Assembly: GCA_030595125.1 (NCBI GenBank)
Contig: JAUVDV010000045.1
Location: 1-46,565, forward strand
Length of the DNA stretch: 46,565 nucleotides
From: Deltaproteobacteria bacterium
GTDB taxonomy: Bacteria > Myxococcota_A > Polyangia > JAAYKL01
Reading direction: 5' to 3'
Shown here: in pieces, positions 1 to 46,565 of the stretch
Numbering within the stretch: position 1 is the stretch's first letter
Layout of the letters: each line of letters opens with the position of its first letter
Program-made: the position numbers and the translations under genes
The notes under the pieces: generated by a model
Seen by the model: only the letters and a program-made list of their open reading frames with translations
Databases searched by the model: none
What the model was told of the DNA's origin: nothing

Positions 1-915
1 GAAGGCCCGTGGTCGTCGCGGCGCGCCGCCTACCCGCTCGAGGGGGATGTCGTTTCCCTGCGCACCAAAAAGATAGAAGGAGGAACCCCCCGCTGGTACA
101 TGATCTTCGCCGACCTCACCAAAAACTACGCAAACGCCAACCACCCCTGGGACGACGACCCCTACAAGTGGACCGGGGTGGAAACCATCCACTACCATCG
201 CATCGAACTGAGCGATCAAAGGGGAAACTGGGAGATCCGACCATTCGAGGGCTCTGCAAAGCGGTGGGAGCACATCTTCAATTGGTACCGCGCCTCAGGG
301 AGAGATGAGCAAACCTTCCGGTTCTACAAGCCGGACGTGGGGACGTTCTGGTTTCAGGTGGAGGTGGAGAAGGGGGAAAAGATGCTGCGATCCCACGGCA
401 TCGAAGACTCCAACGACCGGGGTATCTCCAGGCGAGTGACCCGCGTCTCAATTCGTGGCGACAGTGTATTTCTGGGCCATGTAACCTCGTTCTACAACGT
501 GCCCGGGGTCTTCGGCTCCATCCTCTACCAGAGCGTGAACTACATCGGGGCCGATTGCGCCGACGTGCTGATGACCGCGTGGTCCCGATGGCGCAAGCGC
601 CCTCTCAAGAAGAACTACAACGTGCAGGCGATGGTGGGACATTTCACGAGGAGGGCGAAGTTCGAGATGACAGGAGGCGTCCCCAAAGAGCCGCTGGAGT
701 GGGGCGTAGACTTCCAGCCCGGTGATTTCATCGCGGTGAGCTACAGCGCCGATGGCAAGAAGTACCACCACGTGGGCGCCCTGTGGGAGGACGCAAACGG
801 AAACGGCACCCTGGACGGAGACGACATCGTCATCCACGCGGGACCGGATCCGTTGCACCTCTCGTACCTCAAGTACGGCGCCTTCGACGGCCGCGTGGTT
901 ATCCTCAAGCCCTGA
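1..915 (+). CDS. Papain-fold (NlpC/P60- or CHAP-like) protein, 5' end missing
   Basis: The reading frame is open from the first base, so the gene begins outside the window; 304 residues are visible. The internal ATG at 100 has no good ribosome site and is probably not the start. The C-terminal half carries three blocks that resemble the Cys-His-polar catalytic layout of the NlpC/P60 and CHAP superfamily: ADCADVL near residue 182, HHVGAL near residue 257 and VIHAGPDPL near residue 278. The segment GNGTLDGDD between the last two resembles a calcium-binding loop. The N-terminal part is not recognised. The fold assignment rests on motif order only; a cell-wall peptidase or amidase role is inference. 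The gene converges on the haemolysin III gene with 8 bases between them. Confidence 0.6.
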   Translation, partial: EGPWSSRRAAYPLEGDVVSLRTKKIEGGTPRWYMIFADLTKNYANANHPWDDDPYKWTGVETIHYHRIELSDQRGNWEIRPFEGSAKRWEHIFNWYRASGRDEQTFRFYKPDVGTFWFQVEVEKGEKMLRSHGIEDSNDRGISRRVTRVSIRGDSVFLGHVTSFYNVPGVFGSILYQSVNYIGADCADVLMTAWSRWRKRPLKKNYNVQAMVGHFTRRAKFEMTGGVPKEPLEWGVDFQPGDFIAVSYSADGKKYHHVGALWEDANGNGTLDGDDIVIHAGPDPLHLSYLKYGAFDGRVVILKP

Positions 916-923
916 AGTCCTCT

Positions 924-1595
924 TCAGATCAGGTGAAAGAATATTCCTACCCACATAAAGGCGCTGCCCCCGAGTACAAACAAATGCCAGACCGCGTGGT
1001 GGTATGGCATTTTCTTCATGGCGTAAAAGACGGTACCGACGGTGTAGGTGAGCCCGCCGGCGATGGCCCAGTTGAAAAGCTCGGGCGTGACCACTTTCTT
1101 GAACGGACCCCAGGCGATGACGATCGTCCAGCCCATGGCAAGGTAAACTGCGGCGGTGACGATCCTTGATTTTTTCATCCTGAAGAGTTCGAGGCAGATT
1201 CCGACAAAAGCGAACGCCCAGACTATTCCAAAGACCGTCCAGCCCCAGACGCCGCCCATGGCCAGTGTCATGGGAGTGTACGTTCCGGCTATCAGCAAAT
1301 ATATGGAGCTGTGGTCGACAATCCTGCAGACACGCTTTTTGTTGGGCTCCCGAAACGAGTGGTAGAGACACGAGGCGCTGTACAACAAGATCATCGAGGT
1401 GCCGAAGATTGTTACGCCGACCACAGTCGAGGCGCTGTCCCCATGCGCGGCCCGAACGATCAGCGCCACCAGACCCAGGACGCTGGCCAGCGCGCCGACT
1501 CCGTGAGTGAGGGCGCTCGCCAGCTCCTCGCCATCCGAGTCGGGTGGGCGAAGAGGAACGTGTCTTTCCAACCAGCTGCTGCTGCCTTCCGGCAT
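924..1595 (-). CDS. Haemolysin III family (AdipoR/PAQR-like) integral membrane protein
   Basis: A 223-residue protein with about seven hydrophobic segments and the hallmark motifs of the HlyIII/YqfA branch of the CREST superfamily: EELASALTHGVG near residue 23, SCLYHSF near 75, DHSSIYLLIAGTYTP near 94 and HHAVWHLFVLGGS near the C terminus. The histidines and aspartate in these motifs form the metal site in the family. Bacterial members are inner-membrane proteins linked to membrane homeostasis; the haemolysin name is historical. I chose the ATG at 1595 because GGGAGG lies about 7 bases upstream and family homology starts there. The open frame extends to 1832, but that extension runs antisense through the next gene's D/T linker and reads as artefactual Ser-Val repeats. 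Confidence 0.93.
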   Translation of the reverse strand: MPEGSSSWLERHVPLRPPDSDGEELASALTHGVGALASVLGLVALIVRAAHGDSASTVVGVTIFGTSMILLYSASCLYHSFREPNKKRVCRIVDHSSIYLLIAGTYTPMTLAMGGVWGWTVFGIVWAFAFVGICLELFRMKKSRIVTAAVYLAMGWTIVIAWGPFKKVVTPELFNWAIAGGLTYTVGTVFYAMKKMPYHHAVWHLFVLGGSAFMWVGIFFHLI

Positions 1596-1710
1596 CGTAC
1601 CCTCCCGTCTAACCTGCATAGTTCGCCGACGGTCTTTTTCATCATAGTGGCGTCTCCATTTCAAGTACCGTATCCTGGGAAGGATTCCGACAAACCAGGA
1701 GAAGATGGTC

Positions 1711-3021
1711 ATGAGGTATTTTCTGATTCTCGCGCTGGCGTCCGTATTGCTGTGGGCATGCGACGGCGATGGCGGTAGTCCGGATTCCGGGGTCACCGAC
1801 ACAGACACTGATGCGGACACCGACGGCGACACCGACTCCGATGGGGACTCCGATACCGACTCCGATGGGGATCCGGCCTGTCCGGCTGAAACTATCGGCG
1901 AACTACTGGGACGGGATCACCTCATGTTGGGAGGGTCCATGGAAAACGAATCGTTTGCCCAGGCCCCCTTCGATATTCGTTACCGCTACCTGGCCGGAGA
2001 CGTGCCGGAAGAAGGACCGTGCGATAGTTGCGCTTCGGATTGTTACGTAAACGGAAGCTCTTGCGCGAACTCTGCGGGCTGCGAATGGTGGGGTTGCTGG
2101 CAATACGATCAGGACCCACCGGGCAGGTACGTCGCAAACTTCGTGTCGTCAGTGGACGCGGCCGGCGCGGTGCCGATGATTTCCTACTACATCTGGTTTT
2201 CTGTCGCCGGCAACATCGAAGGAGATCCGGAAATAGCCGAGCTGACAGACGGCGCAAAGGTAAGAGACCTTCTGCTCGATTTCAGGTTTCTCCTCCAGGT
2301 GATCAACGAAACACCGGCAATCCGGACCATCGTTCACGTGGAGCCGGACCTCTGGGGATACGGACAGCACGTCAACGACGATCCGTCCGCCGTCCCGGTT
2401 GACCTCTCCGTTGCCGCAGCGCCCGAGTGCGCAGACCAGGGCAACGACCTGGCGGGGTTCGCCGGTTGCATGCTCGCCATCGCGAGGGAGGAGGCCCCCA
2501 GTGCACTGGTCGCTTTCCACGCATCGGCCTGGGGTACCGGGTTTGACGCGTTGAACAACGACAACCCCGATTTCGACGTGGAGGGTGACGCGCAGGCGAC
2601 GGCGGATTTCATGCTGGCTCTCGGCGCCGGAGATGCAGACATGGTGGTTGTTGAACAGAGCGACAGGGATGCCGCCTTCAACGATCGCTGGTGGGACGAG
2701 ACGAACGCGACGTTGCCGAATTTTCACCAGGCCATCGAGTGGGTTCGCGAATTGGGAATCGAGATGAACCTCGCGCCCCTCTGGTGGCAGGTGCCGTACG
2801 GTCATGAGGGCATGAGCAACGAGTGCGACACGTACGAGGACAATCGCGTCGACTACTTCTTCGACCACCCTGACGAGTTTGCGGCGGCCGGGTCGCTGGG
2901 CATCGCATTCGGCGCGGGTGCGACCTGTATGACAACGGCCGAAACCGACGACGGGCACTTCCTCTCGCTCGCGGGTGATTACTACGATGGATCGCCACCG
3001 TCGCTGTGCGAGGGGTTCTGA
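1711..3021 (+). CDS. Lipoprotein with D/T linker and a TIM-barrel-like hydrolase domain
   Basis: A 436-residue predicted lipoprotein. The signal peptide ends in the lipobox LWAC, giving lipidated Cys17. Residues 28-54 are an Asp-Thr/Ser/Gly-rich linker. The remaining ~375 residues alternate hydrophobic strands and helices. They contain HVEPDLWGYGQ near residue 210 and VVVEQSD near 313, the arrangement expected of catalytic acids at strand ends in a (beta/alpha)8 glycoside hydrolase. A cysteine-rich insert (CDSCASDC, then GCEWWGCW) may bind metal or form disulfides. I preferred ATG 1711 over ATG 1705 because AGGAGA at 1697-1702 is 8 bases from the former and only 2 from the latter. A glycosidase role is inference; no CAZy family is recognised. 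Confidence 0.8.
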   Translation: MRYFLILALASVLLWACDGDGGSPDSGVTDTDTDADTDGDTDSDGDSDTDSDGDPACPAETIGELLGRDHLMLGGSMENESFAQAPFDIRYRYLAGDVPEEGPCDSCASDCYVNGSSCANSAGCEWWGCWQYDQDPPGRYVANFVSSVDAAGAVPMISYYIWFSVAGNIEGDPEIAELTDGAKVRDLLLDFRFLLQVINETPAIRTIVHVEPDLWGYGQHVNDDPSAVPVDLSVAAAPECADQGNDLAGFAGCMLAIAREEAPSALVAFHASAWGTGFDALNNDNPDFDVEGDAQATADFMLALGAGDADMVVVEQSDRDAAFNDRWWDETNATLPNFHQAIEWVRELGIEMNLAPLWWQVPYGHEGMSNECDTYEDNRVDYFFDHPDEFAAAGSLGIAFGAGATCMTTAETDDGHFLSLAGDYYDGSPPSLCEGF

Positions 3022-3402
3022 CTATAAGGCCGAGGCCGCAATAGCGACCACCAGGACCACGAGCCAGAGGAAACACGCGATCCCCCCGACTATCAGGCCG
3101 AGCTTGCCGCACAATTTGCCCCATTTGATAAACGGGTGAACAGCGGCCTGTGGGAATTCATCTATCTCCCTGTTGGCTACCACAACCGTGGGGATGCCCA
3201 TGATCAGGGCGATAAACGCAAACAACGGATGAAAGAAAATCATCAGAAATCCGGCGGTGATCATACCCAGGATGAACACAGTGTACGTGCGTCCGCGTTG
3301 CCAGGGGTGGTAATCGTCCGCAAGATAGTTCTCCACCGGGGTCGGCAGCGCCTGATTGTCTGAGGCGGGCGGAGTGTATGGATCGATTTCGTTGTTCATC
3401 AT
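3022..3402 (-). CDS. Small membrane protein of unknown function
   Basis: A 126-residue protein with a polar N terminus (DPYTPPASD) and two hydrophobic regions, near residues 38-74 and 97-126. The first is long enough for two membrane passes. The layout resembles DUF4190-type and other small inner-membrane proteins that open with a Pro-rich cytoplasmic segment, but I cannot name a family. Two adjacent ATG codons (3402 and 3399) could start it and neither has a clear ribosome site. Its stop codon abuts the stop of the convergent lipoprotein gene with no base between. It lies 16 bases downstream of the next lipoprotein gene on the same strand, so the two may be co-transcribed. Confidence 0.75.
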   Translation of the reverse strand: MMNNEIDPYTPPASDNQALPTPVENYLADDYHPWQRGRTYTVFILGMITAGFLMIFFHPLFAFIALIMGIPTVVVANREIDEFPQAAVHPFIKWGKLCGKLGLIVGGIACFLWLVVLVVAIAASAL

Positions 3403-3418
3403 ATTAAAAGCGCGGGCC

Positions 3419-4240
3419 CTACCAGGTGAGCACCTTCCCGGTAACCAGCGGGTCCTGACCGTACCACGAGTCGCCCCTCAATCCACGCGAGGTTTCGTAA
3501 CCGTTGATCGTGGAACTGGAGTTATTGAATGTGTAAAATCGATAAGTCACCGTGCCCGGCAGCGTCCCGACAGAACTGAGATCCACGCTGAGAGGCACCC
3601 CCGAAATGATCGGTATCCCGGTGCCCTCTGTTACGACCCCCGATCCCAGCGCCGATGAGAAACCGTCCGCGCTCGATCGCAGCTCCCAGCTGCAATTTCC
3701 CGGGTAGTTGTTGTAGAGCGTGGAGTCGAACTGCTCGTACTCGATCTGGCTTCCGGATTGAGCGGTCACTGAAAACTCGATGTACATGGTGGTATCCAGT
3801 GCCCCCGACGGCCAGAGGTTACCGACGAAAGATCCCACATAATTTGACGGGGTCAGGTTGCTCAAGGTCAGCGCGCCGGCAGTTACATTTGCGGCGGTGT
3901 TGGTGACCGGGAACGGCGTCGCCGAATCTACTGCCGTGGCGGGCAGAACCCAACGGGCCAGCTCGATGCTCGCCGTAATCGTGGGGCCGGAGTCCACCCC
4001 CGAGTCCGGACCGGTGTCAGTATCAGTGTCAGTGTCTGTGTCGCTGTCAGTGTCTGTGTCGCTGTCAGTGTCAGTGTCGGTGTCGCTGTCGGTATCACTG
4101 TCTGTGTCGGCATCGGTGTCCGTATCTGTGTCTGTATCAGTGGTACCGGAGTCCAGATCGCCCGAGCCGTCACCTCCGCAACCGGTGGCGAGTACTAGCA
4201 GAAGTAGAATTGAAATCAGAGACGTAAATTTGAAGTTCAT
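3419..4240 (-). CDS. Lipoprotein with the window's longest D/T linker and a beta-sandwich-like domain
   Basis: A 273-residue predicted lipoprotein with lipobox LATGC (Cys21). AAAGGGT about 7 bases upstream supports the ATG at 4240. Residues 31-78 are an almost pure Asp-Thr/Asp-Ser linker. The C-terminal ~190 residues are rich in Thr, Ser, Asn and Gly and in predicted beta strands. A block reading SWELRSSADGF, followed by SVDLSS and YRFYTFNN, resembles the repeated-strand domains of PEP-CTERM-type surface proteins, although no sorting tail is present. It is probably a surface-exposed adhesive or structural protein; no enzymatic motif is seen. Confidence 0.8.
   Translation of the reverse strand: MNFKFTSLISILLLLVLATGCGGDGSGDLDSGTTDTDTDTDTDADTDSDTDSDTDTDTDSDTDTDSDTDTDTDTDTGPDSGVDSGPTITASIELARWVLPATAVDSATPFPVTNTAANVTAGALTLSNLTPSNYVGSFVGNLWPSGALDTTMYIEFSVTAQSGSQIEYEQFDSTLYNNYPGNCSWELRSSADGFSSALGSGVVTEGTGIPIISGVPLSVDLSSVGTLPGTVTYRFYTFNNSSSTINGYETSRGLRGDSWYGQDPLVTGKVLTW
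4007..4150 (-). repeat. Asp-Thr/Ser coding microsatellite (one of six in the window)
   Basis: Near-hexameric GAYACY/GAYTCY repeats encode a (Asp-Thr/Ser)n linker after the lipid-anchored cysteine. Equivalent tracts lie at about 1792-1872, 6846-6917, 30461-30535, 31611-31691 and 35241-35306, in otherwise unrelated lipoproteins. Their complementary strands give spurious Ser-Val-rich open frames. Confidence 0.9.
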
Positions 4241-4455
4241 TTCGTGACCCTTTCATTTTTTTGTTGCATCAAACATGCTTATAATACCACGCATCTGTGA
4301 CGCAATGAGCGCCATTCTATTTATAGAATACCGACCACTTATGAAGTTTTCCAAAAGAAAGTTGACGTGACGCGCTTTACAGCGCAAAACACGCCGGACT
4401 CGGGCGATGGAGCCCGGCACTGTAATGGAAGAACCGCGAAGAACCGCGAAAACTC
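4241..4455 (+). promoter_or_regulatory. Divergent intergenic region and structured typA leader
   Basis: This region separates the lipoprotein gene from typA. It holds an AT-rich inverted repeat ATTCTA/TAGAAT (4314-4329), a TTGACG hexamer at 4362 that could be a -35 box, and a small hairpin GCGCT-TTAC-AGCGC (4372-4385). A second hairpin CGGGC/GCCCG follows (4401-4416), then a perfect tandem decamer GAACCGCGAA at 4431-4450. No Shine-Dalgarno sequence is visible directly before typA. Regulation through this leader is inference. Confidence 0.5.
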
Positions 4456-6300
4456 ATGTCGCAGCTCAGAAATGACATCAGAAACGTGGCGGTAATCGCC
4501 CATGTGGATCACGGGAAGACAACCCTGGTGGATTCCATGCTCCGCCAATGCGGTCTCCTGCGTGAAAACGCGGAAGTAGTGGAGCGGGTTCTCGACAGCA
4601 ATGATCTGGAGCGGGAGCGGGGAATAACAATCCTGGCCAAGAACACCTCCGTCAACTACCAGGGCACCAGAATCAACGTTCTGGACACCCCGGGACATCA
4701 CGACTTCGGCGGCGAGGTGGAGCGAATGCTCACCATGGCTGACGGGGTCTTGCTGCTCGTGGACGCTGCGGAGGGGACCCTGCCCCAGACCCGCTTCGTT
4801 CTGGGCAAGGCGCTGGCCCTGGATCTGCCGACGATTGTCGTTATCAACAAGATAGATCGCAAGGACGCCCGATGCGAGGAAGTTCTCGACGAGATTTACG
4901 ATCTCTTCATCGAGATCGGGGCCGCCGACGATACCATCGACTTCCCGGTGCTCTTCACCGATGGCAGAAGAGGTCTGGCCTACCGGGAGCTGGGCGACGA
5001 ATCCACTGATCTGCGCCCTCTATTCGAAACCATATTGGACACGGTGCCGGCGCCCCAAGACAGGAGCGACGAGCCCCTGCTCATCCACTCCAATAACCTG
5101 GGCTGGGACGACTATGTCGGACGCCTGGTCATCGGTAGGGTGCTGGCGGGAAAGGTGCGCACCGGCCAACCCGTCTTCGTCAAGGGTGAAAACAACGCGA
5201 CATCGAAGGCCAAGGTGATGCGTATGTACGCCGCCGACGGCCTTGTTCGGAAGGAAATTTCGCACGCCAGGAGCGGCGATATCATCTCCATCGCGGGCAT
5301 TGATAAAGTCACCATCGGCGACACCATCACCGACGCGGCGGAGACGAAGGCTCTGCCGAGGATCAAGGTGGACGACCCTACCCTGGCCATGAGCTTCTGC
5401 GCCAACACCGGTCCCTTTGCCGGCGAGGTCGGCAAGTACGTGACGAGCCGCAATCTGAGAGACCGGCTCATGCGGGAAGCCATTATCAACGTGGCCATTC
5501 GGGTTGAAGAGACCGGTTCAACCGACGTGTTCCGGGTTGTGGGCCGTGGTGAACTGCAAATGGGCATCCTGGTGGAGAATATGCGCCGGGAAGGCTTCGA
5601 GTTGATGCTCTCCAGGCCCGAAGTGGTGACAAAAGAGGTGGACGGAGTTCTCAACGAACCCCTCGAGCGCCTGTACATCGACTGCCCCAAGGATTGCCTC
5701 GGCCCAGTGACAGAACTCCTCGGACAGCGCAAGGCGAAGCTGGAGGACATGTCGGTGGGACAGTCGAGGGTAAATCTTGTCCATACTATCCCGACTCGTG
5801 GACTCATCGGCTTCCACACGGAGTTTCTCAACGAAACCCGTGGGGCGGGAATCGCCAACGCCACCTTCGAAGGCTGGACTCCCTGGCAGGGAGAGATTCC
5901 CCAGCGACGAACGGGATCCCTGGTTGCGGACAGGACAGGTACCGCCACTCCTTATGCGCTCTTCCACCTCCAGGCGAGGGGAGTGTTCTTCATCGATCCC
6001 GGCGTTCGCGTGTACGAGGGAATGGTCATCGGAGAGACCCCTAACGGCAAGATGATCGACGTCAACGTCACCAGGGAGAAAAAGCTCACCAACGTCAGGG
6101 CTGCGGGCAAGGACGACAACGTTATCCTGTCGAGGCCAAAGAAGATGAGCCTGGAGCAATGCATCGAATTCATCGACGATGACGAGCTCATCGAAGTGAC
6201 CCCCAACACCCTCAGAATCCGCAAGCGCATCCTTGGGGCAAACGGCCGCCATAAAAAACAGTACGGAAAAGGAAACAGCAGAATCCCCAAACCTGCTTGA
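4456..6300 (+). CDS. typA: Ribosome-associated GTPase TypA/BipA
   Basis: A 614-residue translational GTPase of the EF-G/LepA group that binds the ribosome and supports growth under stress and late 50S assembly. All G motifs are intact: AHVDHGKT at residues 15-22, RERGITI near 53-59, DTPGH at 77-81 and NKID at 131-134. The EF-Tu-like domain II, the EF-G-like domains III and V ([10 protein letters not shown] near residue 363), and the TypA-specific C-terminal domain ending in a basic tail all follow. Length matches the family (about 600-615). The start is set by homology: the protein begins just before [12 protein letters not shown]. No clear ribosome site precedes it, and a tandem decamer sits there instead. 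Cytosolic housekeeping gene. Confidence 0.98.
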
Positions 6301-6303
6301 TAC

Positions 6304-6591
6304 TTACTTACCGCAGCACTTCTTGAATTTCTTGCCGCTGTTGCAGGGACATGGATCATTGCGACCCGTCTTCTGCTCGACCTTGACCGGCGCGACCGGA
6401 TTCTGCAGCCGCTCGAGATCCACGATATTCTCCGGCTTGTCCGGGTCGACCTCGATCTCGCAGACCCAGTTATTCTGCTCAAAGATCGCCGCCAACTCTT
6501 TTTCCCGCTCCTGCGTCTGCACGCTGATAAGGGCGGGCTGTTTCTCCGTACCCAACTTGCTGGGTCTTATTCCGTCAAAAACCTTGTCCAA
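6304..6591 (-). CDS. SEC-C motif (PBPRA1643/SWIM-type) small zinc-binding protein
   Basis: A 95-residue protein ending in the SEC-C zinc motif [16 protein letters not shown]. It matches the overall pattern of the small PBPRA1643-type family: a GTE-x-P segment, a central coiled region and a terminal SEC-C. The only in-frame start codon downstream of a stop is TTG at 6591, with GGAG about 11 bases upstream. Family members I recall carry roughly fifteen more N-terminal residues, so this copy may start unusually late or be slightly truncated. SEC-C domains bind zinc and often mediate contacts with other proteins; the specific role is unknown. Its stop lies 3 bases from the typA stop (convergent). 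Confidence 0.85.
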
Positions 6592-6746
6592 TGTCGTCCA
6601 AGCTCCGTGCCCGACCGTCGATAGTCAGGTTTGTCTCAAAAGGGATGCGCACAATACGCATAAAGTTATGATGAAGTATACATAACAGATCTTCCCAGAC
6701 AAAGTTGCCCCTTTAAAAACATAGTGTCGTAAAATGAGGAATGGGA

Positions 6747-7337
6747 ATGTTGAATCGATGGTTCTGGTTGACGATGATCTGCCTGGCGCTGACCGTCGCA
6801 GCCTGCGGGGGCGACGACCCGGAGATCGACTCCGACGCCGGTCCGGATACCGACACCGATACCGACTCGGACACCGACACCGACTCAGACACCGATACTG
6901 ACACCGACGACACCGATTCCTGTGAGCCGCATCTGGAGGACAGCACTTGCGTCGTCGACGACATCGAATGCAAGTGTCTGGAAGATCCCGAATGGTGTGA
7001 GGAGCACACCCACGATGCTGCGCTCGATTGGATTGAAACATTCCTGGACTTGGAACCCAACGGCAGCGCGTGTCTGTTCAGATGTACCGGAGATAACAGC
7101 TACTACCGCTCCATTGGGGAACATGAGAACTTGCACTATTACTTCGACGGCTCCACAGGCGAGATCATCGGCTTCCATTTCCTGTTGGATGATCTGGGGC
7201 CTCCGCCGTTCGAGTGCGACGGCGAGTACAAACACAACCTGCGAGTGGGACTCACCGAATGCGAAATCGAGTGCTCGATTGCGTTCACCCACACCGATTG
7301 GTGTGGAGGCGAAGAGATCCAGTGCGACCAGCTTTAG
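6747..7337 (+). CDS. Cysteine-rich lipoprotein with D/T linker
   Basis: A 196-residue predicted lipoprotein: signal peptide, lipobox VAAC (Cys20), Asp-Thr/Ser linker at residues 34-57, then a compact domain with about a dozen cysteines (CKCLEDPEWCEEH, CLFRC, CEIECS, WCGGEEIQC), probably disulfide-bonded. The central part (SYYRSIGEHENLHYYFDGSTGEIIGFHF) includes a strand-turn-strand pattern seen in small secreted lipoproteins, but I do not recognise the family. ATG 6747 is chosen because TGAGGA (6735-6740) is 6 bases upstream; ATG 6741 would overlap the ribosome site. It is the last GC-rich gene before the AT-rich repeat-delimited island. Confidence 0.8.
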   Translation: MLNRWFWLTMICLALTVAACGGDDPEIDSDAGPDTDTDTDSDTDTDSDTDTDTDDTDSCEPHLEDSTCVVDDIECKCLEDPEWCEEHTHDAALDWIETFLDLEPNGSACLFRCTGDNSYYRSIGEHENLHYYFDGSTGEIIGFHFLLDDLGPPPFECDGEYKHNLRVGLTECEIECSIAFTHTDWCGGEEIQCDQL

Positions 7338-7357
7338 GCGGCGGGGGAACGTAGCCT

Positions 7358-7383
7358 AATCTAAAGACTCCGAGTCCTTCGAA
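7358..7383 (+). repeat. Island repeat, copy A
   Basis: Core CTAAAGACTCCGAGTCCTT followed by CGAA. An imperfect palindrome: GACTC/GAGTC arms around one base, extended by partly paired flanks. It sits at the left edge of the AT-rich island and runs in frame into the following gene as SKDSESFE. Confidence 0.9.
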
Positions 7384-7425
7384 AAGGCAAAAGTCTACGG
7401 CCACACAACAAAAATTGTCCGAGAA

Positions 7426-8262
7426 ATGCTTGATGTGGGGCAGGAAAGCGAGACTGAGTTACCCCCACCAACTATGAACAATATAAGAGACAAAGTTGAC
7501 CACATCGTGTTTGATGATTGGTTTCAATTTCAACACGAGTCAGCAGTAAATCACTTTCGTAATGCTGGATTGTCTGGATACTTTCAATTACGGGCGGGTA
7601 CGGGCAATATGTTTATTGACGCCAGCTCATCTCAGCTTCTTAATGCGGCAAAGATTGCTGCCTTCGGCCCACATGGAAACACGTTGACACCTGTATTCGA
7701 TGGCAAGGAGTTCGAACCTTTTTTAATAGATAGCGGAATATCTTCAAAAACAATTTTTGGAACGGAATTTTGTTCACTTTGGTCTTTGCGGAACAACGGA
7801 GATCTTTTTGCAACACGTCGTTACTGGGAAGATACTACTACATTGAAAAGGGGGAAACCATATTTGTCCCTTGAACACATCGTTATGGGAACTGTCGAAG
7901 CATTGGTTACATTGGTCAGAATATTCACTTTTTTAAGAGATAACCTGAAGAATAATTTTAAGAGTGCGGTGAAAATAGAAATATCCCATTGGGGTATTGT
8001 AGGAAGAGAAATATGTACAACGGATTGGCAAACTAGTTTCGGATTCAGACCTTTTTCACAGGCTCGACGAAAGGACACCACCAAATCTAAGCAATATGAC
8101 TGGACGACTATTGAGCGCAATATAGATGAAATCGTAAAAGAAGTTGGTGACTCAGTTGTCGCGGAATTCAACATTGAATACGACGTTTCAGGGGGCATTT
8201 ACAGTGGAATAGTCCAACGTTTTTTAAAGGACAAACCCAACTGTTGGGCTCTAGCCCCCTGA
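7426..8262 (+). CDS. Unrecognised protein in AT-rich island, possibly 5'-truncated
   Basis: A 278-residue protein without signal peptide or clear membrane segment. It is mixed alpha/beta with a central helical stretch (EHIVMGTVEALVTLVRIFTF) and a Trp-rich C-terminal half. No family is recognised. Base composition is clearly AT-richer than neighbours, and codon use (ATA, AGA, TTT) differs, suggesting transfer. The start is weak: no proper ribosome site precedes ATG 7426. The same frame stays open to a stop at 7357-7359, reading SKDSESFEKAKVYGHTTK through repeat copy A. That leaves three options: a fusion to the repeat, a non-standard start, or a C-terminal fragment of a longer gene. Inverted repeats overlap and follow its stop. 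Confidence 0.65.
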   Translation: MLDVGQESETELPPPTMNNIRDKVDHIVFDDWFQFQHESAVNHFRNAGLSGYFQLRAGTGNMFIDASSSQLLNAAKIAAFGPHGNTLTPVFDGKEFEPFLIDSGISSKTIFGTEFCSLWSLRNNGDLFATRRYWEDTTTLKRGKPYLSLEHIVMGTVEALVTLVRIFTFLRDNLKNNFKSAVKIEISHWGIVGREICTTDWQTSFGFRPFSQARRKDTTKSKQYDWTTIERNIDEIVKEVGDSVVAEFNIEYDVSGGIYSGIVQRFLKDKPNCWALAP

Positions 8263-8280
8263 ACGGCTGTTATTTCAGGG
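8236..8280 (+). terminator. Two inverted repeats at the end of the island's first gene
   Basis: CCCAAC-T-GTTGGG (8236-8248) is followed by CCCTGAA/TTCAGGG arms with a 10-base loop (8257-8280) that includes the stop codon. No T-run follows, so Rho-independent termination is uncertain. Confidence 0.4.
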
Positions 8281-8299
8281 TCAAGATAAAGTTACTCCC

Positions 8300-8350
8300 T
8301 GAAATAAAGACCTGAAATAAAGACTGAAATAAAGACTCCCACTCCTTAGC
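8300..8350 (+). repeat. Triplicate 12-mer and degenerate copy of the island repeat
   Basis: TGAAATAAAGAC occurs three times (8300-8311, 8313-8324, 8325-8336). The third runs into AAAGACTCCCACTCCTTAG, which differs from the island core at only a few positions and looks like a decayed copy. Confidence 0.65.
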
Positions 8351-8354
8351 CCCT

Positions 8355-8470
8355 TGTAAATCTCCCCGGGGGAAGCTCCCAACCATGCGGGGGACGCCTC
8401 GACCCACCCGGGGGGACACCAGAAACCCCGGGGGGGCACAAAATACTCATAATGTGTCTGTCCCCGTAAG
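8355..8470. repeat. GC-run block with three CCC(C)GGGG palindromes
   Basis: Three C-run/G-run palindromes at 8364-8372, 8407-8415 and 8426-8436 lie in a gene-free stretch. They are followed by ATAATGTGTCTGTCCCCG at about 8449-8466. Similar TGTCTG-containing intergenic tags occur near 12165. The block may be a REP-like element; no transposase is present. Confidence 0.45.
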
Positions 8471-8475
8471 GATGG

Positions 8476-8706
8476 TCAATCAAAGGCAAGAACTCCTGCC
8501 CAAATAAAAACTCCTGATATTGACCATAAAAATAGTATTAAAAAAAAGACTGTCCATAGCACCCATCTCAATATGGTTTTTATTTTACCATTGGGAGAAC
8601 CAGTTTTTCTTTTTCTGATAATAAACCGAGAAATAAAAACTGCGGGGAAAAATACGATGCCAAAACACAAGTGATACAGGAAGAGCAAAAAGAAAATTGC
8701 ATTCAT
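8476..8706 (-). CDS. Small hydrophobic membrane protein, unknown
   Basis: A 76-residue AT-rich gene product with two strongly hydrophobic segments (about residues 3-28 and 46-74) separated by a basic loop (RKRKTGSPNGKIK). This predicts a two-pass inner-membrane protein. No family is recognised. It follows the next gene on the same strand by 11 bases. The TAAAGG sequence donated by repeat copy B lies about 10 bases upstream of its ATG and may be its ribosome site. A small two-pass protein in a transferred island could be a holin-, toxin- or immunity-like protein, but the sequence does not say which. Confidence 0.55.
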   Translation of the reverse strand: MNAIFFLLFLYHLCFGIVFFPAVFISRFIIRKRKTGSPNGKIKTILRWVLWTVFFLILFLWSISGVFIWAGVLAFD

Positions 8707-8716
8707 TGATTGTACC

Positions 8717-8743
8717 TTTAGACGGACTCAGAGTCTTTAGATT
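8717..8743 (-). repeat. Island repeat, copy B (inverted orientation)
   Basis: On the minus strand it reads CTAAAGACTCTGAGTCC, then GTCTAAAGG. It encodes the last residues (SKDSESV) and the stop codon of the 9128-8718 gene. It abuts a perfect hairpin GATTGGGG/CCCCAATC with a 5-base loop at 8740-8760. Confidence 0.88.
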
Positions 8744-9128
8744 GGGGTACTTCCCCAATCGTTTGCTTCAAATTCTTGCCTTCGCACTCCACAAGACACT
8801 CATACACCAACGGAAAAATGGTCTCGTCTGACTTCGGGATGTTCTTCTTTCCTTCCCACAAATTCCAGTGACCATATTCAGACATAATGACCGGCTGGAT
8901 GTAGTCCAGTCCGGAATCATCACCGGGCGAACAGAAACCGAACATGGTTGTCCCGTCTGTAAGGGTAAACTGGGTCAGTGCAATGTGAACAGTGTTGCCG
9001 TCGGTTTCCGGTATGGAGTCAAGCGTGGTGGCGCGAACCTGCTCTTCACCACCTTGCTCTCGCCATTCCCACACAGGCGTCGCCTTTAGGTCGGCCACCG
9101 TAAGTTCGTCAACTGAACGCCAATCCAT
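8718..9128 (-). CDS. Small acidic protein of unknown function, C terminus encoded by the island repeat
   Basis: A 136-residue soluble acidic protein beginning MDWRSVDELTVADLK, with Trp-rich and Gly-Asp segments (PVWEW, FCSPGDDSG, YGHWNLWEG). The size, acidity and fold-like pattern resemble small cytoplasmic immunity-type or domain-of-unknown-function proteins, but no family is recognised. The last seven residues (SKDSESV) and the stop come from repeat copy B, so the coding region was probably extended or closed by insertion of that element. A perfect 8-bp hairpin lies just before this tail. Upstream, repeat copy C starts only about 15 bases before the ATG, leaving little room for a native promoter or ribosome site. 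Confidence 0.65.
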   Translation of the reverse strand: MDWRSVDELTVADLKATPVWEWREQGGEEQVRATTLDSIPETDGNTVHIALTQFTLTDGTTMFGFCSPGDDSGLDYIQPVIMSEYGHWNLWEGKKNIPKSDETIFPLVYECLVECEGKNLKQTIGEVPQSKDSESV

Positions 9129-9142
9129 AGTAATCTTCCCCC

Positions 9143-9181
9143 CGATCTAAAGACCGATCTAAAGACTCCGAGTCCTTCGAA
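9143..9181 (+). repeat. Island repeat, copy C with a duplicated half
   Basis: CGATCTAAAGAC (9143-9154) is tandemly repeated at 9155-9166, where it continues into the full element ending in CCTTCGAA at 9181. On the minus strand the element supplies the stop codon of the 10319-9159 gene. Confidence 0.92.
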
Positions 9182-10319
9182 GAGGGCTGTATTTATTAGA
9201 CGATATTCTGTCGCAGAAATATTCTAAACCCAGCAACGGTTTTGCAATTACTAACCGATTTGTGTTCTGGTGTTCAGGAATAACTGCCGAATGAACCGCC
9301 TTTTCGTCAAGGTATACAAGCACCCAAAGCGGATTGCTGTTGTACCATTCTGCTGCTTTCTCCGTAACTTTGTCCCATGCGGATTTCGCGTCATCGTCAA
9401 GATGGAATACGATTCTGTCTTTTTGTTGAACTACTCTAACAAAATTATCAGCAACCAGAACAGGTGTGCTAGAAGAGTAGATTTCTTTGTTGTCAAATAT
9501 GACTTTCCGCGAAAAAGATATCTCCTTTTCTGTTCTCGCCAAAATGAACTGAAGACCTTGTTTGATGTCCTGTCCATGACAGCACGGACTCTCGTACTTG
9601 ATACGAAGTGATTCGAAAGAAGTTTTGCAATATCGTGCCTCTGAATCGAGCTCGGCACACTTTCTATAAAGGTCAATCACCTCAATATTCAAACCATCTC
9701 TGAGGAGCAATAGCGAGGCCAAATTGCCATATATCCGTCCAATGTTGGGGATTTCTTCAACCGCATTTCGAGCAAGAGTAATTCCGCGCAACTCGCATTT
9801 CTCGCAAACCAATGAGCGTCTACTACATTTTTCTTCTAGGAAGTAGAGGCGCGATGATGTGTCAATCTGCGACTCATAATCTGCAACTGATTTCTTTGCG
9901 ACAACTTCGATGAGTTGAGCGTATGAATGAACGGAATCTACCAATTTCGTATCGTACAGATTGTCTTTGATATCGAGAGAAGCGATTAATATAAAGTGTT
10001 CGATGAAGGTCGTTAAGTTCGCCTTTGTTTCGCCATCAAGTACCTTTGCTAGGGATGATAACGCCGATATCGAATCGTCAACAGCGGACGGAATTCTGCG
10101 ATGATTGAACAGAACACCCTCGAATGCATCCATCCCTTCCCTCAATATTTGCAGTTGTTCAGTGCTCAGGTTCACGACATCAGATCGTGTTTGTCCCCCT
10201 ATTTCTTTTTCTGATCCAAGGGGGCTCTTTTCATTACCGCAACAATGATGTGATAGGCATATCAGCAGAAATAGCGTCCTAGTTATTTTCGGTAAAAAGC
10301 GGCACAACCTGAAGCTCAA
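9159..10319 (-). CDS. Putative lipoprotein with helical-repeat region and SecDF-P1-head-like C-terminal domain
   Basis: About 386 residues. The N terminus (KITRTLFLLICLSHHCCGNE) looks like a lipoprotein signal, though the lipobox is poor. The middle is helical, with a TPR-like block (NLASLLLLRDG through LDSEARYC). The C-terminal ~110 residues (PVLVADNFVRVV, then IVFHLDDDAKSAWDKVTEK, then LWVLVYLDEKAVHSAVIP) resemble the SecD P1 head subdomain, which also occurs in stand-alone lipoproteins. This similarity is by eye. The frame is open to 10400, but that part is antisense repeat copy D. I prefer a TTG start at 10319 or 10307, as no ATG lies close to the signal peptide. The final LRRTRSL and stop come from copy C. 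AT-rich and probably acquired. Confidence 0.6.
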   Translation of the reverse strand: MSFRLCRFLPKITRTLFLLICLSHHCCGNEKSPLGSEKEIGGQTRSDVVNLSTEQLQILREGMDAFEGVLFNHRRIPSAVDDSISALSSLAKVLDGETKANLTTFIEHFILIASLDIKDNLYDTKLVDSVHSYAQLIEVVAKKSVADYESQIDTSSRLYFLEEKCSRRSLVCEKCELRGITLARNAVEEIPNIGRIYGNLASLLLLRDGLNIEVIDLYRKCAELDSEARYCKTSFESLRIKYESPCCHGQDIKQGLQFILARTEKEISFSRKVIFDNKEIYSSSTPVLVADNFVRVVQQKDRIVFHLDDDAKSAWDKVTEKAAEWYNSNPLWVLVYLDEKAVHSAVIPEHQNTNRLVIAKPLLGLEYFCDRISSNKYSPLRRTRSL

Positions 10320-10337
10320 AAAGTTGTGAGTCGAACC

Positions 10338-10364
10338 CGATCTAAAGACTCTGAATCCTTCGAA
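10338..10364 (+). repeat. Island repeat, copy D
   Basis: CGATCTAAAGACTCTGAATC followed by CTTCGAA. It has two substitutions relative to copies A and C and keeps their orientation. It marks the right edge of the AT-rich island; GC-rich coding sequence resumes about 100 bases further on. Confidence 0.9.
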
Positions 10365-10466
10365 AGCCACTCCCAGCAGAAGATATTTGATTCCGATCAT
10401 CCCGGCCCGCCTCCATCTATGGGGGCGATGATAACATCTTTGGACGATGTTTGTCGTTTGACCTTT

Positions 10467-12092
10467 TTAGATCCCCACAGACCTGGCAAGATCTATCGAA
10501 ATTTGCGTCTGTCCGTCGTCGGTGACGCTTATGACTTTGCGTTGAGTGATGTCGGGTACGAATGCCTGGATTTCGAGTGTACAGACAGGCAGGTCTTCTA
10601 TGTAAAAGCGGCCGTCCTTTACGGAGACTTTCTTTCTTATCCTGGGCGCGTGCAAGATCTGGCCGCGTGCAGTCATTCCGGACGCATCATCAATGCATGT
10701 TATGGCCTCAAATGAAAACGATCCGTCGTCAATCCCGGTCACGGTGCCTCTGACATCTCCGATACCACTCAGGACCAGTTCGTTCTCGGTGGACGGCGAG
10801 GCGATCACCTTGAATGAAACACCCTCCCCCGGCACGTAGGCGCTGATGTGATATTTGCCCGGAGGCATGGAGAATACAGCCCACTCCCCCCTGGAATCCG
10901 TTCGCTCCTGTTGCCCAAATCCGTACGGACCCAGTGGGCGAATATCCACAAAACCGCCGGCGATCGGTTCCCCGTCAACCGACAGCAGTATTCCCTCCAT
11001 GTCGGGCTCTACAACCGGAATCACGAACTCCACATCTTCGATCAAACCTCCTTCCTCACAATCAAGGAAAAGCGGCTCGCTCGGTGGAGATTTCCACGGC
11101 CACGCCTTGAGGCCGAATGTCCCCTCCCCCGCGTAGTCAAACACGAACCGCCCATCTTCGAAATTTCCCACCGGATAATACGTACCCAACACCCCGCCCG
11201 CCAGGCTCAATTCCAGAGCCCCGTCGTCAGCCGGATCTCCATGGGAATCTACAACCCGCCCGGTTATCCTGCATCCCCGGACCAGCGTCAGATCCACTTC
11301 CCTTTCCACCTCTGCCACAACGAGAACTGCCTCTCTGTTTCCACCCCGCAATCCCGCATACTCCGGATGGTAGACGTCCAGATTCACGTAGCCCACCAGC
11401 GCTTCCAGCGTGAAACTCCCATCTCTTGCGGTAACTGCACAATCGGCGCCGGAGACCAGACGAACCGAATGTGAACCTGTCCCGGGATCCCACGAAACAA
11501 CAGAAGCCCCGGAGACGGGATCACCGTTCGCGTCAATCACTCTGCCGGTAATCGTCCCTGTCCTTTTGAGCATGAAGTCAATCCCCTCCACGCTCGTAAG
11601 GGCACTGACAACGGGCGCCATCTCCACAAACGGTCTTCCGGAACTCACCTTGCGTCTCCCTCCGCTGTGACGAACGAAGTGCTCAATACCGGGAGTGCTG
11701 TAACTCTGCGCCCGTGCGTATGATCCGTACACACCCCGGGGGAGTGATATGGAATAGCCACCGGAGGAATCGGTCGACGCGCTCCGGCTTATCGCGCCAT
11801 CAATGAAGAAAACACGGGCTTCCGATATGGGCGCGCCCCGTGAATCGGAAACATTGCCGGACACACGAACCGTGGGCACCTTGACCCTGGACATTGCGCG
11901 GGCCATCGCCGCAAACCCGAGCCTCTGGATCCTTGAACGAGCGTCTCTTTTGGCCTGTATCCGGGGCTGTGAAGTGTCTGCGATCTCCTCTTCGTCAAAA
12001 TCGATCAGAGTGAGCGCTGTTACGACCGCCGCGACCAATCCCCAAAAAATCCACACCCACTTGGCCCAGCTCCTTCGTCCCGTTCGAATCAT
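10467..12092 (-). CDS. Membrane-anchored carboxypeptidase-regulatory-like repeat protein
   Basis: A 541-residue protein. Residues 12-31 form a single N-terminal membrane anchor (WVWIFWGLVAAVVTAL), and the rest is predicted outside the cytoplasm. It carries several CarboxypepD_reg/Cna-B-like beta-sandwich units, recognisable by the pattern V-x-G-x-V-x-D-x-x-G-x-P: SGNVSDSRGAPISEARV near residue 78, TGRVIDANGDPVSGASV near 182 and TGRVVDSHGDPADDGAL near 276. A later unit starts near MEGILLSVDGEPIAGG. Such units act as structural or carbohydrate-binding modules. No catalytic domain is attached. The metzincin lipoprotein gene lies 108 bases upstream on the same strand. Confidence 0.85.
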   Translation of the reverse strand: MIRTGRRSWAKWVWIFWGLVAAVVTALTLIDFDEEEIADTSQPRIQAKRDARSRIQRLGFAAMARAMSRVKVPTVRVSGNVSDSRGAPISEARVFFIDGAISRSASTDSSGGYSISLPRGVYGSYARAQSYSTPGIEHFVRHSGGRRKVSSGRPFVEMAPVVSALTSVEGIDFMLKRTGTITGRVIDANGDPVSGASVVSWDPGTGSHSVRLVSGADCAVTARDGSFTLEALVGYVNLDVYHPEYAGLRGGNREAVLVVAEVEREVDLTLVRGCRITGRVVDSHGDPADDGALELSLAGGVLGTYYPVGNFEDGRFVFDYAGEGTFGLKAWPWKSPPSEPLFLDCEEGGLIEDVEFVIPVVEPDMEGILLSVDGEPIAGGFVDIRPLGPYGFGQQERTDSRGEWAVFSMPPGKYHISAYVPGEGVSFKVIASPSTENELVLSGIGDVRGTVTGIDDGSFSFEAITCIDDASGMTARGQILHAPRIRKKVSVKDGRFYIEDLPVCTLEIQAFVPDITQRKVISVTDDGQTQISIDLARSVGI

Positions 12093-12200
12093 ATTGCGCC
12101 ACCCTTTCCCTTACATTGGGACAACGCACCCGAGTCAAAGTTCCATCCGGGAAATACTCAATAATAATGTGTCTGACACCCTCGAAATGAGGCGGGAAAG

Positions 12201-13703
12201 CTAGATTTTCACCATTTCGTGACCGGCCAGTTTTGCGAAGGCGGCGTGCTCGCCGGGATCCGGGAAGATCAGCAACCCTCCACCCAGGTGACCGTAAGGG
12301 TTGAAGTACGCTTCGACCACGTCGATGAGTTCCCCGGTCGAGTTGTAGATCTCGATCTCCTCGGTCGGATCCGTGGGCATCCTCCTCATGCGGAGATCCG
12401 GACCGCGATCCACTGCCCCGTCGAAGAAGACGGCAATCGATATCCAGTTCTCCTGGAAATCCGACGGAAGGATCATGTCCATCTCGGTTTGCCCGTTGAC
12501 GATCGTTATCCTCTCGTACAGCGCCCCGTAGGTGTAGTCGCTCACCCACGTCGGATCGGCGTAGCCCATGAAATCGTACTCGCTGGCCGGATTCTTGAGT
12601 ACGTCGCTCACCAGGTCGTAACCCCACACGCCGATGAAGCCGCCGGAATAGGGATAGGCTGGATCAACACCCTGGGCTCCTCCGCTGGGCGCGTGCTCCC
12701 GCCCGTGGGCATGGCCTACCTCGTGGATCATTGTGGCAGCGGACGACTGCCCGGGGAATCCTATGCCGATGCTCCCGCGCAAAGACGAATCATACGGGGA
12801 CGTCACAAGGTTGCTCAGGCCCACCACGCATCCCGTCGGGCAAAACTCGCCGAACGAATCGGCGGGCGTGACGATCCCGTAGTAGTACTCCTCAGGAGCG
12901 GCTCCCCATTGTCCCCGCAGGTTGGTGATGGCGTTGAGCAACTCGCCCCACCCCCCACCATTGGCACTGACACCTCCACTCCATGCGAAGGGTTCCGTAA
13001 CCGTAAATTCGATATCGTGGACCGGGTACTGAGTGAAAAACTCGTTGTAATAGAATTCGAGCTGGGCGTCGCTCGTGTCCGGCAGTCTGCCGGAGCCGTC
13101 CGCGTTGTATTGAACGGGGATAAGGACAATCCTGAGCGGATCTCCGATTTCCACGGCATTCAGATCGAACGCCTCGCCGTTCGCAGGCCACTGGTCCTCG
13201 TCGACGGCGCCGCCTGCGCTCACGCTCTCTTCGGCTTCTCTGATGGAGATATTTATTGAGAGGTTGTCTGTAATGAGGTCACCCGGGATCTCCACGTTGA
13301 GAGTGCTGGTCAAAGTTGCGATGTCGGAATTGAAATCGACTACATGAAGCTCCTCGATCGGGCACGGATCGTTGCCGAGCTGATTGGCGTCGTACAGGTC
13401 CACCCGCACGTAGACGGATCGGTTGACCCACTCGGTCTGTCTCTGGACGTGCACCCGCAGTAACGCGTCCTTGCCGGCGATCACCTCGACGCCGCCCGTG
13501 GTCACATCCTCGCCGTTCTCCATCAACTGAATGCGAACACCCTGATAGATGTCCACATTGGTGATGGCAATACCCCCGGCCAGGTCATAGGAAAGAATGC
13601 TGCAGCCCTCACCCTCCTTGAAGCTGCGATCATCCTTGCAACCAAGGGTCACGCAGAACGCGGAAAACAGGACAATCGACAACAGGATCTCTCGAAATTT
13701 CAA
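12201..13703 (-). CDS. Metzincin-type zinc metalloprotease lipoprotein
   Basis: A 500-residue predicted lipoprotein with lipobox VTLGC (Cys22) and a strong GAGGAGG ribosome site. Residues 327-337 read HEVGHAHGREH, the full HExxHxxGxxH metzincin zinc site. YDFMGY at 376-381 fits the methionine turn that follows it in this clan. The region before the zinc site (residues ~40-250) is beta-rich and includes VRVHVQRQTEWVNRSVYVRVDL, as in the accessory domains of M66-like and related secreted proteases. Role: extracellular proteolysis, anchored to the outer membrane; the substrate is unknown. The ~45 residues after the Met-turn, ending GGGLLIFPDPGEHAAF, may form a small C-terminal domain. All expected catalytic residues are present. 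Confidence 0.88.
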   Translation of the reverse strand: MKFREILLSIVLFSAFCVTLGCKDDRSFKEGEGCSILSYDLAGGIAITNVDIYQGVRIQLMENGEDVTTGGVEVIAGKDALLRVHVQRQTEWVNRSVYVRVDLYDANQLGNDPCPIEELHVVDFNSDIATLTSTLNVEIPGDLITDNLSINISIREAEESVSAGGAVDEDQWPANGEAFDLNAVEIGDPLRIVLIPVQYNADGSGRLPDTSDAQLEFYYNEFFTQYPVHDIEFTVTEPFAWSGGVSANGGGWGELLNAITNLRGQWGAAPEEYYYGIVTPADSFGEFCPTGCVVGLSNLVTSPYDSSLRGSIGIGFPGQSSAATMIHEVGHAHGREHAPSGGAQGVDPAYPYSGGFIGVWGYDLVSDVLKNPASEYDFMGYADPTWVSDYTYGALYERITIVNGQTEMDMILPSDFQENWISIAVFFDGAVDRGPDLRMRRMPTDPTEEIEIYNSTGELIDVVEAYFNPYGHLGGGLLIFPDPGEHAAFAKLAGHEMVKI

Positions 13704-13742
13704 TGCGTGCCTCCTCGTGTCCCCCGATCAACTGTCGCAAAA

Positions 13743-13767
13743 ATACACCTGTACATTGTACGTGTAT
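13743..13767. other. Imperfect inverted repeat between lipoprotein genes
   Basis: ATACAC...GTGTAT arms enclose GTACA/TGTAC with a 2-base bulge. It lies between the end of the 14203-13805 gene and the start of the metalloprotease gene, so it could be an operator or an attenuating hairpin. Confidence 0.35.
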
Positions 13768-13804
13768 TCCGGAGTCCAATCAGCAGAAAAAAAGTTAGAA
13801 GAAA

Positions 13805-14203
13805 TTATGGAGAAGAGATGTCCGTCATTGCCTTGGCGCGCATCTCGGGGGTGCCGCCGGTGATCTGGACGATAGTGGACCCGAAGAGCCTGCACGCGTT
13901 GGGGTCGTTCCCCTTCATGGCATCGTAGGCCGCCTGGGCGAACATGGGGTTGTACTCCATGATCATGATGGTCATCGTCTTGGGCGGAGCGGTCATGAGA
14001 GTGGTGGTGGTGGCGTTGCCCGCCGCGACCACGTTGGGCTGCATCATCCACTGCCAGCCACCGGCCTGTAGCTTGGCCGTGGCCGCCGCTCCGGTCATGC
14101 TTCCTGCGGCCGCAGCTGCTCCCGGATCGCCGCCGCCGAAGGGGTTGCAGGCCGCGAGGCCAACGCATATCGCGATGATGGAAAGCACACGGATAGATGT
14201 CAT
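13805..14203 (-). CDS. Small Ala/Thr/Met-rich lipoprotein
   Basis: A 132-residue predicted lipoprotein with lipobox GLAAC (Cys19) and a very strong ribosome site (AAGGAGGACAG). After a Gly/Ala-rich linker come ~90 residues rich in Thr and Met (TTTTLMTAPPKTMTIMIMEYNPMF) and a helical C-terminal part with a single cysteine (CRLFGS). No family is recognised. It sits directly downstream of the sulfur/electron-transfer operon (61 bases) on the same strand, so it might be part of that transcript. Its own strong ribosome site suggests high expression. Confidence 0.75.
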   Translation of the reverse strand: MTSIRVLSIIAICVGLAACNPFGGGDPGAAAAAGSMTGAAATAKLQAGGWQWMMQPNVVAAGNATTTTLMTAPPKTMTIMIMEYNPMFAQAAYDAMKGNDPNACRLFGSTIVQITGGTPEMRAKAMTDISSP

Positions 14204-14264
14204 CTCTGTCCTCCTTGGTATTGGTTGGGTTATTTATAAATCGGGGCAAAATATACGTTATCAG

Positions 14265-15515
14265 TCATTCACTGACAAGGGCGTTGGCGAGTAGCTCCGA
14301 GAGGAACTCCACTTTCACTCCAACGTCGTAATGCTCGTTGAGATCCGACAGCTGGGTGTGGCAGTTCTCGCAGGCGGTGCAGAGCACCTTCGCCTCGGTG
14401 GCCTTCACCTGATCGATCTTCACGCGTGACGACTTCATCCTGAAGTCCTTCTCCCCCATGGCCACCAGGCCGCCGCCGCCGCCGCAGCACCAGTTCTCCT
14501 CCCGAGTTGGGGTCATCTCGACGAAATCGTCAGTCAGTTGCTCGAGCAGGTAGCGCGGCTCGTCGTAGATACCGCCGTTGCGAGCCATCTGGCACGGGTC
14601 GTGGTAGGTGACACGGCCCTCGATCTTCGACTTGTCCAGCTTTATGCGGCCCTCTTTTACATACCGTGCGAACAACTCCACGACGCTGACTACTTTGAAC
14701 GGATGTTCGCCGGTCATGTACTTCATCACGCGGTAGGCGGTGCCGCATTCGCAGATGGCAACCTCCTTGACGTTGAGCCGGGTGGCCTCGTCGATGATCC
14801 GGCGCGCGATGACCTTTGTCTTGGCAGGATCGCCGGCAAAGGCGCCGAAGTTGACCGCCTCGAAGTAGCTCAGGCTCCACTTTTCCTTCGCCGCGTTCAT
14901 TACGGCTGCCGCCGGGATGATGGAGTGCTTGCCCGCGAGAGCAACGTACAGCACGTTGGCGCCCTGGACACCGAGAGGGATTGCTTCTTCTCCCGCCTCG
15001 CTCTTCCACATCTCGATGACCTCCGCTTCCAGGTTCCTGACGCCCTGCGCGAAGTTTTCCTTTGTGTCCTCGATGGTCTCGGCCTTGGCGATGGACATGT
15101 CCGCAAGCATGTTGAGCACCACGGGTGTCATCTCTGCGGTGTTGGCCAGGTGCTTGGCAATTCCCTGGATCTGCTGGGTGTCGATGCCGAACGGACAGAC
15201 GGTCATACAGCGCCGGCAACCGGTGCACGAGTAGGCCGCGTCCAGGACCTGCTGCATCCACTCGTCGGTGAACTCAACCGCCTCGTTCATGCCCGGAGCG
15301 ATCTTGCCCGACAACCTGAAGTACTTGTCGAAAAGCCGCCGCACCACCTGGGCACGCCCCACCGGGGTGTACCTGGTCTCCGGCATGGACTGGTAGACGT
15401 GGCAAGAGTCGATGCACGTTCCGCAACGGGTACAGCCGTCCATATAGAGCCTTACGGCGTTGGTGAGTTTCTCCGAAAAGGCGTCCAGAAGTTCCTGTTT
15501 CTTCCTGTCGTCCAT
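14265..15515 (-). CDS. HdrD/TmcB/DsrK-like iron-sulfur electron-transfer protein
   Basis: A 416-residue soluble protein with two ferredoxin-type clusters: C28-C31-C34-C38 (CTRCGTCIDSC) and C97-C100-C103-C107 (CTGCRRCMTVCP). It then has two CCG-type domains. The second is complete (HDPC at 308, CC at 343-344, C382 and C385), as in subunits that bind the non-cubane cluster of heterodisulfide reductase. The first is degenerate (C255-x-C257). This arrangement is shared by HdrD, DsrK, HmcF and TmcB, which pass electrons between a membrane b-type cytochrome and thiol/disulfide chemistry. The start is supported by GGAGGGT 7 bases upstream. Only 2 bases separate it from the NarI-like gene, its predicted membrane partner. 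Confidence 0.92.
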   Translation of the reverse strand: MDDRKKQELLDAFSEKLTNAVRLYMDGCTRCGTCIDSCHVYQSMPETRYTPVGRAQVVRRLFDKYFRLSGKIAPGMNEAVEFTDEWMQQVLDAAYSCTGCRRCMTVCPFGIDTQQIQGIAKHLANTAEMTPVVLNMLADMSIAKAETIEDTKENFAQGVRNLEAEVIEMWKSEAGEEAIPLGVQGANVLYVALAGKHSIIPAAAVMNAAKEKWSLSYFEAVNFGAFAGDPAKTKVIARRIIDEATRLNVKEVAICECGTAYRVMKYMTGEHPFKVVSVVELFARYVKEGRIKLDKSKIEGRVTYHDPCQMARNGGIYDEPRYLLEQLTDDFVEMTPTREENWCCGGGGGLVAMGEKDFRMKSSRVKIDQVKATEAKVLCTACENCHTQLSDLNEHYDVGVKVEFLSELLANALVSE

Positions 15516-15517
15516 AT

Positions 15518-16231
15518 CTAGACCCTCCGAAACCGGTTGAGCGCCACTGTGAAGAAGGCGTGCATGATCTTGGAGAAGGGCAGCACCATCATGAACAGGT
15601 TGGCGAGGAAGATGTGGATGGCCACCACCACGTAATGGGAGCCGTAGAGAGTATCCGCCGGATCCTCGAAGGTGAAGTGCAGCAACCCGTCCAGGTAGGC
15701 TCCGAAGTCCTGCTTGGTGATAACGAACCCGTCCGCGCTCCAGGAGTTGCCCCAGCTGATGGTGTCACCGGTTATTACCGTGAGGAACAGCAGAAACAGC
15801 AGCAGGTAGTCCGCCGGCACGGAGACCTCGCGGACCGGACTGGCGAAACGACGCAACAGGAAATAGGTGACGGAGATGGTCACGGCCGCCCCCACCGCGC
15901 CCCAGCCGAGCATGTGCGGTGAGTCTTTCGGCATGAGCGATATCTGGGGCAGCAGATCCAGATGCGAGAGGATCAGGGCCCCGAAGCCTAAGTGAAAGAG
16001 CATCAGGAATACCCAGAACAGGGGCTTGTTCTTTCGCACGGTGGGCATGGTGAAGCTCTCCCAGAGGGCCACGAGAGGCGCGGCCTTGCGCTGCGGAAAG
16101 ATCTTGAGGGTGTGGGGATGAGCGGGCGCCCGCAGCACCATGACAATGCGCGCGATGACACCCAATACAAGCCACGCCACGGCCAGGTAAACCATCGGCA
16201 CCGTGATCACATAGAGAATCTTGTCCACCAT
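15518..16231 (-). CDS. NarI/DsrM/TmcC-like dihaem cytochrome b membrane subunit
   Basis: A 237-residue protein with about six hydrophobic segments. Four histidines reproduce the NarI haem b ligand spacing: H80 and H90 (10 apart), then H206 and H224 (18 apart), in contexts LFHLGFGALILSHLD and AIHIFLANLFMMVLPFSKIMH. Family members (NarI, DsrM, HdrE, TmcC) exchange electrons between menaquinone and a partner iron-sulfur subunit. The partner here is the next gene, 2 bases away. The pair could therefore reduce or oxidise quinone in exchange with a sulfur-based substrate. The gene follows tusA by 18 bases. Assignment to the nitrate reductase gamma fold is firm; the actual substrate is unknown and no nitrate reductase alpha/beta subunits are present. 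Confidence 0.93.
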   Translation of the reverse strand: MVDKILYVITVPMVYLAVAWLVLGVIARIVMVLRAPAHPHTLKIFPQRKAAPLVALWESFTMPTVRKNKPLFWVFLMLFHLGFGALILSHLDLLPQISLMPKDSPHMLGWGAVGAAVTISVTYFLLRRFASPVREVSVPADYLLLFLLFLTVITGDTISWGNSWSADGFVITKQDFGAYLDGLLHFTFEDPADTLYGSHYVVVAIHIFLANLFMMVLPFSKIMHAFFTVALNRFRRV

Positions 16232-16249
16232 GAAAGATTGTCTTTCGTT

Positions 16250-16486
16250 TTATTTGAGACGTTTTACATAGATCTTGATGGGTTCGCCCTGAACGGTCTC
16301 CAGAACTTCATTGCCGGTGGACTTGGCCCACGCCGGAAAGTCGGAAATGGAACCGGGATCGGTGGTCAGAACCTCGATGATCTGCCCCACTGTCACCGAG
16401 CCGATCTCCTGGCTAATCTTCACCACCGGCATCGGGCAAGGCAGCCCCTTCAGGTCCAGTACCTTCGCGACATCATGATTGCTCAT
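16250..16486 (-). CDS. tusA: TusA-family sulfur carrier
   Basis: A 78-residue protein with the TusA core DLKGLPCPMPVVK. Cys17 in the CPxP motif is the residue that carries persulfide sulfur. I chose the ATG at 16486, giving a normal TusA length, because GGAG lies 7 bases upstream; the longer open frame is spurious overlap with the preceding gene. In sulfur-oxidising and dissimilatory systems TusA exchanges sulfane sulfur with DsrE-type proteins and delivers it to Dsr or sHdr enzymes. The DsrE2-like gene 17 bases upstream and the Hdr-like genes downstream put it in that kind of pathway rather than in tRNA thiolation. Confidence 0.95.
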   Translation of the reverse strand: MSNHDVAKVLDLKGLPCPMPVVKISQEIGSVTVGQIIEVLTTDPGSISDFPAWAKSTGNEVLETVQGEPIKIYVKRLK

Positions 16487-16503
16487 CTCACTTCTCCTTC
16501 TTT

Positions 16504-17055
16504 TCAGGAAATTATCATCTGTATGCTGGACTCCTGAGCCTCGGCCAGGAAGGTGGCGACACCGCAGAAGTCCATGTTCGGGTAATCGATCAACTCCTCG
16601 CGCTTGAAGCCCATGAGGCCCATGGACATCTCGCACACCTTTATCTCAACGCCCGTCATCTGTGCGATCTCGAACAGCTGGTCCAGGCTGGGAGCGTTCT
16701 TTTTCTTCATCAGGCCCTTGAGCATGGAGGTGCCCATGCCCGCCATGTGCATCTGGGAGAGCTTGGTCTTGTTGCGGCCCTTGGGCAGCATCCAGCCAAA
16801 CATTTTAGACATGAAGTCCTTGCCTCCGACCTTCTTCTTGGGGTCGCGCAACGCTGCCGTGCCCCAGAAGGTAAAGAACTGAACTACTTTCATCCCCATG
16901 GCGGCGGCGCCTGTCGCGATAATCATTGCGGCCAGGAGCTTATCCAGATCGCCTGAGAGCACGATCATGGAAAGTTTGTTTTCCTTGCCCGCGGGCATGG
17001 CGTCCACCCTGGCCTTGAGTTCGGCCAGTTGGGTTTCGACATCAGCGCTCATCAT
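16504..17055 (-). CDS. DsrE2-like sulfurtransferase
   Basis: A 183-residue protein of the DsrE/DsrF/DrsH-like family, closest by pattern to DsrE2. Matching features are a hydrophobic ATGAAAMGMKVVQFFTF segment, a Met/Lys-rich middle (MHMAGMGTSMLKGLMKKK) and the reactive cysteine block VEIKVCEMSMGLMGF with Cys141, followed by FCGVATFLAEA with Cys164. DsrE-type cysteines hold persulfide and trade it with TusA, which is the next gene. Two adjacent ATGs (17055, 17052) both fit the AGGAGAA ribosome site. The gene lies 33 bases after the ArsR-type regulator. The pairing of regulator, DsrE2-like and TusA proteins mirrors the sulfane-sulfur branch of sHdr gene clusters. Confidence 0.9.
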   Translation of the reverse strand: MMSADVETQLAELKARVDAMPAGKENKLSMIVLSGDLDKLLAAMIIATGAAAMGMKVVQFFTFWGTAALRDPKKKVGGKDFMSKMFGWMLPKGRNKTKLSQMHMAGMGTSMLKGLMKKKNAPSLDQLFEIAQMTGVEIKVCEMSMGLMGFKREELIDYPNMDFCGVATFLAEAQESSIQMIIS

Positions 17056-17088
17056 TTTCTCCTCTTCAGTCCGCCCGGGGCGGTCTAT

Positions 17089-17409
17089 CTATTTTCTCTT
17101 ACAGCTCGACACACACTTGATGAGATCGTTCATCCTCGGCTCTGCCAGGGTGTAACGGGAGATCCCGTCCTCCCGATACGTCTCGACGAGACCGCTCATC
17201 CTCAGAATACGTAGTTGCTGGGATACCAGCGCCTGCTTGGTGTCCATCTTTCGCGCCATGTCGGAAACGCGCTCGTTCGACTGGCAAAGAAGATCGATGA
17301 TTCGCAACCTCAACGGATGCGCCACCGCCTTCAACACATCGGCAATCTGCTCGGCGTTTTCGCCGTTGACCCTGGTCTTGCCGCTTCCTTTTTTCTTCAT
17401 TCGTGACAT
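17089..17409 (-). CDS. ArsR-family repressor with SqrR/BigR/sHdrR-like cysteines
   Basis: A 106-residue winged-helix repressor: helix-turn-helix around residues 46-75 (VSDMARKMDTKQALVSQQLRILRMSGLV) and the wing TYREDGISRYTL. It lacks the ELCVCDL metal box of ArsR/SmtB. It has Cys42 in helix 2 (IDLLCQS) and Cys99/Cys103 at the C terminus (CVSSC). A helix-2 cysteine paired with a C-terminal one is the redox pair of persulfide sensors such as SqrR and BigR. I infer sulfane-sulfur sensing, supported by the DsrE2-like and TusA genes directly downstream. A regulatory inverted repeat lies 20 bases upstream of its ATG. The start is uncertain between 17409 and 17400; neither has a clear ribosome site. 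Confidence 0.88.
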   Translation of the reverse strand: MSRMKKKGSGKTRVNGENAEQIADVLKAVAHPLRLRIIDLLCQSNERVSDMARKMDTKQALVSQQLRILRMSGLVETYREDGISRYTLAEPRMNDLIKCVSSCKRK

Positions 17410-17421
17410 CTTGAGAATAGT

Positions 17422-17444
17422 ATTATCACTATATCGGGATATAG
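17422..17444 (-). promoter_or_regulatory. Probable promoter and ArsR operator
   Basis: A perfect inverted repeat CTATAT-CGGG-ATATAG (17429-17444) lies just upstream of a GATAAT -10-like hexamer (17422-17427, minus strand). The placement suits repression of the regulator operon by its own product. The same intergenic region serves the divergent multihaem cytochrome gene. Confidence 0.6.
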
Positions 17445-17551
17445 CAAGGTAAAATTAACATAAAGTTTATCGACTTTGGCTTTTTCTTCGTGCGAAAACG
17501 TCTAGAGCACGTCTTGACTAGACTTTCCTTATTACTTCGCAGATAAATAAA

Positions 17552-17580
17552 TCTGGCACCTGATACATGAGTCTGGCACC
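17552..17580 (+). repeat. Direct repeat TCTGGCACC upstream of the cytochrome gene
   Basis: TCTGGCACC occurs at 17552-17560 and 17572-17580. A related CTGGCACC occurs near 35099. It could be a regulator half-site pair or a dispersed intergenic tag. Confidence 0.4.
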
Positions 17581-17610
17581 ACGTACTCGAGCACGATCTG
17601 GAGGTGATTT

Positions 17611-20325
17611 ATGGGTCGCTGCCCATTGGCAATAGCACTATCCGCAGGAATAGCTGGCTTGTTTCTCGGTTGCAACGAAGACCCCGGCGGGGGATCCGAC
17701 ACACCGGACGCGTCGACCAACGAAACACCGGACGCGGCACCCGATGATTGTGTTGCGGGCACTCTCCTCCCCTGTACTTGCCCCGACGGTGAAACGGGTT
17801 ATGCCGAATGCGTGGACGACAGCTGGGCCGAATGCGATTGCGAAGAGGGTGAGTTTCCAATGTTCTGCGGATTGTGCCACGGGGATTGGGACTATCCCGC
17901 TCCACCCAAAGATATCTCTGGAAATACGGAGACCAGCATTGTCACCGTGGGCGCCCACCGGGCCCACCTGATGGAGAGCGACTGGCACCGGCGGGTGGAG
18001 TGCGTGGACTGCCACGCGGTTCCCAAAAAAATGAATTCCCCGGGTCACATTGATCCTTCACCGGCGGAGCTCACCTTCGCAAAAGTCTCCATCGCTGACG
18101 GGGCGTCACCGCTATTCGATCGCACCATTGCCACCTGCGCTGGAACCTACTGTCACGGTTCTACGCTGACAGGGTTCGCCTCCGGGGATCCGGTATGGAC
18201 CGACGATGACGGATCCCCCGGAGAGTGCGGCTCTTGCCACAGCCTGCCACCGGGTGGAAGTCATCCCACAGACACAGAGTGTGAAAACTGCCACGGCAAC
18301 GTAGTCGCCGCTGGAAACGAGATCATCGCATCGAATCTTCATGTGGATGGGATCGTGCAGTTCTCCGGAGATGGGTTGAGCTGCAATACCTGCCATGGCG
18401 GCGCCCAAAACGCGGCGCCTCCGGTTGACACTTCCGGTAATACCGATCCCACGATTCCCACCGTGGGGGCTCATCAATCCCATCTGGGCACGAGCACCTG
18501 GCACCGGGAAGTGCAGTGCGATGACTGTCACGAAGTTCCCCAATCAATGGATGATTGTCACAACGACGGCCCACCCGCAGAGCACGTCTGGAGCGCGCTA
18601 TCGAGCGCCGACGGAGCCAACCCGTCATACGACTCGTCCACCACAACTTGCATCAACACCTATTGTCACGGCGCCACCCTGGCGGCCGGCGGAGAAAATC
18701 CGGATCCCCAGTGGAACGTGGTGGCGAGCGGGGAGGTTGTGTGCGGCGATTGCCACAGCATCCCACCCTGCACAGGTCACCCGGGATCGGGGCCGTGCGC
18801 CCCATGCCACGATCAGGTGTACGACGGCACCGACTGGGTTAACCCGCAGCTGCACATCGACGGCGTGATTCAAGTCATCGATGACCTGCCCTGCGGGGCC
18901 TGCCACGGGATGCCCCCGGCGGCGCCTCACAACGGATTCACCGACTGCGCACTGTGCCACGGCATGGTCTGGGACGGCACGGATTGGGTTGACGAATCCC
19001 TCCACGACAACGGCGTTGTGGATGTCTCGGGGTCATGCAATGTCTGTCACGGCAACCCCCCTACCCTCGCGAATCAGGATTTCCCGGGCGGCGGCGGAGC
19101 TCACGTGAAGCATGTGACCGACCTGGGCATGACGTGCAACATCTGCCACGGGCATAACGGCAGCGGCTCTACTCATGCACCCCTGGGTTCAGCCACCATT
19201 GATCAAGTCAACGTGGATATCGCATTTGATCTGAGCGTTTCATATCCCGGCGGCACAACCATGGACAACGGGCTGACCACGTCCTTCAGCCACAACGGAG
19301 GAAACCCCACTTGCAACGTGGGATGCCACAACCCGGTAGTGGGCGATGCGGCCTCTCTGGGGAATCAGGCCACATGGACCGATACAGAGATCACCTGCAT
19401 TGATTGCCACGACCAGACCGGCCTGAACCTGCCGATCAACCACCCGGTGAACGGCACCGACGCGCAGATCAGAGCCAATTGCTCCGAGTGTCATGATCAT
19501 TCCAACCACACGACAGGCACAATCGCATTCGCGGATCCGGACCCGAGCGACGGAATCGATCCCTCGACTACCTCGGTTGCAACCGACCTGTGCAAGACGT
19601 GTCACGATGGAGGATCTTCAACCTATTTCGGTGGCGCGACTGCGATTGATATGAGCGACTCGTGGATCGCTCCCCGTGCCCACGAAGATAACGCGGTGGG
19701 ATGCACAAGCTGTCACGGTCATCACGGGAACAGCTCGGGCGCCACCCTGACAGCAGACCCCGAGGAGAGCGGCTGCGCGAGTTGTCATCCAACTGTGGTG
19801 GCAGAGATGGCAGCGGGCGGATCCTTTACGCATCATCACGTGGACGATTCTGACCCACTGCATACTCCGGCAGAGCTGGAGTGCACAAGATGCCACAATC
19901 CTCATGTGGTCGACGATTCTCCCTGGCAACCGGTGATCAACCCGGACAACGGCAGCTTGATATCAGTAGCTGATGTTCCGAGCGATCATTTCTCCACCGC
20001 CGGAAGCGACACATCTGTTTTCTGCCTGACCTGTCACGACGGAACTCAGCCCGCCGCCGGAGACATCGCGGCAGAGCTGGCGAGCGCCTGGACCATCAAC
20101 TCCCAGTTCTTCAGAGGCGGCGCCTCCGACAGGAACATGCACATTTCCCACGTTTCAACCCAGGGATTCGCCTGTACGGAGTGTCACAACGCTCACAGCA
20201 ACACTGGCACATCGGGACTCAATCGCGGCCACCTGCTCTACAACTACATCACCGTCAACACCTTCCCGTATACAGGCAAGAACTCCTGCGGATTGTCAGG
20301 CGGCCCCACCGACTGTCATCATTAA
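17611..20325 (+). CDS. Large multihaem c-type cytochrome lipoprotein
   Basis: A 904-residue predicted lipoprotein with lipobox LFLGC (Cys21) and a near-perfect ribosome site GGAGGTGAT at 17600-17608. By direct count it has 20 CxxCH haem motifs, from CGLCH at residue 86 to CTECH near 855. It also has two CxxxxCH (CAGTYCH, CINTYCH), one CxxxCH (CNVGCH) and a terminal Cx8CH. The CxxxxCH...CxxCHSxPP blocks match the Geobacter-type repeated motif. Many extra histidines can serve as distal ligands. Such proteins sit on the outer membrane and conduct electrons to extracellular acceptors. It is divergent from the sulfur-handling operon and shares its control region; its stop overlaps that of the convergent glycosyltransferase gene by 4 bases. 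Haem number and location are inferred. Confidence 0.95.
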   Translation: MGRCPLAIALSAGIAGLFLGCNEDPGGGSDTPDASTNETPDAAPDDCVAGTLLPCTCPDGETGYAECVDDSWAECDCEEGEFPMFCGLCHGDWDYPAPPKDISGNTETSIVTVGAHRAHLMESDWHRRVECVDCHAVPKKMNSPGHIDPSPAELTFAKVSIADGASPLFDRTIATCAGTYCHGSTLTGFASGDPVWTDDDGSPGECGSCHSLPPGGSHPTDTECENCHGNVVAAGNEIIASNLHVDGIVQFSGDGLSCNTCHGGAQNAAPPVDTSGNTDPTIPTVGAHQSHLGTSTWHREVQCDDCHEVPQSMDDCHNDGPPAEHVWSALSSADGANPSYDSSTTTCINTYCHGATLAAGGENPDPQWNVVASGEVVCGDCHSIPPCTGHPGSGPCAPCHDQVYDGTDWVNPQLHIDGVIQVIDDLPCGACHGMPPAAPHNGFTDCALCHGMVWDGTDWVDESLHDNGVVDVSGSCNVCHGNPPTLANQDFPGGGGAHVKHVTDLGMTCNICHGHNGSGSTHAPLGSATIDQVNVDIAFDLSVSYPGGTTMDNGLTTSFSHNGGNPTCNVGCHNPVVGDAASLGNQATWTDTEITCIDCHDQTGLNLPINHPVNGTDAQIRANCSECHDHSNHTTGTIAFADPDPSDGIDPSTTSVATDLCKTCHDGGSSTYFGGATAIDMSDSWIAPRAHEDNAVGCTSCHGHHGNSSGATLTADPEESGCASCHPTVVAEMAAGGSFTHHHVDDSDPLHTPAELECTRCHNPHVVDDSPWQPVINPDNGSLISVADVPSDHFSTAGSDTSVFCLTCHDGTQPAAGDIAAELASAWTINSQFFRGGASDRNMHISHVSTQGFACTECHNAHSNTGTSGLNRGHLLYNYITVNTFPYTGKNSCGLSGGPTDCHH

Positions 20326-21029
20326 CTCCCCAGACGTTTCTTCAACCCGAAACGAAGCGCGTCCAGCGCGACCTTGGAAATCTTCAGCGGGTTGGCGACT
20401 TTCGAGGAGCCTGATCTGCGTGAATTGCACTGGATCTGCGTCATCGTCGTCGTGAGCCCTCGCTCGATACCTCTCTGGATCAACTCGAAGCTGAAGAAGA
20501 AAGTGGCGGCGGTGATGGACGGTCTTAACTCCCTGGCGACCTCGGTGGGGAAGAGGTAAATCCCCTCCAGGCGAAAACGTATACCGGTCATCGCCCTGAG
20601 GAACAGGCGAAAGGATCGGCTGAGGGTCCCACGCCGAAAAGATTCGCGGCCGCCTTCGTAGGTCGTCAATACAATATCCCCGTAAGGAAGACATTGAATC
20701 ATCTTGCCCAACTCGGCGGCGGGGATCTGTCCATCTGCGGCATTGAACGTGAAATACTCTTTGGTCGCGGCTTCTATTCCCGTCGCGATGCCGGCCCCCA
20801 TCCCCTGGTTTGTCTCGTGCTGAAGAAGGCGTATTCGGCCGTCCCGGCGATTGTGATCCAGCACCACCTGCGCACTGTTATCGGTGCTCCCGTCGTCGAC
20901 AACGAGGATCTCCCAATCTTCGACCGCGCTTATCAGAAACTCTCGCGTCTCGCGCAGGGTATCGCCCACGTTCTCCTCTTCGTTGTACATGAGGATGGTC
21001 ACTGTCAAAGATGGCGCAGCCTTTGTCAT
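20322..21029 (-). CDS. Family 2 glycosyltransferase (DPM1-like)
   Basis: A 235-residue GT-A fold enzyme resembling polyprenyl-phosphate sugar synthases. It has the N-terminal strand TVTILMYNEEENV, the nucleotide-sugar motif DDGSTDNS at residues 45-52, NQGMGAG and an ADGQ motif near 98-101 in place of the usual DxD. No C-terminal membrane helices are present. I chose the ATG at 21029, just before the first strand; the open frame extends upstream to a TTG at 21104 without added homology. A clear ribosome site is lacking at either. Likely function: transfer of a hexose to a lipid or polysaccharide intermediate at the inner membrane. The precise donor is unknown. Confidence 0.88.
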   Translation of the reverse strand: MTKAAPSLTVTILMYNEEENVGDTLRETREFLISAVEDWEILVVDDGSTDNSAQVVLDHNRRDGRIRLLQHETNQGMGAGIATGIEAATKEYFTFNAADGQIPAAELGKMIQCLPYGDIVLTTYEGGRESFRRGTLSRSFRLFLRAMTGIRFRLEGIYLFPTEVARELRPSITAATFFFSFELIQRGIERGLTTTMTQIQCNSRRSGSSKVANPLKISKVALDALRFGLKKRLGS

Positions 21030-21208
21030 TCGATCACTATAGCAGGAGCCTGCGAGATTTCTAAGCGCTGAGGATTGGAACATTTCTAAAAGGCGGTTGT
21101 CCAAAATATCAGGAGCCTCGAGAGAATCGGGAACTCAAAAGGTTTTCCCAGAAAAAGAACGTCGGCAAATTGTGTCCTTAAAACCAGGGCGATCGGGAGG
21201 CGTGTATC

Positions 21209-23389
21209 ATGAGAACAGAGAAACTACTTTTTATTTCGGCCATTTGGGCAGCACTATTTCTGTCGACCGGGATGTCGACGGCGGCCCCAAAGAAGGCCCC
21301 GAAGTTCAAGACGACGAACGTTACCCTGTACGATTGCGGCCTCGCTCAGATAGAGAAACAGGCGGTAGTGCGCGGTGCTCAAACATTGGAGATAGACGTC
21401 ACCCTCGCCCATCTGGACGATCTACTGGCGAGCCTGGTCCTGGCAACGGACGACTCCGTTCGCGTCAAGGGCGTCAACTATCCGATGGTCCGAAATCTCG
21501 GGCAGGCGATTGCGTCGAGCGGGATGGCGAATGCCCTGTCTTCGGACGAGGACATGAACGCGCTTACGATGCCGGCCGGTGTTCCGGGATACATGAAGGC
21601 GCTGGTCGGGATGAACGTGACGGTCGAACAAAAAGGGAAGAAGTCGATCACCGGAACCGTGCTCGCATGCGTTGACGAAACCGGGCACGGCCCAAAGACG
21701 GTCCAGAAGAGCAACGGGGACATGGTTGAAGAGGCTCCCGTGAGCAACCTGGTCATCGTTTCAGGGGACGGCGCCATGTCCTGGATACCGGTGGATGAAA
21801 TCTCCGTCATCGCGCCCGTCTCCGGACGGGAAGCGACGGCAATGAGTGATTTCGCCACTGCGCTGGGAAAGGCCAACGGCTTCACCGAGACGGTCATCGA
21901 GTTGACAACGTCGGCTGGCTCGAAGGGCAAGCTTGCAGCGGCGTACATTCGTCAGATGCCGCTGTGGAAGACCGTCTACAAGGTCACCGCGCAGGACGAC
22001 ACCGTCACCCTGGAGGCCTGGGCGGTAGTTCACAACGACACTGGCGAAGACTGGAACGATGTGGAGATGACCCTGGTCTCCGGGTTGCCCAAGTCGTATG
22101 TCTTCTCGGTCGCGTCGCCCAGGTACGCCGAACGGGAGACCCTCTTCCCGGAAGAGGAGGGGGGCATGATGCCTCAGCTGGGCGCGCGAACTCCCGACTC
22201 GTTGCTCTACGACTTCGAGGGTCTCCTGATCGGTGAGAGCTACGGGTACGGCGGCATGGGGATGTCGGGCATCGGGAGCGGCGGCGGAGGCGCTTCTGCC
22301 ATGGGCGCAATGCTGGGCACGGTGGGAAAAAGCTCCGGATATGGAGGATCCTCCGGCTCCGAGCGTACCAGCTCGCTCCTCGATGTCGGAGACCCCGCAG
22401 CGGAGGAACAGATGGAGGCGCAGGTGGAGGGGGAGATTTCCACCTACAAGGCCATGAACAAGGTGAGCATCCCCGCCGGGGCGTCGAGTCTGGTACCGGT
22501 AGTTCGCAAGAAGCTAGACGGGGGCGCTTTCACCCTGCTGGAGTCGGGGACCGATCCCTCGACCTGCGTTCGGGTCGTGAATGGGACGGGTCTGGTGATG
22601 CAAGGCGGCATGGCGAGCTTCTACATCTCGGGGAGGTTCAGGGGGCAGGCCGATCTCTGGAGAACCGAGCCAGGTGACATCGGTGTGTGGTGCTTCGGCG
22701 AGGATCCCGACGTGATCTTTGAGCGAGACGTCAAGGTGAAACAGGTGCGCGAAATGCTCGAGTGGAAGGGCGCGCAATTATGGTCTCACAATCTGAAGCA
22801 TACTACCTACCAGTACACCGTGGAGAACAAGGCCGGTCAGTCGAGAAAGATCGCCCTGGACGTGCGACACATCGAGAACGGTCGCGTGGTCTCTCCCAAA
22901 ACGGTGCTGGACACGGATATGGATAACCGAAAACTGCACATCTTCGAAATTGCCGGGCGCGTAGAGGTGGTCAAGGAGATCCTCGTCGAAGAAGGCGTCA
23001 TGACGAACGTACCGATAAAAATAGATGAGCTGTGGGAGTTGTCCAGGATGAAGTCCATCCCCAAAAAGCAAAGGGACGTATTGCTGACGGCGCGTAACTT
23101 CCTGGTCAAGGAAGCGCAGTTGATCAAAAGACGCGAAAAGGACCAAAAGCTCGCATTGGAAAAGGAAGCCGATGTCCGGGATTGTCGCGCGACCCTGGCG
23201 GTTATTCCGTCAATCAAGGGGAGATCGAAGTCGGTAGAGAAGATCCTCACAAGACTCGTCGCGGCGCAGAACAAGGCCGTGGACTACAAGGAGAGCGTCC
23301 GAACTCTGGGGTTGAGGATTGAAAAGGCGCACAAACACGCAATCGACTCGCTGAAAACACTGATTCGCAAACCGGAAACCAAGCTTTGA
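21209..23389 (+). CDS. Exported DUF4139-domain protein
   Basis: A 726-residue protein with a Sec signal peptide (cleavage near STAA, residue ~26) and GGGAGG about 9 bases before the ATG. The central segment LWKTVYKV, AWAVVHNDTGEDWNDVEMTLVSG and the later QYTVENKAGQSRKIALDVRH match the DUF4139 pattern of mucoidy-inhibitor-A-like proteins. The region before it (LYDCGLAQIEKQAVVRGAQTLEIDV) corresponds to the N-terminal domain of that family. A Gly-rich insert (residues ~345-390) and a Lys/Glu-rich C-terminal coiled coil (from ~625) flank it. Cysteines are few. Biochemical role is unknown for the family; periplasmic or surface location is inferred from the signal. It converges on the next lipoprotein gene with 11 bases between stops. 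Confidence 0.85.
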   Translation: MRTEKLLFISAIWAALFLSTGMSTAAPKKAPKFKTTNVTLYDCGLAQIEKQAVVRGAQTLEIDVTLAHLDDLLASLVLATDDSVRVKGVNYPMVRNLGQAIASSGMANALSSDEDMNALTMPAGVPGYMKALVGMNVTVEQKGKKSITGTVLACVDETGHGPKTVQKSNGDMVEEAPVSNLVIVSGDGAMSWIPVDEISVIAPVSGREATAMSDFATALGKANGFTETVIELTTSAGSKGKLAAAYIRQMPLWKTVYKVTAQDDTVTLEAWAVVHNDTGEDWNDVEMTLVSGLPKSYVFSVASPRYAERETLFPEEEGGMMPQLGARTPDSLLYDFEGLLIGESYGYGGMGMSGIGSGGGGASAMGAMLGTVGKSSGYGGSSGSERTSSLLDVGDPAAEEQMEAQVEGEISTYKAMNKVSIPAGASSLVPVVRKKLDGGAFTLLESGTDPSTCVRVVNGTGLVMQGGMASFYISGRFRGQADLWRTEPGDIGVWCFGEDPDVIFERDVKVKQVREMLEWKGAQLWSHNLKHTTYQYTVENKAGQSRKIALDVRHIENGRVVSPKTVLDTDMDNRKLHIFEIAGRVEVVKEILVEEGVMTNVPIKIDELWELSRMKSIPKKQRDVLLTARNFLVKEAQLIKRREKDQKLALEKEADVRDCRATLAVIPSIKGRSKSVEKILTRLVAAQNKAVDYKESVRTLGLRIEKAHKHAIDSLKTLIRKPETKL

Positions 23390-23400
23390 TGAAGAGTCTT

Positions 23401-23877
23401 TCAGGGCGCCTGGGTGTCGATCGTGAAGTCGACCCCGTTGGTTATGCTGCAGTAGTCGCCGAAGGCCCCGCCGCACTCGTCGACCACGAACTGTGTTGTG
23501 CCGTACCACTCACCGCTCGCCGGCCCTTCTGCCGGGACGTCCGTCGACTCGGCCTCGGCGAGCCAGGCCAGCACACGCCAGTGCTTGAACTCGGTGGTGC
23601 CGACACCACCCCCGATCAAGTATCCGTATGGGAACTCGACCTCGGCGATATCGTGGCTCATCACGTAGAGCTCGCCATCGGCCGGGACGCCGCTCGCCAC
23701 GTCGAACCCCGCCTCCGGTTCGGGAAACGCTCGCAGTTCCAGAGTGGCGTAGCCCGTAGCGTCTACGCCCGAGTCGAGTGATATCGTACCCTCGGCCCCG
23801 GGGCCTCCAGGATCGCACCCGATCGCAACCACGCACGTGAGCGCCGCAAACCCGATCCGCATCAATATGTTTCTCAT
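23401..23877 (-). CDS. Small lipoprotein, unknown
   Basis: A 158-residue predicted lipoprotein with lipobox VAIGC (Cys20) and GGAGG 7 bases upstream of the chosen ATG. The longer open frame to 23988 has no ribosome site. The mature part is beta-rich (GTISLDSGVDATGYATLELRA, ELYVMSHDIAEVEFPYGYLIGG, HWRVLAWL) and ends in a Cys-containing segment with VDECGGAFGDYCS. The strand pattern suggests an Ig-like or transthyretin-like sandwich. No family is recognised. It is the last gene of the long minus-strand lipoprotein train that starts at the sigma factor. Confidence 0.75.
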   Translation of the reverse strand: MRNILMRIGFAALTCVVAIGCDPGGPGAEGTISLDSGVDATGYATLELRAFPEPEAGFDVASGVPADGELYVMSHDIAEVEFPYGYLIGGGVGTTEFKHWRVLAWLAEAESTDVPAEGPASGEWYGTTQFVVDECGGAFGDYCSITNGVDFTIDTQAP

Positions 23878-23926
23878 GGTCAGTCCTCCCAGATCAGTTT
23901 CCATCTCATTTGCCCCCACGATTACC

Positions 23927-24355
23927 CTACAATTTGCAGTTGGCCTCGATACACATTGCCATTTTCTCGCACGGAAAATCCAGATCATGGCAGTCCAGAC
24001 AGGCCTCGCTCATTGTATAGATTCTACTCATACATTTGCCGTGACATATTTCCATATCGTCATCTTTGCCGATGAGTTCACTCGTCTTTTCTCTTCCCAC
24101 AGTGCTGTCCAGTTCATCCCTGCAGTTGAACTCCATGTCACAAATACCAAGACAATCAGAGAGGGCCATATTCTCTTTGTCTTCCTCGCTGAGTTCGTCA
24201 TCGGCGTTTTCCTCACTCAGTTCTTCGACTCCACCATCCGGAGTGATGGGTTGTACAAACGGGGAATCGTACTTGAGGGAGGGAGCTTGCGTATGACCCT
24301 TACATCCCAAAACAGCGCATGACATTGCGAGTACGAGAAAAACAGGTGTTTTCAT
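23927..24355 (-). CDS. Cysteine-rich acidic lipoprotein
   Basis: A 142-residue predicted lipoprotein with lipobox AVLGC (Cys18). After an acidic Glu/Asp-rich linker (EELSEENADDELSEEDKE) it has a compact cysteine pattern (CLGICDMEFNC, CHGKCMSR, CLDCHDLDFPCEKMAMC, CIEANC). That suggests a disulfide-rich or metal-binding helical domain. One CLDCH matches the haem-attachment motif CxxCH, but a single site in such a Cys-rich context may be chance. The start at 24355 gives the best signal peptide; the weak GAGA upstream leaves it uncertain. Confidence 0.7.
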   Translation of the reverse strand: MKTPVFLVLAMSCAVLGCKGHTQAPSLKYDSPFVQPITPDGGVEELSEENADDELSEEDKENMALSDCLGICDMEFNCRDELDSTVGREKTSELIGKDDDMEICHGKCMSRIYTMSEACLDCHDLDFPCEKMAMCIEANCKL

Positions 24356-24385
24356 ATATTGTATTCTCTGCACGATGACGAATGA

Positions 24386-25480
24386 CTAGTAACCCTCGCC
24401 TGGAGGCGGCTCGCCTGTGTTTGCTTTGGCCGTACCAGCAGATGCGCTGACGGTTGCCTTCTTCTTCTTTTTCCCCTTCTTCTTGTGCTTCTTTGTCCCG
24501 GGAACATCGAAGGCGGGCGGTGTGGTCGGATCGCAGTCGGGTTTGAACCCCTCCGCGTCGAACTCGTATGCGAGCGACCCATGCTCCTCGCCGAGAACCG
24601 CTTTCACTTCCAGCTCGTGAATCCCCGCTCTGGAAGGACTGCAATACGAAAGCAGGTAGAATCGCGCCGCCAGTCCCTTGATTCGCTCGGCGACACCGTG
24701 AAAAGCCTCGACGACTGCGTCCTTGTCTTCCACGTGAACAAATCCGTCGCGGCCCAGATGCTGCATCTCCTCCTGGCCTACCTCGCCTCCGAGCCCGATG
24801 ACAAAGATACCGATATTCGAAGCATCTACGGCTTCCAGGGCTTGTGCGGAAGTGGCTCTGTGAGCTCGATCCGTCCCGTCGGTAAAGACGACCAGGTTTG
24901 CAAACCTCAGGGGCTCGTCAGATTCCTCCATGGCCTCCTTAATAACGGTCGCAGCCTCGACGATGGCGCCGTTCAAGTTTGTCGACGGATCCTTGGTCTT
25001 CCACGAGGAGAGGGAATCAGTGCTCCCGGTTAGCCGTTGCTCCCTGGCGCTGAACTTGGCGATGGGCTGTATCTTCTCCCGCCCGTCGAACGCGTAGATG
25101 GCCACCTTCTCCTGTTCGCCGACGCCGTCGAGGAACGCAACCACCGCTTCTTGAACCAGGGGCACCTGCCCCGACTCCACGACCGATCCGCTCATGTCCA
25201 ACAGCAAGAGCGTATATCGAACCGTAGCCACCTCAGGGTTGAGGATGGTCTGCTTGCTCTCATAGGTCGAGATGAGCTTGCCGTCTTCGTATATCTGGAA
25301 CTGATCGGCCGTCGCCCCCGGTACGGGCTCGCCCTCGGCGGTGTCCATCGTGAAATACAGAGCGACATTGCTGGGTTTTTGAACGCTGGCGTTTACCAGA
25401 TGAAGGCGTAGCCCCTCACAACCTCCCGAAAACAGAAGAACACCAACCGTGAACAATAGAATACTGCCGTGCTTTGTCAT
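24386..25480 (-). CDS. VWA-domain lipoprotein with Lys-rich tail
   Basis: A 364-residue predicted lipoprotein with lipobox SGGC (Cys21), set by GGGAGGAG 8 bases before the ATG. Residues ~90-290 form a von Willebrand A domain with an intact metal-dependent adhesion site: DMSGS at 95-99, a Thr in STNLNGAI near 167 and TDGTD at 200-204. The N-terminal part (residues 35-80) contains FQIYEDGKLISTYESKQTI, typical of the beta-strand module preceding VWA in Gram-negative surface proteins. The C terminus has a striking Lys-rich run (KKHKKKGKKKKKATV) before a Gly/Pro tail, which could bind nucleic acid, lipopolysaccharide or another polyanion. The ligand is unknown. Confidence 0.88.
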   Translation of the reverse strand: MTKHGSILLFTVGVLLFSGGCEGLRLHLVNASVQKPSNVALYFTMDTAEGEPVPGATADQFQIYEDGKLISTYESKQTILNPEVATVRYTLLLLDMSGSVVESGQVPLVQEAVVAFLDGVGEQEKVAIYAFDGREKIQPIAKFSAREQRLTGSTDSLSSWKTKDPSTNLNGAIVEAATVIKEAMEESDEPLRFANLVVFTDGTDRAHRATSAQALEAVDASNIGIFVIGLGGEVGQEEMQHLGRDGFVHVEDKDAVVEAFHGVAERIKGLAARFYLLSYCSPSRAGIHELEVKAVLGEEHGSLAYEFDAEGFKPDCDPTTPPAFDVPGTKKHKKKGKKKKKATVSASAGTAKANTGEPPPGEGY

Positions 25481-25531
25481 CGACCACTCCTCCCTTGTCT
25501 GGAATCTGATTCTAGCACGCTCCACGCGTAC

Positions 25532-27976
25532 TCAAAAGGTGCGTTCGCAGGTGGAAACGGCGTCTGTGCCGTCAGACGTCCCTCCGAAGAAATAAATGAA
25601 GCCCGCGCCCTGGAGCCCGATTCCGAGCGCCCTGGGCTCGAGAAGGCTGCTGGCGGTTGAATTGATCGAGCCGGAGATGTCGCCCTGATCGTCGAATTCG
25701 GTGTCGCGGCCACTTGGGGTAATGTTGGAGAAGGTCGTATCATCGGCATCCGCCGCGCCGCCCAGGCAGAACAGCTTGTTGTTGGTGATCACCGGCATCA
25801 CGCCCGCTGCGCTCTGAACGGTCTTGCCGTTTGTGATCCAGGCATCGTTTTCGCCACCGACAGAGATGTCGGATTCCTCCAGGGTGCCTGTGGGCGAACC
25901 ATCGGTGCCGATGCCGCCCATTACCCAGAGGCGCGATCCCGTATCCGGGAAGGTCGACACGTTTTCGGTGCTCTCCATCAACGCGCCGAAAAACGCGCGC
26001 GCCTCATTCATGGACACCGTGGACGTGTCTTCAAATGCTCCAAGATCGCCGTCGCTATCGATCGCGGCTGCTTCAACTGTATCGAGGACCCCGTCGGCAA
26101 AGGAGCTCTTTCCGCCCATCGTATAGATATATTTATTGCCGGATGCGTCTCTTGCCAGAACCGAGCCGTGCCCCCACCTTCCGGTCACCAGGTTAGTATC
26201 ATCCAGAACCCAGGCCCCGGTCGCCCCGGCAAATAGCGGGGAAGCGGTTCCAGGAGCGTCGCCGCCGTCTTCATAACTCGTGCCGGTGGTCTCGGCGATC
26301 AGGTGTTCCTGTTGAGATGTGCCATCGGCCTCGTCTGTACGATAAATCCGGTAAGCTACCGCCGATTCGCCATCTACTGTGACGGGCTCCCAGGTGATAC
26401 TGACGCTTTCGGGGTTATCCAACGTTATTATTGCTTCTTCCGAAGCCAATGTCTCACCATCCGGGTTGTCCACGACACCGTCGGAGAGAACAGCTGATAC
26501 CTTGTAGTACCAGGTGCCTGCCGCCAGGCCGCTCGTGAGTGGCGCGGACGAGATGTTTGTAATGACGGGGGCGTTTTCGGGGGAAAGGACAACAGCTCGC
26601 TCAACTGAAGACAACACATCCTCCGTGTCTGAGAGGCCGCCGATCACGTAGATATAATTCTTTTGAGGGACGTATGGAGATATGGTGTCGTCAAATACCG
26701 GAACCGACACGACGAATGGGGCTCTCCTCGGAACGTTGAGGGAGTTGCCCTGCTCTCGCCAGGCGCCCAGAACGCCGAAGTTGGAGAGCTGACATAGCTC
26801 CACGGTATCCAGGGTGGTGCCGTCTTCGCCGGTATCACCACCGATGGCGTAGAGATACCGATTGCCGTTCACGTCGTTGGCGAACGTTCCTCCAGGCATT
26901 CTTCTGCCGGTACTCAGGGGTTCCGTTTCTTCGAATACGTTGAGATTTCCCGCAGGGTTCGTGACCAGGAACGACGAATAGGTGTAGTAGGTTTCCTCGT
27001 CCATGTTCCAGACCCTCACCAGGTACGGCCCCGCAGACAAGTCGCCGGATTGTGTGGCCGTCGGGAAGGTTGTGTCGATCTGGTTTTCTAAAACGGGTGT
27101 TACTCCGTCGATGGTCACTGCGGTTTCCATGTCGGAGTTGATCAATTCAATCCTCACGGGATCCCGGAAGTTCTGTCCGTAAATGGATACGTCGGTATCG
27201 TCCTGGCTCGTGCCACGGCCTGGAACGATGGCCACGACTATCGGCACGGGCTGCGAAACAACTTGAAACCCTTCTACCAGGAAGCCGGTCGCCTCACTCG
27301 AGGGAGGATTGACCACCGTGACGTCGTAGGTTCCGATGGGCGCTCCGCCGGGTACGATGGCAGTCAGCGTGTTCTCATCGATGAATGCGACGCTTTCGAA
27401 ATGGACCGGTTCCGCCTCCGGTTCGTCACTGAGACGCATGTATGCCGTTGGAGTCGAAATGAACCAGCCGTCTCCGAAGATCGTCACGTTGGTGCGCGCG
27501 CCGGTCCAGCCGAACGGGGGCTCGATTCCCAACAGGTCATGGTAAGTCGGCGGCACAACTGTCAGACAATCCTCCAGCGTTCCTGATTTCCCATTGGGGT
27601 TGTCTACTCTGATGTCGTAGACGATCTGGGGATCATCAGCTCCGATTGGCGGCACCAGGTTTTGTGGGATGACCGCGTGGAACGTGTCGGTTGCACCCTC
27701 TGAAGACAATGTTACCCCGGCGGGCGGTACCAGTGTGGCTTCGCCTTCTGGCGGCACGAGCCAGACCTCGGGCATCACAACCGAAGGCTGCTTTATGTTT
27801 CCACCCTCGACGATCGGTGAGAATCCAGAGCCGGAAATTTCGATTGTGTTCGGCCCCAGGGCCGTACATATGGTATCCGGCGTTACGGTCAGCACATCCG
27901 GAGTTGGCCCGCCATTGCCCGAACCACACGCTGTAAAAATGAACGTCAGTGTTACAAAGATTGCAATTCTATCCAT
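25532..27976 (-). CDS. IPT/TIG and Kelch-like repeat lipoprotein (paralogue 1)
   Basis: An 814-residue predicted lipoprotein with lipobox FTAC (Cys17); AAAGGAGC lies 8 bases before the chosen ATG. The first ~390 residues form several IPT/TIG-like immunoglobulin-type units (for example TICTALGPNTIEISGSGF and PPFGWTGARTNVTIFGDGWF). The second half has Kelch-like blades marked by YLYAIGGDTGEDGT, YIYVIGGLSDTED, YIYTMGGKSS, RLWVMGGIGTDG and FIYFFGGTSDGTD, interrupted by an FN3-like unit (GTWYYKVSAV). Such combinations form surface adhesion or scaffolding proteins. It is a tandem paralogue of the upstream gene. No catalytic residues are recognised and the binding target is unknown. Confidence 0.87.
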   Translation of the reverse strand: MDRIAIFVTLTFIFTACGSGNGGPTPDVLTVTPDTICTALGPNTIEISGSGFSPIVEGGNIKQPSVVMPEVWLVPPEGEATLVPPAGVTLSSEGATDTFHAVIPQNLVPPIGADDPQIVYDIRVDNPNGKSGTLEDCLTVVPPTYHDLLGIEPPFGWTGARTNVTIFGDGWFISTPTAYMRLSDEPEAEPVHFESVAFIDENTLTAIVPGGAPIGTYDVTVVNPPSSEATGFLVEGFQVVSQPVPIVVAIVPGRGTSQDDTDVSIYGQNFRDPVRIELINSDMETAVTIDGVTPVLENQIDTTFPTATQSGDLSAGPYLVRVWNMDEETYYTYSSFLVTNPAGNLNVFEETEPLSTGRRMPGGTFANDVNGNRYLYAIGGDTGEDGTTLDTVELCQLSNFGVLGAWREQGNSLNVPRRAPFVVSVPVFDDTISPYVPQKNYIYVIGGLSDTEDVLSSVERAVVLSPENAPVITNISSAPLTSGLAAGTWYYKVSAVLSDGVVDNPDGETLASEEAIITLDNPESVSITWEPVTVDGESAVAYRIYRTDEADGTSQQEHLIAETTGTSYEDGGDAPGTASPLFAGATGAWVLDDTNLVTGRWGHGSVLARDASGNKYIYTMGGKSSFADGVLDTVEAAAIDSDGDLGAFEDTSTVSMNEARAFFGALMESTENVSTFPDTGSRLWVMGGIGTDGSPTGTLEESDISVGGENDAWITNGKTVQSAAGVMPVITNNKLFCLGGAADADDTTFSNITPSGRDTEFDDQGDISGSINSTASSLLEPRALGIGLQGAGFIYFFGGTSDGTDAVSTCERTF

Positions 27977-28030
27977 CCTACTGCTCCTTTCGCAGGCCAA
28001 AACACTCATGCAATGTACGACTCAGAACTT

Positions 28031-30622
28031 CTATTGCAGCGTCCGCTCGACACTCGCGAGAGGCCCGGAACCGTCGTTACCGGCTATCGCCCACAGATAT
28101 CCGTTCACTCGGATGATTTCGTAATAGCCGCGGCTTATGGCAAACGACGAGGAGTTGCTCGTGCGCGAGTGGAAGATATCGGTCGGTGGAGGCGGTGTAG
28201 TGCCGGGTGAGTACAACAGGCGTGATGCGGCAGCGCTGCTGACGGTGGGATCGTCTCCGATGTCTTCCGTGGAAACGGCGCAGAAGGTGAACAGGACGTC
28301 AAAATGCAGGGAAGCGCCGTGAGCGTGGGTCGGATGACCGGGCTGGAGCGTGTCTCCCTGGACTGTCCACGCGCTGTTGTCACCGTCGGCGGATACGATC
28401 TCCGTCACTTCGAAATCAATAAGACCTGAGTTGGGGGCGCCCGCGTGGGCGTCATCGCCGAGGATTGCCATCAGGTAAAGTGGGCCGGTCGGGACCGTTT
28501 TTTCAAGGGGGATTTCGGGGTCCGGGATGAAGTTTGAGCCGTCTTGCCCCTGATTTGTCAACAGAACGTAGAACGCCCTCGCAGTGTTCAGGTCATGGGA
28601 GAGGGTGCTGAACGCGGCGAGCGTTCCATCGGCCAGGACCTCCGCCCGCTCCCCGCTGACGTGATAGCCCGTGCCGCTGGCGTCCGGTCGGCCGCCGACC
28701 GCGTAGAGATACGTGGCATCGTCAGTTATTGTATCGCCACTTGGAACCGTCACGACCAGCGCCTCGAGGCCTTCCCTCGGAACGGTGAGGGTCGTCGACA
28801 ATGTCTCCCAGTTGCTGATGGAGCCGAATGGCAGCGGGGTGATGCCTGCTGCATCCGGTGTGACGGATCCGTCGTCGTCATAGGTGGTGGCAGTTACACC
28901 ATGCGCCAGAAGACGCGTATCTCCCGAGTTTCCGGACTCGTCGACATTGCGGAAGATATTGTACGAAGTCGCACCCGATATTGGTGTCCATTGAATGGTA
29001 ACAGTGCCTGAACCACCCGAGATCATCTCTCGCGAGGACGCCAGTGTTTCACCTCTCGGGGTCACCGCAGACACCTGGTAGTACCATGTTCCGGCCGCCA
29101 GTGTTCCGGCAGAGGCGTTGAAGGAGGCGGCGTCAATTACCGGCCGCGTATCAAGACCAAGTATCTGCGCTCTCTCGATAGTGTCCAGGGCGGAGGTCGT
29201 CAGCGAGGGCAAGTTGGTGTTGGTGTCTGCGCCGCCCACCGCGTAGATCCATTTGTCGGCGCGCACCAGAGAATGTCCCTGGCGCCCCACAGGTGATGAG
29301 GTGGTGCCCAGAAGGTTGTCCTCTCGAGATGACGTGGTCTCGTTCCACTGTTGCGCGACCCACGGCACACCGGGTTCGCCTGTCAAGCTGATCGATATGA
29401 CCTCCACGTCGCGCAGCACGACGTCTCCGTCGTCGAGGCCACCCGTCGTGTAGATGTAGGTTCCTCCGAAGGCGTCAAAACCTGCAACGGAGCTCTGTCT
29501 CCACCTGGCAGTGACCAGGGCGTCGGGAATCTCGACATAATTGCCCACGTGGCCGATCGCCGACTCGGTCGCTTCGTAGCTGTAGAAAACGTCATACTGG
29601 GTGTCCGGATTGACGACTCGCACGGGGTAAATACCCTGGCTCACGTCTGCTTTGTCGATGGCTGCGGTCAGCTCGTCGGCTGTCACAAAGGTCGTGACCA
29701 TGTCGATCGGGGTGCCGTCGGACTCAAGGAACTGGACTACCGCTCCAGACTGAAAGTATTCGCCAGTGACGGTCATGTTGAAACTTTCGGCCGAGGGGTT
29801 TCGGAAGGGATCGATATCGATAATGTTCGGCGGTGGGACGGTGTTGATTTCGAACTCGTCTTTCACCGTGCCGTCCATCCAGAATGCGCCGATGCCGGAC
29901 GGGTTTGTAACTTCTACCCAGTACATTCCAGCCGGTATCGAGTCGCTCTCGGAAGGGCAGACCCCCTCGAGTTCTGTCACCGAGGCGAAGACCACAATAC
30001 TGGCGGGGTACCGCGCGCTCGGATCGGAGACACTCACCCAGGTCACCATCGGAACTTCCTCGAAACCGGTGCCTTCAATGGCGACCTGCTTGTCCGATAT
30101 GGCCGTATCCGTAGAGATGCCGGTCCAGGCCGAGTCGGGCGTAACCAACGTCACGGTCAGCGGCGCCAGATCCAGGGCGTCGAAAGTGGTTGGGCATTCA
30201 ACGGTTTCGTCGTCGGGGTTGGTCAGACTCACCTCGTAGGTACCGACGGCCACTTCGCCCACCGCAACTTCCACGAACGCGCCGGTCGAGGCAACAACTG
30301 TGGCAGCGCCGAGGTCTACGGCTGTCGTGGTCGTAGTTTCGACAACAGAGACCGTCATCCCGTCCAGAAAACCGCTGCCGGTTACTGTGAACTCCGTTGC
30401 AGCCTGCGTTGTGATGGCCGCCGGATTCACCGCGTGGCACTCGAAGGGATCCGGACCGCCGTCTGCGTCGGTATCCGTATCGGTATCGGTGTCCGTGTCC
30501 GTGTCGGTATCCGTATCTGTGTCTGTGTCCGTAGAGCCGTCCACGCCCGCATCGCCCTTGGGGCTGCCGCTCGAGCACGCCAGCATGGTAAGGGCAAAAA
30601 GTACACAAATCAGTTTTTTCAT
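28031..30622 (-). CDS. IPT/TIG and Kelch-like repeat lipoprotein (paralogue 2, with D/T linker)
   Basis: An 863-residue predicted lipoprotein with lipobox TMLAC (Cys16) and GGGAGGA 8 bases upstream. Unlike its paralogue it carries a 25-residue Asp-Thr linker (residues 30-54) before the repeat region. IPT-like units follow (ITTQAATEFTVTGSGFLDG, NPSAESFNMTVTGEYFQSG), then Kelch-like units (YIYTTGGLDDGD, WIYAVGGADTNT, YLYAVGGRPDASG) and an FN3-like unit. Several blocks align with the neighbour (GTWYYQVSAV against GTWYYKVSAV), so the two arose by duplication. The gain or loss of the linker is the main N-terminal difference. Predicted outer-membrane surface protein. Confidence 0.87.
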   Translation of the reverse strand: MKKLICVLFALTMLACSSGSPKGDAGVDGSTDTDTDTDTDTDTDTDTDTDTDADGGPDPFECHAVNPAAITTQAATEFTVTGSGFLDGMTVSVVETTTTTAVDLGAATVVASTGAFVEVAVGEVAVGTYEVSLTNPDDETVECPTTFDALDLAPLTVTLVTPDSAWTGISTDTAISDKQVAIEGTGFEEVPMVTWVSVSDPSARYPASIVVFASVTELEGVCPSESDSIPAGMYWVEVTNPSGIGAFWMDGTVKDEFEINTVPPPNIIDIDPFRNPSAESFNMTVTGEYFQSGAVVQFLESDGTPIDMVTTFVTADELTAAIDKADVSQGIYPVRVVNPDTQYDVFYSYEATESAIGHVGNYVEIPDALVTARWRQSSVAGFDAFGGTYIYTTGGLDDGDVVLRDVEVISISLTGEPGVPWVAQQWNETTSSREDNLLGTTSSPVGRQGHSLVRADKWIYAVGGADTNTNLPSLTTSALDTIERAQILGLDTRPVIDAASFNASAGTLAAGTWYYQVSAVTPRGETLASSREMISGGSGTVTIQWTPISGATSYNIFRNVDESGNSGDTRLLAHGVTATTYDDDGSVTPDAAGITPLPFGSISNWETLSTTLTVPREGLEALVVTVPSGDTITDDATYLYAVGGRPDASGTGYHVSGERAEVLADGTLAAFSTLSHDLNTARAFYVLLTNQGQDGSNFIPDPEIPLEKTVPTGPLYLMAILGDDAHAGAPNSGLIDFEVTEIVSADGDNSAWTVQGDTLQPGHPTHAHGASLHFDVLFTFCAVSTEDIGDDPTVSSAAASRLLYSPGTTPPPPTDIFHSRTSNSSSFAISRGYYEIIRVNGYLWAIAGNDGSGPLASVERTLQ

Positions 30623-30662
30623 CTCTAATCCTCCCGGCGCTGCTACACGCCAAACGTCGCTT

Positions 30663-31799
30663 CTATTCGATGGGAATGGACTCGCAACCGAATGTCGCGG
30701 TCACGGTCTCCCACGCGCCCGATTTCAAATCGGCGCACGAACCTTCGCAGAACTCAACGGTATCCGAGTCGATCCAGTGCCAGCCGGATCCATCCTCGCA
30801 ATCTTCGTCATAAGGAATGAGACCACCATCTCCGTAAAAGTTGACCATATTCGGATCTTGCGAGGCGTCGTCGGACAGGGAATCCCAGTCGATGTCGAAT
30901 TCACAACTGACGACATCTCCCACGATTGTCTGCAATGTGTTGACAAACGCCGAAGGATCGGCGGCTTCGTAGTATCCGGTGGTACCACCTTGTGAGGCGA
31001 TTTCGTCCATGACGGTGGCCCAGTCGATGCTGGCGCCGACACCGATGACGTAGACCGGATATCCTCCGGTGTACAGGGAGGCGGCGGCTGTGTAAGTGTC
31101 TGCGTCATCCAGACAATTGAGATTCATACCCGGCTGATCGCAGTTGCTGGGCTCAACTACGCAATCGCACGAGCTGCCGTCCAGGAGCGGATTGCAGGCG
31201 GGCGCGCCGTCGGTTGCCAGAAGAACGAATTTCTGAAGTCCGTCGCTGACGGAGTTCAGGTAAGTCTCGGCTGCGGAAAGTGCGGCCGCGGTCGGCGTGC
31301 CGCCGCAGCAACTCACATCATTGGGTCCGAGGAGGTCCGCGATCTCTCCCGCGGGATCGGCTGCGTCGAAGGGAACGGTTGCGCCCGACGGGGACCCGCA
31401 CTGGTTGTAAACGGGGCTGTTGGTACAACTCAGCGTTGGAAAAACCATGAGCCCGAAGTTGACCTGCTCATGCATCTGCGCGGTGATATCGGTTATTGCA
31501 TCCGTGACATCATCCCAGAGGTCCTGGTTGCACATGCTGTTGGAGCGATCCAACAGAATGAGCATGTCGACCGTAGTTCCGGCCACCTCAAAATCGGATT
31601 CGTCGCAGTTGGTATCTGTGTCCGTGTCCGTGTCCGTGTCCGTGTCGGAATCGGTATCGCCATCGGTGTCGCCGTCGGTATCTGTGTCGCTACCGTTCGT
31701 TCCGCCATCGTCGACCGCCGGAGAGCCGCCGCCACAAGATGCCAGGACCAGTGCCGTTATCACAGCGAGTAAAAAGGCTATTCGGGTGAAATTAGTCAT
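30663..31799 (-). CDS. VWA-domain lipoprotein with D/T linker
   Basis: A 378-residue predicted lipoprotein with lipobox LASC (Cys22). A D/T linker occupies residues 37-63. Next comes a von Willebrand A domain with MIDAS DRSNS at 84-88 and a later ATDGAP motif, followed by cysteine-rich loops (CNPLLDGSSCDCVVEPSNC). The C-terminal ~60 residues (CEFDIDW, DEDCEDGSGWHWIDSDTVEFC, ATFGCESIPIE) look like a separate disulfide-stabilised domain common in myxobacterial VWA lipoproteins. A start at 31799 gives a proper signal; the longer frame has no ribosome site. Predicted surface adhesin; the ligand is unknown. Confidence 0.88.
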   Translation of the reverse strand: MTNFTRIAFLLAVITALVLASCGGGSPAVDDGGTNGSDTDTDGDTDGDTDSDTDTDTDTDTDTNCDESDFEVAGTTVDMLILLDRSNSMCNQDLWDDVTDAITDITAQMHEQVNFGLMVFPTLSCTNSPVYNQCGSPSGATVPFDAADPAGEIADLLGPNDVSCCGGTPTAAALSAAETYLNSVSDGLQKFVLLATDGAPACNPLLDGSSCDCVVEPSNCDQPGMNLNCLDDADTYTAAASLYTGGYPVYVIGVGASIDWATVMDEIASQGGTTGYYEAADPSAFVNTLQTIVGDVVSCEFDIDWDSLSDDASQDPNMVNFYGDGGLIPYDEDCEDGSGWHWIDSDTVEFCEGSCADLKSGAWETVTATFGCESIPIE

Positions 31800-31939
31800 G
31801 ATCTTTTGATCGTCCCCTTTCCTTCTTTCACAAACAGAGATTTGTTTGAACCGCTCCTTCTTCAGACGAAGAGAACCGGTCGAATGGGTCATATAATAAC
31901 ATTTTTTAGATTCGTGCGTCGATGAATGACGATGTGAGG

Positions 31940-32983
31940 CTAAAACCTGAAGCGATAACCGAGACTTGTCGCCACGTTGCCGCCGTTTGTGTCTCCGGTC
32001 AGTCGGTGGTCGAGGTCTGTGTACAGATATCTGAGATCCAGAACCAGGAAACCGGGTCCCATCGCAACATCCAGACCCAGCAATACTTCCAATCCAATTT
32101 CAAGATTCTGTTCGAAGTTCCGGCCTTCTGTCAGGGTCGAGGTCTGGGTCGTCTTCAAAAACTGAACGGCCGGCCCGGCTCCCAGTAACGGAATGAAGGC
32201 ATATTTCAAGCCCAACGGCCTGACGATCAAGTCCGCCGCGATCTTCAACTCGTAAACGCTGTTCACATAGGAATAGGCGCCGAGGCCGGGATCGTTCCCT
32301 TCTCCTTCGAGGCGGGGGCGAGTAAACGATGCGTCCAGGGCGATGGATAACCGGTTGTCGAGGGGGGGCAACACAATCTCGGCGGCCATCCCCGCGATAG
32401 CGGATGGGTTGAGCCGTGAGGTGGGAAAGTTGACGCCGATCCTGAACTGCAGGGTTACAAATGAGTCTGCGTTCGACGGTTCGACAGGCTTGCTTTCCGG
32501 GCCTTGCACGGAGGTGCTCTCCCTTTGTTGGGGAGAAGCGGGCAATCGTGGTGAGATCATCGAAAGAACGATCGAAGCGAACGCCTCGCACCTCGGAAGC
32601 CATCCTTCATCAGTGTCCGGTACACTGAAGGCCAGCGGTTGGGAATCCCCCTCCATATTCCAGAAACGGGCGTCACCGAGGTCGCTGTTCGTCCAGACTA
32701 CGGAATCAGCATTGAAAAAGGCCGCTGTTTTTTTTACCGCCGAAACATCGAACACATCGAGCGATGTGTTCGACGTGGTGTGAACTTCAACCGGAAGTCC
32801 GGACAGGTGCGCCTCGACGGATTGGATCAGATCCCTCTGTTGATCTCCTCTGAGGGCCGGTGTGATCAACAAGAGAACATGGGCCTGTCTATCGGCGTGT
32901 GCCTCCTGTGTTGACGTCGTAAATGCCATCCAAAACACGACAGCTGTCGCGAGGTGGATACCCCTCCGGGTCAAGCCTTTCAT
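31940..32983 (-). CDS. Predicted outer-membrane beta-barrel protein
   Basis: About 347 residues with a Sec signal (cleavage near HADRQ) and a C-terminal beta-barrel. Alternating strands start near FVTLQFRIGVNFPTSR, continue through LSIALDASFTRP, YELKIAADLIVRPLG and LGLDVAMGPGFLVLDLRYLY, and end in LGYRFRF with the terminal aromatic typical of Bam-inserted barrels. The N-terminal ~130 residues form a periplasmic or soluble domain with FNADSVVW, resembling the substrate-like half of two-domain surface proteins. ATG 32983 is chosen; a GTG at 33025 is possible. It follows the FecR-type anti-sigma gene, so it may be a target or partner of that signalling pair. Confidence 0.75.
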   Translation of the reverse strand: MKGLTRRGIHLATAVVFWMAFTTSTQEAHADRQAHVLLLITPALRGDQQRDLIQSVEAHLSGLPVEVHTTSNTSLDVFDVSAVKKTAAFFNADSVVWTNSDLGDARFWNMEGDSQPLAFSVPDTDEGWLPRCEAFASIVLSMISPRLPASPQQRESTSVQGPESKPVEPSNADSFVTLQFRIGVNFPTSRLNPSAIAGMAAEIVLPPLDNRLSIALDASFTRPRLEGEGNDPGLGAYSYVNSVYELKIAADLIVRPLGLKYAFIPLLGAGPAVQFLKTTQTSTLTEGRNFEQNLEIGLEVLLGLDVAMGPGFLVLDLRYLYTDLDHRLTGDTNGGNVATSLGYRFRF

Positions 32984-33069
32984 CAGATTCTTCACGACGT
33001 GGCTGATATCATGTTTCCCATGCACTGACCAACGGTCTTGTCAATGGAGTCATTATACGCACCAGGGTT

Positions 33070-34344
33070 TCAGATGGTCTTCTTGAGAGCAAAGAGAGCC
33101 TTGTTGCGCCCGTCTCGTGCAACGTCGGCCAGCGAACCGTCGGGGTGTGTCGAAAGGTAGTCCTCAAAGTATTTCAGCGCTTCTCGTGGACTGTTCATGA
33201 ACAACAGCTTCATCTGACCAAGCGACACCATGCTGTTTCCGGCGGTCTCCGTATTCGGCTGGGATTCGATGATCTTCTCGTAGGTTCTCGCTGCGGCGCC
33301 GTACATTTCCACCTTGCGGTAGGACTGAGCCAGTTTTACCAGGCGCGCAAGTAACGCGCGGTCGACCGGTGCGTTGTGTCGCGATCTCGCCAGGTTCTGA
33401 GCTTCGTCTACTAGATTGAACGCCTGATGTGAGGCGGCGCTTTCGTTTCCGGTCAACTGTGGCGCTGCTCTACCGACGGTTTGTTCATCCGAAAGAAACT
33501 CGAGAGATTCCCTGTCCATGCCTCGTACAAGCGCAATGTCTCCGGACATGGAAGAGATGGAGGCCGGTCTGACGGAATAATCGTCGCTGGACACCTCCTG
33601 CCCCGGAGAGAGGGTCAGGGACTCGCCATTGTGTTTCTGTCGGACTTCCACCATGCCCTCGGCAACCCTGATGACTTCATCGCCGTGCGCAAAGACAGTG
33701 ACGGAAAACAACGTCCCATGCGCTTCAACATCGGCGAAGGGCGTCTCAATTACAAGGGCGCGATATGGCTCGGTAGGAGCAATTCCGACGACCACGCGGC
33801 CCTCGTTTAACCGGAATCTCAGCGCGCCGTTGTCATCGGGAACAAAGCTCCCGCTTGCGTCCTTGCCCGCCTTGAGAACAAGTCCGTCGACGGGTTGCAA
33901 GAGTCCCGGACCGATCTCACAGGTGGGAACGTGGACGCCGACCGGCGCGATCTCAGCGAGCGCGTGGGAGAATGCGTGCGCTTTCGAAGAACCCTCGTCT
34001 TTCGCAAAATCAAATATTCCAGTGAACAGCAACAACACCGCAGCTGCAGCCGGCAGGGCAATGAGGGCGATTCGCCTGAGGTTCAGGCGCGGGCGGCGTT
34101 GTATTACCCCCGCTTGCACCAAGTTGCTGGAGGAGGTCATGCGGCGCATATCGACAAAGGACATGGGTTCCATGGCTGAGTCGGACACCGCAGGCGACAG
34201 GCCGGAACAGATCTCCAGGGCGGCGCGGCAGTCCTCGCAGATGGCCAGATGGATCACAATAGCGGACCTCGTCGACTCCTCCAGAGCGTTGTTCGAAAAA
34301 TCAAACAGAGCCTCTTCGACTCGCTTGCAGGATAGGCGGGTCAT
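33070..34344 (-). CDS. FecR-type membrane anti-sigma factor with zinc finger and TPR tail
   Basis: A 424-residue protein. The N terminus has the anti-sigma zinc motif HxxxCxxC (H32, C36, C39). One membrane segment follows at about 91-110 (RIALIALPAAAAVLLLFTGI). A FecR-like periplasmic domain comes next (VETPFADVEAHGTLFSV, EVIRVAEGMVEVRQ, LSPGQEV). The C-terminal ~130 residues contain TPR-like repeats (YEKIIESQPNTETA, ALKYFEDYLSTHPDGSLADVA). It overlaps the sigma factor gene by 4 bases, which indicates translational coupling. It is predicted to hold the ECF sigma factor at the membrane and release it on an envelope signal. The TPR tail is an elaboration beyond the minimal family. Confidence 0.93.
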   Translation of the reverse strand: MTRLSCKRVEEALFDFSNNALEESTRSAIVIHLAICEDCRAALEICSGLSPAVSDSAMEPMSFVDMRRMTSSSNLVQAGVIQRRPRLNLRRIALIALPAAAAVLLLFTGIFDFAKDEGSSKAHAFSHALAEIAPVGVHVPTCEIGPGLLQPVDGLVLKAGKDASGSFVPDDNGALRFRLNEGRVVVGIAPTEPYRALVIETPFADVEAHGTLFSVTVFAHGDEVIRVAEGMVEVRQKHNGESLTLSPGQEVSSDDYSVRPASISSMSGDIALVRGMDRESLEFLSDEQTVGRAAPQLTGNESAASHQAFNLVDEAQNLARSRHNAPVDRALLARLVKLAQSYRKVEMYGAAARTYEKIIESQPNTETAGNSMVSLGQMKLLFMNSPREALKYFEDYLSTHPDGSLADVARDGRNKALFALKKTI

Positions 34345-34952
34345 CGGCTCAACTCCTTGATCGCGTCGGCGCAGTGCGGGTCTTTTTTGATCCTTTTCAG
34401 GAGGTCGGATCGCCCACGGCGAAGCCTCATCTTTACTGTGTCGAAGCTCAAGTCCAGCAACGCCGCAATCTCCGGCACGGTGTAGCCCTGGTAGAGCGAG
34501 AGAACCAGCGGCACCCTTCTGTTCGGGGAGATCGCTGCGAAATGCCTGGACAGTCTCTCGAATAAACGAAATTTTTCCATTTCTTCGTCTGGCCGCGCAG
34601 GCGTGGACTTCTGTTGGACTTTCAGTTGCGTAACATCCTCGAAGAAGAACAGAAATTTCCGTTTCTTGAATGAGTCACGCACGATATTGATGGTGATGCG
34701 GTCCACCCAGATGAAGAAACTCGCCTCGAACCGGAATGAGTCGAGTCGGGTGAAGATTTTGATCATCGCCGCCTGGACCAGGTCTTCACAATTGGGCCCG
34801 CCACCATAAGAAAAAGCCACCGTCCGGCGCACCCGAGGGAGGCAGATCCGCGCGAGTTTCTCCATTGCGGATCTATCATCCAAAACCGCCGCCGAGATGA
34901 GCGAATTCACCTGCGAGTGGTCGATGTTGGATCTGGGCCTCGGCGACGTCAT
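34341..34952 (-). CDS. ECF RNA polymerase sigma factor
   Basis: A 203-residue sigma-70 family extracytoplasmic-function sigma factor. Region 2 is visible as CEDLVQAAMIKIFTRLDSF with WVDRITINIVRDSFKKRK. Region 4 is visible as LSLYQGYTVPEIAALLDLS followed by TVKMRLRRGRSDLLKRI. CAGGGAG 8 bases upstream supports the ATG at 34952. It heads a co-directional set of genes that begins with its anti-sigma partner and continues through an outer-membrane protein and surface lipoproteins, so those are candidate regulon members. Its promoter specificity cannot be read from the sequence. Confidence 0.95.
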   Translation of the reverse strand: MTSPRPRSNIDHSQVNSLISAAVLDDRSAMEKLARICLPRVRRTVAFSYGGGPNCEDLVQAAMIKIFTRLDSFRFEASFFIWVDRITINIVRDSFKKRKFLFFFEDVTQLKVQQKSTPARPDEEMEKFRLFERLSRHFAAISPNRRVPLVLSLYQGYTVPEIAALLDLSFDTVKMRLRRGRSDLLKRIKKDPHCADAIKELSR

Positions 34953-35150
34953 AATCTACTCCCTGAATTATTGGACGAGTTGAATTTCACAACAGGGTCA
35001 CAATTTTACCAGATCAGTGGCAAATCGGACAGGAAAGAGCCCTGAAAGTAATGCGTTTGCCGGGCTTTGCTCGTTAGTGAGCTTCCTGAAAAATGTTCCT
35101 GGCACCCACCTGAAGAATGTTAAACTGCTCACTCGTTCACAACGAAAGGC

Positions 35151-35975
35151 TTGGCAATCAGGTACTTGATTTTAGTGGTGCCGGCGATCGTGCTGGCATT
35201 CGGCTGTCATCACGCCGGCAGTCTGGATGGAGATGCCGGCCCGGATACCGATTCGGACACCTATACCGATACGGATACGAACGCCGATACCGATACTGAT
35301 ACCGGCCCCATTGAATGCAATCCAGGGGTGTACAGCGGCAATTTCGCAATCACCACACAAGCGGATGTTGCAACCCTCGCGGGATACACCTCGATCTCCG
35401 GAAAGCTAATAATCGATTGCCCTTCGTGCACTGACTTGAGCGAGTTGATTTGCCTCGCGTCGGTGGGCGGGGATTTGCATATCTCTAACAACGACGCCCT
35501 CACCGACCTGGATGGGCTGAACTCCCTCACCTTTGTAAGTGGGGACTTGGATATTTACTACAACCCCTCCCTCACCAACCTGAACGGGCTGAGCGGGATC
35601 ACCTCTATGGACGGCGGGTTGGGAATCCTCTGCAACGACACCCTCACCGACCTGTACGGGCTGAGTAACCTCACCTCGGTGGGCTGGATCTTGTCAATCC
35701 ACGAAAACGCCACCCTTACCAACCTGGACGGGTTGAGCGCCCTCGCCTCGGTGGTAGGTGGGCTGATTGTCAACAATAACCTCTCTCTCTCCAACCTGGA
35801 CGGGCTGAGTGCGCTCACCTGTGTGGACTGGACATTGGAGATCATTGGAAACCCCACCCTTCCCGACTGTGAAGCGTGCGATCTGTTGGATCAGCTCACC
35901 CACGAACCCTCTCATGCAGGTGTTCATAACAACCTCGACGACACTTGCACGCCGGTGCCGGATAACTGCCCATAG
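35151..35975 (+). CDS. Leucine-repeat (receptor-L-like) lipoprotein with D/T linker
   Basis: A 274-residue predicted lipoprotein with lipobox AFGC (Cys19) and an Asp-Thr linker at 31-52. The mature domain is a repeat of roughly 23-25 residues with the pattern L-x-x-L-D-G-L-S-x-L-x-x-V-x-G-x-L-x-I (for example TLTNLDGLSALASVVGGL), as in receptor-L and related leucine-rich beta-helical surface proteins. At least five units are visible, capped by a Cys-containing end (LPDCEACDLLDQL). The best start is TTG at 35151; there is no ATG near the signal and the GAAAGG ribosome site is very close to it, so the start is uncertain. Predicted to mediate surface binding. Confidence 0.8.
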   Translation: MAIRYLILVVPAIVLAFGCHHAGSLDGDAGPDTDSDTYTDTDTNADTDTDTGPIECNPGVYSGNFAITTQADVATLAGYTSISGKLIIDCPSCTDLSELICLASVGGDLHISNNDALTDLDGLNSLTFVSGDLDIYYNPSLTNLNGLSGITSMDGGLGILCNDTLTDLYGLSNLTSVGWILSIHENATLTNLDGLSALASVVGGLIVNNNLSLSNLDGLSALTCVDWTLEIIGNPTLPDCEACDLLDQLTHEPSHAGVHNNLDDTCTPVPDNCP

Positions 35976-36087
35976 AGCTATTTGCCGAGTTGTTGCCTTT
36001 TCTTTCTACGGAGTTCTTTCTAAGGACTGTGAGTGCCGCTTTATCGAGGAGTCATTATTCCAGGGGCCAAGGAGAACGCATGGAGTA

Positions 36088-36426
36088 TCACATGAAGCCA
36101 TTCTCGATGAGCACTACAACATAGGCAATGATGCTGATCACTCCGGCGACGATCCCGAAAATGGCTCGACCCAATCCGTGTTTATTGGTGTTTTTCTTTA
36201 TGTGACGCACTGCCACGATACCGAAGACGACAGCAAAAACACCCAGGCCGGGAATGAAAGAGAACAGACCCAAATAGCCCGCCGCGATCGCCCAACCGGA
36301 GCGGCCGATAGGTATGATCGCTCGCATTCCGGCGTTTTCACTGAGGTGTTTTCGTTCGGCTTTGACAGGAGGGTTGTCGGGTGTTGTTGATCCCTGAGGA
36401 ACATCTTGCTCTTGAGATGGTTTCAT
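36088..36426 (-). CDS. DUF4190-like small membrane protein
   Basis: A 112-residue protein: a polar Pro/Lys-rich N terminus, then two membrane segments around SGWAIAAGYLGLFSFIPGLGVFAVVFGIVA and LGRAIFGIVAGVISIIAYVVV, joined by the loop VRHIKKNTNKHGLG. This loop and the flanking Gly-rich helices match the DUF4190 pattern (G-x-A-x-x-x-G-I). ATG 36426 follows AAGGGGC; the open frame also allows a TTG at 36465. It lies 40 bases downstream of the GT-GH130 gene on the same strand, probably the same transcript. Function unknown. Confidence 0.8.
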   Translation of the reverse strand: MKPSQEQDVPQGSTTPDNPPVKAERKHLSENAGMRAIIPIGRSGWAIAAGYLGLFSFIPGLGVFAVVFGIVAVRHIKKNTNKHGLGRAIFGIVAGVISIIAYVVVLIENGFM

Positions 36427-36466
36427 CTTGCCCCTTGCAGTGGTGTCATCAGACACCTCTTTCAAA

Positions 36467-39400
36467 TCAGGTTTTCTTATTCTCTTTGAGAACCGGTACG
36501 AGGTCGCTTAGTCGGCCTTTTGCAACACCGATGGCTGTGTCGGCCGCGCCGTAGTAGACAAAGATCTCATCGTCCAGCTCCATGACCGGCTTGTCCACCA
36601 CGGGCACCGCGCCGCAGGTGAACACCACGCGAGGCACCCAGAAGTCCTCTCCCCCATCTACGCCACCGATCTCGAAATCGACCTCTGGCTCCAGGATGGG
36701 GTTCGGCGACTGGTAGATCACCTTTGACGGATCTTCCAGATCGGTAAACAGCACTCCGAGACGATAGGATCTCTCGTAATCGACACCGTGGTAGATATTG
36801 AGCCAGCCATGGGTGGTCTCTATCGGCTGCGCTCCCGCTCCGATCTTCAGACCGTCCCACATCATCCCCGGTCGGGGTCCGACCACTATTCGGTGACCGG
36901 TGCGCGGCCACGGACAATCCAGGGTATCGAGGTACGAGATCCACATATTGGGATCGAGCCGGTGATACAGAGCATAGCGCCCGTCGAATTTCCGTGGGTA
37001 CAGAGTGGCGTCCTTGTTTGACAGGCCGGGGAACCCCAACCCGTGGCGTTGCCAGGTATCCCATCGCCGCTCGATGAACGCCTGCACCGATATGGACGCC
37101 AGTGCGATCTGGGGCAGCGTCCGATCCCAGGCTGTATAGAGCATGTATACGCGCTCATCGATGACGGTAACGCGGGGATCTTCGCAGCCCGCCGACTCGG
37201 TGTCCGGTCCAGGAGCAAAGATCGGCTCGTCGAGCCTGCCGTCGATGTGGACTCCGTCACGGGTCCACGCCAGCCCTATCCGCGATATCTCGTCATCACC
37301 GTATGCGCGATAAAGGATGTAAATAATTCCATCCAGACGCACGGCAGCCGCGTTCAGAACATAACGCGACTCCCACGAATGCTCCGCTATTGGCTCCAGG
37401 ATGGGGCCCTTCACCGGACGTACCAGCCCCCCCGCGCGAACGCTCGCCGCGAGAGGCGCCTGTTTGACGAACAAATGCTCCATGTCCGTCGCCACGCCGA
37501 GCAGCCGCTCTCCCAGGTCATCGAACTCGCGCCCCTCCATCATGAGCTTTCGCACTGTCCTGTCTATGGTCTGCGCCCCTCCGAGCCCGGCTAACTCGAG
37601 GTAACCGGTCAAGAAATCCCGTCCCGCCCAGTCCCGCTCGACCAGCGAGGAGAGCGGCGTCGGAGCGCCCGTCCCTCCCCGAGCGCTGTAGCTGGCCCAG
37701 GTCCATGCGGACAGGGGAATGAAGGTCGCGTCCGGCAAAGTGATCGACAGGTGGTAGACTGTGGCCGCCGCTTTTAAGGCTCGCGCCAGGTCGCCGCGAT
37801 CTGGATCGCGCTCCTCGAAATCTGCGGCAAGATGATTCATCCGATCCACCAGCAGCCTCTGTTGAGCGTTTTCGAATGAGTTGTGGGCGCTGAGCACCTT
37901 TCGCCCCCAATGCCCGCGGATCGTAGCCGCCAGCTTGGGCCCGAACCCCTTCTCGTCCGCGGCGAGATCCTGCCAGACCTGCGCGAACATCTCCAACCCA
38001 ATCACGCGCTTGGCAACCTGCAGCATGAACCAGAGTTTGGAAAGATTCCCGCCCCATCCCCTGACGTGGGTTCCCACCACCACCCTCCCTGCGAGTCTCG
38101 CCAGCGCAGCCGTGGCCCTGACGTCGTCAGTGTTGGGAAGAGTGTCCAGATCCACTACCACCGGTTTCAAGGGAGCAACGTGAAACCAGTCGGGTTCGGC
38201 CTCGCGCTCGATGCAATCGAGCACGTGGGTCAGGTACTTTTGGCGATCGGTCAACGCCGCCATGCCGAGTGCATCGTTGGGGTTGACTCGCTCGAGAAGC
38301 TCACTAACCGACGCCAGATCCATGTTGTTCATGAGGTTACGTGGCGGATTTCGCTCGAACAAGTGCCGGATCGCGTCCTCGGTCAGCTGGAAGCTCGTCC
38401 CCGTTGAAAACACGCTCGTTACCCGGGCCGCGCACTCCTCGGTCACATCCAGACGCGAAAGATCTCCCTCGAGCCAGCGCGCGCCGATCAGCCTGTCCAG
38501 ATCCTGCATGAAACTCGCTGTCCCCGTGAGGACGGCATCGGACCCGGTAGTTTCCTCGAGGTGAAGATGGTCCGCCACGAAACTGCTAAACTCGGATCGA
38601 TAGCTATCGATGAGGCTCTGGTATACTTCATGCGCCCAGGCCGAGCTTCCGTCAGCGCGCCGGATCTCCTGAGGTACCGCTACCCCCACGTGGGGCACGA
38701 ACTCCCAGCAACTGATCCGGGGCAGGTACGCGCCGGCCTCCCCTTCCCATTTTTTCCACGCGGCAACAATCCGGGGCCACGGCCCCAGAAAACGCTCTGC
38801 CTCTCGCGCAATGAGCCGATCCGCTTCGTGCCTGACTATTGATTCCCTCATTCCGGTGTCCGGCACGACCTTCGACAGCTCGTTGATCTCCTCCATGTAG
38901 CAAATGAGACGGGCCAAAAACATGGGATACAACCCGTCAACCACATCACTGGGGTGGAATCCTCGATCGAATCGATAGGCAATTACAAATTGCTCGACAA
39001 CCCTGGACCACTCTCTCGCCGCATCCTTGTGACCCATCACCTCGCCAAGGGCGAGCCTTTCGAGCCGCCCATGATCGTTATCGTTGATCATTTCTTCGAA
39101 CATGGTTTGATCGAAGTGATTGAACTCCGCCTTGAAGCGAAGGAGCATCTGCTCCTTGTCCATCTCATACTCAAGGGCCGGCGCGTCCAGATCCCGTCCG
39201 ATCATTCTGGGAAAAGAGATCGGCGTCGCTCCCTGCGTCCACCACCGCTCCTGCTCGACCGTCTGCTCCAGTATGACCTGCGCCGTTTGCTTGAAGATCA
39301 ACTTGAGCTTGCCGACACCATGGCGATACGACGCCGCGCCTAGCGGAACCTCGCAGATGGCCGCGCCTTCGATAATTGCTCTCACCACCAACCACGCGTC

Positions 39401-40093
39401 AAAACCGTAGGTCCCTGTCTCCAGAGACCATCTGGTTGTTGCGTACAGACACCTCTTGATGAGGTTCGGCGACATGGCGAACACCCCCGGAACCGGCTGG
39501 CGTATCCCGGTCCTGAAGAACGATCGCAACATGGGGTAGACGAACAATGACTCGACCGCGTGGGCCAGCGGATGACGATTGAACCTCGCCAGGGCCAGAT
39601 CCTGATCCTGACTCATGACCGGATCCAGCAGCCGTTCGATCCAGTGAGGGGCGAACCCGGCTCCCGCTTCATCGCGACCATCTTCTTGCGCAAAGAGATC
39701 GGGCTGTAGAATGATGAGATGTGCTTTTCTAAGACTCGCCACCTCCATCAACGCGCGCACGGCCCATCCCCGTCCTTCGAGTCCGCGCCCCAGAAGAAAT
39801 CCTCGTACGGCAACGTCCCCATTCCCGTGACCGTTGACCGCCTTTCGAAGCGCGCCTCCCCCGATGTGGGATCCGACGCAGACCACGGCCGCGCCATCTA
39901 ACCCCGCGTTCGCAAGTCCTTTCCTGGCCACCTCCACCACCGCCGGCAGAGTGTCGTCCTCGTTGTGAAAGGGAACACCTACAATAACCGGGATATCGAT
40001 CAAGTCCACCAGCTCCGCCATCCCGCGCTCCAGATCGTCCATGAAACACTTTGTCAGCGTCTCGGATGCAAGCTGAATCCCAACTGCGTTCAT
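36467..40093 (-). CDS. Fusion of a GT2-like glycosyltransferase to a GH130 phosphorylase/hydrolase domain
   Basis: A 1208-residue cytosolic protein. The N-terminal ~330 residues form a GT-A domain (PVIVGVPFHNEDDTLPAVVEVAR, later LETGTYGFDAWLVVRAIIEGA) like mannosylglycerate or glucosyl-3-phosphoglycerate synthases. A long alpha-helical middle (~330-880) has no recognised family. The last ~320 residues are GH130-like: GCEDPRVTVIDERVYMLYT near 970, SNKDATLYPRKFDGRYALYHRLDP near 1026, and WLNIYHGVDYERSYRLGV. GH130 enzymes phosphorolyse or hydrolyse beta-mannosides; the Asp in GCEDPR is the catalytic acid in the family. One polypeptide may thus both make and process a mannoside. ATG 40093 is supported by GGAGTG upstream. 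A divergent partner GT4 gene starts 138 bases away. Confidence 0.88.
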   Translation of the reverse strand: MNAVGIQLASETLTKCFMDDLERGMAELVDLIDIPVIVGVPFHNEDDTLPAVVEVARKGLANAGLDGAAVVCVGSHIGGGALRKAVNGHGNGDVAVRGFLLGRGLEGRGWAVRALMEVASLRKAHLIILQPDLFAQEDGRDEAGAGFAPHWIERLLDPVMSQDQDLALARFNRHPLAHAVESLFVYPMLRSFFRTGIRQPVPGVFAMSPNLIKRCLYATTRWSLETGTYGFDAWLVVRAIIEGAAICEVPLGAASYRHGVGKLKLIFKQTAQVILEQTVEQERWWTQGATPISFPRMIGRDLDAPALEYEMDKEQMLLRFKAEFNHFDQTMFEEMINDNDHGRLERLALGEVMGHKDAAREWSRVVEQFVIAYRFDRGFHPSDVVDGLYPMFLARLICYMEEINELSKVVPDTGMRESIVRHEADRLIAREAERFLGPWPRIVAAWKKWEGEAGAYLPRISCWEFVPHVGVAVPQEIRRADGSSAWAHEVYQSLIDSYRSEFSSFVADHLHLEETTGSDAVLTGTASFMQDLDRLIGARWLEGDLSRLDVTEECAARVTSVFSTGTSFQLTEDAIRHLFERNPPRNLMNNMDLASVSELLERVNPNDALGMAALTDRQKYLTHVLDCIEREAEPDWFHVAPLKPVVVDLDTLPNTDDVRATAALARLAGRVVVGTHVRGWGGNLSKLWFMLQVAKRVIGLEMFAQVWQDLAADEKGFGPKLAATIRGHWGRKVLSAHNSFENAQQRLLVDRMNHLAADFEERDPDRGDLARALKAAATVYHLSITLPDATFIPLSAWTWASYSARGGTGAPTPLSSLVERDWAGRDFLTGYLELAGLGGAQTIDRTVRKLMMEGREFDDLGERLLGVATDMEHLFVKQAPLAASVRAGGLVRPVKGPILEPIAEHSWESRYVLNAAAVRLDGIIYILYRAYGDDEISRIGLAWTRDGVHIDGRLDEPIFAPGPDTESAGCEDPRVTVIDERVYMLYTAWDRTLPQIALASISVQAFIERRWDTWQRHGLGFPGLSNKDATLYPRKFDGRYALYHRLDPNMWISYLDTLDCPWPRTGHRIVVGPRPGMMWDGLKIGAGAQPIETTHGWLNIYHGVDYERSYRLGVLFTDLEDPSKVIYQSPNPILEPEVDFEIGGVDGGEDFWVPRVVFTCGAVPVVDKPVMELDDEIFVYYGAADTAIGVAKGRLSDLVPVLKENKKT

Positions 40094-40231
40094 CAATCAC
40101 TCCACTCCGCATTCACCTCACGAAAAGGTCTCGCCGGTGCGCATTTTCTTTATTGCCGCAGATCGTCGACCGCTATATATAGTGCCTTTAGCTCAAAAGC
40201 ACACTATTACAAGAGCCTACGGGAGGAACTC
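40094..40231. promoter_or_regulatory. Divergent promoter region of the carbohydrate pair
   Basis: 138 bases between two divergent carbohydrate genes. The palindrome CTATATATAG (40173-40182) is centrally placed and could be an operator or overlapping -10 elements for both genes. GGGAGGA at 40221-40227 is the ribosome site of the plus-strand gene. Confidence 0.5.
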
Positions 40232-42475
40232 TTGAAGGACACCACAGCTAATTTACGTCGCCACAGGGGCATTGCCTTCGTGGGCAATTACCTGCCGCGA
40301 AAATGCGGAATAGCTACCTTCACTCACGATCTGGCCGAGGCGGTGGCGCAACAATGCGAACCGAGCCAGCCGGTGCTGATCGCCGCCATGAACGACATCC
40401 CGGAGGGTTACATCTATCCGGATCGAGTTCGTTTCGAGCTGCGTCAGGACTTCCCCGTCGACTACACCAGGGCCGCGGATTTCCTCAATTTCAGTCGCAT
40501 CAACGTGGTGAGTCTTCAGCACGAGTACGGCATCTTTGGAGGGAAATGGGGCGCGAATATATTGACGGGATTGCGCGACATCAGGTGTCCCGTGGTCGTC
40601 ACATGTCACACCGTGCTCAAGGATCCGAAACCGGAGCAGCGCGAGGTCTTCATCGAGATCGCGGGCATCGCATCGAAACTGGTTGTGATGAGCGAGCGCG
40701 CTGTCGAATTCCTCGAGATGACGTACAATATACCCAGAAGCAAGATCGCCCTCATTCCACACGGAATTCACGATATGCCCTTCGTGGATCCGGCCTACTA
40801 CAAGGACAAGTTCGGAATGGAAGGACGGCGGGTCCTCCTGACATTTGGTCTGCTCGGTCCCAACAAGGGAATCGAGCACATGATCGAAGCCCTCCCGGCG
40901 ATAGTAAAGAAGCACCCCAAGACGACATACCTGATCCTGGGGGCCACCCATCCGGCCATCTTGAAACTCGAAGGCGAGTCTCACAGGCTCGGCCTGCAAC
41001 GTCGAGTTCGCGAACTGGGTCTGGAAGATCACGTGCTTTTCCATCCACGCTTCGTCGAACTGGACGAGTTGCTCGAATACCTGGGCGCCACGGATATCTT
41101 TGTGACGCCGTACCTGAACCTGGACCAGATCACCAGCGGCGCCCTGGCATACGCGATGGGCGCCGGCAAGGCGGTTGTCTCCACTCCGTACTGGCACGCC
41201 GAGGAACTCCTTGCAGGTGGACGAGGCCGCCTGGTCCCGCCGGAGGATCCTGAGGCGCTGTCACGGGAAATCATCGACCTGCTCGACGACGAGGTCGAGC
41301 TGGCCGCCGTGCGCAAGCGCGCGTACCTTCACTGCAGGAGCATGACCTGGGCCGCCGTGGCGCGCTCATATCTCCAGCTGTTCGACGAGGTGCGCAGCCA
41401 TGCATCGGTAACCGCGCCGGTGGCCACCTCCATGGCCAGACCCCTGTCCACAACGAACCTGCCGGCGCCCAAGCTCGATCACCTCGAGCGCCTTGGCGAC
41501 GACATCGGTCTTTCCCATCACGCGCGCGGGCCGCTTCCCGATTTTTCTCACGGCTACTGGCTGGAGGACGCCGCCGCAGGCCTCGTTGCCGCTCTGAAGT
41601 TTCACGACATGTTCGGCGTTCCAGAAGCAGCCAAGCTCTCGGAGAGATACCTGACCCTCCTGCAGCATCTGATCGGCGACGGAACGACCGTCGCGGGACT
41701 CATGAGCTACGATCGCCGTCGGGTCGACGACGCCTCCGACGTGGCCATCGGCAAGACAATCTGGGGGCTGGGATACGCAGTGGGCCACGGCCCTGCCCTT
41801 CTGCACGGAGTCGCCATCGACCTGTTCAATCAGCTCCTGGCGAATGTCCGCATCACCACCCCGCGAGGAATGGCCTACTCGATCCTCGGCGCGAGCAACT
41901 GCCTGCGTCATTTCCCCGGCGCCTTCGCGGTCAGGCGTTTTCTGAAGTCCCTCGTAAAACCTCTGACCGTTGCCCTCGACGCCGACGACTGGATCGACCG
42001 ATGGGACGGCGCGGATTGGGGAGTGGCTCCACAGGCGTTGACCGTGGCCGCAACAGCTCTCGAGGACAACGACCTGTTCGAACATGCCTTGAAGCAGTTG
42101 GCTCAACTCCGGAAGTTGACATCCGACGGTACGCTGTTCGAGAGGCGCAACGACAACACGGACGCGGAGGAGCTACCCGTTTCGGTCATGGCCTTCATCG
42201 AGGCCCTCGGCGCTATCTTTCAAAAAAACCGAGACCGAGAACTCCTGGGCCCCATTCGCGCAGCAGCAGATTGGTTCCTCGGAGCAAACAAGCGCGGCGA
42301 ATCGGTGTATGACTTCAACAGCGGCGGGTGTCACGACGCCCTCACCGCGAGCGGGCTGAACGAAAACCTGGGCACCGAATCCACGGTCTCTTGCCTCATC
42401 GCGTTCCTGACATTGCACCGCCTCGCCGGCCACGATGTAGAACTGACGCTCCCCAACCTCGACCCGTCTTCTTAG
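40232..42475 (+). CDS. GT4-family glycosyltransferase with a long C-terminal helical domain
   Basis: A 747-residue protein. Residues 10-390 are a GT-B-type group 4 transferase: FVGNYLPRKCGIATFTHDLAEA, HEYGIFGGKWGANI, GLLGPNKGIEHMIEALP, then the donor-site ADDF-equivalent region SGALAYAMGAGKAVVSTPYWHAEELL. Residues ~420-747 are helical with regularly spaced hydrophobic segments (an alpha/alpha-toroid-like or glucoamylase-like pattern), unrelated to the transferase. The start is a TTG at 40232, chosen because GGGAGGA lies 5 bases upstream; no ATG fits. Divergent from the GT-GH130 fusion, with which it probably shares a glycan (perhaps a mannan or mannosyl storage product). Confidence 0.88.
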   Translation: MKDTTANLRRHRGIAFVGNYLPRKCGIATFTHDLAEAVAQQCEPSQPVLIAAMNDIPEGYIYPDRVRFELRQDFPVDYTRAADFLNFSRINVVSLQHEYGIFGGKWGANILTGLRDIRCPVVVTCHTVLKDPKPEQREVFIEIAGIASKLVVMSERAVEFLEMTYNIPRSKIALIPHGIHDMPFVDPAYYKDKFGMEGRRVLLTFGLLGPNKGIEHMIEALPAIVKKHPKTTYLILGATHPAILKLEGESHRLGLQRRVRELGLEDHVLFHPRFVELDELLEYLGATDIFVTPYLNLDQITSGALAYAMGAGKAVVSTPYWHAEELLAGGRGRLVPPEDPEALSREIIDLLDDEVELAAVRKRAYLHCRSMTWAAVARSYLQLFDEVRSHASVTAPVATSMARPLSTTNLPAPKLDHLERLGDDIGLSHHARGPLPDFSHGYWLEDAAAGLVAALKFHDMFGVPEAAKLSERYLTLLQHLIGDGTTVAGLMSYDRRRVDDASDVAIGKTIWGLGYAVGHGPALLHGVAIDLFNQLLANVRITTPRGMAYSILGASNCLRHFPGAFAVRRFLKSLVKPLTVALDADDWIDRWDGADWGVAPQALTVAATALEDNDLFEHALKQLAQLRKLTSDGTLFERRNDNTDAEELPVSVMAFIEALGAIFQKNRDRELLGPIRAAADWFLGANKRGESVYDFNSGGCHDALTASGLNENLGTESTVSCLIAFLTLHRLAGHDVELTLPNLDPSS

Positions 42476-42478
42476 ACC

Positions 42479-44077
42479 CTACCCCAACCCCACAACGATC
42501 CCGGTCATTAAACCCACCAGAATGGTTATTGAAAACGCGATTACCACGTGTTTTCGCATCACACGCCCCTCCAGCTCCCTGTCCGGATCGTCGAGCATTG
42601 CGACCGCGCCGTTGATTTTTGCGGGAGTCATCGCGCTGGCTATTCCGCCGCCGGTCGCGTGAGATCCGTACACGGTCATGAATTGCTCACTCGTCAAACC
42701 GATATCCATGCACGCCTTGTGCTGCACTTTCATGAACATGATATTCGACGCGGTCTCCGATCCCCCCACCACGGCTCCAAACAGTCCCAATGACGCCGCG
42801 ACGAAAACGAACCCGAACCCGAACACCTTTGCCAGGGTGGTCCCGACGACCACGTCCATGTTCAGAGCCTGGTACTCGGGACCCGGCGCCAACATTCCCT
42901 CCGGATTCACTTCCATGGCGGAGAAGAACATCACGTACGCTATCGAGAAGTAGACCGAGAACGCGATGAACGGACCCCACATGTTCTTTATCCATACGTT
43001 CGCGACTCTCTTGATCTGCTTTCCCGAAGGCCGAAGGATCGCCGTGGACAGTATGAGAACCACGAGTATCCAGAAGTATATCTGGCTAAAAATTGAGAGG
43101 TCCACCTTCTGGTCGGCGAAGACCGTGATCTTCTCGGCCGAGGTGGAGAGCCCCGCGAGGAACTTTTGTATGGGCGGCACACTGATCACTCCGGCGACGA
43201 CCATGAGCATCAGCCATGGAGACACGGCCCTGAGCAACGCGGGCCAGTTGACGGGTTCTTTGGGGGAATCATTTTCGGAGTCGTTCCGTCGAAACAGTTT
43301 CTGGTAGGTGATCAGGGAGATCATCGCCAACAGCCCCGACACAATTCCCACAATGCGAACCGGCAGGATCTCGAAATATGTAAAACCGAGAGCGGACAGG
43401 GAAATAACGAGGCCGGATATCAGGGCCGGTACGAATCCTCGCTTCATGGCCGCAAAGCCTCCTATCACCCAGAGCATCGCGAAGGCCAGCGCCACCGAAA
43501 CGAGCGGGAGGAAAATGGAGATCCTGTACGCGAGTTCGGATGCGGTGAATGCATTTTCCGGACCCAGCATGTGAGCTGACGCGCCGGCCGGAATTGTGAT
43601 GGGCAAGGACAGGAGCGCAAAGGAAGTGAGCGGATCGTAGCCCAATACCGCAACGGATACGGCGCCGAATGGCGTGAATCCAAGGGCCATGAGCAGCGGT
43701 GGAAACAGCGCGATCGTGAGAGCCCCGAGCGCCGTGACGAAGGACCCGAAGCCCATGCCGATGAATAGGGCCTGCTCCTCACGGGTACGAGCCACTCTCT
43801 TGACGGCGTCGGCGATCGTCTTGAGGGCGCCGGTCTCCCTCATCAGAAAGATCATCAGCATGGTCAGAACCACCGCCATGGAGATCTTCATGGCCTTGAT
43901 CATTCCATAAGCGGTGGCGCCGAACGCCACCTCCAGCGGTGTCTCGAAGTACGTGCACGCCATGACCATCGCCGCCGCCCAGCCGACCACCGCCATCCGC
44001 GCGCCGGATTGACGCGCGAACAGAATACCCGCCAGCACAATCAGCAGTGGGAGTAGAGCTAGGAAAAAACCAAGCAT
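42479..44077 (-). CDS. L-lactate/glycolate permease family transporter
   Basis: A 532-residue integral membrane protein with about twelve hydrophobic segments. Family features are the N-terminal FFLALLPLLIVLAGIL, the TYFETPLEVAFGATAYGMIKAMKIS segment and the Gly-rich GSFVTALGALTIALFPPLL block, and in the C-terminal half LFGAVVGGSETASNIMF and ATGGGIASAMTPAKI. These match the LctP/LldP family of lactate-proton symporters, and the length (about 530-560) fits. GAGG lies 5 bases before the ATG. No lactate dehydrogenase is adjacent in the window. It converges on the GT4 gene with 3 bases between stops, and the defence pair follows on its 5' side. The substrate is presumed from the family. Confidence 0.93.
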   Translation of the reverse strand: MLGFFLALLPLLIVLAGILFARQSGARMAVVGWAAAMVMACTYFETPLEVAFGATAYGMIKAMKISMAVVLTMLMIFLMRETGALKTIADAVKRVARTREEQALFIGMGFGSFVTALGALTIALFPPLLMALGFTPFGAVSVAVLGYDPLTSFALLSLPITIPAGASAHMLGPENAFTASELAYRISIFLPLVSVALAFAMLWVIGGFAAMKRGFVPALISGLVISLSALGFTYFEILPVRIVGIVSGLLAMISLITYQKLFRRNDSENDSPKEPVNWPALLRAVSPWLMLMVVAGVISVPPIQKFLAGLSTSAEKITVFADQKVDLSIFSQIYFWILVVLILSTAILRPSGKQIKRVANVWIKNMWGPFIAFSVYFSIAYVMFFSAMEVNPEGMLAPGPEYQALNMDVVVGTTLAKVFGFGFVFVAASLGLFGAVVGGSETASNIMFMKVQHKACMDIGLTSEQFMTVYGSHATGGGIASAMTPAKINGAVAMLDDPDRELEGRVMRKHVVIAFSITILVGLMTGIVVGLG

Positions 44078-44114
44078 GTGTGCCTCTTGTTAAAGCCGGC
44101 CTCCATCATCTTCC

Positions 44115-44137
44115 CCTTCCCCTGTCTCAGGGGAAGG
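44115..44137 (-). terminator. Perfect 9-bp hairpin downstream of the defence pair
   Basis: CCTTCCCCT-GTCTC-AGGGGAAGG, perfectly paired, between the HNH gene stop and the lactate permease start. No T-run follows on the minus strand, so it may be a Rho-dependent pause, a terminator, or a repetitive element. Confidence 0.5.
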
Positions 44138-44160
44138 CCGGGATGGGGTTACTTATCCGG

Positions 44161-44814
44161 CTAACGCCGCCTTCTCTCTATTTCCTTCTCCAACCACTTC
44201 TCATAGACTCCAAAGTACTCCGGTAGCTTCGTTGAGTTGCGCTGCGCATTCAGTTTTTTCTCGAGTTTCCGAGCCGACCAGCTTTTCTTTCCCAGTTTAC
44301 TGCGCATGGAATCCAGAAAACTATCCAACGCCGCTTTTCGATTCCTCACCAGAATTCCAGAATTGAGATTGAGCCTGTCGTTGATATCGCTCTGGAACGG
44401 TTCTTCCTCACGACCGTAAACAAGCTTTCCGTTTGGTAAATATCTCAGTTTCTCGATATGAGACTTCCTCTGCGGATCGATCGTAATCAGATCATCGGAT
44501 TTTCTCGTATCGCAAGTCTGTTGAGTACGCTTCATCCCCCTGGACTTGTCGCAGGCCGCCAGGAGATTGCTCCAGTCCAGTTGTCTCTCCGGCGCTCCAC
44601 TCGGACCCCTCCGAGGACGATAGTGCTCTGCTTTCATTTCGGAAATATCGATGGAACGCATGCAGTAGCAGCAAAGGTATCCCTGATCTTTCAGCAACAG
44701 CTCTCTTACTTTGTCTTTCTCGGGAAACCCATCCCAGGAAGCTTCGTCGCCACCTGACTCTCTATATTCAAGCAGCTTCCGGGGCTCTGGTTGACTCTTC
44801 TCTACGTACCGCAT
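44161..44814 (-). CDS. HNH endonuclease of Septu-like (PtuB) defence pair
   Basis: A 217-residue protein of the TIGR02646-type HNH family often found with ATPases in Septu and retron-associated systems. It has C48-C49-C51 (LCCYCM), His64 in AEHYRPRRG, Asn83 in WSNLLAAC, Cys88 and Cys101, giving the metal-bound HNH-type site. A long basic C terminus (SARKLEKKLNAQRN, then KWLEKEIERRRR) could bind nucleic acid. Its ATG overlaps the stop of the ATPase gene by one base (TGATG), as expected for a two-gene defence operon. No reverse transcriptase is present, so the retron type is unsupported. The predicted role is nuclease effector in an anti-phage system. Confidence 0.85.
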   Translation of the reverse strand: MRYVEKSQPEPRKLLEYRESGGDEASWDGFPEKDKVRELLLKDQGYLCCYCMRSIDISEMKAEHYRPRRGPSGAPERQLDWSNLLAACDKSRGMKRTQQTCDTRKSDDLITIDPQRKSHIEKLRYLPNGKLVYGREEEPFQSDINDRLNLNSGILVRNRKAALDSFLDSMRSKLGKKSWSARKLEKKLNAQRNSTKLPEYFGVYEKWLEKEIERRRR

Positions 44815-46004
44815 CAGTCGCCGAACATCTCGATCATCGTTGTATAACGAACCACCTCCGCATCATCGTCACCCAACTTGGAGCGGATCTCATCGAGCTT
44901 CCGTCGGGCCTGATCGTGCTTGGCCTCGTCAATAAGCACCGCAAGCTCGTGCAGCTCCTTTTCCATTTCCTTCGCGCGAAGCGGCTGATCGAATATCTCG
45001 GTCAGTATGGAATTTGGATCTCTTCCCCAGGTAGGAGGCAACTTCTCTACCAACTTGAAATCCTCGATCAGCCGTATGCATTCGGAATCGATGTAGCTCA
45101 ATACAATAGGCGAGTGGGTAGTAACTACGAACTGGAGGTTGGGAAAAGTATGGGTTAGCGCGGGTATGATGTTTCTTTGCCACTCGGGATGGAGGTGTAG
45201 ATCGATCTCATCGATCAGAACTACGCCTTCCCCGTCCAGAGGATTCGACCCGGGATTGGCAAGCGATAACCTTCGGGCGATATCACATCCAAGAGCGGCC
45301 AGCGTGCGCTCTCCTTCGCTGAGCTGATTGAAAGACAGCACCTGCCCATTCTTTTTGGCAGTCAAAACCGGCGTCGGTTGTCGTTTGATTCGAGGATTCG
45401 AGTACCCGGGCAACAACAACTCCAGTGACTTTCTGACGGCCTCAAGTTGAACATCGATATGCTCCGGATTGTCGCGCAGGCCTTCGTTTTCCAGATCCTC
45501 ACGATCTCGAAACCACTCAAAAAACTCGCCGAATGTAGTCTTGGGCTGATGAAGTGATTCAATCCACGCGCTGGATGCTCGCCAGTGTCTTGGATTCTTT
45601 GCCCCGGGCGTCGCATCGTTCGCATGCCTTGAAACGGGATAGTAAACCAAGAGAGGTAGAGGACCCTTCGCTTGTTGGTCACTCGAAAACACCAAAGTTT
45701 GATTGATGGCGCCCGGGTATTCCTTTCCTTCTTTGAACCCATGATGAAGAATCACCTCTTCGTCTCCGGAGACTCCTCGCAATTCAATTTCAAAAAAAGC
45801 AGCACCGTTGCGTTGGTCTTCGTCGACAAAGCTCAATCCAGTCCCGTGAGGGGTTATCCTCTTCACCTCCTTGGCTATGGCATCCAATATGGAAGTCTTG
45901 CCGCTTCCGTTCACTCCGACGATAACCGTCACCTTCGGATGGAAACTCAGGCTAAGGGACTCGAACCCCCTGAAATTCTGCAACTCAAGGCTCGTCAACC
46001 TCAT
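44814..46004 (-). CDS. AAA/ABC-type ATPase of Septu-like (PtuA) defence pair
   Basis: A 396-residue ATPase of the RecF/OLD-like ABC class. Walker A GVNGSGKTS at residues 30-38, signature NQLSEGER at 226-233, Walker B VVLIDEID at 261-268 with LHLHPEWQ following, and the H-loop TTHSP at 295-299. In Septu, PtuA forms an oligomer that licenses PtuB nuclease activity. AAAGGAGT 8 bases before the ATG supports the start. It overlaps the HNH gene. The C-terminal ~80 residues (LRAKEMEKELHELAVLIDEAKHDQARRKL) are predicted coiled coil. Other two-gene AAA-HNH systems are possible. Confidence 0.85.
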   Translation of the reverse strand: MRLTSLELQNFRGFESLSLSFHPKVTVIVGVNGSGKTSILDAIAKEVKRITPHGTGLSFVDEDQRNGAAFFEIELRGVSGDEEVILHHGFKEGKEYPGAINQTLVFSSDQQAKGPLPLLVYYPVSRHANDATPGAKNPRHWRASSAWIESLHQPKTTFGEFFEWFRDREDLENEGLRDNPEHIDVQLEAVRKSLELLLPGYSNPRIKRQPTPVLTAKKNGQVLSFNQLSEGERTLAALGCDIARRLSLANPGSNPLDGEGVVLIDEIDLHLHPEWQRNIIPALTHTFPNLQFVVTTHSPIVLSYIDSECIRLIEDFKLVEKLPPTWGRDPNSILTEIFDQPLRAKEMEKELHELAVLIDEAKHDQARRKLDEIRSKLGDDDAEVVRYTTMIEMFGD

Positions 46005-46156
46005 GGCGAGACTCCTTTCTCGGGACTGGCAGATACTTTAGCTCATAGATCAAAGGACTGCAAAAAGGCATCGTGGATTCGTCGGCCGGACTCCACGAAC
46101 GCCTCCTCCGGAACAAGGTGAGCAGGCTTTTCCAGGGAGTGTCTTTGTTTCGTCGC

Positions 46157-46565
46157 TCAGCCCTCGGGCACGCAGACCTTGCGGTTCTCCGCCCCGCCGC
46201 CGGTGGAGCGGCAGATGAACTCCAGATGCGCCCACTCCTGGCAGTAGGCGTCCCCGTCCTCCTGGTCCTCGCAGCTGATGAAGCAGTACATCTCGCCGGT
46301 GGACTCGAACGGACCGCACACGTATTCGAGGTCGAGTTCCTCGTCGCATTCACCTTCCACGGCGCAGCAGTCGGCGTCGATCTGGCAGTGGTGCGTGCAG
46401 TAGCCGTCCTCTACCTTATCCAGGCAGACCACGTCGCCGGACAGATCCGTGTGGTCGACATCCAGGTAGCAGTCCTCGGCGGCCTCGCAGGGTTGCCCCA
46501 CGTCGTCAAGGTTGCCGCCGTCTCCATCTCCGTTGTCATCGTCGTCATCGTCACAGCCGGCAACG
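46157..46565 (-). CDS. Cysteine-rich lipoprotein, N-terminal part missing
   Basis: The frame is open to the window edge, so the 5' end lies outside. The visible start reads VAGC, the end of a lipobox, then an Asp-rich linker (DDDDDNGDGDGG) in the same position as the D/T linkers elsewhere. About 115 residues with around fourteen cysteines follow (GQPCEAAEDCYLDV, GYCTHHCQIDADCC, YCFISCEDQEDGDAYCQEW, ending in KVCVPEG). The pattern matches small disulfide-rich surface modules common in myxobacterial lipoproteins. The in-frame GTG at 46501 is internal and not a start. Function unknown. Confidence 0.8.
   Translation of the reverse strand, partial: VAGCDDDDDDNGDGDGGNLDDVGQPCEAAEDCYLDVDHTDLSGDVVCLDKVEDGYCTHHCQIDADCCAVEGECDEELDLEYVCGPFESTGEMYCFISCEDQEDGDAYCQEWAHLEFICRSTGGGAENRKVCVPEG

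Follow-up and report, generated by a model that had tools for sequence, protein, structure and literature searches.

To our knowledge, the routes leading from protein-bound sulfane sulfur to energy metabolism pass either through DsrC and DsrAB or through the soluble sHdr complex. In sulfate reducers, DsrMK(JOP) combines a NarI-type dihaem b subunit with a DsrK-type protein (two [4Fe-4S] clusters and a CCG site) in sulfur-linked electron transfer on the cytoplasmic side of the membrane, and DsrMK is thought to run there in the reductive direction. In TmcBC and HmcEF, too, a CCG iron-sulfur protein is paired with a membrane subunit of NarI type. EtfD, the mycobacterial ETF:menaquinone oxidoreductase (9OJN), serves ETF and holds a NarI-like part and a CCG iron-sulfur part. 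TusA is accompanied by a DsrE-superfamily partner in the YTD cluster (YedE, TusA, DsrE-like) and in DsrEFH type II, and such pairs occur in Desulfobacterota (PMC12998232, PMC13293266). Sulfur transfer is known for relatives of the DsrE2 and TusA carriers (PMC4175335, PMC13293266).

The window analysed here, a stretch of 46,565 nucleotides, contains an operon in which both kinds of elements stand side by side. Its redox pair resembles DsrMK(JOP) in composition and, presumably, in the side of the membrane on which it works, but it scores below the DsrK cut-off, belongs to a separate clade and has TusA and DsrE2 in the operon, whereas DsrC was not found in the window genome. The same carriers, separate clades and scores under the respective cut-offs distinguish it from TmcBC and HmcEF. 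TusA and a DsrE2-family protein tied to Hdr-type chemistry are shared with the sHdr system; however, the window genome shows no HdrB-type subunit and the redox part of the module is predicted to be membrane-bound. EtfD differs in being one fused chain without sulfur carriers. Finally, the YTD cluster and DsrEFH type II have the TusA partnership in common with the operon, which differs in lacking YedE, in having a DsrE2 of the PF13686 type and in including a redox pair.

Organisation of the operon

Five contiguous open reading frames are located on the minus strand in the order ArsR–DsrE2–TusA–NarI-like–HdrD/DsrK-like, with gaps of 33, 17, 18 and 2 bp; reading frames, domain matches and gap lengths thus confirm the five-gene order with 2-33 base gaps proposed by a previous sequence-only reading. 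They encode an ArsR/SmtB-family regulator of 106 aa (17089..17409; HTH_5, E 5e-11), a DsrE2-like protein of 183 aa (16504..17055; PF13686 DrsE_2, E 6.5e-48), a TusA sulfur carrier of 78 aa with a CPMP motif (16250..16486; PF01206, E 1e-21), a NarI-like membrane subunit of 237 aa with five predicted TM helices (15518..16231; PF02665, E 8e-11) and an HdrD/DsrK-like iron-sulfur protein of 416 aa (14265..15515; CCG PF02754, E 1e-15; Fer4_8; DsrK model, E 7.5e-75).

The operon is under purifying selection (dN/dS 0.03-0.13 against congeners), and the four module proteins are co-inherited, their distance matrices being correlated with r 0.80-0.94. Because the gene order also recurs elsewhere, the operon is not a chance arrangement. 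Promoter and terminator scans gave no clear excess over shuffled sequences. A divergent multihaem cytochrome gene (17611-20325) was considered as an obligate partner and rejected, since it is missing beside the operon in the congener G001.

Sulfur carriers

The DsrE2-like protein scores 163 bits against PF13686 (cut-off 25) and 64.6 bits against NCBIfam NF047629, below the cut-off of 210; its best solved relative is 3PNX (E 6e-43). Two strictly conserved cysteines characterise the DsrE2A subgroup (PMC4175335), whereas here Cys141 alone is invariant among 14 aligned sequences. When 60-65 sequences are compared, this cysteine, the CPMP motif of TusA and the iron-sulfur sites of the HdrD/DsrK-like protein (two of ferredoxin type and the CCG site) are all nearly invariant. 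The DsrE2B protein of M. cuprina did not react with any of the sulfur compounds tried (PMC4175335).

Membrane pair

The model of the NarI-like subunit consists of five long helices and matches E. coli NarI with Z 15.2. Judging from the alignment, both putative haem-ligand histidine pairs are kept: His80/His90 in 64 of 65 sequences, and His206 and His224 in 63 and 64 of them, respectively. We take these residues to be equivalent to the haem ligands of E. coli NarI, and their spacing (10 and 18 residues) agrees with a NarI-type dihaem cytochrome b. The membrane carrier with which this subunit would exchange electrons had been named as the menaquinone pool, a link that is not supported in that form, as the window genome, its congeners and most ArsR-clade genomes tested yielded neither MqnA/MqnD nor MenD. 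Prenyltransferases are present in spite of this, including a MenA-like protein in the window genome with 89.5 bits (cut-off 102).

The HdrD/DsrK-like protein contains two [4Fe-4S] ferredoxin sites and one CCG site, the latter formed by C308, C343, C344, C382 and C385 in the arrangement CX(n)CCX(n)CXXC, which is present in all 65 sequences. On the DsrK model NF045796 it reaches 254 bits and the module members in general 237-280, below the cut-off of 400, while the true DsrK proteins of the same sulfate-reducer hosts reach 716-765 bits. The scores of the module proteins are also far below the TmcB, HmcF and TmcC cut-offs (TmcB, 232 bits against 735; TmcC, 36 bits against 240), and in the tree the HdrD-like proteins form one clade (99/96), separate from DsrK, TmcB and HmcF. 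Tree and curated cut-offs therefore place them in a subfamily of their own, and the label HdrDE/TmcBC-type given to the pair is not supported as stated. The structure model matches EtfD best (Z 21.6, 378 residues) and also HdrB (Z 16-17, 225 residues); EtfD is the second family for the NarI-like subunit. No DsrK or HdrE structure was among the best matches listed in the fold searches, an absence that is uninformative on kinship.

Regulator and candidate operator

The ArsR protein is nearest by sequence to 6O8L and 3PQJ, which we take to be SqrR and BigR. The sensing cysteines of SqrR, presumably C41 and C107, are aligned with D39 and K104; the cysteines of the window protein are Cys42, Cys99 and Cys103, and its score on the BigR equivalog is 55 bits (cut-off 155). 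A persulfide-type sensor, as had been suggested, is thus not supported as stated, since the protein is akin to SqrR and BigR but has no cysteines at their sensing positions. A 16-bp palindrome, CTATATC-2bp-GATATAG (17430..17445), lies 20 bp upstream of the ArsR start and is a candidate operator. Both congeners, L061 and L062, have retained its 6-bp arms as CTATATCCCAATATAG; in L071 they were not seen. The interval 14265-17444, to which the locus had been assigned, takes in nearly all of the palindrome.

Distribution of the module

DsrE2–TusA–NarI–HdrD is a conserved module: the order is kept in 55 of the 58 loci with all four genes, a set in which three loci were entered twice. Its hosts are Thermodesulfobacteriota, the window lineage, Eisenbacteria, spirochaetes and one Clostridiales MAG; the plasmid collection gave no tblastn match at E 1e-40. 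The sulfate-reducer version is widespread and separate from dsrAB; it usually follows a MarR regulator, which replaces ArsR at most homologous loci, and often precedes a FadL-type protein. Of the 64 loci whose downstream DNA is visible, 27 have a FadL/OmpP1-like gene as the next one, often 22-175 bp past the HdrD stop; none was seen alongside the ArsR-type loci, that of the window included. The conserved neighbours include no further enzyme family. This form with MarR and FadL-type neighbours had been overlooked by the sequence-only reading. TsoR (NF045707) was considered as the known regulator of the module and discarded, as the two do not coincide in Desulfomicrobium: G356, G366 and G368 have TsoR above cut-off without the module, and G348 and G360 have the module without such a TsoR.

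dsrA was detected neither in the window genome, G001, G002 and G229 nor in spirochaete and Eisenbacteria genomes with the module. It was therefore rejected that the module is part of a Dsr locus, given also the separation from dsrAB in sulfate reducers. DsrC was not found in the window genome or G001 and is present once in G002 and once in G229; HdrB (TIGR03288) gave only stray CCG matches under 30 bits in the window genome, G001 and G002. These absences are not final because the window genome is a draft. Since dsrA, DsrC and any HdrB beyond such matches went undetected in it, the operon's own carriers are the likeliest partners of the redox pair, and for the same reason the cluster is not always confined to complete Dsr, Tmc or sHdr loci. 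The lipoate-binding protein and its assembly genes are absent from the window operon. What stands of the sequence-only reading is the union of sulfane-sulfur carriers with a membrane DsrMK/TmcBC-type pair, in place of sHdr subunits and outside complete Dsr, Tmc or sHdr loci; its sensor, quinone and family assignments are not supported in the form given. The gene set seemingly is undescribed in open papers, as had been supposed, given that no description was found in the open literature; subscription journals and much of the SRB genome literature lay outside the search and may contain one.

Proposed function

The reading that we favour, with a probability of about 55%, is that of a self-contained redox module acting on sulfane sulfur bound to proteins, in which two electrons would be exchanged between TusA/DsrE2 persulfide and a carrier in the membrane. 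TusA and the DsrE2-like protein, each with a single conserved cysteine, would bind sulfane sulfur there as a persulfide and hand it from one to the other. The HdrD/DsrK-like protein would then dock the carrier, and its CCG-type cluster would make or break the S-S bond with two electrons, which may move through the two ferredoxin-type [4Fe-4S] clusters and, via the two b haems of the NarI-like subunit, to or from a lipid-soluble membrane carrier. In the window lineage, ArsR would repress the operon, probably at the palindrome, until released by a thiol-reactive signal. As to direction, electron flow from sulfide-level donors to quinone is downhill and persulfide reduction by quinol uphill; on this thermodynamic reasoning we slightly favour the oxidative direction, in which thiol plus sulfide or persulfide would be oxidised and electrons would enter the membrane. 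The lack of a reaction of M. cuprina DsrE2B with the compounds tried and the naphthoquinone markers not found in most ArsR-clade genomes were counted against the redox module. Rectinema cohabitans, a genus-mate of one module host, is reported not to reduce sulfur compounds when grown in pure culture (PMC6052044), which may also count against it.

A respiratory reductase, somewhat doubtful in our judgement, would form sulfide from carrier-bound persulfide or polysulfide with electrons of the membrane carrier and independently of DsrAB, the FadL-type protein admitting S8-like hydrophobic sulfur in sulfate reducers. The frequent FadL/OmpP1-like gene and the presumed reductive role of DsrMK, the closest functional analogue, would fit such an enzyme, but no FadL-type gene was seen alongside the ArsR-type loci, the naphthoquinone-synthesis markers are missing in most of their genomes and, by our own reasoning, the reaction would be uphill from quinol. 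We consider it unlikely that the module serves only stress relief or sulfane-sulfur homeostasis, with ArsR sensing thiol stress and excess persulfide or sulfide being cleared without a role in growth: MarR is the regulator at most loci, the aligned positions lack the sensing cysteines of SqrR and a membrane dihaem complex would be costly for detoxification alone, although the kinship of ArsR to the sulfide-responsive SqrR and BigR, the conserved palindrome and the spirochaete and Eisenbacteria hosts without detected dsrA speak for it. That the NarI/HdrD pair serves an organic disulfide or another soluble donor (e.g. ETF, the partner of EtfD), the carriers being co-regulated passengers that supply, for instance, sulfur for cofactors, seems improbable. 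Both subunits have structural matches to EtfD, which joins NarI and CCG protein in one chain, and hydrophobic organic compounds could enter through the FadL-type neighbours; nevertheless, no further enzyme family is found among the conserved neighbours, the four genes are fixed in order and co-inherited, and the DsrE2 and TusA cysteines are strongly constrained.

Implications

Sulfur carriers encoded next to a membrane redox pair in so small and widely shared a gene set suggest that bacteria of several phyla exchange electrons with sulfur bound to proteins, the known sulfite-reductase machinery not being involved. More tentatively, it may be a horizontally spread energy module in which a membrane DsrMK-like complex acts directly on TusA/DsrE2 persulfide and can do without DsrC, DsrAB and sHdr, and some hosts perhaps use a carrier other than self-made menaquinone. 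A conserved four-gene alternative to the known routes, present in several phyla and in organisms without detected dsrA, would add to the sulfur cycle a route that is invisible to marker-gene surveys built on dsrAB or shdr. The HdrD-like subfamily provides surveys of this kind with a specific marker, and among the hosts Desulfacinum infernum DSM 9756 is a named strain in which the module could be tested. A DsrE2 69% identical to that of the window is found in another setting, the DsrE2-TusA-MvhD-HdrA-HdrA-QmoC-like cluster of G118 (L072), where the carriers also adjoin an Hdr-type complex for which a membrane part is predicted, but a Qmo-like partner replaces NarI/HdrD.

The operon and its surroundings

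Five genes on the minus strand form a compact operon (14265-17409), encoding an ArsR-type regulator (17089-17409), a DsrE2-like protein (16504-17055), TusA (16250-16486), a NarI-like protein (15518-16231) and an HdrD/DsrK-like protein (14265-15515). The gaps between them are, in that order, 33, 17, 18 and 2 bp, so the gene order and close spacing proposed in the sequence-only reading are borne out. Upstream of the ArsR gene, at a distance of 20 bp, is a 16-bp palindrome whose 6-bp arms are conserved in both congeners, G001 and G002. The five genes stay together in the window genome (G000) and both congeners, unlike the divergent gene for a 904-aa multihaem c-type cytochrome (17611-20325; GSu_C4xC__C2xCH and cytochrome c7/c3 domains), which is kept in G002 and missing beside the operon in G001. 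No sulfur link was evident among the other scanned genes of the 46.6-kb window, which encode kelch/TIG proteins, VWA proteins, a glycoside-phosphorylase-like protein, a lactate permease and BipA. Two large adjoining TIG/kelch-domain proteins (25532-30622, minus strand), with VWA proteins nearby, are surface-protein-like.

Distribution of the four-gene module

In a single scan with the HdrD alignment, 84,980 species genomes yielded 70 loci, a lower bound because only two peptide patterns were used. The order DsrE2-TusA-NarI-HdrD, hereafter the module, is found in 55 of the 58 loci where all four genes share a strand (three loci were fetched twice); in the exceptions L088 and L112 one frame extends past the contig end. 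Among the hosts are Desulfacinum infernum DSM 9756, Solidesulfovibrio, Humidesulfovibrio, Desulfosarcina and Desulfobacterales MAGs, as well as two Eisenbacteria, one Clostridiales MAG and spirochaetes, Rectinema subterraneum among them. Partial gene sets at contig ends occur in Desulfomicrobium (L137) and two further spirochaete MAGs. The R. subterraneum assembly has been described as contaminated (PMC12236494); despite this, its copy clusters with those of two other spirochaete MAGs in the HdrD tree.

Relation to known sulfur pathways and quinones

In the window genome, dsrA and DsrC were not found, and neither was HdrB. dsrA was likewise not detected in G001 and G002, in G229, which belongs to another family of the phylum, in the Clostridiales genome, in three spirochaetes or in either of the Eisenbacteria. 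DsrC was not found in G001, the spirochaetes and the Clostridiales genome, and was found in G002 and G229; for HdrB-type subunits, the genomes of the window genus gave nothing beyond stray CCG matches. Of 51 module genomes, 31 have an above-cut-off dsrA; in these, the genes conserved around the module do not include dsr genes. From these absences and neighbourhoods it follows that complete Dsr, Tmc or sHdr loci are not the only setting of the cluster; had they been, the sequence-only reading would have been refuted. YeeE/YedE-type transporters are patchy across the genomes searched, with one in G000.

The proposed link to the menaquinone pool is not supported in its original form: G000 has a MenA-like prenyltransferase, but MqnA/MqnD and MenD were not found in it. 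Of the genomes tested, the two sulfate reducers alone have a clear MqnA/MqnD, a spirochaete gives one weak match, and MenD is above cut-off in none of 12; R. subterraneum has MqnP-like and MenA-like prenyltransferases. In hosts where MqnA/MqnD and MenD were not found, either a quinone is made or scavenged otherwise, or the dihaem subunit works with a different carrier. The whole genomes of G000, G001, G002 and G229 contain UbiA-superfamily prenyltransferases, while MqnA/MqnD and above-cut-off MenD were not found in them.

The NarI-like and HdrD-like pair

In a tree of 96 sequences (bootstrap not quite settled), 65 module HdrD-like proteins fall on one side of a branch supported at 99/96, and the DsrK, TmcB and HmcF groups lie outside, each at 100/100. 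The module proteins score 237-280 bits against the DsrK model (cut-off 400), whereas true DsrK in the same sulfate reducers reaches 716-765 bits. By tree position and score, they form a subfamily of their own. L208 (G314:C1:6462667-6463929), from a genome that carries the module as well, is a long-branched sister of this clade.

The structure predicted for the NarI-like protein (mean pLDDT 79.9) shows five long helices and resembles E. coli NarI, with Z 15.2 over 198 residues. His80/His90 and His206/His224 are kept in 63-64 of 65 sequences, at spacings of 10 and 18, which are also those of the E. coli NarI haem ligands. The HdrD-like model (mean pLDDT 85.6) matches EtfD (Z 21.6) and HdrB of methanogen Hdr complexes (Z 16-17), and its cluster cysteines are all kept in 64-65 of 65 sequences. 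On this cofactor anatomy, the pair would transfer electrons, in one direction or the other.

The individual parts all belong to known kinds, and it is the fixed four-gene combination and the separate HdrD subfamily that appear new; no prior description of this gene set was found in the open literature searched.

Sulfur carriers

TusA conserves its CPMP motif and the DsrE2-like protein a single invariant cysteine, Cys141. In vitro, persulfide passes between TusA and DsrE-type proteins (PMC13293266), and in M. cuprina thiosulfonate is carried by TusA and DsrE3A, DsrE2B being inert (PMC4175335). By analogy with the chemistry of these relatives, we infer that TusA and the DsrE2-like protein carry sulfane sulfur. 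In another genome (L072:1314-8472; G118:C16), a DsrE2 69% identical to that of the window stands with TusA beside MvhD (FlpD), two HdrA-like flavoproteins and a QmoC-like protein; this partner is Qmo-like, in contrast to NarI/HdrD in the window operon. Thus, in addition to the known sHdr, DsrE2-TusA carriers appear beside two or more distinct Hdr-type partners in this analysis.

Regulators and neighbouring genes

Among solved structures, SqrR and BigR are nearest to the window ArsR, which had been proposed as a persulfide-type sensor, but the sensing cysteines of SqrR align with D39 and K104. The protein has its own cysteines, C42, C99 and C103, partly common to relatives, and it may sense persulfide. 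This ArsR version of the module occurs in the window genus, G229, Desulfarculaceae and Rectinema; the ArsR of the two Eisenbacteria loci is of a different type.

In sulfate reducers, the module has a MarR-family gene ahead of it in 39 of 46 loci whose upstream DNA is visible, and in 27 of 64 loci it is followed by a gene for an OmpP1/FadL-type outer-membrane protein. The latter may import hydrophobic sulfur or organic compounds. Among L091-L150 (41 loci) the conserved MarR-family regulator lies upstream of DsrE2 (e.g. L111:5603-6079), and three MarR sequences compared have a common N-terminal motif, FQCCQERMQYQ, which includes a Cys-Cys pair. In many sulfate reducers the OmpP1/FadL/TodX-type gene lies directly downstream of the module, at L111:9704-10969 and at 27 other loci.

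Constraint and inheritance

The entire operon is present again in G001, G002 and G229; the G229 HdrD-like protein is 69% and its DsrE2 77% identical to that of the window. It is missing from most of the window family, where the best match outside the genus is only 36% identical (268 bits). This patchy presence, together with the HdrD tree, suggests that the operon was acquired horizontally. Each operon gene shows dN/dS of 0.03-0.13 against the two congeners, and the distance matrices of the four module proteins correlate pairwise with r of 0.80-0.94, a level reached in 0 of 500 permutations.

Follow-up and report, generated by a model that had tools for sequence, protein, structure and literature searches.

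A many-haem lipoprotein-type cytochrome gene divergent from an ArsR-led sulfur-type operon in an uncultured deltaproteobacterium

Genes and features of the locus

The stretch of DNA analyzed here (the window; 46,565 nucleotides) belongs to a deltaproteobacterial genome assembly of 5.39 Mb in 203 contigs that is 95% complete. It encodes a multihaem c-type cytochrome whose gene is divergent from, and 201 bp away from, an ArsR/SmtB-type regulator, which in turn leads a unit of DsrE2-like, TusA, DsrM-like, and DsrK-like genes. The intergenic region between arsR and the cytochrome gene comprises positions 17410–17610. The following features are referred to below.

14265–17055, minus strand: DsrE2-like, TusA, DsrM-like cytochrome b, and DsrK-like Fe-S genes; neighbours of the cytochrome gene, assigned by profile matches
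17089–17409, minus strand: ArsR/SmtB-type regulator, 106 aa; neighbour outside the cytochrome unit
17429–17444, no strand: palindrome CTATATC-GG-GATATAG with perfect 7-bp arms at −20 to −35 of arsR; candidate ArsR operator
17519–17547, plus strand: weak promoter candidate for the cytochrome gene, TAGACT-17-GATAAA, found by eye, 8 of 12 matches
17532–20318, no strand: stretch missing from the same-genus genome G001, from DNA comparison
17611–20325, plus strand: multihaem c-type cytochrome gene, 904 aa, with 20 CxxCH, one CxxxCH, two CxxxxCH, and one Cx8CH
17611–17673, plus strand: signal peptide and lipobox-like LFLG/C (Cys21), read by eye
17749–17841, plus strand: small Cys-rich domain, residues 47–77, six Cys and no haem motif; predicted small beta domain
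17851–18360, plus strand: first pentahaem module, residues 81–250, from module alignment; CxxCH, CxxCH, CxxxxCH (C176), CxxCH, CxxCH
18367–18876, plus strand: second pentahaem module, residues 253–422, from module alignment; same motif order, CxxxxCH at C347
18892–20325, plus strand: C-terminal part, C7/c3-like, with 12 CxxCH, CxxxCH at C568, and Cx8CH at C893

Elsewhere in the window, a Septu-like defence pair consisting of PtuA (PADLOC, 2.7e-116) and PtuB (7.2e-56) is encoded at 44161–46004 on the minus strand.

The multihaem cytochrome

A sequence-only reading of this DNA had described a single lipid-anchored chain with at least 20 CxxCH motifs plus CxxxxCH, CxxxCH, and Cx8CH variants, and both the motif counts and the anchor are borne out by the analysis. 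Shuffled versions of the protein (n = 5000) contained 0.24 CxxCH motifs on average and 3 at most, as compared with the 20 observed, and the other five reading frames hold 0, 0, 2, 1, and 2 such motifs over the whole window. The N-terminus, MGRCPLAIALSAGIAGLFLGC, was read by eye: a short charged segment is followed by a hydrophobic core, and the end resembles a lipobox; as in bacterial lipoproteins, the signal peptide ends in a lipobox with Cys at position +1. By the lipobox rule we take it to be a lipoprotein signal, the motif being GLFLGC here and GLLLGC in the related genome G002. An acidic linker connects Cys21 to the six-Cys domain. A loose pattern derived for this domain matched only the window and G002 among the 18 sources scanned. 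Residues 51–80, with pLDDT values of 68–73, are the only part of the cytochrome that AlphaFold2 modelled with moderate confidence; the model of the whole protein, built from two sequences, has a mean pLDDT of 28.1 and a pTM of 0.20. With regard to a relation to the solved filaments of extracellular cytochrome nanowires (OmcS, OmcE, and OmcZ) or to other structures, a phmmer search of PDB sequences gave 0 matches at E ≤ 0.01.

The haem-binding part starts with the two tandem pentahaem modules of approximately 170 residues each. The protein contains 25 CH dipeptides in total, and a count of 25 haems was considered and rejected: C316-H317 in the second module is probably an axial ligand rather than a haem site and was not counted, because the module alignment places its His opposite His146 of the first module, which belongs to no motif. 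Both CX3CH and CX4CH motifs were counted as haem-binding sites in a survey (PMC5566968). By this reckoning the cytochrome is likely to carry 23 haems, or 24 if the terminal Cx8CH, which is kept in G002, binds one as well. Its 38 non-motif His residues are enough to provide distal ligands.

According to profile searches, the protein is a member of the CxxxxCH/CxxCH c-type cytochromes (TIGR01904 of NCBIfam; 67.4 bits in two stretches, cut-off 27) and also exceeds the Pfam cut-offs of Cytochrome_C7 (81.1 bits, cut-off 24.8), Cytochrom_c3_2, and GSu_C4xC__C2xCH. It is not a DmsE family decahaem cytochrome (TIGR03508), for which it scores 46.4 bits against a cut-off of 192.2. It is a new and rather ordinary member of an already known kind. 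As in the CxxxxCH/CxxCH cytochromes, which were named from Geobacter and whose two models (TIGR01904 and PF09698) each match the window's gene twice, a CxxxxCH is followed by CxxCH inside the repeated modules; unlike them, the protein has only two CxxxxCH copies and adds a long C7/c3-like C-terminal part as well as the small Cys-rich N-terminal domain. No mention of TIGR01904 or GSu_C4xC was found in the literature searched.

Distribution and conservation

Matches at E ≤ 0.001 were found in 23 of 59 genomes, including the source genome. The C-terminal half has a much narrower distribution at E ≤ 1e-40, occurring in 4 of 317 genomes of the class, namely the source genome, G002, G026, and G042. 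The latter two encode lipoprotein-type cytochromes with 34 CxxCH motifs, likewise as single genes, which share 50–55% identity with the window's protein over approximately residues 427–736 and 45–47% over the pentahaem modules, but differ from it in their length (approximately 1620 aa), their larger number of haem motifs, and their C-terminus. Another genome has a row of very long multihaem frames (G056, contig C106, locus L087; 7579–19378, minus strand), two of them with 30 CxxCH each (1374 and 1441 aa).

In G002, an 88% identical cytochrome gene occupies the same divergent place and 57 of 58 Cys are kept, the exception being C4. The dN/dS ratio between the two genes is approximately 0.18 (0.09 for residues 1–560 and 0.24 for the rest); the gene is intact and under purifying selection. 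The C-terminal third (19291–20325) is more divergent from G002 at both silent and coding sites, with a dS of 0.67 vs. 0.31, perhaps as a result of recombination. Between the cytochrome and the glycosyltransferase-2 (GT2) gene, G002 (L068) contains a gene for a 505-aa membrane-protein-like protein (7684–9201, plus strand) that has no Pfam match and is not found in the window. The reading frame described here is confirmed as a real and well-preserved gene of the multihaem lipoprotein type.

The intergenic region

Scans of the 201-bp region covered promoters, repeats, and palindromes. The palindrome at 17429–17444 lies 20–35 bp upstream of arsR, with 166 bp separating it from the cytochrome gene, a position that would fit autorepression of arsR, and it is kept in G001 and G002 with arms of 6 instead of 7 bp. 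There is no second perfect copy in the source genome, where two sites with one mismatch were found. A shared operator was rejected, as the palindrome belongs to arsR by its position. No promoter in the region reached 9 of 12 matches. A block at 17514–17531 is conserved in the window, G001, and G002; it could belong to a promoter of the cytochrome gene or act as an element upstream of arsR. The region also includes a 20-nt direct repeat (17542–17581) with TCTGGCACC, for which 4 matches at ≤2 mismatches were found in the genome vs. 0 in the control; this is not a clear repeat family, and a dispersed element was rejected.

The sulfur-type operon and its link to the cytochrome

The DsrM-like protein of the divergent unit is a DsrM/TmcC/NarI-like cytochrome b and the DsrK-like protein a DsrK/TmcB/HmcF-like Fe-S protein. 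No DsrC was detected in the source genome at E ≤ 0.001. The ArsR matches the generic ArsR/SmtB subfamily (64.6 bits, cut-off 55) and stays below the equivalog cut-offs of BigR (55.1 of 155 bits) and TsoR (37.9 of 115 bits). Ten ArsR proteins were compared. A C-terminal CxxxC is present in the window's ArsR and all of its seven nearest relatives, and seven of these eight proteins have a Cys at the LLC position, which is absent in L098; two more distant proteins (L092 and L101) possess neither. The DsrE2-TusA-DsrM-like-DsrK-like unit is widespread and sometimes led by a Cys-bearing ArsR; loci L090–L124 come from records under the names Desulfomonile, Desulfarculaceae, Eisenbacteria, and Spirochaetota, among others.

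The association of the cytochrome with this unit can be judged from the same-genus genome G001. At the DNA level, the window and G001 are similar from arsR to approximately position 17531 and again from approximately 20319 onward. On one contig, G001 encodes the end of the GT2 gene, ArsR, DsrE2 (98% identity), TusA, and the DsrM-like and DsrK-like proteins, and it has the operator-like palindrome too. The cytochrome gene is absent between GT2 and arsR in this otherwise intact locus, and only weaker paralogues (best 41% identity) were found elsewhere in G001, which is 86% complete. When rooted, the tree built from the four operon genes has the topology (window,(G001,G002)), with support values of 90, 95, and 93 for the three data sets used. 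It suggests that the cytochrome was ancestral in the genus, so that one deletion in G001 would be the simplest account.

These data also bear on whether the cytochrome gene is a mere passenger, laterally mobile or in decay, that plays no important role. Its loss in G001 and the patchy occurrence of its C-terminal half in the class would agree with such a gene, but the open frame, the 88% identity, and the dN/dS of two species argue against it, as does the rooted tree, which places the cytochrome in the genus ancestor; we regard this explanation as extremely improbable.

For a wider sample, named genomes were scanned with a DsrE2 alignment and the best 80 of 215 relatives' loci were examined. 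A DsrK-like gene with at least 45% identity lies within 5 kb of DsrE2 in 19 of these 80, hereafter the operon loci. At least 4 kb of upstream DNA was available for 15 of the 19; the four shorter ones are less telling as negatives and include G001, whose contig nevertheless extends as far as the GT2 gene. A frame with at least four CxxCH motifs occurs at a single operon locus, that of G002 (L089), and none was found in the available DNA of the other 18, four of the 19 having less than 4 kb upstream. The only other case among the best 80 of 215 loci, L142 (Acidobacteriaceae), has two multihaem frames and no DsrK reported. The 18–19 kb surrounding the 34-CxxCH homologues of G026 and G042 contained no match to the sulfur proteins of the window.

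Could ArsR nevertheless govern both divergent units from the 201-bp region, with the cytochrome exporting electrons from the sulfur pathway? The divergent arrangement in both the window and G002 speaks for this, as do the conserved Cys of ArsR (a DNA-proximal one and the C-terminal CxxxC), which fit thiol or persulfide sensing, and the conserved block upstream of the cytochrome. Yet G001 retains ArsR, palindrome, and operon without the cytochrome, almost all operon loci have no multihaem frame in the available DNA, no sulfur genes adjoin the relatives in G026 and G042, and the palindrome is placed at the start of arsR and is the only perfect copy that the genome contains. Control of both units by ArsR thus appears quite unlikely. 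Because a close relative has the operon without the cytochrome, the sulfur neighbourhood looks incidental, and the position of the operon beside the cytochrome is most likely a coincidence; co-regulation of the cytochrome with the ArsR unit in this one organism seems unlikely. The sequence-only reading had taken the control region to be shared with ArsR and had suggested a common sulfur signal. Neither is supported: the palindrome occupies the place of the arsR promoter and persists in the cytochrome-free G001, 18 of 19 operon loci lack a multihaem frame in the available DNA, and the homologues of G026 and G042 are not flanked by sulfur genes. What stands of it is a many-haem, lipid-anchored cytochrome that is plausibly involved in extracellular electron transfer and divergent from an ArsR-led sulfur-type unit.

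Proposed function

Porin-cytochrome conduits such as MtrABC or OmbB-OmaB-OmcB include an outer-surface lipoprotein cytochrome, which the window's protein resembles. Unlike in these systems, its gene adjoins neither a barrel nor a periplasmic cytochrome gene: the neighbours encode a glycosyltransferase-2-like protein and ArsR, and no other called gene of the window contains two or more CxxCH motifs. Conduit-type genes are found elsewhere in the source genome, however. TIGR01904 matches there 11 times, in five frames distributed over contigs C27, C92, and C153. At 9867–16508 (minus strand) on C27 (L082), a barrel-like protein of 542 aa, a protein with 25 CxxCH motifs, and a 1062-aa paralogue of the window's cytochrome (20 CxxCH and seven Cx4CH) are encoded side by side. 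The 542-aa protein has no domain recognized by Pfam and is barrel-like in sequence, suggesting an outer-membrane barrel. On C92, a barrel-like 558-aa protein adjoins a 13-CxxCH protein. Judging from gene order, the C27 set has the layout of a porin-cytochrome conduit, one that includes a paralogue of the window's protein, and C92 would be a second such set. The cytochrome c assembly family PF01578 has three matches in the genome.

We therefore propose, with a probability of about 70%, that the gene encodes an outer-membrane lipoprotein with approximately 23 covalent haems that is expressed from its own promoter, works with a conduit encoded elsewhere, and has the ArsR unit as an unrelated neighbour. 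The protein would be exported, receive its haems from the cell's cytochrome c assembly genes, and be anchored in the outer membrane by Cys21. Its haem chain could then connect a porin-cytochrome conduit with acceptors or partners outside the cell by carrying electrons between them; C27 or C92 is the presumed conduit, a partner assigned by its presence in the genome. The gene would be an accessory, stand-alone cytochrome gene that is regulated apart from ArsR, the operator serving arsR. Secreted multihaem proteins were reported for Myxococcota genomes (PMC11495043). Against an independent cytochrome stand the persistence of its divergent arrangement with the ArsR unit in two species, those of the window and G002, and the conserved block at 17514–17531.

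Alternatively, the cytochrome might be anchored in the outer membrane but face the periplasm, where it would store electrons or act as a periplasmic wire and not as a surface reductase. The side that the protein faces is not settled by lipid anchoring alone, and no barrel gene was recognized in the 46.6-kb window, as judged from the gene list and from family scans that covered some of the genes. The paralogue on C27, however, is part of a cluster with a barrel and a periplasmic cytochrome and suggests surface exposure for the family, which makes periplasmic orientation unlikely; exposure at the surface is presumed for the proposed outer-membrane lipoprotein as well. One could imagine that the cytochrome and the ArsR unit form a divergent regulon in this genus, with the Cys-bearing ArsR sensing thiols or persulfides and thereby tuning the extracellular disposal of electrons from a DsrC-free oxidation of sulfane sulfur, and with a secondary loss of this outlet in G001, but this is very doubtful. 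Should the sulfur link be true, the sensing of sulfane sulfur would be coupled to extracellular electron transfer.

The natural deletion in the sister genome, by which sulfur operon and cytochrome separate cleanly, illustrates how the neighbourhood alone would mislead. The outer-membrane lipoprotein proposed here would add a stand-alone, surface-type cytochrome with roughly 23 haems to little-studied, uncultured lineages of the deltaproteobacterial or Myxococcota type.
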